64,000 bases of DNA, taken from contig NZ_CP095412.1 of assembly GCF_023016265.1 (NCBI RefSeq), forward strand, positions 992,001-1,056,000, written 5' to 3'. The position numbers and the translations under genes are program-made. This DNA comes from Blastococcus sp. PRF04-17. Its GTDB lineage: Bacteria > Actinomycetota > Actinomycetes > Mycobacteriales > Geodermatophilaceae. The stretch's first letter is position 1. Each line of letters starts with the position of its first letter. A model generated the notes under the pieces. The model made no database searches. It worked only from the letters and a program-made list of their open reading frames with translations, and was not told the DNA's origin. This document shows positions 1-64,000 of the stretch, in pieces.

Positions 1-543
1 ACCGCCGGCGAGGTCGCGCCGGTGCTGCTCGGCGGCGCGGCCGCCGGGGTGCTGCTCGTCGGCGTCTTCCCGATCGACGGCAATGGGGCGCTGCACGCGA
101 TCGGGGCGGTGCTCTACCTGCTCGGCGGGGGGCTGGGGTTGATCGCCCTGGCCTACGCGGTGCGGCCGCGCTCGGAGGCACTGGGCACGACACTCGCGCT
201 GCTCGGCCTGGTGGGCACCGCGACGTCGGTGTTCTTCCTGACCGGTGTCGTGGGCTACCTGGGCGAGGGCGGCACGGAGCGGGCCGCCGCCTACGTCCTG
301 CCGATCGGGCTGGCGGTCGCCGCCGTCGTCCTCTGGCGTCAGGGCCCGGAGCCCGTCACCGATGCGCCGGTCCCCGGCGACGGGGTGGGCCGGCGCGAGG
401 AGCGTGCGCGCGAGCGGCAGCGGCGGGCTCAGCAGGCGCGGGAGCGGGACGCCGCCCTCGACGCCTTCGCACGCCGGCACACCGACACGACCGCGGACGA
501 CGACGAGGACCTCTGGTCGCCACCGGGCCGCAACCGGGACTGA
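1..543 (+). CDS. DUF998-like integral membrane protein, 3' part
   Basis: The reading frame is open from the first base, so the true start lies upstream of the window. The visible part has about four hydrophobic segments separated by short loops, with a P-x-D...H pattern early on like that of DUF998 membrane proteins, followed by a charged Arg/Ala-rich tail of about 60 residues that should be cytoplasmic. The function of DUF998 proteins is unknown. Its TGA is immediately followed by the stop codon of the convergent nitroreductase gene, with no spacer. The family assignment is moderate. Confidence 0.6.
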   Translation, partial: TAGEVAPVLLGGAAAGVLLVGVFPIDGNGALHAIGAVLYLLGGGLGLIALAYAVRPRSEALGTTLALLGLVGTATSVFFLTGVVGYLGEGGTERAAAYVLPIGLAVAAVVLWRQGPEPVTDAPVPGDGVGRREERARERQRRAQQARERDAALDAFARRHTDTTADDDEDLWSPPGRNRD

Positions 544-1551
544 TCAGCCCACGGGGGCGAAGCTCAGCACTTCACCCACCGGCCGGCGGCCGCTGACCGT
601 GCCGGTCGGCTCGGGCGGATACCCCATGCGCAGCAGCATCTGCGGATGGCCGACCAGCGAGAGCCGCGAGCGCATGCGGGTCCGGGTGGCCGGCCAGTCG
701 AGGGCCTGGGTGAGCGGAGAGGCGGCCAGGCCGGCGGCGGTGGCGTGCAGCAGCACCCGCCCGAGCGCTCGGCCGGACTGCAGCCAGGCGCGCCGGTCGT
801 CGTCCTCGGTGCCCAGGAGCAGCACGGTCGGTCGTTCGACGTCCGGCGGCGGCGCGTCGGCATCCCCCGGCGCGAGGAACTCCTGCTGTTCGCGCTGCCC
901 GACCACGAAGTCGCGGATCAGCCAGTTCGACGGACGGCTGTGCGGGTCCTCGCTGGGGACGGCGCCGACCGGGACGCCGTCGGGCGCGGTCGGGTCGGTC
1001 CGCAGCCAGGACTCGAGCTCCTTCAGGTACGCGGGATCACCCTGCTCCATCTCCTCGGCCCGCGAGATGAGGAAGACGGTCGCGACCTCCTCCTCCGAGC
1101 GCGTGATGGGCTTGACCCAGGTGTCGAACCGCCGCGCCTGGTCCTGCAGCCGGTCGACCAGTTCGGTCGGCACGGCCTGGGGCTGGAACGCGGCCCGGAC
1201 CGTGTGCCGCCGCTCGATGGCCTCGGCGAGCGTCCGCTCCTCGTCGCCGGGGCTGCGCAGGGCGGTCACCGCGATCCGGGCGAGGTGGTCGGGGTCGGCG
1301 TCGTCGGGCAGGAGGTCGACGTCGGCTGCGGCACCGGACGCGCCGAGGGCGACGACGGCGAACTCGATCGCGCTGCCGCAGCTGATGACCTGCTGCCGGC
1401 CGGTCGGGTCGAGCACCGGCAGGGCGCGGTTCCGGTCCAGGAACACGTCCAGCCGGTCCGCCGTCGCGACGAAGCGCCAGGGCTGCGTGTTGTGGATCGA
1501 CGGCGCCCGCGTGGCCGCGGCCACCACCCGCGTCCAGTCCTGCTCCTCCAC
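544..1551 (-). CDS. Acg-family FMN-dependent nitroreductase-like protein
   Basis: Protein of 335 residues with a GTG start. The N-terminal block contains RAPSIHNTQPWRF, the hallmark of the nitroreductase fold in the Acg (Rv2032-like) family, and the length matches that family (about 330). Acg-type proteins bind FMN but several lack the residues for NAD(P)H-driven nitroreduction, and in mycobacteria they belong to the dormancy (DosR) response; that role is family knowledge, not shown here. The next gene, divergent, encodes a PPOX flavin-fold protein, and such pairs are common in actinobacterial stress loci. The physiological substrate is unknown. Confidence 0.8.
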   Translation of the reverse strand: MEEQDWTRVVAAATRAPSIHNTQPWRFVATADRLDVFLDRNRALPVLDPTGRQQVISCGSAIEFAVVALGASGAAADVDLLPDDADPDHLARIAVTALRSPGDEERTLAEAIERRHTVRAAFQPQAVPTELVDRLQDQARRFDTWVKPITRSEEEVATVFLISRAEEMEQGDPAYLKELESWLRTDPTAPDGVPVGAVPSEDPHSRPSNWLIRDFVVGQREQQEFLAPGDADAPPPDVERPTVLLLGTEDDDRRAWLQSGRALGRVLLHATAAGLAASPLTQALDWPATRTRMRSRLSLVGHPQMLLRMGYPPEPTGTVSGRRPVGEVLSFAPVG

Positions 1552-1649
1552 GCCTGCCTCCCGGCTCGTCGGTGTGCGTCCTGCCTGTCGTGCCTACCCC
1601 ATCGCCCGCCGACCGTGCGCGCCCGCCCCGGTCTGGCGAGGATGGCGGC

Positions 1650-2096
1650 ATGTCCGACGCGACGATGGAGAGCATCCCCACCGACGAGTGCTACCGGCTC
1701 CTGGCCACGCACGAGATCGGGCGCATCGGCGTCAACGCCGAGCACTATCCCCTGATCCTGCCGGTCAACTACGGCATCGACGGCACCACCCTCGTGATCC
1801 GCACCCATCCGGGGACGATCCTGCGGGCCGCCCAGCACGCGAACGTCACGTTCCAGGTCGACGAGATCGACCGGGCCTCGCGCAGCGGCTGGAGCGTGCT
1901 GGTCCGCGGGCAGGCAGAGGAGGTCGGCCCCGAGCACCGGGCGGAGATCGTGGCCCGGACCGAGGCCACCGGCGTCCGGCCCTGGGCGCCGGGCGAGCAC
2001 GGGCACTGGGTGCGGCTGATCGTGCACGACATCTCGGGACGGCGGATCGTCCCCGGCCGGCTCCCGCCGCCCGTCGACCCCCGCGCGTACCTCTGA
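1650..2096 (+). CDS. pyridoxamine 5'-phosphate oxidase (PPOX) family protein
   Basis: Protein of 148 residues. I chose the ATG at 1650 because upstream in-frame codons encode only low-complexity Pro/Arg sequence, while from here the protein reads like other short PPOX proteins: an ECYRLL-type helix followed by LATHEIGRIGV and the LPVNYGIDG strand. The fold is a split beta-barrel that binds FMN, F420 or heme; these short actinobacterial members are rarely true PNP oxidases. It diverges from the Acg-like gene across about 100 bp, so both may share a stress-responsive control region. Substrate and cofactor cannot be told from sequence alone. Confidence 0.8.
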   Translation: MSDATMESIPTDECYRLLATHEIGRIGVNAEHYPLILPVNYGIDGTTLVIRTHPGTILRAAQHANVTFQVDEIDRASRSGWSVLVRGQAEEVGPEHRAEIVARTEATGVRPWAPGEHGHWVRLIVHDISGRRIVPGRLPPPVDPRAYL

Positions 2097-2306
2097 GGCA
2101 TTAGGCGCCGCCCCCTTCCCTAGGCCGGCTGCTGCCCAGACCGGTGCTCGAGCCATAACCCAGGACTGCGCCAGCTGAGTCGCCACCACTTGGTGGCCGC
2201 TCGCTGGTCTGAAGGTCGATTTAGGGGCCAGCAGCATAGGATGGTCTCGCGTGAACGCCGTAGCCACGGTTCGATGCGTCACGACGAGCCATCGGGAGAC
2301 TCAGCA

Positions 2307-3566
2307 TTGATTCACGGATTGCAGCTAACGAATTTCAAGAGTTTTGAGAGGTCTTCCTTCCAGCTCGCGCCGTTCACGCTCCTTGTCGGAGCGAACGCCA
2401 GCGGCAAATCCAACGTCCGCGAGGCCTTGCGGTTTCTGCATGGAGTGTCTCGGGGGTACACGCTCGCGGAGATCGTCGGCGAGAAGTGGGTTGAGGGCGG
2501 TGTGCGCGTGTGGACGGGCGTGCGGGGAGGTGCAGCCCAGGTCGCTCGCTTCGACTCCAGTACATTCTCACTGTGCGTCGAATTTTCGGCGGCGCCCGAG
2601 GGCGGGAAGACCGTACGCTTCAACTACCTCATCGAGGTGGAGCGCCTAGAGGACAATACTTTGAGGGTCATTCGAGAGCACTTGAAGGAATCGAACAGGT
2701 ACATCTTCGACACACATCCCGATGGCGATCCCCGCGGCCACGCCCCGCCGATGCTGAAGGCGCGAATCAGAAAGGGGGGCGGCGGATACCCTCCCGACGA
2801 TTCGTTCCTCGATGACCGGCCAATCCTTGTACAGATGCTGACGTCTAGCGTCGCGACGGAGATTACGAAGCGGCCACTAAGGCTTGCTCTGTCATTCCTC
2901 TCCTCCATGGTCTTTCTAGATCTCAATCCTCATGCAGCTAGAGATGCCAGCCCCGTGGGGATCGCCATTCTCGGCGATAGAGGAGAGAATCTATCCTCGG
3001 TTCTCTACAACATTTGCAAGGATGAGCGGCGTAAGGCGCAGCTCACTTCCTGGGTTCGCGCCCTGACACCTATGGATGCCGTCGACGTCAGTTTCCGAGA
3101 AGACCTCAACGGTCGAGTGCTCGCACTGCTCGTCGAGGATCGGGGTGACATCACGCCTCTCACTTCGGCCTCCGATGGCACCGTGCGGTTTTTGGCGATG
3201 ATCGCGGCCCTGATGAATCCTGCTCGCCCGCAATTTCTGTTCTTTGAAGAGATTGAGAACGGCATACACCCCAACCGAGTGTACCTCCTCCTAGACTTGA
3301 TCAGTCAAAGCGTTACTGCTAACAGGTCGCAGATCGTTGCGACTTCACACTCGCCGCAGATGTTGGTGCACGCCTACCGGTCAGACGACGCCAGTCCCTC
3401 ACTTGTATTTCGAGACGAAGCGGGAAGGTCGCACGTGGTCGATGTTCAGGCGGCGGAGGAGCTGCGCCGCATCCTCGACGTCGAAGATCCAGCCTCATTG
3501 ATGGCGGCGGGATGGTTCGAGGATACCGCCGCCTTCCTGAGCGATCACTTCGAGTTCACTCACTGA
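2307..3566 (+). CDS. OLD/AAA_21-type ATPase of a two-gene module
   Basis: Predicted SMC/ABC-like ATPase of 419 residues. From the chosen TTG the protein begins I-H-G-L-Q-L-T-N-F-K-S-F, the usual N-terminus of this family, and GGGAG lies 8 nt upstream (2294-2298); ATGs at 2241 and 2274 are alternatives. Walker A is GANASGKS (about residues 28-35), a signature-like segment SDGTVRFLAM lies near 290, Walker B is FLFFEEIE near 310, and the switch histidine is in TSHSPQML. The stop overlaps the next start (TGATG), so the two proteins are probably made together. Codon use is clearly more AT-rich than in flanking genes, suggesting acquisition. Architecture resembles OLD, PARIS and AbiL ATPases; a defence role is inference. 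Confidence 0.75.
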   Translation: MIHGLQLTNFKSFERSSFQLAPFTLLVGANASGKSNVREALRFLHGVSRGYTLAEIVGEKWVEGGVRVWTGVRGGAAQVARFDSSTFSLCVEFSAAPEGGKTVRFNYLIEVERLEDNTLRVIREHLKESNRYIFDTHPDGDPRGHAPPMLKARIRKGGGGYPPDDSFLDDRPILVQMLTSSVATEITKRPLRLALSFLSSMVFLDLNPHAARDASPVGIAILGDRGENLSSVLYNICKDERRKAQLTSWVRALTPMDAVDVSFREDLNGRVLALLVEDRGDITPLTSASDGTVRFLAMIAALMNPARPQFLFFEEIENGIHPNRVYLLLDLISQSVTANRSQIVATSHSPQMLVHAYRSDDASPSLVFRDEAGRSHVVDVQAAEELRRILDVEDPASLMAAGWFEDTAAFLSDHFEFTH

Positions 3567-4129
3567 TGACGTACAACGTTCTTGTTATTCCCGAGGATGC
3601 CACCAAAGATCATTACATTCTCAAGCCGATAGTCCAGGCCATGCTGGGCCACGCCGGAAGACCGCACGCGCGGGTTCGAGTCATGATCGATCCGGCCGTC
3701 CAAGGTATTTCGAATTTGACGAGCAACTTTCTGGAAGACGTTATTCAGCGCTATCCAATGGTCGACGCTTTCGTCCTCTGCGTTGACCGAGACGGCGTTA
3801 GCGGTCGCGATACGGCGATGAGCAACCGAGAAACGGCGGCACAGGCTCACCTGCTTCCGTCGCAGAGCTTTTTCGCCACTACCGCGCACCAGGAACTGGA
3901 AGTCTGGTGCCTTGCTGGCATGGACGATCTGCCCAAGGGTTGGCGTTGGCAAGCGATCCGCGCGGACGCCAGCGCAAAAGAAAACTACTACGAACCTTAC
4001 GCGGGGCGCCGTGGACTCCTAGATGCTCCCGGGGATGGTCGGGAGATCTTGGGGCGCGAGGCAGCCACTCGGTATAGGGCCGTCCGGACGCGTTGCGGCG
4101 AAGTGGCGCAACTCGAACAGCGCTTCTGA
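3566..4129 (+). CDS. TOPRIM-like (DUF4276/DUF4435-type) partner protein
   Basis: Protein of 187 residues whose ATG overlaps the ATPase stop (TGATG), implying translational coupling. The first strand ends in IPEDATKD (E10), and a second strand ends in VLCVDRDG (D74, D76). An acidic residue after strand one followed by DxD is the metal-binding layout of TOPRIM nucleases and primases. HQELEVWCLAG near 108-118 resembles a conserved segment of small ATPase-partner proteins. TOPRIM partners of ATPases act as nucleases in OLD, PARIS (AriB) and related systems; nuclease activity here is inferred. AT-richer than its neighbours, like the ATPase. It ends 17 bp before the convergent EamA gene. Confidence 0.6.
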   Translation: MTYNVLVIPEDATKDHYILKPIVQAMLGHAGRPHARVRVMIDPAVQGISNLTSNFLEDVIQRYPMVDAFVLCVDRDGVSGRDTAMSNRETAAQAHLLPSQSFFATTAHQELEVWCLAGMDDLPKGWRWQAIRADASAKENYYEPYAGRRGLLDAPGDGREILGREAATRYRAVRTRCGEVAQLEQRF

Positions 4130-4146
4130 TCGCGACTGTTGAGCGC

Positions 4147-5106
4147 TTAGACCAAGGGGCCGGCCTCCTGCGCCGGGGGCATCGGCGGGCGGACCCGGCC
4201 GCGCCGGCGCGAGAGCGCGACCCCGGCCAGGCAGACCGCGCCGCCGACCAGGGCCAGCGGTGGCGGCACCTCGTGGAGCAGCAGCCAGCCGAGCAGGATG
4301 ACCAGGGGCGGCACCAGGTAGGTGGTGACAGCCAGCTTGCCGGCGTCCATGCGGCTCAGCGCGTACGCCCAGGTGGTGAACGCCAGCGCGGTCGGCACCG
4401 CGCCGAGGTACACCATGCCCAGCACCGAACCGGCCGGCGCGGCCGCGACCTCGTCGGCCAGGGCGCCGGCCCAGGGCAGCCAGCACACCGCGCCGATGGC
4501 GCAGGCGAGGAACGTGACCTGCAGGCCGGGCAGCCGCCGCAGCAGGGGCTTCTGCGCGACCACTCCCCCGGCGTAGGTGACCGCCGCGACGACGCAGAAC
4601 ACGACGCCGACGACATCGGTCTCCGCGCTCCGGGTGGCCAGGCCGATGAGCACGACACCGGTGAACGCGACGGCGATGCCCGCGATCAGCCAACGCGGGA
4701 AGCCCTCGCCCAGCAGCAGTCCGGCGAACGCCGCGATCAGGATCGGCCCGATGTTCACCAGCATCGCCGTCGTCCCGGCGTCCAGGTACTGCTCGGCTGC
4801 GTTGAGTGCGACGTTGTAGACGCCGAACCACCCGACGCCGCAGACGACGACGAGCGCCCACTCGGACCGGGTCGGCCGCACCCACCGCCGCGCACCGGCC
4901 AGCAGCAGGCCGAGGGCGGCGGTGCCGACCAGCAGGCGGCCGAGAGCGAGGGCTCCGGGTGAGAGGTCCTCACCCACGCCGCGGATGGCCACGAAGGTCG
5001 AGGCCCACGCGACGAGGGTGACCACCACGGCGAGGACCGTGCGGGCCCCGGGACCGCTCGGCGGCGTGGCCGGCACGGTGGCGGACGGGGCGAGCTGCGT
5101 GGTCAC
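4147..5106 (-). CDS. EamA-family (DMT superfamily) transporter
   Basis: Protein of 319 residues with a GTG start. It consists of two tandem repeats of about five hydrophobic helices each, the layout of the 10-TM drug/metabolite transporter superfamily. Typical features are the early WASTFVAIR segment and the PPLVILLGWLLLHE motif in the second half. Members export amino acids, metabolites or drugs; the substrate is not deducible. A short Pro-rich cytoplasmic tail follows the last helix. Single gene, convergent with the TOPRIM-like gene. Confidence 0.85.
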   Translation of the reverse strand: MTTQLAPSATVPATPPSGPGARTVLAVVVTLVAWASTFVAIRGVGEDLSPGALALGRLLVGTAALGLLLAGARRWVRPTRSEWALVVVCGVGWFGVYNVALNAAEQYLDAGTTAMLVNIGPILIAAFAGLLLGEGFPRWLIAGIAVAFTGVVLIGLATRSAETDVVGVVFCVVAAVTYAGGVVAQKPLLRRLPGLQVTFLACAIGAVCWLPWAGALADEVAAAPAGSVLGMVYLGAVPTALAFTTWAYALSRMDAGKLAVTTYLVPPLVILLGWLLLHEVPPPLALVGGAVCLAGVALSRRRGRVRPPMPPAQEAGPLV

Positions 5107-5293
5107 GACCGCAATCTAGGCAGGACCTCCGACCGGTTCCGGCGGTTTCCGGACGGGGCGTCGGTGTCGGCCGTCCCGCTGCGGGATCTGGCAGGACCGG
5201 TGCGGTTCGCCCGCTGCGTGCGCGGCCACCGGGCTCAGGTGGGCCAGCTCGAGGACGTCGACCAGCGCCGGCGTCCCGGAACGGGCTCCTGTC

Positions 5294-6042
5294 TCACCCG
5301 TGCAGGTGCTGGGTGTAGGTCCGCCGTCCGCGGGCGCCGCCGGTCGGCACCGCCGCGCCGTCCCGCAGCGCCGAGCTCATCCGGCCCGGGACGGGGGTCG
5401 CGACCACGTGCGTTCCTGGGGCGCGGGCCGAGACCCAGGCCCGGGCCAGGTCCGCGGCGGAGAGCTCCTCGGGGCCGCCGAACTCGACGGCGCCGCCGCC
5501 GGTGGGCCGGACACCACCTCGACGACGTGCGCAGCCACCTCGCCGGCGTCGACCGGCTGCACCCGCCAGCCCATCGGCACGGGCAGGACCGGCCCCTTGC
5601 GGGCAGAGTCGAGGAGGAAGTCGACGAGGTCGTGGAACTGGGTGACGCGCAGGAGGGTCACCGGCAGGCCGGAGGCGAGCAGCACCTGCTCGGCGGCGAA
5701 CTTGGCGCGGTAGTAGCCGAAGGGGATGCGGTCGACCCCGACGATCGAGACGTAGACGAGGTGCCGCAGGCGCTCCCGGTCCGCCGCCTGGACCACCCGC
5801 CGGGTGCCTGCGACGTCGACCTCCCACGGGTCCCCGCCGGGGTATCCCGTCGCCGCGTGGACGACGACCTCCGCCCCGGCCAGCGCCGTCCCGAGATCCC
5901 GTCCGGTGGCCAGGTCACCCCGCACTCCGCCCGGGCCGGTGCCCCGGCGTGACATCTGCCGCACCGTGTGACCGGCGGCCTGCAGCGGCCCGAGGAGGTG
6001 CTGTCCGAGGCGGCCGGTGCCGCCGGTCACGAGAACGTCCAC
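5294..6042 (-). pseudogene. NmrA-like NAD(P)-binding protein, frameshifted
   Basis: From a GTG at 6042 the protein starts MDVLVTGGTGRLGQHLL, the Rossmann glycine motif of atypical short-chain dehydrogenases, and continues with the VHAATGYP and YYRAKFAAE segments of the NmrA/SDR_a5 type. At about 5500-5515 (in GPP before GGGAVEF) the frame breaks: the C-terminal part (VEFGGPEELSAADLARAW to the stop) lies in another frame, and one added base would restore a protein of about 248 residues. The IS110 element begins directly upstream of the start codon, so the natural promoter may also be lost. Either a decaying gene or a sequencing error. Confidence 0.75.
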
Positions 6043-6055
6043 GCGTGGCTCCTAT

Positions 6056-7360
6056 GTCAAGCCGCCTGCGGCAGGCAAGCCGCGGCGGGTTGGTCGGTGG
6101 GTCGTAGCAGGTTGAAGACGATGCGGGCCAGGCGTCGCTTGAGGGCGCGCAGGGCCTCCATCGAGCTGTCACCTTCGCTGCGTCGGCGCTGGTAGTAGGC
6201 GCGTCCGAGGCAGCCGTCGAGACGGATCTGGGTGACCGCGATGCGATGCAGCGCGGCGTTGAGCTGGCGGTTGCCGCCGCGGGCCAGTCGATGCCGGTTC
6301 GTCTTGCCCGAGGAGGCCGGGATCGGCGCTGCGCCGGCGTGCATGGCGAAACAGGCCTCGGAACGGAATCGGGTGGGGTTGGCCGTCTCGCCGACCAGCT
6401 TCGCGGCGGTGAGCGGCCCGCAGCCGGGCAGGTCGAGCAGCTGTGGCGCCTGCGCCGAGACCAGGCCGGTGATCTCCCGCTCGAGGGCATTGACCCGGAC
6501 GGTCAGCTCGCGGATGTCGGTGAGGATCTCCAGCGCCAACCGCCGGACCAGTGAGGCCGGCAGCGCCTGGAGCCGGGCGTGCACCCGGTCCAGTTCCTTG
6601 GTCCGGTTCAGGCCGCGGGCGATCGGGTCGATGTCGGGATCGAGTTCGTGCAGGTGCCAGCGCAGCCGGTTCTGCGCCTTGGTGCGGATCTCCACCAGAT
6701 CCTCGCGCCGGTCGACCAGCAGCTTCAGCTCTCGGGAGGCATGCGTGTGCTCGGCGCGGGCCAACCCGGGTTCACGCAGCGCCGCCCGGCCGATGGCCAG
6801 CGCGTCGATCGGATCGGACTTTCCCCGAGTGCGAGCACTCGTGCGGGTCTGGGCCATCAGCTTCGGCGGCACCCGCACCACGACCGCGGCCGCATCCAGC
6901 AGCGCCCGCTCCAGCCGCGACGACACATGCCGGCAGTCCTCGACCGCGAACTCCACCGACTCCTCGGTGAACTCCCGGCGCGCCCAGCGCAGCAGCTGCC
7001 GGTGCCCGGCGTCGGTGGCGCGCACCGTGACCGCCGATCCGACCTGCCGACCAGCCTCATCCACGGCCACCGCGCAGTGCGTCATCTTGTGGACGTCGAT
7101 CCCAATCGTCATCACCATGGAGGCGTCTCCTTTCTGCAGGAGGGGACGGTTGGGCCGGCCGGCGGACACACCTCAGTGGGGGCGCAGCCACGCTCCTATC
7201 AAGTCACGCCGGTCGGCCCTGACCAGCGATGATCGGCACAACGCATGATCGCCAGCTCCACCAGGAGCGGCACGCAGTCTGCGAGCCAGATCATCACCGG
7301 CCAGGATCCCAACCCCCGCAACCAGACGGCGCGGTGCTCAGCACCCTGACACTGAGGTGC
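6056..7360 (-). mobile_element. IS110-family insertion sequence
   Basis: Contains one DEDD transposase gene (6057-7118), read leftward, whose stop lies one base inside the presumed left boundary, as in elements with a very short right end. IS110 elements normally lack inverted repeats and usually make no long target duplication, so limits are hard to set. An 8-bp direct repeat, GCTCCTAT, occurs at 6048-6055 and 7192-7199 and could mark ends, but that leaves only about 75 nt before the transposase. The non-coding stretch continues to the hydrolase gene at 7424, and a 10-bp inverted repeat (7169-7178 / 7350-7359) suggests the element extends to about 7360. The right boundary is therefore approximate. 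Confidence 0.7.
6057..7118 (-). CDS. IS110-family transposase (DEDD recombinase)
   Basis: Protein of 353 residues. I chose the ATG at 7118 because AGGAG lies about 8 nt upstream and the protein then opens MVMTIGIDVHK, the first catalytic Asp motif. Further catalytic segments are FAVEDC, KSDPIDA, and in the C-terminal Transposase_20 domain LLDLPGCGP and PASSGKTNRHRLARGGN, which holds the active-site serine. The length is normal for the family, with no break, so it is probably functional. IS110 recombinases use a bridge RNA encoded in the non-coding end next to the gene to choose target and donor (established for IS621). Confidence 0.92.
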   Translation of the reverse strand: MVMTIGIDVHKMTHCAVAVDEAGRQVGSAVTVRATDAGHRQLLRWARREFTEESVEFAVEDCRHVSSRLERALLDAAAVVVRVPPKLMAQTRTSARTRGKSDPIDALAIGRAALREPGLARAEHTHASRELKLLVDRREDLVEIRTKAQNRLRWHLHELDPDIDPIARGLNRTKELDRVHARLQALPASLVRRLALEILTDIRELTVRVNALEREITGLVSAQAPQLLDLPGCGPLTAAKLVGETANPTRFRSEACFAMHAGAAPIPASSGKTNRHRLARGGNRQLNAALHRIAVTQIRLDGCLGRAYYQRRRSEGDSSMEALRALKRRLARIVFNLLRPTDQPAAACLPQAA

Positions 7361-7423
7361 AGTCTGTCGGGCCGGCGGGGATCGGAACAGCCCCGTCCGC
7401 CGGCGACGGGGCAGGATGCCGGG
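7119..7423 (-). ncRNA. non-coding end of IS110, possible bridge-RNA region
   Basis: A gene-free stretch of 305 bp upstream of the transposase. CACCTCAGTG at 7169-7178 and its exact reverse complement at 7350-7359 would enclose about 190 nt, near the size of known bridge RNAs (177 nt in IS621). Inside lie a GGTGC-TCA-GCACC hairpin at 7333-7345 and the inverted pair GATGATC (7228-7234) / GATCATC (7289-7295). I could not identify target- or donor-binding loops. The same stretch must also carry the promoter of the hydrolase at 7424 if the element ends earlier. Confidence 0.3.
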
Positions 7424-8419
7424 GTGCCCGCTCCACATCCGCCGTCCGAACCCATCGACTCCGGCCTGCTCGACGTCGGGGGCGGCCACGCCGTCCACTG
7501 GGAGGTGCACGGCGCTCCCGGCGGCCTGCCGGCGGTGGTGGTGCACGGCGGGCCGGGCGCTCCGGCGAGGGGCATGCACCGGCTGCTCGACCCGGCGACC
7601 TGGCGCTGCGTCGTCCTCCATCAGCGCAACTGCGGCCTGAGCACGCCGTCGGCGGCCGACCCCGCCACCGACCTGTCGGGCAACACGACCGCTGCGCTGG
7701 TCACCGACATGGAGGCCGTGCGGGCGCACCTCGGCATCGACCGGTGGCTGGTGTTCGGCGCCTCGTGGGGCACGACGCTCGGGCTGGCCTACGCCGAGGC
7801 CCATCCCGAGCGGGTCTCGGCGATGGTGCTGCTGGCCGTCGGCACGACCGGCGAGCGCGAGGTCACCTGGATCACCAGGGACATGGGCCGGATCTGGCCG
7901 GAGGCGTGGGCGCGCTTCCGCGACGGCGTCCCCGAGGCCGACCGCGACGGCGACCTGGCGACCGCCTACGCACGACTGCTCGCCTCGCCCGACGCGGCGG
8001 TGCGCGAGGAGGCGGCGCGCAACTGGTGTGCCTGGGAGGACGTGCACGTCTCCCTCGACCCGGCGTGGCAGCCGAACCCGAGGTTCGAGGACCCCGTCTT
8101 CCGGCTGGAGTTCGCCCGGCTGGTCACGCACTACTGGTCGAACCGCGCCTTCCTCCCCGACGGCCAGCTGCTGCGCGATGCCGGCCGGCTGGCCGGCATC
8201 CCCGGCGTCCTGGTCACCGGCCGGTTCGACGTCAGCGGTCCGCCGGACATCGCCTGGCACCTGCACCGGGCCTGGCCCGGCAGCGAGCTGATCATCGAGG
8301 AGGGCGGTGGACACGGAACCGGGCAGGGCGCCGTCCTGGACGACGCCTTCACCCGGCTCGCCGGCGTCGTCGGCGTGGCGAACCGGTCCGGTCCGAGCGG
8401 TATCTCACAGACGAGATAA
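7424..8419 (+). CDS. alpha/beta hydrolase, proline iminopeptidase-like (S33)
   Basis: Protein of 331 residues from the GTG at 7424, the usual length for prolyl aminopeptidases (about 310-330). Oxyanion-hole motif VVVHGGPGAPA, a diverged LHQRNCGLSTPS in place of the common DQRGCGRS, nucleophile elbow GASWGT (Ser), acid in TGRFDVSGP and histidine in EGGGHGTG. The family removes N-terminal proline or hydrolyses small amides and esters; the altered DQRG motif makes exact specificity uncertain. Codons upstream of 7424 in the same frame look non-coding. Its last codons overlap a perfect inverted repeat just upstream of the HTH-MurA gene. Confidence 0.85.
   Translation: MPAPHPPSEPIDSGLLDVGGGHAVHWEVHGAPGGLPAVVVHGGPGAPARGMHRLLDPATWRCVVLHQRNCGLSTPSAADPATDLSGNTTAALVTDMEAVRAHLGIDRWLVFGASWGTTLGLAYAEAHPERVSAMVLLAVGTTGEREVTWITRDMGRIWPEAWARFRDGVPEADRDGDLATAYARLLASPDAAVREEAARNWCAWEDVHVSLDPAWQPNPRFEDPVFRLEFARLVTHYWSNRAFLPDGQLLRDAGRLAGIPGVLVTGRFDVSGPPDIAWHLHRAWPGSELIIEEGGGHGTGQGAVLDDAFTRLAGVVGVANRSGPSGISQTR
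8401..8418. promoter_or_regulatory. candidate operator upstream of the HTH-MurA gene
   Basis: TATCTC-ACAGAC-GAGATA is a perfect 6-bp inverted repeat with a 6-nt spacer, ending 10 nt before the GTG of the next gene, whose product carries an XRE-type HTH. The arrangement suggests autoregulation. It also forms the last codons and stop of the hydrolase gene. Confidence 0.4.
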
Positions 8420-8428
8420 CGTGTTCGG

Positions 8429-9988
8429 GTGACGCTGACCGATCTCCCCGTCGACAGGTCCCCCGCCCACGAGAGCACGCGACGGATCGGTGCGCTCGTC
8501 CGTGACGCCCGCCGGCACCGCGGACTCACCCAGCAGCAGCTGGCCGACCGGCTGGGCACCAGCCAGAGCGCCGTGGCCCGGATCGAGCAGGGCGGCCAGA
8601 ACCTCACCCTGGAGCTCCTGAGCCGCCTCTCCGCTGCGCTGGACAGCGAGCTGATCAGCCTGGGGCCGACGGGCCCCACCCACCTCCGCGTGGCCGGCGG
8701 CCACCCGCTGCGCGGCAGCGTGACGGTGAAGTCGTCGAAGAACGCGGCGGTCGCGCTGCTCTGCGCCTCGCTGCTCAACCGTGGCCGGACGACGTTGCGC
8801 AACGTCGCCCGGATCGTCGAGGTCGACCGGATCCTCGACGTGCTGCGCTCGATCGGCGTCTCGGCCACCTGGGACGACAGCGGCCACGACCTCACCCTCG
8901 TCGTCCCCGAGCGGCTGGACCTAACCGGCATCGACGCCGACGCCGCCCGCCGGACCCGCAGCATCATCATGTTCCTCGGGCCCCTGCTACACCGGGCCGA
9001 GGAGTTCGAGCTGCCCTACGCCGGCGGGTGCGACCTCGGCACCCGCACGGTCCAGCCGCACATGATCGCGTTGCGGCCCTTCGGTCTGGAGGTCGAGGCG
9101 CACGCCGGCGAGTACCACGCGACGGTGCGGCGCGGCGGTCCGGCCGACCGCACGATCGTGCTGACCGAGCGCGGCGACACCGTGACGGAGAACGCCCTGC
9201 TGGCCGCGGCGCGCACCGAGGGCACCACGACGATCCGCAACGCCAGCTCGAACTACATGGTGCAGGACCTCTGCCTCTACCTGCAGCTCCTCGGGGTGGT
9301 CGTCGAGGGCCTGGGGACGACGACGCTCGTCGTCCACGGCCGCCCGGTGCTCGACGCGGACGTGGACTACACGATCAGCGAGGACCCGGTGGAGGCGATG
9401 AGCCTGCTCACCGCCGGCATCGTGACCGGGTCGGAGCTGACCGTGCGACGGGCGCCGGTCGAGTTCCTGGAGATCGAGCTCGCGGTCCTGGGCGAGATGG
9501 GGCTGCGCTACGAGCTGTCGCCGGAGTACCTCGCCGACAACGGCCACAGCCGCCTGGCCGACATCACGATCTCGCCGTCCACGCTCAAGGCGCCGATCGA
9601 CAAGATCCACCCGATGCCGTTCCCGGGTCTCAACATCGACAACCTGCCGTTCTTCGCGGTCATCGCCGCGCAGGCCGAGGGGTCGACGCTGATCCACGAC
9701 TAGGTCTACGACAACCGCGCGATCCACCTGTCCGACCTCACCCGGCTGGGCGCCGACGTCCGGCTGATGGACCCGCACCGGGTGCTGGTCAACGGCCCGA
9801 CGCGGTGGTCGAGCGCCGAGGTGGTCTGCCCGCCGGCCCTGCGGCCGGCGGTCTGCATCCTGCTGGCCATGCTCGCGGCCAAGGGCACCTCGGTGCTGCG
9901 CAACGTCGACATCATCGCGCGCGGGTACGAGCACCTCTACGAGCGGCTGGTCGAGATGGGCGCCTCGATCGAGGTCTTCCACGACTGA
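8429..9988 (+). pseudogene. HTH-MurA fusion (UDP-GlcNAc carboxyvinyltransferase-like), in-frame TAG
   Basis: The frame is open for 519 codons apart from one TAG at 9701-9703 (codon 425). Residues 20-75 are an XRE/Cro HTH domain (RGLTQQQLADRLGTSQSAVARIEQG); the rest is an EPSP/MurA fold with the lysine of SSKNAA (K104), the PEP-attacking cysteine in AGGCDLGTR (C201) and the aspartate of FPGLNIDNL. After LIHD comes TAG, then VYDNRAIHL; relatives read IHD-W-V-Y-E-N-R, so TAG probably replaces TGG (Trp). Downstream codons remain intact. The main murA of actinomycetes normally sits elsewhere, so this is a regulated paralogue. Truncation would remove about 95 residues of the enolpyruvyl transferase fold. 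Readthrough or a base-call error are alternatives. Confidence 0.8.
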
Positions 9989-10047
9989 AGAGCCACAACC
10001 GCGGTTTCGGCTCTTCAGTCGAGGAGCCGAAACCGCGGTTTCGGCTC
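9986..10047. repeat. paired palindromes with AACCGCGGTT core, locus 1
   Basis: Two palindromic units in tandem. Unit 1 (9986-10017) has arms TGAAGAGCC/GGCTCTTCA around AACCGCGGTT; unit 2 (10024-10047) is a perfect 24-bp palindrome with the same core. They fill the space between the convergent stops of the HTH-MurA gene and the amidohydrolase exactly. A related pair lies at 38660-38716. A bidirectional terminator role is plausible. Confidence 0.75.
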
Positions 10048-11250
10048 TCAGGTGAGGACGACGCCTCCCCGGATGACCACTCGCGGTGGGGCATGGCGGG
10101 CGAGCAGGTCGACCGTGCGGGTCGCGTCGTGCACGAGCAGGTCCGCCGGACCGCCCGCCCGCAGGCCGTACTCCGACAGCCCCAGCACCCGGGCGGCCGA
10201 GGTCGTCACCAGGTCGACCAGCACCTCCTGCTGCGGCGACGAGCGCATGTCGAGCAGGTGCGCGGCGAGGAACGCCACCTCCAGCAGGTTGTGCCGGCCG
10301 AACGGGTAGTAGGCGTCCTCGATGTCGTCCTGCCCGAGCGCGACGTCGACGCCCAGGGCCAGCGCCCGCTCGACGGGCAGGGCCACCGAGCCGGTGTGCG
10401 GATCGCTCACCAGCCCGAGCCCCACCTGGCGCGCCAGTTCCAGGACGGCGGTCTGCCGGTCCGCGTCGTAGTGGCCGACCGCGCGGGCGTGGCAGGCGAC
10501 GCCGCGGCCCTGCAGGCCGTGCCGCCGCAGAGCCTCGGCGAGCATCCGGGTGGTGTCGAACCGGGGGTCGGGTGCGTCGTCGGTCAGCATGGCGACGCGC
10601 CGTCCCAGGCGGGCGGCCAGCGCGCAGGCCCACTCGACGTGCGCCTCCTGGTCGTCCGTGGTGGCCTCGATCCACGGGATCCCGCCCACGACGTCGGCGC
10701 CGAGGCCCAGCGCCTCCTCGACCAGCTCGGCGGCGCCCGGGTCGCGCAGCACGCCGTCCTGGGGGAAGGCGACCACGTCGACGTCGACCCGGCCGCGGAA
10801 CTCCTCGCGCGCAGCCAGCACGGCCTGCACGCCCACCAGCCCCGCGGCGGTGTCGACGTCGGCGAACGCCTGCACGTGCAGCACGCCGTTGCGCTCCCCG
10901 TCGGCCAGCGCCTCCCGGATCGCCGGCAGCAGCGCCTCCACCCGGTAGTGCTGCTTCACCGCGCGGGCGAGGTCGATGCCGCGGGCGGAGTCGGCCATCC
11001 CGTCGGCGGTGTAGGCCGCCAGGGCCGCGTCGCCGATCAGCGGCAGCGTCCGCACCTTGTCCAGATGCAGGTGCGCGTCGACGAAGGGCTCGGTCACCAG
11101 GCCGCCGTCCGCCGGGACGACCTGCGCCCCCGACGGCGCCGGCACCTCACCGGCCGGCGGGAGCGCGGTGACGACGCCGTCGGCGCAGTGGATGTCGACG
11201 ACCCGCCCGCTCCGGAGCCGGGCCTCGGCGACGACGAGTGCGGAGATCAT
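10048..11250 (-). CDS. cytosine deaminase-like amidohydrolase
   Basis: Protein of 400 residues from the ATG at 11250. It shows the metal-dependent amidohydrolase (TIM-barrel) pattern of the CodA/AtzC type: FVDAHLHLDK (HxH), VACHARAVGHYD, the substrate histidine segment SDPHTGS and the conserved aspartate in ALGQDDIEDAYYPFGRHNLLE, close to the GSDN...PFGRGDLLE of cytosine deaminases. The flanking barrel edges (strand 1 and the C-terminal PADLLVHDA) form the usual composite beta-sandwich. It follows a DUF5995 gene and a PucR regulator on the same strand, so it probably belongs to a nucleobase or ureide degradation unit; the exact substrate is unknown. Confidence 0.8.
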   Translation of the reverse strand: MISALVVAEARLRSGRVVDIHCADGVVTALPPAGEVPAPSGAQVVPADGGLVTEPFVDAHLHLDKVRTLPLIGDAALAAYTADGMADSARGIDLARAVKQHYRVEALLPAIREALADGERNGVLHVQAFADVDTAAGLVGVQAVLAAREEFRGRVDVDVVAFPQDGVLRDPGAAELVEEALGLGADVVGGIPWIEATTDDQEAHVEWACALAARLGRRVAMLTDDAPDPRFDTTRMLAEALRRHGLQGRGVACHARAVGHYDADRQTAVLELARQVGLGLVSDPHTGSVALPVERALALGVDVALGQDDIEDAYYPFGRHNLLEVAFLAAHLLDMRSSPQQEVLVDLVTTSAARVLGLSEYGLRAGGPADLLVHDATRTVDLLARHAPPRVVIRGGVVLT

Positions 11251-11281
11251 CGGGCAGACGTAGCAGATCTGCCCCGGAAGG

Positions 11282-12007
11282 TCACGCCAGGCTGACCCCG
11301 AAGCCGTGGACGGCGAGGCGCAGCAGCACCGGCCCCGGGCGCAGCAGGTCGGCGACCCGCGCGGCGCTGGCGGCCTCGAGGTCGGCGAGGCAGACCGCGT
11401 ACTCCGCCGGCCCCCGGACGCGGGCGCGGTGCAGCTCCCCGGCGTTCGCCCACACCTTGCGGCGTGACTCCCGCAGGAACGCCCGGCTGGCACGGCGGTT
11501 CACCGGCGCCAGCAGCCGGTCCAGCGGGGTGCGCCGACCGCCCGCCCGCTCGAGAGCGACGTCCTCCGCCGCGACCCGTGCGGCCAACACGCCGTCGATC
11601 CGCTCGTGGTCGCGGTGCCGGACGGCGAGAACGCCCGGGGAGTCGAAGTCCGACGGACCGATCATGCGCACCAGTGACTGCGGCAGGTCGTAGTTGATGT
11701 GCGCGTTCATGCCGAGCAGCACGTGCGCCTCCGGCGGCAGCTCGGCGCGTGCGCCGAAGGCGCGTCGCCAGGGCGCGGGTGGTGCGAGCGGATCGGCGCG
11801 GTGGGCGGCGAGCGCGTCGAGGTAGAGGTCGGCGAAGTCGACCGTCCAGCCGGCCACCCACGCCGCGTCCTCGAAGCGCCCCGCCTCCAGCGCCGCCGAC
11901 ACCGCCCTCGTGGTCCGGAGGTAGGTGCCGAGGAAGAACCGCGCCGGGTCCGCCGCCGCCTCCAGCGTCCCGAGGATCTCCTCCTTGCGGGCCACGAGTG
12001 CGGCCAC
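11282..12007 (-). CDS. DUF5995 family protein
   Basis: Protein of 241 residues; GTG at 12007 lies 14 nt after the PucR stop, and codons further upstream belong to PucR. The conserved block VLLGMNAHINYDLPQSLVRM and an earlier FADLYLDAL segment fit DUF5995, a helical family of unknown function often seen near actinobacterial metabolic genes. There is no signal peptide or membrane segment, so it should be cytoplasmic. The three genes 13836-10048 run in one direction with short gaps and probably form an operon. Confidence 0.7.
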   Translation of the reverse strand: MAALVARKEEILGTLEAAADPARFFLGTYLRTTRAVSAALEAGRFEDAAWVAGWTVDFADLYLDALAAHRADPLAPPAPWRRAFGARAELPPEAHVLLGMNAHINYDLPQSLVRMIGPSDFDSPGVLAVRHRDHERIDGVLAARVAAEDVALERAGGRRTPLDRLLAPVNRRASRAFLRESRRKVWANAGELHRARVRGPAEYAVCLADLEAASAARVADLLRPGPVLLRLAVHGFGVSLA

Positions 12008-12021
12008 CGACGGCGGGCAGC

Positions 12022-13836
12022 TCAGAGCAGCGAGTCCAGGCCGTCGACGGGCGGCAGGGCCATCCCGGCCTCGATCGGCGGCCGGTGCGGCTGGTCCAGC
12101 CCCCGCATCCGGGCCGCGTGCAGGGCCAGCAGCAGGTTCAGCCGCAGCGTCGGGTCGGTGGTGAACGGCCCGAGCAGCCGCTCCAGCTTGCCGATCCGGT
12201 AGCGCATCGTGTTGTAGTGGAAGTGCAGCCGGCGGGCGGATTCGGCGACGTTGAGGTTGGTCTCCAGCAGCACCCGCAGGGTCTCGCGCAGATCTGCGGA
12301 GTCGGGGTCGGCGGCGTCGGCGAGCGGGCCGAGCACCTCGTCGACGTACGTGCGCAGCTCGGTGCTGTCGGGGATCAGCGAGAGCAGCCGGAAGACGCCC
12401 AGCTGGTCGAAGTGCGTGACCGACGACGCGCCGTGGATCTCCTGCCCCACACCGAGGGCTCGCTGGGCCTGGCGGTGCGCCTCGGCCAGCGCCGACAGCG
12501 AGTCCGCGGGCCGGCCGATGCCGGTGCCCAGCAGGCGGCCGACCCGCCGGAGCCGGCCGTTGACCCGTGAGGTGACCGCGGCGACCAGGGACGACAGCTC
12601 CTCCGGCGTGCGGCCGTCGAGCGGGAGCAGGGTCACGATCTCGGTGGCCAGCCCCGCCACGGCGGCGCCGGCCACCTCCGGTTCGAGCGCGGCGCGCCAC
12701 CCGTCGGCCAGCCGGTCGAGCACGTCGAGGGCCTTGGTGGGATCGGCCTGCGCGTCGGCGACGGTCTCGGTAGCGGTGACGAGGACGGCGACCGGCCCGT
12801 CCAGCCGCCAGCCGAAGGACCGGGTGTAGGCCAGGGCGCGCTCGGTGTGCCCGACCGAGCCGCCGACCAGCCGCCGCACCAGGTCCCCCTGGAAGCGCAG
12901 CTCGACCGAGTGCACCGCCTGCAGGCGGATGACCGACAGCGCCGCGATCACTGCGGCGCGCTCCAGGACGCCACCGGCGCCCAGCATCATCGCGCCGGTG
13001 CGGTGCACGGCGACCAGCCAGCCGTGCCGCTGGTCACCGGCCATGATCGGCGCGACCGCGTACTCGCCCACGCCGCCGGGCAGCTCGTGGTGCCCGGGCA
13101 CCAGCAGGATGCCGTCGGCCGGCGACAGGTCGGCGTCGGCCAGCACGTCGGCCGGCGTGACGACGGTCTGGTCGGCACGGACGCCCGACAGCCGGCGGGA
13201 CGGCGTCAGCTCGGCCAGCGCGTCGTCGGCCGCGGCGTCGAGCAGCCACAGCCAGTCGCTGATCTCGGCGACGTCGTCGGCGGGACCGGCGCTGGTCACG
13301 ACGTCCCGGTCGGGCCCCAGACCCAGGACGGCGGTGCCCTCGAGCATGACCGCCAGCCGCTGGGCGACCTGGGCCAGACCGCCGCCGGTGAGCGCGACCT
13401 CCATGAACTCGTCGTCCATGCGGGAGGTCAGGGCCAGCGCCTGGCTCTGCTTGCTGACGACGGCGCCGAGCACCGCGGACACCACCTCGTCCAGGCGCAC
13501 GCCCGACGGGATCGCCAGGACCGGCAGGCCGCGTCGGTCGGCCTCGGCGAGCACCTCGCCAGGGACCGGGGCCGGCCCTTCGGTCCGGCGGAAGGCCAGC
13601 GCCGCCGCACCCAGCGAGTCCAGCCGCTCCACGAGCGCGCGGTAGTTCGCGGGGTCGGCCGGTGGCAGCCGGGCCCCGAGGACGACGAGGACGTCGGGGC
13701 CCGCGGCGGCCAGCGGATCGGCCGGGTCGTCGACCACCATGTGGCGGACCACGCGCCCGAGGCCCGCGGCTCCGGCGGCGACGGACGTGCCGACGAGGCC
13801 GGGCAGTGCCAGTGCCTCCTCGACGGTCAGGCCCAT
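12022..13836 (-). CDS. PucR-family transcriptional regulator
   Basis: Protein of about 604 residues. The ATG at 13836 gives MGLTVEEALALPGL, the standard start of the PucR sensory domain, with AGGA just upstream; earlier in-frame ATGs at 13872 and 13968 are possible. A GGDEF-like middle domain is followed by a C-terminal PucR-type HTH: ETNLNVAESARRLHFHYNTMRYRIGKLE. PucR activates purine/allantoin catabolism in Bacillus, and relatives control nucleobase, amine and proline pathways. Position ahead of the DUF5995 and amidohydrolase genes and divergent from an AllH-like gene supports control of both units from the shared 386-bp region. Confidence 0.88.
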   Translation of the reverse strand: MGLTVEEALALPGLVGTSVAAGAAGLGRVVRHMVVDDPADPLAAAGPDVLVVLGARLPPADPANYRALVERLDSLGAAALAFRRTEGPAPVPGEVLAEADRRGLPVLAIPSGVRLDEVVSAVLGAVVSKQSQALALTSRMDDEFMEVALTGGGLAQVAQRLAVMLEGTAVLGLGPDRDVVTSAGPADDVAEISDWLWLLDAAADDALAELTPSRRLSGVRADQTVVTPADVLADADLSPADGILLVPGHHELPGGVGEYAVAPIMAGDQRHGWLVAVHRTGAMMLGAGGVLERAAVIAALSVIRLQAVHSVELRFQGDLVRRLVGGSVGHTERALAYTRSFGWRLDGPVAVLVTATETVADAQADPTKALDVLDRLADGWRAALEPEVAGAAVAGLATEIVTLLPLDGRTPEELSSLVAAVTSRVNGRLRRVGRLLGTGIGRPADSLSALAEAHRQAQRALGVGQEIHGASSVTHFDQLGVFRLLSLIPDSTELRTYVDEVLGPLADAADPDSADLRETLRVLLETNLNVAESARRLHFHYNTMRYRIGKLERLLGPFTTDPTLRLNLLLALHAARMRGLDQPHRPPIEAGMALPPVDGLDSLL

Positions 13837-14222
13837 GCGTTCCTGCCAGCTCGTCCGGTCGTCCCGCGGCATCTCCGCGGGCGACTCGGCGACAGCCCAG
13901 TTACGCCGAAAAGGAAGTGATCCACTACGGTGCGTTGAGGCCACCAGCGAGGCATCACCCTGGGTCACGACGCAGTCCCCCTCTAGTCGTCGTCCAGGTT
14001 GCCATACACCAGATTCCTGTCAGGAGTCCCTGGACGCCGGGACCCATTCTTGGCGACATCCGCCATAAGACGGCGTGCGACGCGCCGCATAGGTTCGAGA
14101 CCCGGTTCACCCCGCCCGCTGGATCGTAGGCCGTCGCCGACGCGAGACGTCGACCCCCTCCCCTCCGGTGAGCGAGGCGGAACGGGCTCGGGCGGGGGGT
14201 CGGCGCCTCCCGCCGTCCTCCG
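13837..14222. promoter_or_regulatory. divergent intergenic region between pucR-like and allH-like genes
   Basis: No convincing gene. AGTG-ATC-CACT at 13916-13926 is a small inverted repeat about 85 nt upstream of the PucR start and could be a regulator site. GGTTCGAGACC near 14092 resembles a tRNA T-loop, but no tRNA can be folded around it. The right half becomes very G/C-rich and may contain the true start region of the allH-like gene. Confidence 0.4.
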
Positions 14223-15245
14223 GTGAAGGGCCGCCGCCATGCGCACCATCGACTCCACCCCCGTCCCCGGTCCACGCACCTCGCCCGACGCGCCGGCGCG
14301 CGGTCGTGCGGCGCGCGCCGGGCTCCCCACGATCCCCCTCCCCGCGAGTCGGCGCAGGCGACCGCCCGCACCGCGCGGCCGGCGCGGCTGGCCACGGCCG
14401 TCCCGGCGTCGGCCAGCACCGGCGTGGCCGAGCTCCTCCGGGGGCCGGTCCGGGAGGCACGCGTGCTCCTGAGCGTGCCCGCCGCGGTGTACATCCACGT
14501 CCCCAACGACCGCGGCGGCGACGTCGTCGGCGTGCTGACCAGCGACGCGGCGCGGCTGCCGCTGGGCTGCGTGCTCTTCCGGCCGAGCAACGGGCGACCG
14601 CTCGTGGCGCTGCCCGGCGGTGCTCCGGCCCAGGTCGGCGGCGGTCGCATCGTCGTCGGCGACCTCGCGGTGAGCGCGGCCGCGTGGTGGAACCCGCGCC
14701 CCAAGCTGCCGAGTCTGCGCCCGGCCCTGCTGCCCGAGGGCGTGCGCCAGCTCCGCAACACCCTCTACGGCGAGGGCGTGCCGCACAGCGCGTTCACGCT
14801 CCCCGGGCTGCCCACCGGCCCGGGCGGCCCGCTGGCCGCCCTGCGCGGCGCGGTCCGCCGCGCGGACCTCGACGCCGCCCTGCGTACGGCGACGCGGCTG
14901 ATCGGTCTCGGCCCGGGCCTCACGCCGGCCGGGGACGACGTCATGGCGGGCACGATCGCGGGGCTGGTGCTCCTCGGGCACCCGTCGGCGGAGCGCTTCG
15001 CCGCGGGCGTCTACGCGCTGGCGGCCGGTCGGACCACCGAGCTGTCGCGGGCACTGCTGCGGCACGCCGCCTGCGGACGGGTCAGCGGCGAGTACGCCGC
15101 GGTCCTGCACGCGCTGGTCGGCGAGCGGCCCCTGGCTCCGGCCGTGGCGGCGCTGCTCGGCACCGGTTCGACCAGCGGCCGGGCGATGGCGCTGGGTCTG
15201 TGCACCGCGATCGACCTCGTCGACCGGACGGCCCGCCCCCGCTGA
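14223..15245 (+). CDS. AllH-like (DUF2877) protein
   Basis: The longest frame encodes 340 residues. The conserved part starts near residue 68 (GVAELLRGP; GTG at 14424 is a possible start), since the first 60 residues are Arg/Pro-rich and look non-coding. RLIGLGPGLTPAGDDVMAG is the signature of DUF2877, now described as AllH, a subunit of oxamate carbamoyltransferase in allantoin/ureide breakdown. Such genes commonly lie near PucR regulators and fdrA-type genes, which fits the divergent pucR-like gene here, although no fdrA (AllF/AllG) partner is in this window. A structured repeat begins at its TGA. Confidence 0.72.
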   Translation: MKGRRHAHHRLHPRPRSTHLARRAGARSCGARRAPHDPPPRESAQATARTARPARLATAVPASASTGVAELLRGPVREARVLLSVPAAVYIHVPNDRGGDVVGVLTSDAARLPLGCVLFRPSNGRPLVALPGGAPAQVGGGRIVVGDLAVSAAAWWNPRPKLPSLRPALLPEGVRQLRNTLYGEGVPHSAFTLPGLPTGPGGPLAALRGAVRRADLDAALRTATRLIGLGPGLTPAGDDVMAGTIAGLVLLGHPSAERFAAGVYALAAGRTTELSRALLRHAACGRVSGEYAAVLHALVGERPLAPAVAALLGTGSTSGRAMALGLCTAIDLVDRTARPR

Positions 15246-15302
15246 GAAAGGACCGCCCCTTCCCCACGCCTCGCAAGCTCGGCGCGGGCCCCTGAAGGGC
15301 GG
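15246..15302. repeat. structured intergenic repeat, copy A
   Basis: Starts right after the allH-like stop with GAAAGGACC. Arms CCGCCCCTTC (15253-15262) and GAAGGGCGG (15294-15302) enclose a segment containing CTCGCAAGCTCGGCGCGGGCC. It aligns with copies at 16641-16703 and 28601-28657; the arms differ between copies but remain complementary. Confidence 0.7.
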
Positions 15303-15305
15303 CCG

Positions 15306-15731
15306 TCAAGCGGCGGGGACGAGCGGGACGAGGCTGTCCCACTGCGCGATGCGGCACCCGTCGGTCCGCGACAGGTCCACGTCGACCCGCTCCCCCGCCC
15401 AGCGGCCCGTGACACTCGCCGTCTGCGGCCCGCCGTACTGCTCGGTGCACGCCACGTCGGTGGGCAGCGGCGCGAACGGGTCCGCCATGCCGTGGAGGTG
15501 GTCGCACGCGGCCTGCGGGTCGGGGTGGGAGCCCTCGGCCCGGCCGTCGCAGGACAGCGAGAACGTCTCGACGTCCGTGCTGTCGCTCGACCCGACGATC
15601 ACCTGCAGGTAGTCGTCGGTGGGTGTGGTCGCGGAGACCTCCGGCGCCGTTCCGCAGCCCGCGAGCACGAGCGCGGCGAGGACGGCCCCGGTGCAGGGGC
15701 CCGCCGCGAGCCGGCGAGTGGTGGGGGGCAC
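15306..15731 (-). CDS. subtilisin-inhibitor-like lipoprotein
   Basis: Protein of 141 residues with a lipoprotein signal: short Arg-containing n-region, hydrophobic core and lipobox LVLAGC (Cys26), so it should be anchored on the outer face of the membrane. The mature part has the layout of Streptomyces subtilisin inhibitors (SSI): SLSCDG, PQAACDHLHG, VACTEQYGGP, VTGRWAGERV and a final DGC, giving four family-type cysteines. SSI proteins block extracellular serine proteases; inhibition is inferred. It follows hisG by 12 nt on the same strand and may be cotranscribed. Confidence 0.72.
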   Translation of the reverse strand: MPPTTRRLAAGPCTGAVLAALVLAGCGTAPEVSATTPTDDYLQVIVGSSDSTDVETFSLSCDGRAEGSHPDPQAACDHLHGMADPFAPLPTDVACTEQYGGPQTASVTGRWAGERVDVDLSRTDGCRIAQWDSLVPLVPAA

Positions 15732-15743
15732 CGGGGCCCTTGC

Positions 15744-16610
15744 TCAGATCCGGGACGCGTGGATGCTGGTCACGAGGATCGCCCGGGCGCCGAGCTCCCA
15801 CAGCTCGTCCATCACCCGGTTGGTGTCCTTCTGCCGCACCATCGCGCGCACCGCGGACCAGCCGGGCGTCTGCAGGGGGCTGACCGTCGGCCCCTCGAGC
15901 CCGGGGGTCACGGCGGTGGCCTTCTCCAGCAGGTCGTTGGGGCAGTCGTAGTCGAGCAGGACGTACTGGCGGGCGACCATCACCCCGCGCAGCCGCCGGC
16001 GCAGTTGCGCGACGGCCGGGATCTCCTCGGCGCCCTCGCGCCGCACCAGGATCGCCTCGCTGGCCAGCACCGGGTCACCGATGATCTGCAGGCCGGCCGC
16101 CCGCAGCGTCGTCCCGGTCTCCACGACGTCGCAGACGGCGTCGGCGACACCGAGCCGGCACGCCGTCTCCACCGCGCCGTCGAGCTTGACCACGCCCGCC
16201 TTGATGCCCGACTCCGACAGATACCGCTGCAGCAGCACCGGATAGGCGGTGGCGATCCGCTTGCCCGCCAGCTGGTCGACGCGCTCGATGCCCGACTCGA
16301 CGGGGGCGGCGAAGCGGAAGGACGAGCGACCGAAGCCCAGCGGCATGACCTCGACCGCGGCGTGGCCCTCGCCGTCGTCCGGCGCGGTCTCCAGCAGCAT
16401 GTCGCGGCCGGTGATGCCGACGTCCAGCGTGCCGGCTGCGACGTACACGGCGATGTCCCGAGGGCGCAGGTAGAAGAACTCGGTGTCGTTGTCGGGGTCG
16501 TAGACCGCGAGGTCCTTGGTGCTGCGCCGCTGGCGGTAGCCGCTCTCGGCGAGCATCTCGGCCGCGGGCTCGCTCAGGACGCCCTTGTTGGGCACGGCGA
16601 TGCGCAGCAC
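15744..16610 (-). CDS. hisG: ATP phosphoribosyltransferase
   Basis: First enzyme of histidine biosynthesis: couples ATP and PRPP to phosphoribosyl-ATP. The 288 residues match the long HisG_L form with a C-terminal ACT-like domain for histidine feedback. Start MLRIAVPNKGVLSEPA; the PRPP/phosphate-binding VDVVETGTTLRAAGL-type loop appears as CDVVETGTTLRAAGL. It lies 3' of hisE, separated by one of the structured repeats, as the end of a rib-his run. Confidence 0.96.
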   Translation of the reverse strand: MLRIAVPNKGVLSEPAAEMLAESGYRQRRSTKDLAVYDPDNDTEFFYLRPRDIAVYVAAGTLDVGITGRDMLLETAPDDGEGHAAVEVMPLGFGRSSFRFAAPVESGIERVDQLAGKRIATAYPVLLQRYLSESGIKAGVVKLDGAVETACRLGVADAVCDVVETGTTLRAAGLQIIGDPVLASEAILVRREGAEEIPAVAQLRRRLRGVMVARQYVLLDYDCPNDLLEKATAVTPGLEGPTVSPLQTPGWSAVRAMVRQKDTNRVMDELWELGARAILVTSIHASRI

Positions 16611-16640
16611 TCGAGGTCTCCTCGGACGTGAGATGACAGG

Positions 16641-16703
16641 GCGGCCCTCGAGCAGGGACCCGCGGCGCGCGGAGCGTGCCGTGGGGGGCTCGAGGGTCCT
16701 TTC
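16641..16703. repeat. structured intergenic repeat, copy C (minus orientation)
   Basis: Between the hisE stop and hisG. On the minus strand it reads GAGAAAGGACC directly after TGA, like copy A. Arms CTCGAGGG (16689-16696) and CCCTCGAG (16645-16652) are perfect complements but unrelated in sequence to those of copies A and B. Confidence 0.65.
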
Positions 16704-18785
<2,082 letters not shown>

Positions 18786-18789
<4 letters not shown>

Positions 18790-19406
18790 CGCGGGGCTCC
18801 CAGCAGCCGCTCGACGTACTTGGCGATCACGTCGACCTCCAGGTTGACGGGGTCCCCCGGCGCCAGGGTGCCCAGCGTGGTCTCGCGGAGGGTGGTGGGG
18901 ATGAGGCTGACCTCGAACCACGGCTCGGGGACCTCGGCGGCGCTGACGGCGCTCACGGTCAGCGAGACGCCGTCGACGGCGATCGAGCCCTTCTCGACGA
19001 CGTAGCGGGCGAGCTCACGGGGCAGCCCCAGGCGGACGACCTCCCAGCGCTCGCCGGGGGTGCGGGCGATGACGTGGCCCATCCCGTCGACGTGGCCCTG
19101 CATCAGGTGCCCGCCGAGCCGGGTGTGCGGCGTGACCGCCCGCTCGAGATTGACCGGCTGCCCTGCGGCGGCCTCGCCGAGACTGCTGCGGCGCAGCGTC
19201 TCGGCCATCACGTCGGTGCTCCAGACTCCGTCGTCCACTCCGGTCACGGTGAGGCAGACGCCGTTGACGGCGATGGAGTCGCCGAGGGCGACGCCCTGCA
19301 GGACGCGATCGGCCCGGATGCGCAGGACCGCTGCGTCTCCCGCAGGTCCTCCTCGCTCCTCGCGGACGACGACGGTGCCCACCTCTTCGACGATGCCGGT
19401 GAACAC
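18786..19406 (-). CDS. ribE: riboflavin synthase alpha chain
   Basis: Dismutates two lumazines to riboflavin. 206 residues with a GTG start reading [12 protein letters not shown] and two lumazine-binding repeats, each with a VNGVCLTV / VDGVSLTV segment (about residues 40-60 and 130-150). It starts one base beyond the ribD stop. Cytoplasmic homotrimer by family. Confidence 0.97.
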
Positions 19407-19407
19407 C

Positions 19408-20457
19408 TCAACTCCCTCCGTGCGCGGACTGCCGGCCCCCAGTGTGACGGTTGGGACGCAGCCGGAGCTGCACGTCCCCGCCCAGGGGGGTGACCTCGAC
19501 GATCGAGAAGGTCAGCGCGCCACCGATCGAGGGAATTCCCAGGTCGCTGACCAGGGACGGGCCGGCGCCGAGCAGCTTCGGTGCGACGTGGATCACCGCC
19601 TCGTCCACCAGCCCGTCGCGCAGGAACGCGGCGGCCAGGGTGGGCCCGCCTTCGAGCAGCACCCGGCGGACGTCACGCTCGAAGAGCTCGGCGAGCAGGG
19701 CCGCGGGGTCGGCCGCGCGGCTGACCAGCGTGGGGGCCGCGTCGTCGAGCACGCGGGCGGTCTCCGGCAGGCGGCCCTGGCGGTCGGCGATCACCCGCAG
19801 CGGCCGCCGCCCCGAGCCGTCGCGCACGGTCAGCTGCGGGTCGTCGGTCAGCGCCGTCCCCACACCGACCACCACCGCGTCGCAGGTGGCCCGCAGCCGG
19901 TGGACGGCGGCCCGCGCCTGCTCGCCGGTGATCCAGCGGCTGCTGCCGTCGGCTGCGGCCACCCGCCCGTCGAGGGTCGCAGCGGTCTTCCAGACGACGA
20001 ACGGCCGGTACTCGCGGACGCCGGTCAGCCAGCCGGCCAGGGCGCCGTCCTCCGCCTCGGACCGCTCGACCCCGAGGACGACGTCGACGCCCGCGGCGCG
20101 CAGCCGCTCCGCTCCCCCGGCGGCCAGCTCCGTCGGCTCCGGGACGGCGACGACGACGCGGGCGATGCCGGCGGCGAGCAGCGCGTCGGCGCACGGCCCG
20201 GTCCGGCCGGTGTGCGCGCACGGCTCGAGGGTGACGACGGCCGTGCCGCCGCGGGCCCGCTCGCCGGCCGCGGCCAGGGCCACCACCTCGGCGTGCGGCC
20301 CGCCCGGGGGCGCGGTCGCCCCCTCGCCGGCCGGCCCGCCCTCCGCGTCGAGGATCACGGCACCGACCGGCGGGTTCGGGCTCGTCGTCCCCAGGACAGC
20401 GGCACCCAGCTCGCGGGCCCGGGCCATCGCCCGGAGCTCCGTGGGACCGACGGTCAC
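19408..20457 (-). CDS. ribD: bifunctional pyrimidine deaminase / reductase
   Basis: Deaminates and reduces the early riboflavin intermediate. Of 349 residues, the first 145 are a zinc deaminase with PHAEVVAL and [17 protein letters not shown]; the remainder is a DHFR-like reductase with a [14 protein letters not shown] segment. GTG overlaps the rpe stop (GTGA). First committed rib gene of the run. No FMN riboswitch was seen upstream of rpe. Confidence 0.96.
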
Positions 20458-21125
20458 GCCGGCATGGCTCCGGCGGCCTGCGCCCGCAGGGCCTCGATCG
20501 CCTTCCCTGGATCGTCGGCCCCGTAGACCGCCGAGCCGGCCACGAAGACGTCGGCACCGGCCGCTGCGGCCTGCTCGATCGTGTCGGCGTTGATGCCGCC
20601 GTCCACCTCGACGAACAGCGTCAGGTGGCCGGCGTCGACGAGCTCACGGGCGCGGCGCACCTTGGGCAGGACGTCGGCGATGAACTCCTGTCCCCCGAAG
20701 CCGGGCTCGACGGTCATGACCAGCAGGGTGTCGAAGTCGCGGAGGACGTCGAGGAAGCCCTCGAGCGGCGTCCCGGGCTTGAGGGCCAGACCCGCGAGCG
20801 CGCCGGCGGCGCGGATGTCCCGGGCCACGGCCCGGGGGTCGGCGGCGGCCTCGGCGTGGATCGTGACGTTGCCGGCGCCGGCCTCGGCGTAGCCCGGCGC
20901 CCAGCGCTCCGGGTTCTCGATCATCAGGTGACAGTCGAGGGGCACCGGGCTGACCGCCTGTACCGCCGCCATGACCGGCAGGCCGAAGGTCAGGTTGGGC
21001 ACGAAGTGCGCGTCCATGACGTCGAAGTGCAGCCAGTCCGCGTCGGAGACCCGCCGGGACTCCTCGGCCAGGCGCGCGAAGTCCGCCGACAGCAGGCTCG
21101 GCGCGATCATCGGTTCCCGGGGCAC
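20454..21125 (-). CDS. rpe: ribulose-phosphate 3-epimerase
   Basis: Interconverts ribulose-5-P and xylulose-5-P, which fits a riboflavin operon that consumes ribulose-5-P. 223 residues from a GTG; an ATG at 21110 giving [14 protein letters not shown] is the more family-like start. TIM-barrel motifs: [12 protein letters not shown] and DCHLMIENP (metal/acid residues), VEPGFGGQ, and VDGGINADT. Divergent from a membrane-protein gene across 85 bp. Confidence 0.95.
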
Positions 21126-21210
21126 GTCCGCCGAGTCTAGGTGCCGGGCCGAACCACCCCTCCTCCGCGCGGCGGCCGCCCCAGCCCCGGGTCGGCCCTA
21201 GGCTTCGCCC

Positions 21211-21825
21211 GTGGCCGACGACCGAATGCAGCACGTGGAGGCCGAGGCGGCGGCGCAGCCTGCGGCGGAGGTCGGCTGGCAGCCGGTGGACTGGGCCGCC
21301 GAGCTGCGCCGGCGACGGTCCGCCGAGTGGCGGAACGTGACGCTGCTCGTCGCGGTGCTCCTCGCCGTCCCGCTGGTGAGCACCCTGGTCCTCGAGCGGC
21401 CGATGGGTGCCTCGGACTGGATCTGGCTCGCGTTGGCGCTCCTCGTGAGCGGCGACGCGAGCCTGTCGCATGCCACGGCGTCCGGACGGGTGCAATGGGA
21501 GGAGGCGGCCCGTCAGGAGGTCCGCATCGAGCACGCCCTGCGCACGCACGTGAGCATCGGCGCCGGCGATCGGGAGCTGGTCACGAAGCGGGCGCGGGCG
21601 ATCCGGTGGTGGTCGACGGCGGCCTTCGTCGTGTGCCCCCTGCTGTGCGCCGCCGCGCTCGCAGGGATGCAGGAAGCGGGCTTGAACGTCGTCGGGAGGG
21701 CGGCGGCCAGCGTGGCCGTCGTCCTCGTGTGCGGGTTGCTCGTGGTGTCCCGGTGGCGCCGGCTCCGGCTGGCACGGCGCTGGCTGGGCGATCCGCTGCC
21801 CCGCGAGACGGGTCCGCAGTGGTGA
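21211..21825 (+). CDS. predicted membrane protein, paralogue of 22973-23620
   Basis: 204 residues, GTG start, function unknown. A 40-residue N-terminal cytoplasmic part with QPVDWAAELRRRR is followed by two hydrophobic segments, a central charged stretch (EHALRTHVSIGAGDREL), two more hydrophobic segments and a basic tail with ARRWLGDPLPRE. The protein at 22973-23620 repeats this order (VDWAA near the N-terminus, YALRHRV in the middle, ARRWVADPPGP at the end), so the two are diverged duplicates. Its stop overlaps the next gene's GTG (GTGA). Confidence 0.75.
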   Translation: MADDRMQHVEAEAAAQPAAEVGWQPVDWAAELRRRRSAEWRNVTLLVAVLLAVPLVSTLVLERPMGASDWIWLALALLVSGDASLSHATASGRVQWEEAARQEVRIEHALRTHVSIGAGDRELVTKRARAIRWWSTAAFVVCPLLCAAALAGMQEAGLNVVGRAAASVAVVLVCGLLVVSRWRRLRLARRWLGDPLPRETGPQW

Positions 21826-22394
21826 ACCCCGAGGAGGGGATCACCGTCAGGCTGGCCGCGCTCTGCCTGGACGACAAGGGCCGGCTGCTGGACTACGGCC
21901 TGTGGGACGTCGCCGCACGAGGCGCACTGCTCGTGGACCTCGCGCGTGCCGGCCGGCTCACCGACGAGCCGGACGGGGTCGTCGTCGACGGCACGCCGAC
22001 CGCCTTCGGCCCGGCCGACCGGCTGCTGGCCGCCGTTCTGATCGAGCCCGAGCAGTCGCTGGACTGGTGGCTGGAGCATGGCGGAGTGCGCATGCGCGAG
22101 GTGGCCGAGGCCTGCGTGGCCGCCGGGCTGTGGACCGAGAGCCGGTCACTGCTGGGAACGCGCTACACCGATCACACGCCGCTCGCCGACCAGGAGCTGG
22201 ACCCGGAGCATCCCGACACAGCGGCGGTACTGGCGCTGGCGACGGCCTGCGGTGCGCTGGGACCGCCGGACGAGATCGGCGAGGAGCAACTGGTGCGCAC
22301 CGGCCCCCTGCGCTGGATCTGCGAGGCCGTCACCGACCACCTGCACCGCTCTCACCGGCGCAACCTCGGGATCGGCGCTGCCGGCCCCTTCTGA
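21822..22394 (+). CDS. GPP34-like (Golgi phosphoprotein 3 fold) protein
   Basis: 190 residues, GTG start overlapping the preceding stop. RLAALCLDDKGRLLDYGLWD, ARGALLVDLARAGRLT and the later LIEPEQSLDWWLEH and LGTRYTDHTPL segments resemble bacterial GPP34 proteins, which bind acidic lipids and occur in multiple copies in actinomycetes with unknown roles. No membrane segment. Coupling to a membrane protein suggests they work together at the membrane; that is inference. Confidence 0.6.
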   Translation: MNPEEGITVRLAALCLDDKGRLLDYGLWDVAARGALLVDLARAGRLTDEPDGVVVDGTPTAFGPADRLLAAVLIEPEQSLDWWLEHGGVRMREVAEACVAAGLWTESRSLLGTRYTDHTPLADQELDPEHPDTAAVLALATACGALGPPDEIGEEQLVRTGPLRWICEAVTDHLHRSHRRNLGIGAAGPF

Positions 22395-22399
22395 CGGCG

Positions 22400-22900
22400 T
22401 CAGCCGCGATCGGGCAGCGCGTTCCACTCCGCCCAGGAGAGGTCACGGCCCACGTACCGGGGGCGGGCGGGGAGCGGCCACACCTCCTCCAGCCAGCGCG
22501 GCACCAATTCGTCGAACGCCCGCTCGACGTCGCTGCCGACGAGCTCGTCGACGACCCACCAGGAGACCTCGGCGCCGGCCTCGCCCTGCTTCTCGGGCGG
22601 ATCGACGTAGAGGCAGCCGAGCAGCTCGGCCTCGTCCTCCTCGAACAGGCCGTACAGGAAGCTCTCGTGGGCGGCGATCTCGCGCTCGTGGTGGGCGAGG
22701 TCGTCGCGGTCGGCCTCGATCGTCATGTGCGCCGGCGGCCAGCCCCACGCCTCCCCGTAGATCGACCACAGCCGCTCGCGGGAGCCCATGACGGCCGGGT
22801 AGTCGATCTCGGTGTCGGCCGCGCCCATGGGGCGCAGGTGCTGCCCCGTCGGCAGGTCCACGCGGGTCGGGTGCGCGAAGTCGTCGGGGAGCCAGGCCAC
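22400..22900 (-). CDS. GNAT-like acetyltransferase
   Basis: 166 residues, GTG start. The N-terminal DLPTGQHLRPMGAADTEIDY and the strand ELLGCLYVDP followed by EVSWWVVDE fit a GNAT fold, but the acetyl-CoA pyrophosphate loop (R/Q-x-x-G-x-G/A) is not clearly visible, so activity is uncertain. It runs against the two flanking plus-strand genes. Substrate unknown. Confidence 0.6.
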   Translation of the reverse strand: MAWLPDDFAHPTRVDLPTGQHLRPMGAADTEIDYPAVMGSRERLWSIYGEAWGWPPAHMTIEADRDDLAHHEREIAAHESFLYGLFEEDEAELLGCLYVDPPEKQGEAGAEVSWWVVDELVGSDVERAFDELVPRWLEEVWPLPARPRYVGRDLSWAEWNALPDRG

Positions 22901-22972
22901 GGCGCCACGCTATCGGGCGGTCCTGCCCGGGTGAACCTGCAGGTCGGGGCCGCGTGTCATTAGCCTGCGGCC

Positions 22973-23620
22973 ATGACCGAGACCGGCGAGTCCGTCGACT
23001 GGGCGGCCGTCGAACGGCGGGAGCGCCGATCCGGCGGGCCGGCGTTCCTCGTCTCCGCGGCGTTCTTCGCGGCCATCGTGCTGCTCACCGGGCGCTTCGT
23101 GCTGAGGGAGGGCAGTGCGGCCTGGCTCGCGGTGGGGATCTTCCTCGCCGGTTTCGCCCTCCTCCAGGCGGTCGTGGTGCTCCGCGCCCGCACCGGCCCG
23201 CGCGCCCGCATGCTGCGGTTCCGCTACGCGCTGCGGCATCGCGTCGACCCGGGGCCGGGCGTGCGTGAGCGGGTCGATGTCGCCGCCCGCCAGCTCTCGG
23301 GCATGCGCACCCTGGGGTGGATCTTCCCGCTGACTCCCGCGGCGCTGTTGCTGGGGGCTCGGTGGGACCGGCCACTGACGACCGTGCCGGCCGCCCTGGT
23401 CGTCGCCGGGGCGACCGTCGCGTTCGTCGTCCACTGGCGCCGGACGACGGCCGCGGCGCGCCGCTGGGTGGCCGACCCGCCGGGACCGGCGCGCGAGGTG
23501 CCACCGCCGACGCGCCGCGAGCGACTGACGTCCGGCCGCGGCCTCCTGTGGCTCCTCGTGGGCACGCTGGTGATCGGAGTCGGCGTGGGCCTGGTCGGCG
23601 TGCTGGTGTTCGGCGACTGA
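22973..23620 (+). CDS. predicted membrane protein, paralogue of 21211-21825
   Basis: 215 residues, ATG start. N-terminal SVDWAAVERRERR, four central hydrophobic segments, then ARRWVADPPGPARE and a final hydrophobic helix absent from its paralogue. Function unknown. The two copies bracket the GPP34-like and GNAT-like genes, forming an insertion between rsmB and rpe, which are adjacent in many actinomycetes. Confidence 0.75.
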   Translation: MTETGESVDWAAVERRERRSGGPAFLVSAAFFAAIVLLTGRFVLREGSAAWLAVGIFLAGFALLQAVVVLRARTGPRARMLRFRYALRHRVDPGPGVRERVDVAARQLSGMRTLGWIFPLTPAALLLGARWDRPLTTVPAALVVAGATVAFVVHWRRTTAAARRWVADPPGPAREVPPPTRRERLTSGRGLLWLLVGTLVIGVGVGLVGVLVFGD

Positions 23621-23626
23621 CGCCGG

Positions 23627-25025
23627 TCAGCGGGTGCGGCGGAGCAGCGCCATGAACATGGCGTCGGTGCCGTGCCGGTGCGGCCACAGCTGCCCGTACT
23701 CACCGCGGGCCATGTCGGGCACCTCCGGGAACAGCGGCGCGACCGGCAGCACCTCGACGTCGTCGCGGGCCGCGGCGGCGTCCACGACCTCGACGGTCTC
23801 CGCCGTGTGCGGGGAGCAGGTCACGTAGGCGACGACCCCGCCGGGGCGCACCGAGGCGAGCGCACTGTCCAGCAGGGCGGTCTGCAGCTCGACCAGCGGG
23901 GGGACGTCGTCCGGCGTCCGACGCCAGCGCACCTCGGGCGGCGGCGCAGGGGCCCCGAGCCCCGTGCAGGGGGCGTCGAGCAGCACGCGGTCGAAGGTGC
24001 CGGGTGCCCACGGCGGCGCCGTGCTGTCGGCGGTGAGCACCTCGACGTCGTCCTCACCGGACAGCGCCGTGCGGACGAGCTCGGCCCGGTGCGGGGCACG
24101 GTCGGCTGCGGTCAGCCGTACGCCGGCCCGGCCGGACGGCGGCCAGCACCCCCGACTTGCCGCCGGGCCCGGCGCACACGTCCAGCCATGCGGTGTCGCG
24201 ACCTTCGAGCGGCGCGCGGGTCAGCAGGAGGGCCGCGAGCTGGCTGCCCTCGTCCTGCACGGCGGCGTCCCCGGACCGCACGGACCGGAGCCGTCCTGGG
24301 TCGCCCGAGGGCAGCCGGACGGCATACGGCGACCACGGCCCCGGCTGCCCGCCCGACTCCTCGGCGAGCGCCGCCCGGTCGATCCGGCGGGCCACCAGGT
24401 GCACCTCCGGCGCCGCGTCGTCGGCGAGCAGCGCCGGCTCGACCTCGTCCGCCCGGTCGAGCGCGTCCCGCCACGCGCCGACGATCCAGCGCGGATGGTC
24501 GGTGGCCAGCGCCAGCCGCTCGTCGCCGTCGGCCCCCAGCCGGTCCAGCCACGCCGCCCGGTCGCCGCCCGCGGCCACCTTGCGCAGGACGGCGTTGACC
24601 AGACCGGAAGCGCCGGTGCCGACGATCGCGCGGGTGAGGTCGACGGTGGTGTCCACCGCAGCGTGCGACGGCACGCGCAGGTCGATCAGCTGGTAGACGC
24701 CCAGTCGCAGCAGATCGAGCACCCGCGGGTCGAGGTCGGCCAGCGGGCGGGACACGAGGCCGGCCAGGATCGCGTCGAGCGTGCCCTGGGCGCGCAGCGT
24801 GCCGTAGGCCAGCTGCGTGGCGAAGGCGGCGTCCCGCTCGTCGAGCTCGGGCCGTTCGCGCAGCAGCTGCGGCAGGAGCAGGTTGGCGTAGGCGTCCCGA
24901 GAGGTGACGCCGTCCAGCACGTCGTAGGCGGTCAGCCGGGCGCCGTCCAGCCGGGGACGGCGGGTCGCGGGGTGCCGTCGGCGTCCCGGACCCGAACCAC
25001 CCTTCCGGCGGGGCGGCGAGCTCAC
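23627..25025 (-). pseudogene. rsmB: 16S rRNA m5C967 methyltransferase, frameshifted
   Basis: GTG at 25025 overlaps the fmt stop. The N-terminal NusB-like RNA-binding domain and the SAM-binding motif [11 protein letters not shown] are in one frame; at about 24120 the frame shifts by one base (one extra or two missing) and the catalytic part continues in another frame with [26 protein letters not shown] and CSPHTAETVEVV (the two catalytic cysteines). Restoring the frame would give about 465 residues, normal for RsmB. Both halves are otherwise intact, and fmt next to it is also frameshifted, so base-calling errors are as likely as true decay. Confidence 0.85.
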
Positions 25026-25950
25026 GTGCCCACCCGTTCCCCCGCGGCCGGGCGGGCGCCGCGGGCCCAGTCGGCGGCCGGGAACATGCGCTTGCCGGCG
25101 GGCTGGACCTCGCCCAGCCGCACCGCGCCGTTGCCCGTGCCGACGCAGACCTCGCGCCCGTCGACCGCCAGCTCGCCGGGCGCGAGGTCCGGGCCGTCCG
25201 GCAGGGGCGTGACGGGCCCGAGTCGCAGCCGCTCGCCGCGCCACGTCGTCCAGGCGCCCGGGGCCGGCGTGACGCCGCGGATGCGCCGGTCGACCACGTG
25301 CGCGGGCAGCGCCCAGTCGACGCGGGCGTCGGCGGTCTCGATCCGCGGGGCGAGGCTGATGCCCTCGGCCGCTGCGGGCGCGCCTCGAGGGTGCCGTCGG
25401 CGATGCCGTCGAGGGTGGCCACCAGCAGGGCGGCGCCGCTGACCGAGAGCCGGCCGAGCAGGTCGCCGGCGGTGTCGCGTGGACCGATCGCCTCGGTCAC
25501 GGTGCCGAAGACCGGACCGGTGTCGAGCCCCGCCTCCAGGCGGAAGGTCGCCGCACCGGTGATCTCGTCGCCGGCCATGATCGCGTGCTGCACCGGCGCC
25601 GCGCCCCGCCAGGCGGGCAGCAGCGAGAAGTGCAGGTTGATCCAGCCGTGCCGCGGCAGGTCGAGGGCGGCCCGCGGGATCAGCGCACCGTAGGCGACGA
25701 CCGGTGCGGCGTCGACGTCGAGGGTGGCCAGCTGCTCGAGGAACTCCGGCTCGCGCGGCGACCGCGGCTGCAGGACGGGAATCCCGGCGGCGTCGGCCCG
25801 CTCGGCGACCGGTGACCGGCTGAGCCTCCGGCCGCGGCCGGAGGGGGCGTCGGGCCGGGTGAGCACCGCGACCACCTCGTGCCGCGACGCCAGCAGCGCC
25901 TCGAGCGACGGAACGGCCGGCTCCGGCGTGCCGGCGAACAGGAGCCTCAG
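25022..25950 (-). pseudogene. fmt: methionyl-tRNA formyltransferase, frameshifted
   Basis: Formylates initiator Met-t[30 protein letters not shown] and [17 protein letters not shown] (the catalytic Asn/His region) are in one frame; at about 25370-25376 one base appears to be missing and the C-terminal RNA-binding part ([26 protein letters not shown]) lies in another frame to 25022. In the position normally held by the start Met stands CTG at 25950, overlapping the def stop as CTGA; the nearest in-frame ATG is at 26010, well inside def. An intact fmt is expected in most bacteria, so an assembly error is likely. Confidence 0.85.
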
Positions 25951-26492
25951 TGGGGGCTCACCTTCACGACGGGAGCCGGTGCCGGGAGGTAGGCCTGCTC
26001 GCCGGTCCACTCGGCCGCGGCGAGCTCGGCCAGTGCGGCGGCCCGCGCCTCGGCGTCCAGCCGGTCGACGAACAGGACCCCCTCGAGGTGGTCGGTCTCG
26101 TGCTGGATGGCGCGGGCGAGCAGCTCCGACCCCTCCACCTCGACCGGTTCGCCGTGCATGTTCCAGCCGCTGGCCACGACGTGCAGGTGGCGGCGGCAGT
26201 CCCAGCGGTAGCCCGGGATGGACAGGCAGCCCTCCGGCGCCTCCTCGGTCTCCTCGCCCACCGGGAGGACGTCCGGGTTCACCAGGTGGCCGACCTCGCC
26301 GTCGACGTACCAGGTGAACACCCGGAGCCCGACACCGATCTGCGGAGCGGCCAGGCCGGCGCCGCCCGCGGCGAACATCGTCTCGGTCAGGTCGCCGACC
26401 AGCTGCCGGAGCTCCTTGTCGAAGTCCACGACAGGGGTCGCCGGGGTGCGCAGCACCGGGTCGCCGAACAGCCGGATCGGGGTCACGCTCAC
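25947..26492 (-). CDS. def: peptide deformylase
   Basis: Removes the N-formyl group from nascent proteins, the partner function of fmt. 181 residues, GTG start. All three metal motifs are present: [17 protein letters not shown] and QHETDHLEG (HExxH variant with Cys ligand). Short C-terminal tail as in actinobacterial type I enzymes. Followed by fmt and rsmB in the same direction. Confidence 0.97.
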
Positions 26493-26548
26493 CGCTCGAT
26501 CCTAGGCGGCGTCCGCGTCAGCCCAGCGCGACGACCGCCACCCCGCGA

Positions 26549-26613
26549 CCGTGATCATCGTCAAGTGGCTGCCGGACACGCTGGAGGCAGCAGCCACCTG
26601 CCGATGATCACGG
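26549..26613. terminator. large palindrome between priA and def
   Basis: Perfect 12-bp arms CCGTGATCATCG (26549-26560) and CGATGATCACGG (26602-26613), with a second inner pair TGGCTGC/GCAGCCA (26566-26572 / 26590-26596). It starts 7 nt after the priA stop on the minus strand. No T-run follows, which is usual for actinomycete terminators. Confidence 0.5.
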
Positions 26614-26619
26614 GGTGAT

Positions 26620-28575
26620 TCAGGCCAGGTCGAGGGGGTCGAGCTGCACGCGCACGTGCTCGGCGACCTTCCTGGCGCTGCGCACGCCCTGCACCTCGCT
26701 GAGCGCGTGCGCCAGCGCCACTCCCTCGGTGCGCGGCACCCGCACCAGATAGCGCTCCCGCTCGCCCTCCTGGCCGGGCCGGGGCGGCTCCGGCACCGGG
26801 CCCAGCAGGTCGGCGCCCTCGGGCAGCCGCAGGTCGTCGAGGAACTCCGCGAGGGCTGCGGGCGAACCGGAGAGCGCGGCGATGCGGGTGGCCGGGGGAA
26901 AGCCCAGTTCCCGCCGGTCGGCGAGCTCGCGGGCGGCCAGCCCCGCCGGATCCCAGCGGACCAGCGCTTGGACGACGGGGTGCGCGGCGTCGGCCGCGAC
27001 GACGACCGCCCCTCCCGTGGCGGCCGGCCGGACGAGGGCGGCGGCGTTCATCCAGCGGCGCAGGGCCTCCTCGCCGGCCCGCAGGTCGGCCCGGCCGAGC
27101 AGCGCCCAGGAGTCGAGCAGCAGCGCCGCGCCGTAGCCGCCCTCGGCCACCGGCTCCGCGCCCGGGGTGGACACCACCAGCGACGGCCCGGCGGGCACCG
27201 TAGCGAGCACGCCCGACGTGCTGCCGGAGGTGCGGACCGTCGTCCCCGGGAACGCCCGGGCGAGCTCCTCGGCCGTCCGCGACTCCCCCACCACCGCCGC
27301 GCGCAGCTTGGTCCCGTGGCAGTGCGGGCAGTCGAACGTCGCCGCCGGCCGGGCGCACCAACGGCAGGCGGGGATCCGGGCACCGCCCGGACCGGGACGT
27401 GGCGAGATGCCCAGCGGCCCGGCGCAGTGTGCGCACCGGGCCGGCAACCGGCAGCGGGCGCAGGACAGCGAGGGCACGTAGCCGCGGCGGGGCACCTGCA
27501 CCAGCACCGGCGCGCCACCGGCGAGGGCCTTCCGCGCGACCTCGTGCGCCAGCGAGGGCAGCCGGGCGGAACGGGCTGCGGGGTCGCGGGCCAGCTCGAA
27601 GTCGTCGCCGAGGGCTTGGACCCGCGGCGCGGCCGACCGCAGGACCACGCGATCGGCGACCAGTTCGTGCGCCCAGCCGGACTCCACGAGCAGCGCCGCC
27701 TCGGCGGTCCGCGCGGTACCGGCGACGACGGCCGCGCAGCTGTCCAGCCAGGCCCGCTGGACCAGCACGTCGCGCACGTGCGGATAGGGGGCGTGCTCGT
27801 CGGCGTGCAGGTCGTCGCCGTCGTCCCAGACGACGACGAGCCCCATGTCCCGGACCGGCGCGAACATCGCCGAGCGGGTGCCCAGGACCACCTGGGCGGC
27901 GCCGCGGGAGGCGGCGAGGAAGGAGCGGTAGCGCTTCTCGGGCGAGTCGTCGGCGCGCAACACCGTGTACGAGTGCTCCGGCAGCAGCCGCGCCGCTGCG
28001 GCGGTGAGCCGGTCCAGGTCGCGGCCGTCGGGGACGACGACCAGCGCGCCCCGCCGTCCGGCGAGCGCGGCCTGGCACAGCTCGACCAGGCGGGCGGGCC
28101 AGTCCTCCCCGGGCAGCGCCGTCCAGACCGCTCGGGCGGGCCGCCCCTCCGCCAGGGCGGTCAGCAGCCCCGGGCCGGCGGAGTACCGGGCGAAGCCAGC
28201 AGGGTCGGGCGCCCCGGGAAGGGCCGCCGGCGTCGGGGTGTCGCGCTTCTCGGCGGCGGCGCGGCGCGGGGGCAGCGCCAGCCGCAGGACGTCGCCCATG
28301 GTGCCGGCGTACCGGTCGGCCACCTGCCGGGCCAGGCGGGCGACCTGCGGGGTGAGCACCGGCTCGCCGGAGGGTACGTGCGCCAGCGGCAGCAGCTTGC
28401 CGGAGAAGTCCGTGGCGTCGTCCAGCGACAGCACGAACCCGTCGAGCAGCTGCCCGCTGAACCGGACCCGCACCCGGCAGCCGGGCCGCACCACGTCGGC
28501 GAACTTCTCGGGGACGGCGTAGTCGAAGGGCCGGTCCAGGTGGGCCAGGGGCACATCGACGACGACCCGGGCCAC
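26620..28575 (-). CDS. priA: primosomal protein N', helicase-inactive actinobacterial form
   Basis: DNA-structure-binding primosome protein. From GTG 28575 (VARVVVDVPLAHLDRPFDY, the usual N-terminal 3'-DNA-binding domain) it has 651 residues; the frame extends upstream to 28722 into metK, so the start is uncertain. The zinc region [14 protein letters not shown] and CRWCARP...CPHC is kept (about residues 368-415). The Walker A GxGKT is absent (ALPGEDWPA at that point) and the DEEH box reads VVWDDGDDLHADEHAPYP, so it should bind DNA but not unwind it. That is typical for actinomycetes. A structured repeat lies in its upstream region. Confidence 0.88.
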   Translation of the reverse strand: MARVVVDVPLAHLDRPFDYAVPEKFADVVRPGCRVRVRFSGQLLDGFVLSLDDATDFSGKLLPLAHVPSGEPVLTPQVARLARQVADRYAGTMGDVLRLALPPRRAAAEKRDTPTPAALPGAPDPAGFARYSAGPGLLTALAEGRPARAVWTALPGEDWPARLVELCQAALAGRRGALVVVPDGRDLDRLTAAAARLLPEHSYTVLRADDSPEKRYRSFLAASRGAAQVVLGTRSAMFAPVRDMGLVVVWDDGDDLHADEHAPYPHVRDVLVQRAWLDSCAAVVAGTARTAEAALLVESGWAHELVADRVVLRSAAPRVQALGDDFELARDPAARSARLPSLAHEVARKALAGGAPVLVQVPRRGYVPSLSCARCRLPARCAHCAGPLGISPRPGPGGARIPACRWCARPAATFDCPHCHGTKLRAAVVGESRTAEELARAFPGTTVRTSGSTSGVLATVPAGPSLVVSTPGAEPVAEGGYGAALLLDSWALLGRADLRAGEEALRRWMNAAALVRPAATGGAVVVAADAAHPVVQALVRWDPAGLAARELADRRELGFPPATRIAALSGSPAALAEFLDDLRLPEGADLLGPVPEPPRPGQEGERERYLVRVPRTEGVALAHALSEVQGVRSARKVAEHVRVQLDPLDLA

Positions 28576-28600
28576 CAACGGGCGGCCCGGGTCGCCGGCA

Positions 28601-28657
28601 GAAGGACCCGCTTCCGCCCACTCCTCGCGAGCTCGGAGCGGGCCCCTGAAGCGGGCC
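28601..28657. repeat. structured intergenic repeat, copy B
   Basis: Between metK and priA. Contains GAAGGACCCGCTTC, then CTCGCGAGCTCGGAGCGGGCC and CCTGAAGCGGG. Arms CCCGCTTC (28607-28614) and GAAGCGGG (28648-28655) are exact complements. Same framework as copies A and C, opposite orientation relative to the upstream gene. Confidence 0.7.
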
Positions 28658-28670
28658 TGAGTGTCCTCGC

Positions 28671-29864
28671 TCAGACGCCCACGGCCGAGCGGAGCGCGTC
28701 GACGCGGTCGGTCTTCTCCCACGGCAGGTCGACGTCGGTGCGGCCGAAGTGACCGTAGGCCGCGGTCGGGGCGTAGATCGGCCGCAGCAGGTCGAGGTCG
28801 CGCACGATCGCGCCGGGGCGCAGGTCGAACACGGTGCTGATCGCCTTCTCGAGGACGTCGTCGGCCACCGTGCCCGTGCCGAAGGTCTCGACGAACAGGC
28901 CGACCGGGTGGGCGGCGCCGATCGCGTAGGCGACCTGGACCTCGCAGCGCTTGGCCAGCCCGGCCGCCACCACGTTCTTGGCGACCCAGCGCATGGCGTA
29001 GGCGGCGGAGCGGTCGACCTTCGACGGGTCCTTGCCCGAGAAGGCGCCACCGCCGTGGCGGGCCATGCCGCCGTACGTGTCGACGATGATCTTGCGGCCG
29101 GTCAACCCGGCATCGCCCATGGGGCCGCCGATGACGAACTTGCCGGTCGGGTTGACCAGCAGGCGGTAGCCGTCGGTGGGCAGGCCGAGCGCGGCGAGCT
29201 CGGGCTCGACGACGAGCTCCTTGATGTCGGGGGTGAGCAGCTGGTCGATCGAGATGTCCTCGGCGTGCTGCGAGGAGACGACGACGGTCTCGACGGCGAC
29301 CGGCTGGTCGTCCTCGTAGACGACCGTGACCTGGGTCTTGCCGTCGGGGCGCAGGTAGGGCACCGACCCGTCCTTGCGGACGGCGGACAGCCGGCGGGCC
29401 AGGCGGTGGGCCAGCGCGATCGGCAACGGCATGAGCTCGGGCGTCTCGTCGGTCGCGTAGCCGAACATGAGGCCCTGGTCACCGGCACCCTGGCGGGCGA
29501 TCTCGTCCTCGTCGGTGTGGGTGCGTGCCTCGTAGGCGGTGTCGACGCCCTGGGCGATGTCGGGAGACTGCGCACCGATCGAGACGCTCACGCCGCAGGA
29601 CGCGCCGTCGAAGCCCTTGCGGGAGGAGTCGTAGCCGATGCGGAGCACCGTGTCGCGGACGATGGCGGCGATGTCCACGTAGCCGGCGGTGGTGACCTCA
29701 CCGGCGATGTGGACCTGGCCGGTGGTGATCAGGGTCTCGACGGCGACGCGGCTCTTCGGGTCCTGCGCGAGCATCGCGTCGAGGATCGAGTCGCTGATCT
29801 GGTCGGCGATCTTGTCCGGGTGGCCCTCGGTCACCGACTCGGAGGTGAAGAGACGGCGTGGCAT
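28671..29864 (-). CDS. metK: S-adenosylmethionine synthetase
   Basis: Makes SAM from methionine and ATP. 397 residues, ATG with AGGAG 7 nt upstream. Family signatures: [16 protein letters not shown] at the N-terminus, [12 protein letters not shown] (the ATP-binding motif) and [16 protein letters not shown] (the phosphate-binding loop). It lies in the conserved mihF-gmk-rpoZ-coaBC-metK-priA run. I see no SAM riboswitch in the 108 bp upstream. Confidence 0.98.
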
Positions 29865-29972
29865 GTCGGTACTCCTGGGTCGGCGATAGGCGTCGGCGGG
29901 CCGGACGTCGCACGACCCGACGGGAACGTTACCTGGCCGAGACCGGCGGCCGGCAGCTGCCGGGGGAACCCC

Positions 29973-31199
29973 CTACGGCTGGGACGGGCGGGGCGACTGA
30001 GACGTGATCGTCGCCCAGATCCCCGCGGCGACGGCGTCCTTGCTGCCGTGCGGCACCTCGGTGGCCGAGCCGTCGGCGGCGAGGACGACCGCCGCGTTGT
30101 CGGGCCGCCCGAACGCCTGCCCGGCGGAGACGTCGTTGACCACCAGCACGTCGCAGCCCTTGCGGGTCAGCTTGGCCCGCGCGTGGGCGAGCACGTCGCC
30201 GTCCTCGTCGCCGGTCTCGGCCGCGAAGCCGACCACCAGCTGGCCCGGCGCCCGCCGGGCCACCAGCTCCACGAGGACGTCGGGGTTGCGGACCAGCGGC
30301 ACCGCGCTCGGCTCGGCGGCCGAGCCCTTCTTCAGCTTGGTGGACGCGGCGTGCTCGGGCCGGAAGTCGGCGACCGCCGCGGCCATCACGACGACGTCGG
30401 CCTCCTTGGCCTCCGCGAGCATCGCCGCGCGCAGCTCCTCCGCCGTCCCGACCGGGACGACCCGGGCGCCGAACGGCGCCGGCATGTCGACGTTCGCGGC
30501 GACCAGGACGACCTCGGCGCCGCGGGCGGCGGCCACGCGGGCCAGCGCCCAGCCCTGCTTGCCCGACGAACGGTTGCCCAGGTAGCGCACCGGGTCCAGC
30601 GGTTCGCGCGTTCCGCCGGCGCTGATGACCACGCGCCGTCCGGTCAGGTCCGGTGCCAGGGCGTCCGCACCCTGCTGCAGCGCGACGAGGGCCAGCGCGG
30701 CGATGTCGGCGGGTTCGGGCAGCCGGCCGGGCCCCGAGTCGGGGCCGGTGAGCCGGCCGACCGCCGGAGGGAGGACGACGGCGCCGCGGCGACGGAGGGT
30801 GGCCACGTTGTCCTGCGTCGCCGGGTGCAGCCACATCTCGGTGTGCATCGCGGGCACGAAGACCACCGGGCAGGAGGCGGTCAGCAACGTGGCGGTGAGC
30901 AGGTCGTCGGCGCGGCCCATGGCGGCGCGGGCGAGCAGGTCGGCGGTGGCCGGGGCGACGACGACCAGATCAGCCGACTGCCCGATGCGCACGTGCGCCA
31001 CCTCGGGGACGTCGGACCAGACGTCGGTGGTGACCGGGTTGCCCGACAGCGCCTCGAAGGTGGCCGCGCCCACGAAGTGCAGGGCACCCGGCGTCGGGAC
31101 GACACGGACGTCGTGGCCTGCCTCGGTGAACGCGCGCAGCACGAAGGCGGCCTTGTAGGCGGCCACTCCCCCGCTGACACCCAGCACGATGCGACTCAC
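29973..31199 (-). CDS. coaBC: bifunctional phosphopantothenoylcysteine decarboxylase/ligase
   Basis: Two steps of coenzyme A synthesis. I chose GTG 31199 (VSRIVLGVSGGVAAYK) because GGGAGG lies 9 nt upstream; an ATG at 31208 sits directly on that Shine-Dalgarno. N-terminal flavin-dependent CoaC with the catalytic histidine region and PAMHTEMW; C-terminal CoaB with SAGGTREPLDPVRYLGNRSSG, the ADVVVMAAAVADF strand and the LKK segment. 408 residues, normal. A strong hairpin separates it from rpoZ. Confidence 0.96.
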   Translation of the reverse strand: MSRIVLGVSGGVAAYKAAFVLRAFTEAGHDVRVVPTPGALHFVGAATFEALSGNPVTTDVWSDVPEVAHVRIGQSADLVVVAPATADLLARAAMGRADDLLTATLLTASCPVVFVPAMHTEMWLHPATQDNVATLRRRGAVVLPPAVGRLTGPDSGPGRLPEPADIAALALVALQQGADALAPDLTGRRVVISAGGTREPLDPVRYLGNRSSGKQGWALARVAAARGAEVVLVAANVDMPAPFGARVVPVGTAEELRAAMLAEAKEADVVVMAAAVADFRPEHAASTKLKKGSAAEPSAVPLVRNPDVLVELVARRAPGQLVVGFAAETGDEDGDVLAHARAKLTRKGCDVLVVNDVSAGQAFGRPDNAAVVLAADGSATEVPHGSKDAVAAGIWATITSQSPRPSQP

Positions 31200-31220
31200 G
31201 GGTTCCATCCTCCCAACACG

Positions 31221-31255
31221 ACGAAGCACCCGGCAGGGACTGCCGGGTGCTTCGT
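31221..31255 (-). terminator. 16-bp hairpin between rpoZ and coaBC
   Basis: Perfect 16-bp arms (31221-31236 and 31240-31255) with a GGA loop; each arm is ACGAAGCACCCGGCAG or its complement. It begins about 20 nt after the rpoZ stop and ends just before the coaBC Shine-Dalgarno. No U-tract. It could terminate rpoZ transcripts or tune read-through into coaBC. Confidence 0.7.
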
Positions 31256-31274
31256 CATCAGTTCGGGGTGTTGC

Positions 31275-31538
31275 TCAGTTCTCACCCGCGGTGTGGGTCA
31301 GCAGACCCTCGTTGATCTCGCGGAGCGTGATGGAGAGCGGCTTCTCCTGCGGAGCGGTGTCGACCAGCGGGCCGACGTACTCCAGCAGACCCTCCGACAG
31401 CTGGCTGTAGTAGGCGTTGATCTGCCGCGCGCGCTTGGCGGCGAAGATGACCAGGCCGTACTTGCTGCTGGTGCGCTCGAGCAGCTCGTCGATCGGCGGG
31501 TTGGTGATGCCCTCGGGGGCAGGTGCGACTCCGGACAC
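31275..31538 (-). CDS. rpoZ: RNA polymerase omega subunit
   Basis: Stabilises the beta' subunit of RNA polymerase. 87 residues, GTG start. The core [29 protein letters not shown] is the family motif, followed by a short C-terminal part with [14 protein letters not shown]. Located between gmk and coaBC as in other actinomycetes. Confidence 0.97.
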
Positions 31539-31592
31539 GGGCGGGCGTGCTCCTCAGTAGATCGGGAAAAAGCGCTGCACCTGTTCGGCTGC

Positions 31593-32171
31593 TCAGCGGA
31601 GACCGGGTGCGGGCGCAGTCAGCAAGCCTACCAACTCGTCGGCGGCACGAGCCACGTCGTCGTTGACCACCACCACGTCGAACTCCCCGGCCGCGTCCAG
31701 CTCGGCCTGGGCGAGGGCGAGTCGACGCTCCTGCACCGCCGGCGGCTCCGACCCTCGCCCGGCCAGCCGGGTCACCAGCTCCGCCCAGGACGGCGGCGCG
31801 AGGAAGACCAGCTGGGCCTCCGGGTCACGGGCCCGCACCTGGCGGGCGCCCTGCAGCTCGATCTCGAGCAGCGCCGGCTGGCCCGTCGCCAGCCGGTCCC
31901 GCACCGGGCCGGCCGGCGTCCCGTAGCGGTTGCCCGCGTACTCCGCCCACTCGAGCAGGCCGTCGGTGGCGACCAGCCGGTCGAACTCGGCGTCGTCGAC
32001 GAACCAGTAGTGGTCGCCGTCGCGCTCTCCCGGACGAGGGCGACGGGTGGTGACCGACACCGACACCCAGACGTCGGGGTGCCGGCGCCGGACCTCCGCC
32101 ACGACCGTGCCCTTGCCGACCCCGGAGGGGCCGGAGAGCACGGTGAGCCGTGCCGGTGTTGCTGTTGCCAC
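31593..32171 (-). CDS. gmk: guanylate kinase
   Basis: Phosphorylates GMP to GDP. 192 residues, GTG start. P-loop [15 protein letters not shown]-binding [11 protein letters not shown] and [11 protein letters not shown], and the [12 protein letters not shown] segment. 36 bp downstream of mihF. Confidence 0.97.
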
Positions 32172-32207
32172 TCGTCGTCCTCGTCCGGGTCGTGTCCGCC
32201 GCGGAGG

Positions 32208-32537
32208 TCAGGGGGAGACCTGGTCACCCCCGAACTCCGTCTCGAGCGCCTTGCGCTGGTTCGCCCCCAAGCCACGGACTCGACGCGTCGGGGAGATCTC
32301 CAGGCGTTCCATGATCTTCGCAGCCCGCGCCTTGCCGACTCCGGGCAGGGACTCCAGGACGGCGGAGACGCGCATCTTGCCGATCACCTCGTCGGTCTCG
32401 CCCTGCTTGAGGACGTCGCCGACCGTGGCGCCCTTGCTCTTGAGGCGCTCACGCAGTTCGGCCCGCGCCTTGCGGGCCGCGGCCGCCTTCTCCAGGGCAG
32501 CGGCGCGTTGTTCCGGGGACAGGTCAGGCAGGGGCAT
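32208..32537 (-). CDS. mihF: actinobacterial integration host factor (mIHF/sIHF)
   Basis: Nucleoid-associated DNA-bending protein found only in actinomycetes. 109 residues with an N-terminal helical arm (SPEQRAAALEKAAAARKAR) and a helix-two-turn-helix region around LESLPGVGKARAAKIMERL. Upstream, AAATCCGC/GCGGATTT (32648-32655 / 32674-32681) form an inverted repeat of unknown role. On its 5' side lies the island that separates it from pyrF. Confidence 0.96.
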   Translation of the reverse strand: MPLPDLSPEQRAAALEKAAAARKARAELRERLKSKGATVGDVLKQGETDEVIGKMRVSAVLESLPGVGKARAAKIMERLEISPTRRVRGLGANQRKALETEFGGDQVSP

Positions 32538-32635
32538 GGCGGACCCAATCGTGTCGTTCGCCGGCCGGTCTTCGACGCGGCGTCTTGTCGTGCACTCCGA
32601 AGGGGATGGGCTCTCCTCTGAGCCGCACGGCCAAC

Positions 32636-33132
32636 CTAGTTCCCGACAAATCCGCTGGTCACGCCCCCTCCCCGCGGATTTGCGATCCGTATGTGTCGGA
32701 GGCCGTCACACCGTGTTCCGCCACGCCGTGACACTGGGTCATCACTGCAGGTCAGCAGCACTTCTCCGCGGAGGGGTTCCGGATGAGTGGTGCGCAACCG
32801 GGTGGGGGGCCTCCGTGTCGACACGCCGACACCACCTCCTCGGGACGCTGCCGAACGCCCACGACCGGAGCCGAACCACCACCCGGCGAGGGCCGCGAGC
32901 AGCAGCAGGCCGAGGACCACCAGCGCCGCGCCGATCAGGTGCCCGCGGGTCCACGAGCCGGTGCCGTCGCCGAAGAAGACGACGCGCACCGGCTCGCCCG
33001 GCTGGAGCGGCGTGTAGGCCGACCAGTCGAAGTCCCGCCCCCGGCGGATCGGCTCGCCGACCAGAGCACGGTGATCCCCACGGCGACCAGCACCCAGCCG
33101 AACGCCGCCAACGCGGCCGGCACGCGGTTCAC
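32636..33132 (-). pseudogene. small membrane protein remnant, frameshifted
   Basis: From a GTG at 33132 a hydrophobic helix (AAFGWVLVAVGITVLW) is in one frame; at about 33058-33064 one base is missing and the sequence resumes as GEPIRRGRDFDWSAYTPL, PGEPVRVVFFGDG and a second helix IGAALVVLGLLLLAALAGWW. The layout (two helices around an extracellular domain) is DUF3592-like. After about 32860 the frame runs on without homologous-looking sequence to a stop at 32636, so the 3' end is also eroded. Confidence 0.6.
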
Positions 33133-33179
33133 GCCGTCGGGTCCGTCCGCTGCGGAACCCGGTGAAGGGGGGCGGCTAG

Positions 33180-34088
33180 CTAGGAGGCGAAGCCAGCGAG
33201 AAAGCCGGCGATCTGGTGCGAGGCGTGGCGCTCGAGCTGATCTCCGGGAATGTCGTACGTGCGGGTCGTCGAATCCGACCTGACGTGCCGAAGCATCCTT
33301 TGCACGTCCCGCAGCGGGATGCCGTGGTCGAGCGCGGCCGTTGCGACAGATCTGAGCAGCGCGTGTGGCGAGATCGGCCGACTGATGCCGGCGACCTTAG
33401 CGGTTCGGGCGACGTAGCGGTGGACGGCGCGACGGTCCATCGCGGCCCCCGCCTGTGTGCGGAGAAGAGGGCCGCTCTCGCGGCCATCCACGGCAGCCTC
33501 GATGGCCGAAAGAGCTGGAAGTGGGACAGGTATCCTCGCCGGTCGACCACCATTGCCCATGAAGTTCAGGATCCTGTACCCGCGACTCTGGCTCAGTGCC
33601 TCCACTCGCAGACTGGCCATCTCCGTCGCGCGCAGCCCCATTACTGCCAAGGCGGCAATGGCGTGTTCTGAAGGGCCGAGCTCGCGTGCTGTCTTGAGGT
33701 AAGCAGCAAGTTCGAGGGCGGTAAGGACCTCTCGCCGCTGCGATGCGGCGTGGACCTTCGGCCGCATGATGCGGGCGCAGGGGTCACGTTCGATGAGCTC
33801 GTCGTTGTAGGCCTCGCGGTATATCGAGGCGACCACGTCGTAATGCTGGGCAACGTAAGCCTGCTTGTAGTTTCTCGCTTCGATCTCGCGCAGCCACATC
33901 TCCACCTCGGGCCTACGGGCGGCCATTGGGTCAACGCCCCGCCCAATGCACCACTCGGTCCAGCGCGGCAGGATCCGGCTCCATGTCTGCTGAGTGGAAG
34001 GCTTGAATCGGGACAGCCATGCCGTCGCATGCGAATCCCACGCGGCGTTCCCGGTCAGCGGCAGAATGATGTCTTCACGGTTTGGCAT
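33180..34088 (-). CDS. tyrosine recombinase/integrase, possibly inactive
   Basis: 302 residues. N-terminal SAM-like core-binding domain (FKPSTQQTWSRILPRW), then a catalytic domain. First Arg is in MGLRATEMASL, a late His in MLRHVRSDSTTRTYD and the Tyr in RTYD. Two sites look altered: the beta-hairpin lysine region reads MGNGGRPARIPV, and the HxLRH box reads PHALLRS, placing Leu where the second Arg should be. So it may bind DNA but recombine poorly. Codon use is more mixed than that of neighbours. It probably marks an integrated element between mihF and pyrF; no clear att repeats were found. Confidence 0.8.
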   Translation of the reverse strand: MPNREDIILPLTGNAAWDSHATAWLSRFKPSTQQTWSRILPRWTEWCIGRGVDPMAARRPEVEMWLREIEARNYKQAYVAQHYDVVASIYREAYNDELIERDPCARIMRPKVHAASQRREVLTALELAAYLKTARELGPSEHAIAALAVMGLRATEMASLRVEALSQSRGYRILNFMGNGGRPARIPVPLPALSAIEAAVDGRESGPLLRTQAGAAMDRRAVHRYVARTAKVAGISRPISPHALLRSVATAALDHGIPLRDVQRMLRHVRSDSTTRTYDIPGDQLERHASHQIAGFLAGFAS

Positions 34089-34192
34089 GGGCCGTGCTCC
34101 AAGGGTGCTCCGGGTGTCGTCAAGGGCCTAACTCATCCGCAACCACCAGCCCTTGTCGGCACCGTAGCCTAGTCGAACATACTGACGAAAAC

Positions 34193-34540
34193 TCAGATGC
34201 TCGGGGCACTGACGGGCTGGGCCGCGAGGAGCCATGCAAGGTGCGCCGATCGGATGCAGGCTTCTGGTGATCGCCCGCCGAGCAGCCAGCCGCCGAGCGC
34301 CGCGAGGGCGGCGAGGCGGCGAGGCCGGCGAGGCCCGGTGACGGCGAGAACCCCGCCCAGGATCTGCCCGGCCCTGAGGGCACGGACGGAATCGCACGCC
34401 AACGGCTCGTAGCTGCCCTCGTAGACCACGAACTCGGGACCGGCCACGACCGGATCCGGTACGGCGACGACCGCGAGCACCGCGCCAACGACGACGACGG
34501 CTGCGGCCAGGACGGCCACGACTACGCGTGGGCGCCTCAT
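34193..34540 (-). CDS. hypothetical membrane protein
   Basis: 115 residues, ATG start overlapping the stop of the upstream remnant (ATGA). One N-terminal hydrophobic helix (VVVAVLAAAVVVVGAVLAVV), an extracytoplasmic stretch EFVVYEGSYEPLACDS, then a weaker hydrophobic region around LAALAALGGWLLGG. Function unknown. The C-terminal 30 residues look unrelated to the rest and may result from decay. It was probably part of the same small-membrane-protein cluster as the remnants on either side. Confidence 0.5.
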   Translation of the reverse strand: MRRPRVVVAVLAAAVVVVGAVLAVVAVPDPVVAGPEFVVYEGSYEPLACDSVRALRAGQILGGVLAVTGPRRPRRLAALAALGGWLLGGRSPEACIRSAHLAWLLAAQPVSAPSI

Positions 34541-34722
34541 GACGTGGCTGCTGCCGCCGAAGGGCCCGTGCGGCGACCCGGAGGTATCCGCCCGACGCCG
34601 CCAGCACCAGAACGCCGGTCACGACCAGCGCGGCACCGATGGTGTGCTAACTGGTCCAGAGCACGAGCCAGGCGTCCGATGCGGTAGGTCAGCCCGAGCG
34701 TGCTCTCGTAGCGGACTCCTGT
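34537..34722 (-). pseudogene. 3' fragment of membrane gene split by IS481
   Basis: Sequence left of the IS. One frame reads GVRYESTLGLTYRIGRL and ends in a TGA overlapping the next ATG; another reads LWTS, a TAG at about 34645-34650, then HTIGAALVVTGVLVLAASGGYL, similar to the second helix of the remnant at 32636-33132. At least two disabling changes are present besides the insertion. Confidence 0.5.
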
Positions 34723-34728
34723 TCTAGG
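34723..34728. repeat. IS481 target-site duplication (left; right copy 35848-35853)
   Basis: TCTAGG occurs immediately outside both ends of the IS. It fits the NCTAGN target reported for IS481 and its 6-bp duplication. Confidence 0.85.
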
Positions 34729-35847
34729 TGTACTGACCAGCGACGTTGGTTGAGGGCGTGTGACCACTCGATCTGACTGATCGATCTTGTGGAGGGAGGA
34801 CCTCCGGACGTGGAGTGGAGCTGCTGAAGGCACCCGCTCACACGAACCGGAGGTCCTCGTGGCCCACGCTAACGCTGCCCTGACTCCCCGCCACCGTCTC
34901 AAGCTCGCGCGCGCCGTAGTGGAGGACGGCTGGACGATCGCCTACGCCGCGGCGGTGTTCAACGTCGCCTGGCCCACCGCGAAACGGTGGGCCGACCGGT
35001 ACCGCACCGGCGGGCCGGCGGCGATGGAGGACCGCAGCTCCCGTCCGCACAGCTGCCCTCGGCGGACTCCCCGGCCGGTGGTGCGCAAGATCGTGCACCT
35101 GCGGTGGAAAAAGCGCCTCGGGCCGGTGCAGATCGCCGACCGCCTCGGCCTGGCCCCCTCCACGGTGCATGCGGTGCTGGTCCGCTGCCGGATCAACCGG
35201 CTCTCCCACGTCGACCGGGCCACCGGGGAGCCGATCCGCCGCTACGAACACGCCCATCCCGGTTCGCTGCTGCACGTCGACGTGAAGAAGCTGGGCAACA
35301 TCCCCCGACGGGGGCGGCTGGCGCTACGTCGGCCGCGCCCAGGGCGACAAGAACCGAGCCGCCACCCCAGGCAAGCCGCGCAACGCGCACTACAACCCCA
35401 AGCTCGGCACCGCGTTCGTGCACACCGTGGTCGATGACCACAGCCGCGTGGCCTACGCCGAGATCCACGACGACGAGACCGCCGCCACCGCCATCGGCGT
35501 GCTGCGCCGGGCGACCGCCTGGTTCGCCGCCCGCGGCGTCACCGTCGAGCGAGTGCTGTCTGACAACGGCTCGGCCTACCGCTCCCACGCCTGGCGCGAC
35601 GCCTGCGCCGAACTCGGGATCAAACCCAAGCGGACCCGGCCCTACCGGCCACAGACCAACGGCAAGATCGAGCGCTTCCACCGCACCATGGCAGACGGCT
35701 GGGCCTTCGCCCGGATGTTCCTCAGCGAATCAGCGCGCCGAAAGGCCCTGCCGGCCTGGCTGCACGAGTACAACCATCACCGGCCCCACACCGCGATCGG
35801 CAACCGTCCGCCCATCACCCGCTTGACCAACGTGTCCGGGCAGTACA
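34729..35847 (+). mobile_element. IS481-family insertion sequence
   Basis: 1119 bp beginning TGTACTG and ending CAGTACA, with imperfect terminal inverted repeats (sharing TGTACTG and ACGTTGGT over about 28 bp) and a perfect 6-bp target duplication TCTAGG. It holds one transposase gene on the plus strand. It is inserted in a small membrane-protein gene that overlapped the end of pyrF. The intact duplication suggests a fairly recent insertion. Confidence 0.88.
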
Positions 35848-35852
35848 TCTAG
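34859..35852 (+). pseudogene. IS481-family transposase, +1 frameshift at a C run
   Basis: GTG 34859 has GGAGG 6 nt upstream. N-terminal HTH (TPRHRLKLARAVVEDGWTIAYAA), then the rve/DDE domain: SLLHVDVKKLG (first Asp), VVDDHSRVAYAE, LSDNGSAYRS (second Asp) and TNGKIERFHRTM (Glu). The frame shifts at CCCCC, 35302-35306; with four Cs the protein would be continuous at 330 residues (GNIPDGGGWRYVGRAQGD). Programmed slippage, mutation or a homopolymer error are all possible. The stop TAG (35850-35852) lies in the target duplication, outside the element. Confidence 0.85.
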
Positions 35853-35974
35853 GGCCGCGTATGCCGATCAGCCGTAATCGCCCGCTCTGCCGCCCCCGGC
35901 GCGGCGAGGACGACGGCGCCGACGACAAGCACCAGGCCCAACCCGGCCAGGATCCGCGGCAGGGCCCGCCTCAT
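35848..35974 (-). pseudogene. 5' fragment of membrane gene split by IS481
   Basis: ATG at 35974 overlaps the pyrF stop (ATGA). It encodes MRRALPRILAGLGLVLVV and the rest of one hydrophobic helix, then about 15 residues, and reaches a TAG inside the target duplication (CCTAGA). Before the insertion this gene was probably the last of the pyr operon, although the in-frame TAG at the target suggests it had already decayed. Confidence 0.6.
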
Positions 35975-36861
35975 CCGGCCAGCTCCTCCGTCCACCGGTC
36001 CGCGGCGGCGCGCAGCGCGGCCCGGTCCGGTCCGGCGGCCAGCACGTCGCGGGAGACCGTGGGGACGACGGCGGCGTCGGTCCCGAACAGCCGCCGGAGG
36101 TCGGGCACCGACCCGCCCTGGGCCCCCAGCCCCGGCGCCAGGACCGGTCCGCCCAGCCCGGCGAGGTCGACGTCCAGCTCGCGCAGCGTCGCCCCGACCA
36201 CCAGCCCGAAGGATCCGGTCGTGGGCCCGAACCGGCTCGCCACGTCGCGCACCGAGCCGATGTCGGGGAGGGGGTCCCCGACCACCCAGCCCGGGGTGTT
36301 CCAGCCGCGCACCGTGTCGACGACGACCTGCGCCACCGACCGTTCCCCCACTCCGTCCGTCACGAGGGCGTGCTGCAGCGTGCCGGCGTCCGGGTTGGAG
36401 GTGCGGGCCAGGACGAACAGCCCGCCGCCGGTGAGCCGGGCGGTGTCGACGGCGGGCTGCAGGGAGCCGGGGCCGAGGAAGGGGCTCACGGTCATCGCGT
36501 CGACGGCGAGCGGGTGCTCGGGCCGCAGGTAATCGGCGTAGGCGTCCATCGTCGAGCCGATGTCACCCCGCTTGGCGTCGAGCAGCACCAGTGAGCCGGC
36601 GGCCCGGGCGCGGACGACGGCGTCCTCGAGCACGGCGAGCCCCCGAGAACCGTGCCGTTCGTAGAAGGCCAGCTGCGGTTTGAGGACGGCGACGGTGCCG
36701 GCCAGGGCGTCGACGACCGCGTCGGTGAACCGGGCCAGGCCCTCGGGGCTGTCGGGCAGCTCCCACTTCTCGAGGAGCGGCACGTGCGGGTCGATGCCCA
36801 CGCACAGGGGCCCGCGGGCGGCCACGGCATCGGCGAGGCGCCGTCCGAAGGGGAGCGTCAT
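35971..36861 (-). CDS. pyrF: orotidine 5'-phosphate decarboxylase
   Basis: Last step of UMP synthesis. 296 residues, the long group typical of actinomycetes (PyrF type 2), with the catalytic LLDAKRGDIGSTMDAYA and GVGAQGG-like APGLGAQGGS. ATG overlaps the pyrD stop (ATGA). Downstream gene disrupted by IS481. Confidence 0.97.
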   Translation of the reverse strand: MTLPFGRRLADAVAARGPLCVGIDPHVPLLEKWELPDSPEGLARFTDAVVDALAGTVAVLKPQLAFYERHGSRGLAVLEDAVVRARAAGSLVLLDAKRGDIGSTMDAYADYLRPEHPLAVDAMTVSPFLGPGSLQPAVDTARLTGGGLFVLARTSNPDAGTLQHALVTDGVGERSVAQVVVDTVRGWNTPGWVVGDPLPDIGSVRDVASRFGPTTGSFGLVVGATLRELDVDLAGLGGPVLAPGLGAQGGSVPDLRRLFGTDAAVVPTVSRDVLAAGPDRAALRAAADRWTEELAG

Positions 36862-37796
36862 CGGTGCGCGTACCCGACGGCCTCGCGCAGGGTCGCGAAT
36901 CCGCGGTGCGCGAGGGCTGCGGCCAGCTCGGTGTGGACGCGCGTGCACGCCGACGGGTCGTTGAAGACCGCCGTCCCGACGGAGACCGCCGACGCGCCGG
37001 CGAGGACGAACTGGAGGGCGTCCAGACCGCTGCGGATGCCGCCCATGCCCAGGATCGGCACCTCGGGCAGGGCCTGGTGGACCTGCCACACGCAGCGCAG
37101 GGCGACCGGGCGGATGGCCGGGCCGGAGAGCCCGCCGGTCACGCCGCCCAGCACCGGCTTCATGGTGTCGGGGTCGATGACCAGGCCGAGCAGCGTGTTG
37201 ATCATCGAGAGCCCGTCGGCGCCGGCGTCGGTGACCGCCCGGGCGACGCGCACGATGTCGGTGACGTCGGGGCTGAGCTTGGCGTACACGGGCTGGGCCG
37301 GGTCGGCGGCGGCCCGGACGGCGCCGACGACGTCGGACGCGGCGACCGGGTCGCAGGCGAACACCTCGCCGCGGCTCTCGACGTTGGGGCAGCTGATGTT
37401 GACCTCGAGGCCGAGCACACCCGGCACGCCGCGCAGCCGGGTGGCGAGCTCGGCGAAGTCCTCGACCCGCGTGCCGGCGATCGAGACGAAGGTGCGCGCA
37501 CCGCGCTCGGCCAGCCACGGCAAGTCGTCGGCGAGCAGGCCGTCGATGCCCGGCCCCTGCAGGCCGATCGAGTTGAGCATGCCGCTGGGCGTCTCGGCCA
37601 TGCGCGGGGTGGGCCGACCCGACCGTGGGCGCAGCTGCACCGACTTGGTGACGACCGCACCCAGGGCGGTGAGGTCGACGAACGGCTCCAGCTCCTGCCC
37701 GAAGGCGGAGCAGCCCGACGCGGTGAGCACCGGTCCGGGGATCTCGACGGCGCCCAGGGACGTCCGCATGTCCACGGCCGTGTCCACGGCGGTCAC
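36858..37796 (-). CDS. pyrD: dihydroorotate dehydrogenase, class 1B catalytic subunit
   Basis: Oxidises dihydroorotate with NAD+ through PyrK. 312 residues; GTG 37796 overlaps the pyrK stop (GTGA), with an ATG at 37769 as alternative. LEVNISCPNVESRG carries the class 1 catalytic Cys; GLSMINTLLGL and ILGMGGIRSG are FMN-binding. Pairing with pyrK supports the cytosolic 1B type. Confidence 0.95.
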   Translation of the reverse strand: MTAVDTAVDMRTSLGAVEIPGPVLTASGCSAFGQELEPFVDLTALGAVVTKSVQLRPRSGRPTPRMAETPSGMLNSIGLQGPGIDGLLADDLPWLAERGARTFVSIAGTRVEDFAELATRLRGVPGVLGLEVNISCPNVESRGEVFACDPVAASDVVGAVRAAADPAQPVYAKLSPDVTDIVRVARAVTDAGADGLSMINTLLGLVIDPDTMKPVLGGVTGGLSGPAIRPVALRCVWQVHQALPEVPILGMGGIRSGLDALQFVLAGASAVSVGTAVFNDPSACTRVHTELAAALAHRGFATLREAVGYAHR

Positions 37797-38718
37797 GGGG
37801 CCACCACGCCCATCGCGTCGGCGCCGACGACGTCCCACGGCAGGGAGCCCACGTCGGCGAAGCGCACCCGGTCCCCGCCGAAGACCGGGCCCTCGGTGCA
37901 CGACCGCGAGAAGCGGGTGCGCCCGTCCTCGCCGACCACCGGCAGCACGCAGGTCATGCAGACCCCGATCCCGCAGGCCATCGACTCCTCGACGGCGACG
38001 TAGGACGGCACGCCGGCGGCGGTCGCCTGCTCGGCCACGGCGCGGAGCATGCCCATCGGTCCGCAGGCGTAGACCACGCCGACCCGCTCCAGGACCTCGG
38101 CCGACGCGTCGGTGACCCAACCGTGCCGGCCGGCGCTGCCGTCGTCGGTCGTGACGACGACCTCGCCGTACCCGGCCAGCTCGACCACCGACGAGAGCCG
38201 GTCGGCCGTGGCCGCGCCGCAGATCGCGGTCACCGGCGAACCGGCGGCGTGCAGCCGCGCCGCCTGACCCACGAGCGCGGCGGCACCGTAGCCGCCGCCG
38301 ACCAGCAGCGTCGGCGTCCCGGGCTCCGGCATCGGATACGGCCGGCCCAGGGGCCCGACGACGTCCACGGTGTCGCCCGGCCGCAGCGCCGCCAGCCAGG
38401 TCGACCCCGGCCCGTGCGGAGCCACGACCACCGTGACGACGCCGTCGGCCGCAGCCGCGATGGCGATCGAGCGGCGCAGCAGGTGCGCCGACGTCGCCCC
38501 GCCGACGGCGAAGGCCACGAACTGCCCCGGCTGCGTGCGCTCGGCGATCTCGGGGGCGGCCAGGGTCAGCTCCACGTAGGCGCCCATCGGCCGTGCGCCG
38601 GACACCGCGACGACCCGTTGCACCGGCGGCCGCGCCGCCCTCGGCGCCGGCTCGGTCAAGGAGCCACTTCCGCGGTTCTGGCTCCCCGCAGGAGGACCGG
38701 AACCGCGGTTCTGGTCGT

Positions 38719-38722
<4 letters not shown>
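37793..38722 (-). CDS. pyrK: dihydroorotate dehydrogenase electron-transfer subunit
   Basis: FAD and [2Fe-2S] subunit that passes electrons from PyrD to NAD+. Domains: FAD-binding barrel with [14 protein letters not shown]-binding [12 protein letters not shown], and a C-terminal cluster loop [12 protein letters not shown]...SRSC with four cysteines. Two starts are possible: GTG 38722, overlapping the carB stop as GTGA, which adds about 21 residues encoded by a palindromic repeat ([19 protein letters not shown]); or TTG 38659 directly before [11 protein letters not shown], the more family-like N-terminus. Neither has a strong Shine-Dalgarno. Confidence 0.93.
38660..38716. repeat. paired palindromes with CCGCGG core, locus 2 (pyrK 5' end)
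   Basis: Unit A (38660-38685): arms GGAGCCA/TGGCTCC around TTCCGCGGTT. Unit B (38695-38716): arms GACC/GGTC around GGAACCGCGGTTCT. The units are 9 nt apart, as in locus 1 (9986-10047). Both are free of stops in the pyrK frame. Confidence 0.7.
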
Positions 38723-42021
<3,299 letters not shown>

Positions 42022-42086
42022 GGCTGGCCCCGTCCTCCAGCCGCGTCGGCTGGATCTTGTTCTCAGCGGGTCGTCCACCGTCGAGC

Positions 42087-43196
42087 TCAGCCACGCTCGT
42101 CCTCCATCAGGTCGACGAACCGCTGGAAGAGCGGCGAGGCGTCGTGCGGCCCGGCCGCTGACTCGGGGTGGAACTGGACGCTGAAGGCCGGCGCCTCGAG
42201 CAGGCGCAGGCCCTCGACGACGTCGTCGTTGAGCCCCACGTGGCTGACCTCGACCGGCCCGTACGGGGTGTCGGTGGGCCGGTCCAGCGGGGCGTCGACG
42301 GCGAACCCGTGGTTGTGGCTGGTGACCCGGACGGTGCCGCTCACCCGGTCGAGCACCGGCTGGTTCAGGCCGCGGTGGCCGAAGCGCAGCTTGTACGTGC
42401 CCAGGCCCAGCGCCCGGCCGAGGATCTGGTTGCCGAAGCAGATGCCGAACAGCGGCCGGCGGGCGTCCAGCACCCCCCGCACCGCCGCCACCGCGTAGTC
42501 GGCGGCGGCCGGGTCACCCGGGCCGTTGGAGAGGAAGACGCCGTCGGGCCCCCGCTCGAGCAGCTCGGCCGCGGTCGCGGTGCTCGGCAGCACGTGGGTC
42601 TCGACGCCGAGGTCGGCCAGGTGGCGCGGGGTGGCGGTCTTGATACCGAGGTCGAGGGCGGCGATCGTGAACCGCTTCTCCCCCACCGCTGGGACGACGT
42701 AGGGCTCACCGGTGCTCACCTGGGGCGCGAGGTCCGCGCCCACCATGCTGTCGGCGTCCCGCACCCGGGCCAGCAGCCGGTCGGCGTCGTCGTGCTCGCT
42801 GGTGATGCCGACCCGCATGGCGCCGCGGTCGCGCAGGTGCCGGGTCAGCGCCCGCGTGTCGATGCCGCTGATGCCGACCACGCCCTGCGCGGCCAGTTCG
42901 TCGTCCAGGCTGCCCGTGGCCCGCCAGTTGGCCGGGCGGCGGGCCGGGTCGCGGACGACGAAACCGGCCACCCACATCCGGCGGCTCTCGTCGTCCTCGC
43001 CGTTGACCCCGGTGTTGCCGATGTGCGGGGCCGTCATGACCACGACCTGACGGTGGTAACTGGGGTCGGTCAGCGTCTCCTGGTAGCCGGTCATGCCGGT
43101 GGCGAACACCGCCTCGCCGACCGTCGTCCCGCGGGCGCCGTAGGCCTCGCCCCGGAACGTCCTGCCGTCCTCGAGCACGAGGATCGCGTCGCTCAC
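42087..43196 (-). CDS. carA: carbamoyl-phosphate synthase small subunit
   Basis: Glutaminase subunit. 369 residues from GTG 43196, overlapping the pyrC stop (GTGA). The class I amidotransferase triad is complete: [11 protein letters not shown] (Cys), and His/Glu in [13 protein letters not shown]-terminal [16 protein letters not shown] as usual. Delivers ammonia to CarB. Confidence 0.97.
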
Positions 43197-44475
43197 CGTG
43201 TCGCCTTTCCGTCGAGCACCGTCGCCGTCCCCCGGAGGAACGTCGCGACGATCCGGCCCGGGAGCTCCCGACCGGCGTAGGGGCTGTTGCGGCTGCGGCT
43301 GGCCAGCGCGGCCGGATCGACAGGAGCCCGGCTCGCGGGGTCCAGCAGCAGCAGGTTGGCCGGCTCGCCGGCGGCCAGCGGGCGGCCGTGGTGGGCCAGC
43401 CGGCCGATCGCGGCCGGGCGGACCGACATGCGGTCGGCGACGCCCCGCCAGTCGAGCAGGCCGGTCTCGACCATTGCCTCGAGGACGACGGACAGCGCCT
43501 GCTCCAGCCCGAGCATGCCGGGCCGGGCCTGCGCCCACTCGCTCTCCTTGTCCTCCACCGCGTGCGGGGCGTGGTCGGTGGCGACGGCGTCGATCGTGCC
43601 GTCGGCCAATCCGAGCCTGAGGGCTGCGACATCGTCGTCCGTGCGCAGGGGCGGGTTCACCTTGAACACCGGGTCGTAGCTCTCGGCGCAGGCGTCGGTC
43701 AGCAGCAGGTGGTGCGGCGTCACCTCGGCCGTCACCTGGACACCGCGGCCCTTCGCCCAGCGCAGGAGCTCCACCGAGCCGGCGGTCGACACGTGGCAGA
43801 CGTGCAGCCGGGCGCCGACGTGGCCCGCGAGCAGCACGTCGCGGGCGATGATCGCCTCCTCCGCGGCGGCCGGCCAGCCGGTCAGGCCGAGGCGGGCCGA
43901 GCGGTCGCCCTCGTGCATCTGGGCACCGGCGGTGAGCCGCGGCTCCTCGGCGTGCTGGGCGACGACGCCGTCGAAGGCCTTGACGTACTCCAGCGCGCGG
44001 CGCATGAGCGCCGGGTCGGCGACGCAGTGCCCGTCGTCGGAGAAGACGCGCACCCGGGCGGCCGAGTCGGCCATCGCCCCGAGCTCGGCCAGCCGCTCGC
44101 CCCTCAGCCCGACGGTCACCGCGCCCACCGGGACGACGTCGACCAGGCCGGCCTGCTCGCCGAGCCGCCACACCTGCTCGACGACGCCCGCCGTGTCGGC
44201 GACCGGGTCGGTGTTGGCCATGGCGTGCACCGCGGTGAACCCGCCGAGGGCGGCCGCGCGGCTGCCGGTCTCGACGGTCTCGGCGTCCTCCCGACCCGGC
44301 TCGCGCAGGTGCGTGTGCAGGTCGACCAGGCCGGGCAGGGCGATCAGCCCGGCGGCGTCGACGACCTCGGCGCCGGTGGACGACAGCGCGTCGCCGATCG
44401 CGACGATCCGTCCGTCCTCCACCAGGATGTCGGCGGGGTCGCCGCCGTACGGGCTGGCGCCCCTGATCAGGTAGC

Positions 44476-44479
<4 letters not shown>
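43193..44479 (-). CDS. pyrC: dihydroorotase
   Basis: Closes carbamoyl aspartate to dihydroorotate. 428 residues, class I amidohydrolase type, with zinc motif [25 protein letters not shown], and [13 protein letters not shown] (catalytic Asp). The lysine that is carboxylated in many members lies in the first half of the barrel. ATG overlaps the pyrB stop (ATGA). Confidence 0.97.
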
Positions 44480-46041
<1,562 letters not shown>

Positions 46042-46174
46042 GGGTTGGACCGGCGACGACGGTACTGCACGAGTCCCGTCGACCGTGTGGCGCCTGTGAC
46101 GGCTCTGGTCAGGGCCGCAACGCGTGACCGTGAGCAACCGGCGGATCACTGACTCGCAGGGAGGTTCCCTGCTG

Positions 46175-46201
46175 TTGCGCACCCAGAGTTACCAGTACGC
46201 T
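46175..46201 (+). promoter_or_regulatory. bldD promoter with candidate BldD box
   Basis: TTGCGC (46175-46180) and TACGCT (46196-46201) could be -35 and -10, with a 15-nt spacer. The spacer contains CGCACCCAGAGTTAC (46178-46192), which matches the Streptomyces BldD consensus nTnACnCwGnGTnAn at all fixed positions but one. Autoregulation is known for BldD. Confidence 0.45.
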
Positions 46202-46250
46202 GAGTGACGAACAGGACCTTTCCGAGACGACGGACAGTGAGCAGACAGCG

Positions 46251-46805
46251 ATGAGCACCGACTACTCACGGGCCCTCGGCGCCCGGCTCCGCGCCATCCG
46301 CAACCAGCAGGGCCTCTCCCTGCAGGGGGTGGAAGACAAGTCGCACGGCCGCTGGAAGGCAGTCGTCGTCGGTTCCTACGAGCGCGGTGACCGCGCCGTC
46401 ACGGTGCAGCGGCTCTCCGAGCTGGCCGTGTTCTACGGCGTGCCGGTCTCCGAGCTGCTGCCCGACCCGAGGCCCAGCTCGGCCGTCACCACCAGCACCA
46501 AGATCGTGCTGAACCTCGAGTCGCTGGGGTCGCTGCCGGCCGACGAGGCCGGTCCGCTCGCCCGCTACGCCTCGACCATCCAGGCGCAGCGGCACGACTA
46601 CAACGGCAAGGTCCTCTCGATCCGCACCGAGGACCTCAAGTCGCTGGCCATCATCTACGACATGAGCCCCGACGAGCTCACCACGCGGCTCATCGAGTGG
46701 GGTGTGCTGTCCCCCGGCATGGAGAGCGTGGTCGGCTTCGGCGGCCCCGAGGACGACGACGAGGAGCTCGACGCCGGCTGGGACCGGCGCCGCTCCCCTC
46801 GCTGA
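46251..46805 (+). CDS. bldD: BldD-like c-di-GMP-responsive transcriptional regulator
   Basis: Developmental master regulator in Streptomyces that dimerises on tetrameric c-di-GMP. 184 residues: N-terminal XRE HTH (RAIRNQQGLSLQGVEDKS, about 10-70), linker, C-terminal c-di-GMP domain. The binding signature is kept at the Streptomyces numbering: R114-H-D116 and R125-T-E-D128 (QRHDYNGK and SIRTEDLK). A longer acidic tail follows. Divergent from pyrR, as in other actinomycetes. In a non-filamentous relative its targets are unknown. Confidence 0.93.
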   Translation: MSTDYSRALGARLRAIRNQQGLSLQGVEDKSHGRWKAVVVGSYERGDRAVTVQRLSELAVFYGVPVSELLPDPRPSSAVTTSTKIVLNLESLGSLPADEAGPLARYASTIQAQRHDYNGKVLSIRTEDLKSLAIIYDMSPDELTTRLIEWGVLSPGMESVVGFGGPEDDDEELDAGWDRRRSPR

Positions 46806-46818
46806 GCTCCCGCTCCCG

Positions 46819-46848
46819 GAGGCCCCTGCCGCTGTCGGCAGGGGCCTC
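46819..46848 (+). terminator. intrinsic terminator-like hairpin after bldD
   Basis: Perfect 13-bp arms GAGGCCCCTGCCG / CGGCAGGGGCCTC with a CTGT loop, 14 nt past the bldD stop, followed by a pyrimidine-rich TTCCGCATTCC. Confidence 0.8.
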
Positions 46849-46994
46849 TTCCGCATTCCGCGCGGACGTCGGCCGCCTCGAGGGGTCGCATAACGGAAAG
46901 CAACCGTCTCGACACGCGCACGCAAGGGGTGGGTGGGTGCCGCGGCGTGTGCCAGGGTGCTCGCAACCAGTCGCCGGACGCGAGGAGTGCCCCC

Positions 46995-47942
46995 ATGCCG
47001 GCCGTGGAGATGCATGGCGTCTCGAAGACCTACCGGCGTCGCGGCGGCTCGCCGCACAAGGCGCTGGACGACCTGGACCTGCTGGTCGAGTCCGGTGGCG
47101 TGCACGGCTTCCTGGGGCCGAACGGCTCGGGCAAGACGACGACGATCCGGGTGCTGCTGGGCCTCATCTCCTCCGACGGCGGCGACGAGACGATCCGCCT
47201 GCTCGACCGGCCGGTGCCCTCCGGCCTGCCGGAGGTGATCGGTGGCGTCGGCGCCCTGGTCGAGACCCCGCTGTTCTTCCCCGGCTTCTCCGGACGGCTC
47301 AACCTGCAGCTGCTGGCCGAGTCCGTCGGGGTCCCGCGCACTCGCGTCGACGAATGCCTGGAGATCGTCGAACTGGCCAACCGCGCCGACGACAGGTTCA
47401 AGGGCTACTCGCTCGGCATGAAGCAGCGTCTCGGCATCGCCGCGGCGCTGCTGAAGTCGCCACGGCTGCTCATCCTCGACGAGCCCAGCAACGGTCTGGA
47501 TCCGGCGGGCATCCGCGACGTGCGCGAGCTCATCCGGCGCCTGGGGCGGGACGGGCGCACCACGGTGCTGCTCTCCTCGCACCTGCTGGCCGAGATCCAG
47601 CAGGTCGCCGACCACGTCACCATCCTGGCGAAGGGCCGCTGCGTCGCCTCGGGCCCCGTGGACGAGGTGCTGGCCAGCCGGGGGTCCGGCGACGTGCTGG
47701 TGCACATCGCCGATCCCGCCGCCGCGGCCGGTGTCCTGCACCAGGCAGGCTTCGTCGTCTCGCCGATGGACGGCGGGATCCTCGTCCAGGCGGTCTCCTC
47801 CCCCAGCGAGATCACCCGCGTCCTCGCCGACGCCGGCCACTACCTCGAGGAGCTGAGGCGGTTGACGCCCGACCTGGAGAGCGCCTTCCTGGCCATCACC
47901 GCAGACCAGCCGCAGGAGCCGGACGCCGGGGGCCGGGCATGA
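46995..47942 (+). CDS. ABC transporter ATP-binding protein
   Basis: 315 residues from ATG 46995, with GGAG 8 nt upstream. Walker A GPNGSGKTTT, signature YSLGMKQRLGIA, Walker B LLILDEPSNGLDP and switch SSHLLAEI. The C-terminal 80 residues form an accessory domain typical of DrrA/CcmA-like exporters. Cotranscribed and overlapping (ATGA) with the permease. Substrate unknown; exporters of this type carry drugs or lipids or act as bacitracin-type resistance pumps. Confidence 0.92.
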   Translation: MPAVEMHGVSKTYRRRGGSPHKALDDLDLLVESGGVHGFLGPNGSGKTTTIRVLLGLISSDGGDETIRLLDRPVPSGLPEVIGGVGALVETPLFFPGFSGRLNLQLLAESVGVPRTRVDECLEIVELANRADDRFKGYSLGMKQRLGIAAALLKSPRLLILDEPSNGLDPAGIRDVRELIRRLGRDGRTTVLLSSHLLAEIQQVADHVTILAKGRCVASGPVDEVLASRGSGDVLVHIADPAAAAGVLHQAGFVVSPMDGGILVQAVSSPSEITRVLADAGHYLEELRRLTPDLESAFLAITADQPQEPDAGGRA

Positions 47943-48985
47943 GCGCCGCGCTCCAGCAGCCGCCGGCGCCGCCGACCGAGCCGGCGCCCTACCGCGCCGG
48001 CATCGGCGGCCTCCTGCGCGCGGAGTTGCACCGCTTCCGCTCCCGCCGCTTCATCCAGGTCGTCCTGGTGATCGCCCTGCTGGGCTGGCTCGCCGCCACC
48101 GCGATCGCCCTGACCCAGTACGGCACGCCCGGCGCCGAGGAGATCGCCCAGGCCGAGCAGCGCATCGAGGAGGACATCGCCCTCAGCGAGGAGTTCCGGC
48201 AGGAGTGCCTCGCGGACCCGAACCGGCCCGACGACATCTCTCCGGAGGAGTTCTGCGGGCCAGCCATGACCCGCGCGGACGTGGACCTCGCGTGGTACCT
48301 CGAGCGGCCGCCGTTCGTCTTCTCCGACGCGGCGCACACCGGCGCCCTGGGTTTCGCCGCGCTGTCCGCCGTGGTCGCCGCGCTGATCGGCGCCACCTGG
48401 ATCGGTGCCGAGTGGTCGACCCGCAACATCGTCGCCCAGCTCTTCTGGGTACCGCGGCGACTCCGCGTCATGACCGCGAAGATCGCCGTCCTGATGGGTG
48501 CCTGCGTCCTGCTCGGCGTGGTCGCGCAAGCTCTCTGGTTGGGGATGTCGGGCATCCTGCGCGCCGTCGCGGGCACCGATGAGGCGCTCCCCCAGGGCTT
48601 CTGGGGTGAGTTGCTCCAGACGCAGGCGCGCGGCGTGCTGCTCACGGTCATTGCCGGCCTGATGGCCTTCGGGCTCACCAACCTGGTGCGCAACACCGGG
48701 GCGGCGCTGGGCATCGCGTTCGTCTACCTGGTGATCGTGGAGAACGCGGTCCGTGCCATGCGGCCGCGCTGGCAGCCCTACCTGCTCTCCGACAACGCCC
48801 TGGGCCTGGTGAACCGGGACGGGTGGACGCTGTTCTTCTACGACGGGCAGCCCGACGCCACCGGGTTCGTCGAGCCGGTCGAGTACTTCCTCGGCCCGTT
48901 GCAGTCGGGGACCTTCCTGAGCGTGCTGGCCGCGATCATCGTGGGGATCGGCGCCGTCCTGTTCGCCCGCCGCGACCTCCACTAG
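47939..48985 (+). CDS. ABC-2-like permease
   Basis: 348 residues. One N-terminal helix (VVLVIALLGWLAATAIAL), an extracellular loop of about 100 residues with two cysteines (RQECLADP and EEFCGPAM) that may form a disulfide, then five or so helices. It contains the IGAEWSTRN motif seen in permeases paired with this ATPase type. The pair lies between bldD and nusB, genes that are neighbours in Streptomyces, so it is probably an insertion in this lineage. Confidence 0.85.
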   Translation: MSAALQQPPAPPTEPAPYRAGIGGLLRAELHRFRSRRFIQVVLVIALLGWLAATAIALTQYGTPGAEEIAQAEQRIEEDIALSEEFRQECLADPNRPDDISPEEFCGPAMTRADVDLAWYLERPPFVFSDAAHTGALGFAALSAVVAALIGATWIGAEWSTRNIVAQLFWVPRRLRVMTAKIAVLMGACVLLGVVAQALWLGMSGILRAVAGTDEALPQGFWGELLQTQARGVLLTVIAGLMAFGLTNLVRNTGAALGIAFVYLVIVENAVRAMRPRWQPYLLSDNALGLVNRDGWTLFFYDGQPDATGFVEPVEYFLGPLQSGTFLSVLAAIIVGIGAVLFARRDLH

Positions 48986-49065
48986 GACCCTGAACTCGAC
49001 CGCAAGAGAGTGCGCAGACGACGCATTGCATGCCGGAAAAGGGGCCGTCTGCGAACACGGTCGCG

Positions 49066-49628
49066 TCAGTACGGAGGCCACCGGAGGACCCTCGGGGCGG
49101 CGGGGTTCTCGTTGTCCACGACGACGTCCGCCGTTCCCTCGGGGTCGGCCACGGCACGGTAGAGCGCCTGTCCGGGGAGGTAGCGCGACCGATAACGGCG
49201 GGCCACTTCGGCCGGCGTCCCGAAGCGGGGCGCGTCGCGAATGAGGGCCCGTCGGAGCGACTCCTGCTCGGAGACGCGCAGGTAGACCGACACCGTCCAC
49301 AGGTCGCAGAGTTCCGGCCGGTGCAGGAAGACGCCGTCCGCGACGACTATCGCCTCCCCGCGGTGCACGCCGCGACAAAGGAGTCGAGGTCGAACAGGTC
49401 GCCGTAGTAGCCCTCGGGTGACAGCTCGCCCCGCCAGTAGCGCCGGGGTGCCGGGTGCACGTGGTCGTCCGCCGACACCCGCAGGACCGGGCCAGGCAAC
49501 GCCTCGGACAGCTCGTCGGCGAGGGTCGTCTTACCGGCGGCGTCCGGGCCGTCGATGCCGACCAGGACTCTGTCGCGACCGAGCGCGAGGTCGGCGACCG
49601 CGTCGGCCAGCCGAGCGACGACGTCCAC
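49066..49628 (-). pseudogene. uridine kinase-like P-loop protein, internal deletion
   Basis: GTG 49628 lies 2 nt after the nusB stop. N-terminal P-loop VLVGIDGPDAAGKTTLADEL and VLRVSADDHVHPAPRRYWRG are in one frame, ending FDLDSFVAAC; near 49361-49372 the frame changes and resumes as HRGEAIVVADGVFLHRPEL, YLRVSEQESLRRAL and YLPGQALY. Relatives have about 25 more residues between these parts, so a deletion that also shifts the frame is likely rather than a simple base error. It probably no longer phosphorylates nucleosides. Confidence 0.7.
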
Positions 49629-49630
49629 GC

Positions 49631-50053
49631 TCAGGCCTTGGGCAGGCCGCCCGTCGGCACCTCGGCGTCCAGGATGGCGCCGAGGACGCCGTTGACGAAC
49701 GCGGGCGAGTCGTCGGTGGACAGCGTCTTCGCCAGCTCCACCGCCTCGTCGATGACCACGGCGTCGGGCACGTCGTCGGCCCACAGCAGCTCGAACACCG
49801 CCATGCGCAGGATCGCGCGGTCGACGTCGGGCAGCCGGTCGAGCGACCAGTTCGCCGCGTGCGCGTCGATCAGCTCGTCGATGCGGGCGGCGTGCTCGGC
49901 GACGCCCTCGACCAGCCGGACGGTGTGCTCGGGCACGGGCGGGTTGCCCGTCTCGATCCGGTCGCGGAGCACCGCGAGCCGGTCGTTCCCCCGGACATCG
50001 GCCTCGTAGAGGACGTCGACGGCGCGCTTGCGCGCCTTGGTCCGGGCAGCCAT
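49631..50053 (-). CDS. nusB: transcription antitermination factor NusB
   Basis: RNA-binding antitermination factor for rRNA operons. 140 residues from ATG 50053 (AARTKARKRAVDVLYEAD); a GTG at 50065 is possible. All-helical NusB fold with LPDVDRAILRMAVFELLW and VVIDEAVELAKTLS. 25 bp after efp. Confidence 0.95.
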   Translation of the reverse strand: MAARTKARKRAVDVLYEADVRGNDRLAVLRDRIETGNPPVPEHTVRLVEGVAEHAARIDELIDAHAANWSLDRLPDVDRAILRMAVFELLWADDVPDAVVIDEAVELAKTLSTDDSPAFVNGVLGAILDAEVPTGGLPKA

Positions 50054-50078
50054 GCCTTCCCCCACCCGCCCCGAGCGC

Positions 50079-50639
50079 TCAGTTGGCGCGGCCGAGGTAC
50101 CGGCCGTCGCGGGTGTCGACCTTGAGCTTCTCGCCGGTGCTGATGAACAGCGGCACCTGGATCTGCGCGCCGGTCTCGAGCGTGGCCGGCTTCGTGCCGC
50201 CGGTGGAGCGGTCGCCCTGCAGGCCCGGGTCGGTGTGCTCGACGACGAGCTCCATGGTCACCGGCAGCTCGACGTAGAGCGGGGTCCCGTCGTGGACGGC
50301 GACGGTGACCTGGGTGTTCTCCAGCAGGTAGTTCGCGCCGTCGCCGACGGTCTCGCCGGGCACGTGGATCTGGTCGTAGGTGTCGCCGTCCATGAAGACG
50401 TAGTCGGCGCCGTCCTTGTACAGGTAGGTCATACCGCGCTTGTCGACGTTCGCGGTCTCGACCTTGGTGCCGGCGTTGAAGGTCTTGTCCACGACCTTGC
50501 CCGAGAGCACGTTCTTCAGCGTGGTCCGGACGAACGCACCGCCCTTGCCCGGCTTGACGTGCTGGAACTCGGTGACGGTCCAGAGCTGGCCGTCGAGGTT
50601 GAGGACCATGCCGTTCTTGAGGTCGTTGGTGGTAGCCAT
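50079..50639 (-). CDS. efp: translation elongation factor P
   Basis: Relieves ribosome stalling at polyproline. 186 residues, three beta-barrel domains. The conserved domain I loop KPGKGGAFV carries the lysine that is modified in some bacteria. The C-terminal signature is present ([23 protein letters not shown]). 0 bp from the peptidase gene stop. Confidence 0.98.
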
Positions 50640-51734
50640 CTAGAGGACCAGCAGTTCCTTGCTCGTGAGGGTCAACAACTCGGGCTCGTCGTCGGTGACG
50701 ACCACGGTGTCCTCGATCCGGACACCGCCGTGGCCGGGCAGGTAGACGCCCGGCTCCACGGTGACGGCCATGCCGGCGGCCAGCCTACCCGCGCCCAGCG
50801 GCCCGATGCCCGGCGCCTCGTGGATCTCCAGGCCCACCCCGTGACCCAGGCCGTGGGTGAAGTGCTCACCGTGGCCGGCGTCGGCGATGACGTCGCGGGC
50901 GACCGAGTCGACCGCGACGACGTCCGCGCCGACGGCCAGCGCTGCCCGCCCGGCGGCCTGCGAGGCGGCGACCAGCTCGTAGATCTCGCGCTGCCAGTCG
51001 GCGGCGTGCCCGAGGACGACGGTGCGCGTCATGTCGGAGTGGTAGCCGTCGACGGTCGCGCCGAAGTCCAGCTTCAGGAAGTCGCCCGCGCGCAGCTCCG
51101 TCGAGTCGGGCCGGTGGTGCGGGATGGCCGAGTTCGCGCCGGTCGCGACGATCGTCTCGAAGGACGGCGCCTCGGCCCCGAGCGCCAGCATGCGGGCGTC
51201 GAGCTCGCGGCCCACCTGCAGCTCCGTGCGCCCGGGACGCAGCGCCCCCTCGGCGGCGAGCTCGGCCAGCGCCTGGTCGGCGACCGCGCACGCGCGGCGC
51301 AGCGACTCGACCTCGTCGTCGTCCTTGATCGCGCGCAGCGCCTCCACGGCCCGGCGGATCGAGACCAGCTCCGGCGACGTGCCGGCCTCGCCCAGCACCT
51401 TCTCCAGCTGCGCGAACCCGTCGACCGTGACGTCGTGCGACTCGTAGCCCAGCCGGCCCACGCCGCGCTGCACCGCCGCGCGGGCCAGCGCCGGGACGGT
51501 GGCCCGGTCGATGAGCAGCTCGACGTCGGACACCTGGGTGCCGGCCTGGGTCGTGTAACGACCGTCGGTCCCGAGGAGGTCGGGACCGTCCACACGCACC
51601 AGGAGCGCGCCGTTGGAGCCGGTGAAGCCGGTCAGGTAACGCACGTTGAGCAGGTTGGTCACCAGGACGGCGTCCAGCCCCTCGGCCGCCGCTCTCGACC
51701 GCAGGGCGGCGCGCCGCTCGGCGGGGCGGCTCAC
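50640..51734 (-). CDS. M24 family Xaa-Pro aminopeptidase
   Basis: 364 residues with a GTG in a GTGA overlap with aroQ. Creatinase-like N-terminal domain (VLVTNLLNVRYLTGFTGSNG) and a pita-bread catalytic domain with all five metal ligands: LDFGATVDGYHSDMTRT (Asp, Asp), GHGVGLEIHE (His), VEPGVYL (Glu) and GVRIEDTV (Glu). Usually called pepQ in this position. Its pairing with efp, which handles proline-rich synthesis, is conserved in actinomycetes. Confidence 0.95.
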   Translation of the reverse strand: MSRPAERRAALRSRAAAEGLDAVLVTNLLNVRYLTGFTGSNGALLVRVDGPDLLGTDGRYTTQAGTQVSDVELLIDRATVPALARAAVQRGVGRLGYESHDVTVDGFAQLEKVLGEAGTSPELVSIRRAVEALRAIKDDDEVESLRRACAVADQALAELAAEGALRPGRTELQVGRELDARMLALGAEAPSFETIVATGANSAIPHHRPDSTELRAGDFLKLDFGATVDGYHSDMTRTVVLGHAADWQREIYELVAASQAAGRAALAVGADVVAVDSVARDVIADAGHGEHFTHGLGHGVGLEIHEAPGIGPLGAGRLAAGMAVTVEPGVYLPGHGGVRIEDTVVVTDDEPELLTLTSKELLVL

Positions 51735-52165
51735 TTCACTCCCTGCTGCGCCAGCCAGCCCAGCGCCAGGATGTAACCGCTGACCCCGAGTCCGGCGATG
51801 ACGCCGTCGGCCACGCCGGAGACGTAGCTGTGGTGCCGGAACTCCTCGCGCGCGTGGATGTTGGTGATGTGCACCTCGACCAGCGGCCCGTGGAGCCCGG
51901 CCAGGGCGTCGCGGAGCGCGACCGACGTGTGCGACCAGCCGCCGGGGTTGATGAGGACCGCGTCGCCGGCGTCGGAGGCCGCGTGGACCCAGCGCAGCAT
52001 CTCGCCCTCGTCGTCGGTCTGGCGGACGACGACCTCCACACCCATCTCGCGCCCGGTGGACTCGACGAGATCCACGAGCTCCGCGTAGGTGGTCGTGCCG
52101 TACTTCTCCGGCTCCCGCAACCCGAGCCGGCCGAGGTTCGGCCCGTTCAGCACCTGGATGGTCAT
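51731..52165 (-). CDS. aroQ: 3-dehydroquinate dehydratase, type II
   Basis: Third step of the shikimate pathway. 144 residues. Catalytic Tyr in LREPEKYGTTTY, NPGGWSHTSVALRDAL for phosphate/substrate binding, and His in EVHITNIHAREEFRHHSY. 13 bp after aroB. Confidence 0.97.
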   Translation of the reverse strand: MTIQVLNGPNLGRLGLREPEKYGTTTYAELVDLVESTGREMGVEVVVRQTDDEGEMLRWVHAASDAGDAVLINPGGWSHTSVALRDALAGLHGPLVEVHITNIHAREEFRHHSYVSGVADGVIAGLGVSGYILALGWLAQQGVK

Positions 52166-52178
52166 GCCCGGTCTCCGT

Positions 52179-53237
52179 TCACAACTGGCCTCCGCTCACG
52201 GCTGACCAGGCGGCGTCCAGCCAGGCCTGGTCGGGGTCGGTCAGGATCCTGGGGTTGCCCAGCCCGTCGAGGACGACGAAGCGCAGCGACGCGCCGCGGG
52301 CCTTCTTGTCCACGCGCATCACCGCCTGCAGACGGGCCCAGTCGCCGGCGTACCGCGTCGGCAGGCCCATGTCCTCGAGCAGGGTGCGGTGCAGGTGGAC
52401 GTCCGCACGGGCCAGGAGCCCGGCCTGCCCGGCCAGCTCCGCGGCGAACACCATGCCCACGGCGATCGCCTCGCCGTGTCGCCAGCCGAAGTCCTCGACC
52501 CGCTCGATCGCGTGCCCGAGCGTGTGCCCGTAGTTGAGGAACTCGCGCCGGCCCAGGTCGTAGAGGTCCTCCCCGACGGCGTCGGCCTTGACCTGCACGG
52601 CGCGCTCGATCAGCTCCTCGGTGTCCCGCCGGCCGGAGGGGTCCGCGCTCAGCAGCCGCAGGATCTCGCCGTCGGCGATGAAGCCGCACTTGACCACCTC
52701 GGCCAGCCCGGAGCGGAACTCCGGGTCGGAGAGCCCCGTGAGGGAGTCGGTGTCGGCCAGGACGGCGACCGGCGGGTGGAAGGCACCGACGAGGTTCTTG
52801 CCGGCGGCGGTGTTGATGCCGGTCTTGCCCCCCAGCGCCGCATCGACCATGGCGAGCACGCTCGTGGGCACGGTCACGAACCGCACACCCCGCGTCCAGG
52901 TCGCCGCCGCGAAACCGGCCAGGTCGGTGACGGCTCCTCCGCCGAGCCCGACCACCGCGTCGGAGCGGGTCATGCCCAGCCGCCCGAACTCCTCCCACAG
53001 ACCGGTGAGGACATCGGCGGACTTGGCGGCCTCGCCGTCGGGGACGACCAGCGCCTCGACGGCCACGCCGGCGGTCTGCAGCGTCTCGACGGCGGCGCCG
53101 GCGAGGGCCGCCAGCGGCGGCGCGTGCACGACCGCGGCCTTCGCGGTCCCGGCGAGGACCAGCGACAGCTCCTCCTGGGCGCCGGGGCCGATCACCACCT
53201 CGTAGGGCACCGGGCCCGGCACGGTGACCCGCCTCAT
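52179..53237 (-). CDS. aroB: 3-dehydroquinate synthase
   Basis: Second step of the shikimate pathway. 352 residues, ATG overlapping the aroK stop. NAD-binding GLGGGAVTDLAGFAAAT, KTGINTAAGKNLVGAFHPP, and zinc ligands in GRREFLNYGHTLGHAIE and HGEAIAVGM. Confidence 0.98.
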   Translation of the reverse strand: MRRVTVPGPVPYEVVIGPGAQEELSLVLAGTAKAAVVHAPPLAALAGAAVETLQTAGVAVEALVVPDGEAAKSADVLTGLWEEFGRLGMTRSDAVVGLGGGAVTDLAGFAAATWTRGVRFVTVPTSVLAMVDAALGGKTGINTAAGKNLVGAFHPPVAVLADTDSLTGLSDPEFRSGLAEVVKCGFIADGEILRLLSADPSGRRDTEELIERAVQVKADAVGEDLYDLGRREFLNYGHTLGHAIERVEDFGWRHGEAIAVGMVFAAELAGQAGLLARADVHLHRTLLEDMGLPTRYAGDWARLQAVMRVDKKARGASLRFVVLDGLGNPRILTDPDQAWLDAAWSAVSGGQL

Positions 53238-53770
53238 CGGCCGGTCCTGCTCGTCGGCAGGGCCGCCAGGACCTCGGCGACGACGTCGTCGGGGACGCGG
53301 CCGCCGGTCTGCACCGTCACCGTGGCGACCTCGCCGTAGAGCGGCGCGCGGGTCTGGAGCATCTGGCGCAGCATGGCGCGCGGGTTGAGGGCCAGCAGGG
53401 GCCGGTCGCGGGACAGGCCGGCGCGCTTGGCCGCCGACGGCAGGTCGACGTCCAGCCAGACGACCGTGCCACCGGTTCGCCCGTAGGACACCAGCGACGC
53501 CCGCGTCGCCGCGCTCATCACCGCGCCCCCACCGAGGGCGAGGACGCCGTCGTGCTCGGCCAGCGCCCGCGCGACCGCCTGCTCCTCGAGGGCGCGGAAG
53601 TGCGCCTCGCCCTCGGTCACGAACAGATCGGCGATGCGGCTGCCGGTCTGCAGCTCGACGTCGTGGTCGGTGTCCCGGAAGCCGACGCCGAGAGCGTCGG
53701 CGACCGCGGTCCCGACGGTGGTCTTGCCCGACGCCGGCGGCCCGACCAGGACGAGGATCGGCGCGCTCAC
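53234..53770 (-). CDS. aroK: shikimate kinase
   Basis: 178 residues, GTG in a GTGA overlap with aroC. P-loop [12 protein letters not shown], shikimate-binding FRDTDHDVE and LALGGGAV, and the lid RDRPLL. Confidence 0.97.
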
Positions 53771-54945
53771 CGCAGCGGGAGCGCGTCGAGGTAGGCCTGG
53801 GCGTTGCGCCGGGTCTCGGCCACCGAGTCGCCGCCGAACTTCTCCAGCGCCGCGTCGGCGAGCACCAGGGCCACCATCGCCTCCATGACCACGCTGCCGC
53901 GCGGCACCGCGCAGGCGTCGCTGCGTTGGTTGATGGCGACCGCCGGCTCGCCGGTGGCGACGTCGACCGTGGCCAGGGCGCGGGGCACCGTCGAGATGGG
54001 CTTCATCGCGGCCCGGACCCGCAGCACCTCGCCGTTGGTCATGCCGCCCTCGATGCCACCGGCCCGGTCGGTGCGGCGGGTGACCCGGCCGCCGGTGAGG
54101 TCGATCTCGTCGTGGGCCACCGAGCCGCGGCGGCGGGCGGTCTCCAGCCCGTCGCCCACCTCGACGGCCTTCACCGACTGCACGCCCATCAGCGCGGCGG
54201 CCAGGCGGGCGTCCAGGCGCCGGTCCCAGTGCACGTGACTGCCCAGGCCCGGCGGCAGGCCGTGCACGACGACCTCGATGACCCCGCCCAGCGTGTCGCC
54301 GTTCTTCCGGACGTCGTCGATCTCGGCCACCATGCGCTCGCTGGTCGCCGGGTCGGCGCAGCGCACCGGGTCCTCGTCGATGCGCGGATTGTCGCCGGGG
54401 CCCGGGACGATGCCGTCGGGCGCGACGACCGGTCCGATGGCGACGACATGGCTGACCACCTCGACCTCCAGCGCCTGGCGCAGGAACGCCTGAGCCACGG
54501 CCCCGAGGGCGACCCGTGCGGCGGTCTCGCGGGCGCTGGCGCGCTCGAGCACCGGCCGGGCGTCGTCGAAGCCGTACTTCTGCATGCCGGCGAGGTCGGC
54601 GTGGCCGGGGCGTGGCCGGGTCAGCGGCGCGTTGCGCGCCTGACCGGCGAGCACCTCGGCGTCCACCGGGTCGGGCGACATCACCGTCGACCACTTGGGC
54701 CACTCGGTGTTTCCCACTTGGACCGCGATCGGCCCGCCCTGGGTCACGCCGTGCCGGACACCGCCGGTGATGGTCACCTCGTCCTGCTCGAACGACATGC
54801 GGGCGCCGCGGCCGTGCCCCAGCCGGCGCCGGGCGAGCTGCGCGTCGAGGTCGGCGGTCTGCACCCGCACCCCCGCGGGCAGCCCTTCGAGGATCGCGGT
54901 GAGCTGCTGACCGTGGGACTCACCTGCGGTCAGCCAGCGCAACAT
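53767..54945 (-). CDS. aroC: chorismate synthase
   Basis: Last step to chorismate, FMN-dependent. 392 residues. [10 protein letters not shown] at the N-terminus, [42 protein letters not shown] and [11 protein letters not shown] are the family blocks. It starts about 20 bp after the prepilin peptidase stop. Confidence 0.98.
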
Positions 54946-54966
54946 GGGCGCAATCCTAGAAGGACG

Positions 54967-55584
54967 TCACACCGGGCCCTGCAGCGCGAGGGCCAGCGCG
55001 GCGCCCACCAGCAGCGGCGGGGCGAACGGCAGCGCCGTCCGCCAGCCGGCCCGGCGGGTGGCCAGCAGCACCAGCGACACGACCGCCCCGGTGAGGAAGC
55101 CCAGGAAGACGCCGGCCAGCAGCACGTCCCAGCCGATCCAGCCGAGGACCAGCCCGACCAGGCCCAGCAGCTTGACGTCGCCGAAGCCGAGCCCCGACGG
55201 CGCGACGGCCGCGGCGAGCGCCGCGACGCCGAACGTGACCGCCCCCGCGAGCACCGCCCGGAGCAGTGCGGGCCAGGTCCCCTCGACCGCCGCGTCGGCG
55301 AGGAAGGCCGCCACGCAGACCACGGCGGCGGGAAGGGTGACGCGATCGGGGATCCGGTGGCTGAGCAGGTCGACCCCGGCCACCACGACGCCGGCGCCGG
55401 CCACCCACGCCACTCCGGCCGTCGCCGGACGCAGGCCGATGAGCAGCACCGTTCCGCCCAGGAGCACGGCGAGCACCACGGCGGTCAGGGCCACGCGCCC
55501 GCCGGACGGTCGCGCCGCGTCGTCCCGCAGGGCCAGCCGCACGGAGCACCGGGCCACCGGCTGCGCGAGCAGGATGCCGACCAT
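54967..55584 (-). CDS. prepilin peptidase (A24 family)
   Basis: Cuts the leader from type IV/Tad pilins. 205 residues from ATG 55584, six or so helices. The two catalytic Asp are in VVAGVDLLSHRIPDRV and GLGFGDVKLLG. It lacks the N-terminal methylase domain, like the short actinobacterial form. A CTG at 55614 that overlaps the aroE stop (CTGA) would add LSGAAAAAAG. Placement in an aro run is common in actinomycetes; no pilin genes are in the window. Confidence 0.9.
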   Translation of the reverse strand: MVGILLAQPVARCSVRLALRDDAARPSGGRVALTAVVLAVLLGGTVLLIGLRPATAGVAWVAGAGVVVAGVDLLSHRIPDRVTLPAAVVCVAAFLADAAVEGTWPALLRAVLAGAVTFGVAALAAAVAPSGLGFGDVKLLGLVGLVLGWIGWDVLLAGVFLGFLTGAVVSLVLLATRRAGWRTALPFAPPLLVGAALALALQGPV

Positions 55585-55610
55585 GCCCGCCGCAGCGGCG
55601 GCCGCCCCGC

Positions 55611-56414
55611 TCAGGAGGCGCCGACGGCCGCGTCGAGCGCGCGACGCATCGCCTCGATCGGAGGCTGCCGCCCGGTCATCAGCTCCACCTGGACCGCGGC
55701 CTGCCAGAAGAGCACGTCGAGCCCACCGACGACCGTGCCCCCCACCGCCCCGATGCGTTCGGCCAGGGGGGTCGGCCACGGCGCGTAGAGGACGTCGAGC
55801 ACCGTGTGCCGGTCGCGCCATGGCAGGCCGACCAGCGCGGGCTGGGCGCCGATCGGCACCGTGCTGACCACCAGCGGCGCGGCGAGGCCGGTGTCGGCCA
55901 GGCGGGTCACGGTCGCCGGGACGCCCAGGACGTCCAGGACCCGGACGACGTCGGAGGCGCGGGACGGCTCGCGGACGGCGACCTCCACGTGGCGCGCCCC
56001 CAGCGAGGACAGCGCCACCGCCGTGGCGGCCGCCGTCCCGCCCGCGCCCAGGACGACCGCCGAGTCGACGTCCTCGACACCGGCCAGGCGGAGCGCCATG
56101 CCGACGCCGTGGACGTCGGTGTTCTCCGCCCGCCAGCCGGCGTCGGTGCGCACCAGCGTGTTGGCGGCGTGCAGCAGGCGGGGCAGCGGCTCGACCACGT
56201 CGGCCGCGTCGACCGCCGCCTGCTTGCACGGCATGGTCACCGAGAAGCCGCGCCACTCCTCCCCCAGACCGGCGAGCAGGACGGGCAGGTCGTCGGCGCC
56301 GATGTCCAGCGCGTCGTAGGTCCAGTCGTCCAGCCCCAGTGCCGCGTACGCGGCACGGTGCAGCACCGGGGAGAGCGAGTGGGCCACCGGACGACCGAGG
56401 ACCGCTGCTCTCAT
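55611..56414 (-). CDS. aroE: shikimate dehydrogenase
   Basis: 267 residues, ATG overlapping the mltG stop. Catalytic Lys in GFSVTMPCKQAAV (VTMP-x-K variant), NTDVHG (Asp), and the NADP loop VVLGAGGTAAAT. A SLSPVLHRAAY substrate segment is at the N-terminus. Confidence 0.95.
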   Translation of the reverse strand: MRAAVLGRPVAHSLSPVLHRAAYAALGLDDWTYDALDIGADDLPVLLAGLGEEWRGFSVTMPCKQAAVDAADVVEPLPRLLHAANTLVRTDAGWRAENTDVHGVGMALRLAGVEDVDSAVVLGAGGTAAATAVALSSLGARHVEVAVREPSRASDVVRVLDVLGVPATVTRLADTGLAAPLVVSTVPIGAQPALVGLPWRDRHTVLDVLYAPWPTPLAERIGAVGGTVVGGLDVLFWQAAVQVELMTGRQPPIEAMRRALDAAVGAS

Positions 56415-58288
56415 CCGCCGGGGTTCTCCCGGAGCCACTGCTGGAACAGCAGGACGTTCTGCTGGTGCTCCGCGCCGGTGGCGGCGAACCGGGTCTCCCC
56501 CGTGTCCGGGTCCACCACCACGAAGAAGCGCCAGTCGCCCGGGGTGGGGGCCAGCACCGCCCGGAGGGCCTCCTCGCCCGGGTTGGTGATCGGCCCCGGC
56601 GGCAGGCCCGCGTGCACGTAGGTGTTGTACGGCGACGGGTTGGCGCGGTCCTCCGGCGTGGTGGTGATGCCGGACTTGCCGTTGGCGTAGTTGACGGTGG
56701 TGTCCAGCTGGAGGGGCATGCCGTCGGACAGCCGGTTCTCCAGCACCCGCGCGACCTTGGCCATGTCCTCGGGACTGGCCGCCTCGGCCTGCACCAGGCT
56801 GGCCTTGGTGAGCACGGTCAGCCGGTCCGCCTCGGCGATCTGCAGGTCGTCGAGCGCCCGCAGGCCGCGGGCGACCATCTGCCGGAGCAGGGCAGCCGGC
56901 GCCGTGTCGGGCTCGACGTCGTAGGTCGCCGGGAAGAGCAGCCCCTCGAGCGAGCCGTTCGCCCAGGCAGGTACACCGAGGGCCGCGGGGTCGGCGGCCG
57001 CGGCCTCGAGCTCCTCGATGGGGCGGCCGGTCGCCTCGGCGATCCTGGCCAGGGTGCGCTCGACGGTCAGCCCCTCGGGCAGCGTGACCCGCGAGAGCAG
57101 CCGGGAGACGGGGTCGAGCAGCAGGTCCAGCGCCGCCTGACCGCTCATCTGCTGACGCAGCTCGTAGACACCGGGCTGGATGCCCACCGACGCCGCGTTC
57201 TCCTCGGCAGCGTTCACGAACGGGCGGATGGAGGCGATGACGTCGGCCTCGACCAGGGTGCGGGCGATGTCGCTGAGCGTGTCGCCGTTCTGCACCCGTA
57301 TCTGGATGGTCCCGGTGCCCTGGCCGGTGTAGTCCTGTGCGGTCGGATTGATCAGCTCGAGCAGCTTCTGGCCGCCGATGACGATGCCGACGACCAGGCC
57401 GCCCAGGACGAGCAGCGAGATCAGCACGGCGACGGGGTTGCGCCGCCGTCGGGCACGCCCGGTCCGCTTGTCGTAGGGCTTGACGGGGATGTCCTCGCCG
57501 AACGCCTCGTCGTGCACGAGCGAGTCCTCGTCGTGCAGCAGGTCGCCGTGCTCGTCGTGGAGGTCGTCGTGCTGCTCGGGCTCCGGACGGCGGCCCCGCC
57601 GTCCGCGGCGCCGACGTCGCGGGGCGTCGTCCTCGACGTGCGCACCGATGACGTCCAGACCGCCGGTCTGGTCCTCCCAGCCGGGAGCGCCGGCCGCACC
57701 CGCGTCCTGCGGGTGCGCCTCGGTGCCGTCGTCGTCCGACGCGCGGTGAGCGCCCACGGGCCCGGCAGTCTCCTCGTTCCACCGCCGGCTGTCGAGGGGC
57801 GCCCCGGGAAGGAGCGGCTGGGCCACGGTCTCGGCGTCGTCGCCCGGACCGTCGTCGCGGGGGTGCAGGCGGTCCCAGACGCCCGGCGGGCGCGGCGGGA
57901 GCGGCCCGGAGGGGTGCTCCAGCGGCTCGTCGTCACGACGGGCGTGCCGCGCGGACAGCGGGTAGCCGGTGTCGTCGCTGGACCCGTAGGCCCACCACTC
58001 CGGCTCGACCAGCGGGCCGGTCTCGTCCGCCGGCAGCCGGTCGAGGACGCCGGACGCGCGGCGGAAACCGGCGGTCGGGAGGTCCGCGGTCGGCGCGCCG
58101 GTGGTGTCCCGGGCCGGCGGCGGGGGCTCGGCGCTCCAGGTCGGGGGCTCGTAGCGGGAGGGCTCGTAGCGGGGCACGCCGTAGCCGGGGAACGGGTCCC
58201 CCGACGGCGTGCCGGGGAGGTCGAAGCCGGGGCCGTAGGACCCCTCCGAGGAGTGTCGCCCTCGGCGCGGTCCGCCCGGCTCGGTCAC
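56411..58288 (-). CDS. mltG: endolytic murein transglycosylase
   Basis: Cuts nascent peptidoglycan strands at the membrane. 625 residues from GTG 58288 with GAGG upstream. About 280 cytoplasmic residues, disordered and Pro/Asp/His-rich with an acidic HDD...HDE stretch and a basic [11 protein letters not shown] patch, precede one helix (PVAVLISLLVLGGLVVG). The YceG domain follows, with a LysM-like VQNGDTLSDIA segment and the catalytic Glu in SLVQAEAASPEDM. The long N-terminal part is an actinobacterial feature. Confidence 0.95.
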   Translation of the reverse strand: MTEPGGPRRGRHSSEGSYGPGFDLPGTPSGDPFPGYGVPRYEPSRYEPPTWSAEPPPPARDTTGAPTADLPTAGFRRASGVLDRLPADETGPLVEPEWWAYGSSDDTGYPLSARHARRDDEPLEHPSGPLPPRPPGVWDRLHPRDDGPGDDAETVAQPLLPGAPLDSRRWNEETAGPVGAHRASDDDGTEAHPQDAGAAGAPGWEDQTGGLDVIGAHVEDDAPRRRRRGRRGRRPEPEQHDDLHDEHGDLLHDEDSLVHDEAFGEDIPVKPYDKRTGRARRRRNPVAVLISLLVLGGLVVGIVIGGQKLLELINPTAQDYTGQGTGTIQIRVQNGDTLSDIARTLVEADVIASIRPFVNAAEENAASVGIQPGVYELRQQMSGQAALDLLLDPVSRLLSRVTLPEGLTVERTLARIAEATGRPIEELEAAAADPAALGVPAWANGSLEGLLFPATYDVEPDTAPAALLRQMVARGLRALDDLQIAEADRLTVLTKASLVQAEAASPEDMAKVARVLENRLSDGMPLQLDTTVNYANGKSGITTTPEDRANPSPYNTYVHAGLPPGPITNPGEEALRAVLAPTPGDWRFFVVVDPDTGETRFAATGAEHQQNVLLFQQWLRENPGG

Positions 58289-58342
58289 GCGTGCACCTCG
58301 CTGACGCTCGCCGCACACGTGACCGACGGTGCTGCCCCTTCG

Positions 58343-58366
58343 CGTGACCTCGCGAGCTCGGTCACG
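58343..58366. terminator. hairpin at the ruvX 3' end
   Basis: CGTGACC (58343-58349) and GGTCACG (58360-58366) form a 7-bp stem overlapping the ruvX stop. Weak evidence, as mltG follows in the same direction. Confidence 0.3.
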
Positions 58367-59036
58367 TTCGCTGCCGCCGGCTGTCGAGGAACTGTTGCAG
58401 GATGACGACGGCGGCCGCCTGGTCGATCACCGGTCGCTGCTTGCGGCTGTCGATGCCGCTCTCGCGCAGGTGACTGGCTGCAGTCACGGTGGAAAGCCTT
58501 TCGTCGATCAGGATCACCGGCACATCCGGAATGCGGTCGGCTAGTTCCTGAGCGTAATTGCTCGCGTCCTCGGCCGATGCGCCCGACGCACCTGACAGAT
58601 GCACCGGCTCTCCCACGACCACCTCGGTCACCTCGTGTTCCACCACGAGCGCGGCGAGACGGTCCAGGTCTGCGCGGTTCTTCGCTCGCCGGAGGGTCTC
58701 CAGCGGGCTGGCCAGCGTGCCGGTCGGGTCGGACAGCGCCAGGCCGACGCGGGCCTTGCCCACGTCGACGCCGAGCACGCGCCCCGCCGTCGGCTGGGCC
58801 GACGGTCGCCGCGGCGGCACCTTGAGGTGCTCGGGCCAGCCGCCGCTGAGGTCGATCTCGCTGGTCTCGTTCGACACCGGCGGGAACCCGCGGCCGAGGT
58901 CCAGCTCGGTGGTCGGGTGGTACGCCGGCTGCGCGGGTCGCGGGGCCGACGGCGGAACCGGGGGCAGCGACCGACGGGGGCCGCCGACCGGGCCGGTGTC
59001 CTCGGGGTTGTACTCGGTGTCGGACACGTTGGTCAC
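58362..59036 (-). CDS. ruvX: RuvX/YqgF pre-16S rRNA nuclease
   Basis: RNase H-like nuclease that matures the 16S 5' end. GVDVGKARVGLALSD, VVVGEPVHLSG, IDERLST and a final DQAAAVVILQQFLD carry the acidic active site. 224 residues: the first 85 or so are a Pro-rich extension absent from most homologues. GTG overlaps the alaS stop (GTGA). A start nearer residue 85 cannot be excluded. Confidence 0.93.
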   Translation of the reverse strand: MTNVSDTEYNPEDTGPVGGPRRSLPPVPPSAPRPAQPAYHPTTELDLGRGFPPVSNETSEIDLSGGWPEHLKVPPRRPSAQPTAGRVLGVDVGKARVGLALSDPTGTLASPLETLRRAKNRADLDRLAALVVEHEVTEVVVGEPVHLSGASGASAEDASNYAQELADRIPDVPVILIDERLSTVTAASHLRESGIDSRKQRPVIDQAAAVVILQQFLDSRRQRT

Positions 59037-61705
59037 CTTCCCGTGGCGGTCGCGACCGCCTGCTCGCCGGCTTGCAGTGCCGCGGGGATGCCCGCGGGAT
59101 CGGTGCCGCCGCCCTGGGCGACGTCCGCCTTGCCTCCCCCGCGCCCGCCCACCGGGCCCGCGGCGGCGCGCAGCACGTCGTTGGCCGACAGCCCGCGGTC
59201 GAGGGCCGCGGGGTTGAGCGCGGCCACGAGAGCCACCTTGCCACCGGCCTCCGACGCCAGCAGCACCACGGCCGGCCGGTCGGCCAGCCGCCCCCGGACG
59301 TCGAGCGCCAGGGTGCGCAGGTCGCCACCGCCGAGCCCGGCGGGTGACCCGGTGACCACCGCGACACCGTCGACGTCCTTGGCGGCGGCGGCCAGCTGAC
59401 CGGCGACCGCGCCGGACTGCTGGGAGCGCAGCTCGGCGATCTCCCGGTCGGCGTCCCGCAGGCGGGACAGCATCCCGCTCACCCGGTCGACCAGCCCGTC
59501 GGACGGCGACTTGAGCAGGTCGGCCAACTGGCGGACCAGGTCGCGCTCGCGGGCCAGGTAGCGGAAGCCCTCGAGGCCCACGACGGCCTCGACCCGGCGT
59601 GCGCCCGAGCCCACCGACGACTCGCCGGTGAGGGCGAGGGTGCCGATCTGCGCGCTGCCGCGGACGTGGGTGCCTCCGCAGAGCTCGCGCGACCAGGGGC
59701 CGCCGATCTCGACCACGCGGACCTGCTCGCCGTAGGTCTCGCCGAAGAGCGCGAGCGCACCGAAGGCCTGGGCCTCGGGCAGCGTCATGAAGCTCGCGGT
59801 GACCGTGTGATCGGCGCGGACGGCCGCGTTGGCGACGTCCTCGATGTCAATCTTCTGCTGGTGGCTGAGCGCGCCCCGCCAGGCGAAGTCCAGGCGCAGG
59901 TACCCGGGACGGTTGTAGGAGCCGGACTGCAGGGCCTGCGGTCCGAGCACCTGGCGCAACGCGGCGTGCACGACGTGCGTGCCCGAGTGGGCCTGGCATG
60001 CCGACAGCCGCCACTCGTAGTCGACCTCGGCGGTGAGCTCGGCGCCGGAGCGCAGCTCGCCCTCGAGCACCCGCACCTGGTGGGCGACCAGGCCCTTGAC
60101 GGGGCGCTGGACGTCGAGCACCTCGGCGCGGCCGCCGTCCCAGGTGAGGACGCCGGCGTCGGCGACCTGACCGCCGGACTCGGCGTAGAAGGGCGTCCGG
60201 TCGAGGACGACGCGGAGGATCTCGCCCTGCCCGGCGACCTGCGGCCCCTGGTCCTCTTCGCCCACGAGGGCCAGCACCCGCGAGTCCGTATGCAGCGTGT
60301 CGTAGGCCCGCCAGTCCGTCGGCCCGTGCTCGGCCAGCAGCCGGCGGTAGGCCAGGACGTCGACCGAGCCGGTCTTCTTCGCGCGGGCGTCGGCGCGGGC
60401 GCGGTCGCGCTGCTCCTGCATGAGCGCGCGGAAGCCGTCCTCGTCGACGGTCACGCCCTGCTCGGCGGCCATCTCGAGGGTGACGTCGATCGGGAAGCCG
60501 TACGTGTCGTGCAGCGAGAACGCCTGCTCGCCGGAGAGCGCCGGGGTGCCGGTCTGCTTCACCTGTCGCACGGCGGTGTCGAACAGGGTCGTCCCGGCGG
60601 AGAGGGTGCGGCGGAAGGCCTCCTCCTCGGCGTAGGCGACGGCGGAGATGCGGGCGAAATCGGCCTCGAGCTCGGGGTAGCTGGCCTTCATCGCGTCCTT
60701 GGACACCGGCAGCAGCTCGGGCAGGGTGGCCGCGTCGACGCCGAGCAGCTTCATCGAGCGGACGGCGCGCCGCAGCAGCCGGCGGAGGATGTACCCGCCG
60801 CCCTCGTTGCCGGGCGTGACGCCGTCGCCGATCAGCATCAGTCCGCTGCGCACGTGGTCGGCGACGACCCGCAGCCGGACGTCGTCCTCGTGGTCCTTGC
60901 CGTAGGTGACCCCGGCCAGCTCGGCGGCCCGGCGCAGCACCGGTGACACCTCGTCGATCTCGTAGAGGTTGTCGACGCCCTGCAGCAGGTAGGCCACCCG
61001 CTCCAGGCCCATGCCGGTGTCGATGTTCTTCTTCGGCAGGTCGCCGACGATGCGGAACTCCTCCTTGCTCCGCACGTCCTCGATCTGGTGCTGCATGAAC
61101 ACGAGGTTCCAGATCTCGAGGAAGCGGTCCTCGTCGACGACCGGCCCGCCGTCGGGGCCGTGCTCGGGACCCCGGTCGACGTAGATCTCGCTGCACGGGC
61201 CGCCCGGACCCGGCTGGCCGGTGTGCCAGTAGTTGTCCTTGAGCCCGCGACGCTGGATCCGCTCGTCGGGCAGGCCCGCGATCCGCTTCCACGCCTCGGC
61301 GGCCTCGTCGTCGTCGAGGTAGACGGTGACCCAGATCTTCTCGGGGTCGAAGCCGAGCCCGCCGTCGTCCGGTGACTTCGTGATCAGCTCCCAGGCGTGC
61401 TCGATCGCACCGTCCTTGAAGTAGTCGCCGAACGAGAAGTTGCCGTTCATCTGGAAGAACGTGCCGTGCCGGGTGGTCTTGCCCACCTCCTCGATGTCGA
61501 GGGTGCGCACGCACTTCTGCACGCTGGTGGCCCGCGGGTAGGGCGCCGGCTCCCGGCCGGTGAGGTACGGGATGAACGGGACCATCCCGGCGACGGTGAA
61601 CAGCAGCGACGGGTCCGGTGAGATCAGCGAGGCACTGGGGACGACGGTGTGGCCCCGCTGGGCGAAGTGCTCCAGGAAGCGGCGGCGGATCTCGGCGGTC
61701 TGCAT
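59033..61705 (-). CDS. alaS: alanyl-tRNA synthetase
   Basis: 890 residues, ATG start. Class II core with TSVQKCVRTLDIEEVG and GNFSFGDYFK at the N-terminus; the editing domain shows HSGTHVVHAALR and CGGTHV, and a C-terminal DHHA1-like domain ends in GGRGGGKADVAQGGG. Complete. Upstream genes DUF6167 and DUF948 accompany it in actinomycetes. Confidence 0.98.
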   Translation of the reverse strand: MQTAEIRRRFLEHFAQRGHTVVPSASLISPDPSLLFTVAGMVPFIPYLTGREPAPYPRATSVQKCVRTLDIEEVGKTTRHGTFFQMNGNFSFGDYFKDGAIEHAWELITKSPDDGGLGFDPEKIWVTVYLDDDEAAEAWKRIAGLPDERIQRRGLKDNYWHTGQPGPGGPCSEIYVDRGPEHGPDGGPVVDEDRFLEIWNLVFMQHQIEDVRSKEEFRIVGDLPKKNIDTGMGLERVAYLLQGVDNLYEIDEVSPVLRRAAELAGVTYGKDHEDDVRLRVVADHVRSGLMLIGDGVTPGNEGGGYILRRLLRRAVRSMKLLGVDAATLPELLPVSKDAMKASYPELEADFARISAVAYAEEEAFRRTLSAGTTLFDTAVRQVKQTGTPALSGEQAFSLHDTYGFPIDVTLEMAAEQGVTVDEDGFRALMQEQRDRARADARAKKTGSVDVLAYRRLLAEHGPTDWRAYDTLHTDSRVLALVGEEDQGPQVAGQGEILRVVLDRTPFYAESGGQVADAGVLTWDGGRAEVLDVQRPVKGLVAHQVRVLEGELRSGAELTAEVDYEWRLSACQAHSGTHVVHAALRQVLGPQALQSGSYNRPGYLRLDFAWRGALSHQQKIDIEDVANAAVRADHTVTASFMTLPEAQAFGALALFGETYGEQVRVVEIGGPWSRELCGGTHVRGSAQIGTLALTGESSVGSGARRVEAVVGLEGFRYLARERDLVRQLADLLKSPSDGLVDRVSGMLSRLRDADREIAELRSQQSGAVAGQLAAAAKDVDGVAVVTGSPAGLGGGDLRTLALDVRGRLADRPAVVLLASEAGGKVALVAALNPAALDRGLSANDVLRAAAGPVGGRGGGKADVAQGGGTDPAGIPAALQAGEQAVATATGR

Positions 61706-61760
61706 CGTGTGGCTCTACTCAGTTCTGCTGGGCCGGGTGAGGTGCCGGCCTGCGTCGGGG

Positions 61761-62060
61761 TCAGGAGTCGGCGGCGTGCGCGCCGTGCTTGCCGACCTGC
61801 CTGCCCGGGAGCTGGACCTGGTCGCCGGTCGGCAGCGGCGCGTCGAGACCGGTGCCGGCGCGCAGCTCGTCCTCCCGCTCGGCCATGGCCTCGCGGACGT
61901 CGGCACCGAAGTCACCGATCGCCTCGGCCAGGTCGCGGAGGCCGTCGGCCAGCGACCGGCCGATGCTGCCGGGGGTCATGCGCTCGGCGGCGGCGCTGAG
62001 CTTGCGGACGACGAGGGCGCCGATGGTGATGCCCATCGCGAGCCAGAACAGCCGGCGCAT
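61761..62060 (-). CDS. DUF6167 family protein
   Basis: 99 residues. N-terminal helix (MRRLFWLAMGITIGALVV) anchors it; the remainder is amphipathic with LADGLRDLAEAIGDFGADVREAMAERE. Function unknown, but position between DUF948 and alaS is conserved in actinomycetes. ATG shares one base with the DUF948 stop. Confidence 0.8.
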   Translation of the reverse strand: MRRLFWLAMGITIGALVVRKLSAAAERMTPGSIGRSLADGLRDLAEAIGDFGADVREAMAEREDELRAGTGLDAPLPTGDQVQLPGRQVGKHGAHAADS

Positions 62061-62485
62061 CAGGCGGCCCGCCGCGCGGCTCGACGGGCCCGCCGTGCCG
62101 CCTTGTCGCGCTGGGCGGCCTCGGCGATCGCGACGCCCTCGCGCTTCTTCCTGGCGGCCGTGCGGACCCCGTAGCTGAAGGCGGCCACCTTGATCAGCGG
62201 GCTGCCGAGCGTGGCCGCGACGACGCTGGAGAGGGCGGCGACGTTGCTGGAGACGTTGGCGGCGTTGCCGGTGATGTCATCGACCCGCTCGAGGTTGCTG
62301 TTCACGTGCGCGACCGTCGTGCTGGCCTGCCCGAGGATGGGGGCGCTCTGCTCGCGCACCTGGCGGATGGTCAGCGTCGTCTCGTCGAGCGTGCGCCCGA
62401 GCTTGAGCAGCGGCACGGCGATGAACACCACCAGCAGTACGAAGGCGCCGGCTGCGATCAGCGCGGCGATCTCTCCTACGGACAC
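62060..62485 (-). CDS. DUF948 domain-containing protein
   Basis: 141 residues from GTG 62485 with GGAG 6 nt upstream. One N-terminal helix (IAALIAAGAFVLLVVFIAVPLL), then a long helical, coiled-coil-like region with regularly spaced Val/Asn (TTVAHVNSNLERVDDI) and a very basic Ala/Arg tail. Likely a membrane-anchored structural protein; no enzymatic residues seen. Confidence 0.85.
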   Translation of the reverse strand: MSVGEIAALIAAGAFVLLVVFIAVPLLKLGRTLDETTLTIRQVREQSAPILGQASTTVAHVNSNLERVDDITGNAANVSSNVAALSSVVAATLGSPLIKVAAFSYGVRTAARKKREGVAIAEAAQRDKAARRARRAARRAA

Positions 62486-62597
62486 CCGTGCTCCCACTCT
62501 CTGTCTCGTTGCTCGCTGGTGGTCGTCCCTACCGGTGTCGTCACAGTAGTCGCGGGCACTCTCCGCCGTCCGTCGCCCGCCGGTTCCTGGCGTGTGG

Positions 62598-63932
62598 TCA
62601 GCGGGGACGCCGGACGATCGCCCGCAGCTTGGCCAGCCGCTCCCCCAGCCGGGCCTCGGCGCCCCGGGCGGTCGGCCGGTAGTAGTCCTTGCCCACCAGC
62701 GTGTCGGGCGGGTACTGCTGCGGGACGACACCGTCGGGATGCGCGTGCGGATAGACGTAGGTCGCGCCGTGGCCCAGCTTCTTCGCCCCGGCGTAGTGCG
62801 CGTCGCGCAGGCCGGCCGGCACCGGGCCGGCCAGGCCCGCGCGGACGTCGGCCACCGACTCCCCCATCGCCACCGTGACGGCGTTGGACTTCGGCGCGGT
62901 CGCCAGGTGGACGACGGCCTGCGCCAGCGGGAAGTGCCCCTCGGGCATGCCGATGAACTGCACGGCCTGCATGGCGGCCACCGCGGTCGGGAGCGCGGTC
63001 GGGTCGGCCATGCCGATGTCCTCGCTGGCGGAGATGACCAGCCGCCGGGCGATGAACCGCGGGTCCTCCCCGGCTTCGACCATGCGCGCCAGGTAGTGCA
63101 GGGCGGCGTCGACGTCGCTGCCCCTGATGCTCTTGATCAGCGCGCTGGCGACGTCGTAGTGCTGGTCTCCCTGCCGGTCGTAGCGGACGGCGGCCTGCGC
63201 GACCGCCGTCTCGAGCGTGGCGAGGTCGAGCTCGTCGGTGCCCGCCGCCTGGGCCGCGCCGGCGCCGGACTCCAGCGCGGTGAGCGCCTTGCGGGCGTCG
63301 CCGCCGGCGATCCGGACGAGGTGCTCCTCGGCCTCGGGGGTCAGCGTGATCGCGTTGCCGAGGCCGCGCTCGCTGGTCAGCGCCCGGTGCAGGACGGCGC
63401 GGATGTCGTCGTCGCTCAGCGGTTGCAGGGCGAGCACGAGGCTGCGCGAGAGCAGCGGGCTGACCACGGAGAAGAACGGGTTCTCCGTGGTGGCCGCGAT
63501 CAGGCTCACGATGCGGTCCTCGACGGCGGACAGGAGCGAGTCCTGCTGGGTCTTGGAGAACCGGTGGACCTCGTCGATGAACAGGACGGTGCGCCGGCCG
63601 GCGAAGGTCAGCTCGCGCTTGGCGCTCTGGATGACCGCCCGGACCTCCTTGACGCCGGAGTCGAGGGCCGACAGCTGGACGAACTGGCGCTTGGTGGCCA
63701 GCGAGATGACGTGCGCCAGGGTGGTCTTGCCGGTGCCGGGCGGGCCGTAGAGGACCAGTGACATGGGCTCGTCGGACTCCACCAGCCGGCGCAGCGGGGC
63801 CCGCGGGCCGAGCAGGTGCTGCTGGCCGACGACCTCGTCGAGGGCACGCGGCCGCATGCGGACGGCCAGCGGCGCTCCGGGGTCGGGCGTGCCGGCGCCC
63901 TCGTCGTCCGGCGCGTCGAACAGCGAACTCAA
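62598..63932 (-). CDS. rarA: replication-associated recombination protein A
   Basis: MgsA/WRNIP1-type AAA+ ATPase acting at stalled forks. 444 residues from a TTG. Walker [15 protein letters not shown], Walker [12 protein letters not shown], sensor 1 AATTENPFF and arginine finger SPLLSRSLV, then the tetramerisation domain with [21 protein letters not shown]. About 110 bp from DUF948. The remaining 68 bp of the window contain short GCGAGGAGC-type direct repeats. Confidence 0.95.
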
Positions 63933-64000
63933 GGTGACCAGTCGCTCCCGCGGGGCGCTCCGCTCCTCGCTCGCTCCTCGCTGCGATGCTCACGCCCCTG

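Follow-up and report, generated by a model that had tools for sequence, protein, structure and literature searches.

A two-gene OLD-type ATPase and TOPRIM-type insertion in Blastococcus sp. PRF04-17, a candidate PARIS-like anti-phage module

Two adjoining genes, encoding an OLD-type ABC ATPase and a small TOPRIM-type protein, form a horizontally acquired insertion of about 2 kb in the genome of Blastococcus sp. PRF04-17, within the stretch of 64,000 nucleotides analysed here (hereafter the window). With a rough probability of 60 %, the pair is a self-contained, horizontally moved, ATPase-gated abortive anti-phage nuclease similar to PARIS, for which we infer both the defence role and the nuclease activity. 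The anti-phage reading is drawn from the PARIS layout, from OLD-ABC/nuclease dyads and from WonAB. The grounds for a defence module are the recurrent two-gene unit, the TOPRIM-type layout, the conserved Walker A, signature and Walker B motifs, the insertion itself and one copy in a phage gene cluster. Counted against it are the lack of a nearby excess of PADLOC families, the small number of plasmid and viral carriers, and an undecisive fold match and profile comparisons. The features of the locus are as follows.

2097..4146, no strand: inserted segment of about 2.05 kb; the convergent genes on either side abut in relatives (aligned flank ends 7-30 bp apart in 6 of 15 genomes)
2307..3566, + strand: OLD-type ABC ATPase, 419 aa, TTG start (Pfam AAA_21, 9e-30; PADLOC PDC-M07A, 1.9e-62; 53-row alignment A5)
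2388..2411, + strand: Walker A, GANASGKS (from sequence; G28, N30, A31, G33, K34 and S35 invariant in the 53 rows of A5)
3171..3182, + strand: ABC signature, SDGT (from sequence; S289, G291 and T292 invariant, D290 in at least 90 %, A5)
3234..3251, + strand: Walker B, FLFFEE (from sequence; E314 invariant, E315 in at least 90 %, A5)
3564..3568, + strand: TGATG, the ATPase stop overlapping the small-gene start by one base (from sequence; overlap of a few bases in many homologous pairs)
3566..4129, + strand: TOPRIM-type nuclease-like protein, 187 aa, unnamed family (AlphaFold2 pLDDT 95.6, pTM 0.91; no library match at E 1)
3593..3595, + strand: E10, predicted first-metal ligand, end of strand 1 (77 of 77 rows of alignment A2)
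3785..3793, + strand: D74-x-D76, DxD motif, end of the third strand (D74 in 77 of 77 rows, D76 in 76 of 77, A2)
3893..3901, + strand: E110-x-E112, predicted second-metal ligands (77 of 77 each; compared by order with OLD T506/E508 in the available text of PMC6755086)
3977..3979, + strand: K138, predicted catalytic lysine (77 of 77; compared by order with OLD K562, same source)

The ATPase gene starts with the TTG at 2307, preceded by GGGAG at 2294-2298 (by eye), and an in-frame ATG at 2274 is a possible alternative start. Re-reading of the open reading frames and motifs, together with the AAA_21 match, bore out the earlier note, which had described a 419-residue OLD/AAA_21-type ATPase with GANASGKS, SDGTVRF and FLFFEEIE, overlapping a 187-residue protein by one base; through the TGATG junction the two genes may be translationally coupled. 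Among the PADLOC models, PDC-M07A ranked first and covered residues 1-391, nearly the full length, with HEC-01A behind it (1e-39). Pfam SMC_N also matched the ATPase, and its profile matched OLD, GajA and PtuA chains, as well as those of SMC and RecF. Near the C-terminus, at window positions 3498-3521 (residues 398-405), L398, W403 and E405 are invariant in 53 rows. We know of no role for this stretch, which could be a docking site for the TOPRIM partner.

For the small protein, a TOPRIM-like acidic layout of E10 and D74-x-D76 had been read from the sequence, and the same layout emerged from the model and from the near-complete conservation of the three residues; D15 is also invariant in the 77-row alignment. 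In the AlphaFold2 model the elements run E4-9, H12-29, E36-39, H53-62 and E68-74, with a glutamate after strand 1, a DxD after the third strand and an alternating alpha/beta fold, as expected of a TOPRIM protein. The predicted structure, named beforehand as a check on the fold, appears to have TOPRIM topology, although comparison with solved structures gave no decisive match: a Foldseek search with the model gave no PDB match under 1e-3, and its OLD match stood level with those to Argonaute MID domains (8.3) and lumazine synthase (7.9). AriB and RloB chains were absent among the 50 matches listed, which excludes nothing. At the sequence level, Pfam, PADLOC and NCBIfam gave no match at E 1, and the profile gave one irrelevant match (E 0.75) among PDB sequences. 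Profile comparisons, each with few rows, were negative against five OLD TOPRIM sequences (0.5 %), RloB (3.0 %) and a PIN control (1.6 %), and that against DUF4276 reached 71 % with all 4 rows only and 0.7-13 % for subsets. The conserved glutamate, DxD, second-site acids and lysine follow one another in the OLD order, with D15 at +5 from the glutamate versus +4 in OLD. In our judgement, the small protein is very probably an active TOPRIM-type phosphodiesterase.

The pair stands out in composition, with a G+C content of 58.7 % for 2307-4129 versus 73.8 % for the rest of the window. Only 3 of 1244 same-size sliding windows are lower, all of them overlapping the pair, and the 5 within 0.5 points overlap it too. 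The two convergent flanking genes encode a pyridoxamine-oxidase-like protein and an EamA transporter, and we compared this place in 15 other genomes of the same genus. The flanking genes abut in six of them, with aligned ends 7-30 bp apart (the oxidase is in pieces in one, G033). Four have no oxidase there, and EamA lies 40-243 bp from the nitroreductase that comes next; three have EamA with neither neighbour in the stretch examined, and in one (G035) EamA itself is in pieces. The remaining genome (G028) holds 8.2 kb of other genes at the same place, so the insertion site may be a recurrent landing place. In G028 this intergenic spot (L153, G028:C7:77000-89000, about 1795-10030) contains genes that are partly poorer in G+C. 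The small protein was unmatched in all 15 genomes, and neither it nor the ATPase was matched in the 15 stretches compared. A scan of 2050-4250 for promoters and terminators found nothing, and a repeat search around the insert found short imperfect repeats only, none framing it. The earlier note had called the pair compositionally foreign and AT-richer than its surroundings, with about 53 % GC at 3301-3360; the low G+C (32 of 60 bases at 3300-3359, counted by eye) and the abutting flanks agree with this. Its remark that no mobile gene lies beside the pair was slightly off: two ordinary genes do come first downstream, and an IS110 transposase follows at 6057-7169, about 1.9 kb away.

To trace relatives, 84,980 species genomes were scanned with three small-protein sequences and no ATPase in the query. 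At least 106 relatives were recovered, a lower bound because they were found by two short patterns, and the best 80 were retained. In all 80 of these loci (best 80 of 106) an ATPase gene of the same strand precedes the small gene by no more than 150 bp, mostly adjoining or overlapping it; three loci are cut by contig ends. Since the loci were found through the small protein alone, the pairing is not due to chance, and the proposed check on whether homologues co-occur with the ATPase came out in favour of the pair. According to the record titles, the hosts of these best 80 of 106 belong to many phyla, including Cyanobacteriota, Chloroflexota, Acidobacteriota, Planctomycetota, Pseudomonadota and Nitrospirota. 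The protein distances of the partners correlate with r 0.82 over 73 pairs, versus at most 0.16 in 2000 permutations, a value that still includes host common descent. The pair is lower in G+C than its own flanks in 66 of 69 loci.

Homologues are rare among relatives, which speaks against the core location raised beforehand as a possible objection. Within the family, the small protein matched 2 of 112 genomes, namely its own and one weak match (G070; E 3.5e-6, 30 % identity) that we judged spurious, as it falls inside a 1338-aa frame that is polyketide-synthase-like by eye. The class and phylum samples gave 2 of 394 and 2 of 396 genomes, the own genome being counted each time; G124 and G754, the others matched, are real relatives but fall into a divergent sister subfamily (L005, L090). 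A quick tree with very long outgroup branches was made of 86 ATPases; in it the nearest ATPase is from Brachybacterium timonense (52 % identity), and the rows group by partner type, with a support of only 26 for the branch separating the 78 TOPRIM-partner ATPases. One 31-row clade with 100 support mixes Nitrospirota, Chloroflexota, Acidobacteriota, Gemmatimonadota, Latescibacterota and Pseudomonadota (L033, L047, L049, L054, L060, L066, L078 and L081 are among its members). Several bin names in this clade resemble those of microbiome series from sponges or corals, which would hint at exchange between hosts sharing a habitat.

Mobile carriers were few. The pair occurs on 1 of 72,556 plasmid records and on one viral contig (L112 4751-6579), where it sits within a phage structural gene cluster, between tail-like genes (by eye) and some 5 kb upstream of a major capsid gene recognised by Pfam; at 1e-4, Pfam matched neither the tape-measure-like nor the sheath-like protein of this contig. 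In DNA, the copy shares about 96 % identity with copies from Brasilonema, which, together with its place in the cluster, suggests recent phage carriage of the pair in cyanobacteria. Near one of the Brasilonema copies (L023), the sheath-like protein also finds a weak match (26 %, 4e-8). The ATPase was unmatched in 50,697 phage records, and viral scans with the ATPase or with the window small protein alone returned none. The small protein weakly matched nine phage records; the match in phage PSP3 is due to chance, as it lies antisense to a tail tube gene, and the other eight records fall under the same kind of gene.

We also counted defence genes near homologues, as the earlier note had proposed, and this count did not favour a defence role. 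From the 80 loci, 258 near and 190 far ORFs (longest-ORF calls) were reduced to 222 and 176 by dropping those above 650 aa, and 148 of each were drawn at random. PADLOC families at 1e-15 numbered 11 near and 23 far, with no excess near the pair, in a test that is weak because families instead of proteins were counted and the far set came from the same loci. The neighbours were varied: among the 25 of 119 Pfam families listed, none was present in over 4 of these 148 near proteins. The pair resembles a free-standing mobile cassette more than a gene of a defence island.

In the proposed mechanism, the ATPase would sense an infection-linked trigger and control the small TOPRIM protein, a putative two-metal phosphodiesterase (nuclease). 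Once released or activated, the TOPRIM protein would cut host or phage nucleic acid and stop phage production, probably at the cost of the infected cell, as in PARIS. We infer both a physical ATPase-TOPRIM complex and the trigger, and the odds are about even that the substrate would be RNA (tRNA, as for AriB) or DNA (as for OLD and GajA).

Unlikely, in our estimate, is a plain toxin-antitoxin pair, in which the ATPase would sequester a TOPRIM toxin, the cassette would be kept by addiction, and defence would be secondary or absent. Such a pair would also be an adjoining two-gene unit, scattered over hosts, with plasmid and phage-contig copies, and PARIS itself keeps AriB sequestered by AriA (available text of PMC12409363). 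However, the conserved Walker A, signature and Walker B motifs of this ABC ATPase exceed the needs of sequestration, and the comparable WonAB needs its ATPase for toxicity, not for neutralisation (PMC12137116, in the part available).

A function in DNA repair or chromosome maintenance appears improbable. RecF-RecR combines a RecF/SMC-like ATPase with a TOPRIM partner, and SMC_N and the SMC and RecF chains do match the ATPase here; archaeal Cran1, an OLD protein, has a cell-cycle role in the portion of its report available. But the pair is rare and sporadic in the family, class and phylum samples, its insertion site is empty in relatives, and a core function would not be so scattered. The last alternative, an inactive or non-nucleolytic TOPRIM protein acting as a regulatory or nucleotide-binding partner of the ATPase, is compatible with the undecisive fold match and with a literature search that turned up no assay of a family member, but has little chance given that invariant E10, D15, D74, E110, E112 and K138 (D76 in 76 of 77) resemble the OLD two-metal set (PMC6755086, available part).

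Returning to the ATPase-gated nuclease, its effector family is unnamed in Pfam, NCBIfam and PADLOC, the three curated libraries searched. We found no paper on DUF4276 or PDC-M07 in the open literature, and the family may already be included in an ABC-ATPase survey of 2020 or in a 2024 preprint dealing with embedded defences. Since the ATPase/TOPRIM layout is already known, the pair is a variant and not a new category. More tentatively, and with the balance against it, the pair may belong to its own lineage of split ATPase/TOPRIM immunity, apart from PARIS. In this lineage, a sensor ATPase of the PDC-M07 type would act with a TOPRIM protein where related ATPases use a PIN effector. The odds of such an effector swap are lowered because the PIN call was made by eye, the PIN-like protein checked having no Pfam match, and because the sister relation of the PIN-bearing ATPases is unsupported by the tree. 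If true, one sensor scaffold would have undergone an effector swap in nature, and the cassette, lying mostly outside defence islands, would be missed by island-based surveys. The pair adds an effector family found across many phyla and, in a small test, with no enrichment of defence genes beside it, where island-based discovery does not look. A comparison of TOPRIM-bearing and PIN-bearing relatives of one ATPase family would directly show whether the trigger is determined by the ATPase and the damage by its partner.

Among known systems, PARIS (AriA/AriB; split, class 4 OLD) shares the arrangement of an OLD-type ABC ATPase gene adjoining a separate TOPRIM gene, as in the window and in 80 of 80 loci; there AriA holds AriB sequestered and releases it as a tRNase (available text of PMC12409363). 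Phage proteins such as Ocr trigger the tRNA cleavage in PARIS. The effector here lies outside AriB and DUF4435, neither of which was listed for any of the 77 members at E 0.1, and the pair is therefore not filed as PARIS; RloB was listed for 1 of 77 (E 0.011), in line with the previous impression that the small protein is no plain AriB or RloB.

The ATPase is a near full-length PDC-M07A match, and annotation that scores the ATPase alone would file the locus as half of PDC-M07, whereas the PDC-M07B partner is PIN-like by eye and the partner here is TOPRIM-type. PDC-M07B models were listed neither for the window small protein (E 1) nor for any of the 77 members (E 0.1). One of them, PDLC04394, has no match in the own genome and is found in 2 of 396 phylum-sample genomes, where the protein is PIN-like by eye. 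Proteins like PDC-M07B (IIDTSVFLNILDVP) lie downstream of distant ATPase relatives on two plasmids examined. The conjugative plasmid pAQU1 carries such a distant ATPase relative and its PIN-like partner (by eye) inside a type I restriction operon, with hsdS on one side and hsdR on the other (L168 6001-7777). By its composition, the pair analysed here is not PDC-M07.

HEC-01 and DUF4276 share the plan of an ATPase with a small DxD / ExExW protein, but the window small protein matches neither HEC-01B nor DUF4276 at E 1. Across the 77 members at E 0.1, one HEC-01B model weakly matches 13 and DUF4276 (PF14103) 16, with best E values of 1.2e-4 and 2.5e-4, and DUF4276 is the nearest named family, weakly; the profile comparison suggests a possible remote kinship.

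OLD nucleases and GajA likewise combine an ABC ATPase with TOPRIM, and their two-metal residues are comparable by order (PMC6755086, available part). In OLD classes 1-3 and GajA the two parts are not separate chains, unlike in the window and the loci, and the OLD TOPRIM model PF20469 was listed for none of the 77 members. WonAB, as far as the available text of PMC12137116 describes it, is a prophage-carried two-gene system of an OLD-like ABC ATPase and a nuclease that can stop translation and requires the ATPase for toxicity; its WonB is a predicted PD-(D/E)xK nuclease, in contrast to the TOPRIM-type partner here. Such OLD-ABC/nuclease dyads form a wider set, and OLD-ABC ATPases increasingly look like a general sensor scaffold for different nucleases (PMC12839542, available part).
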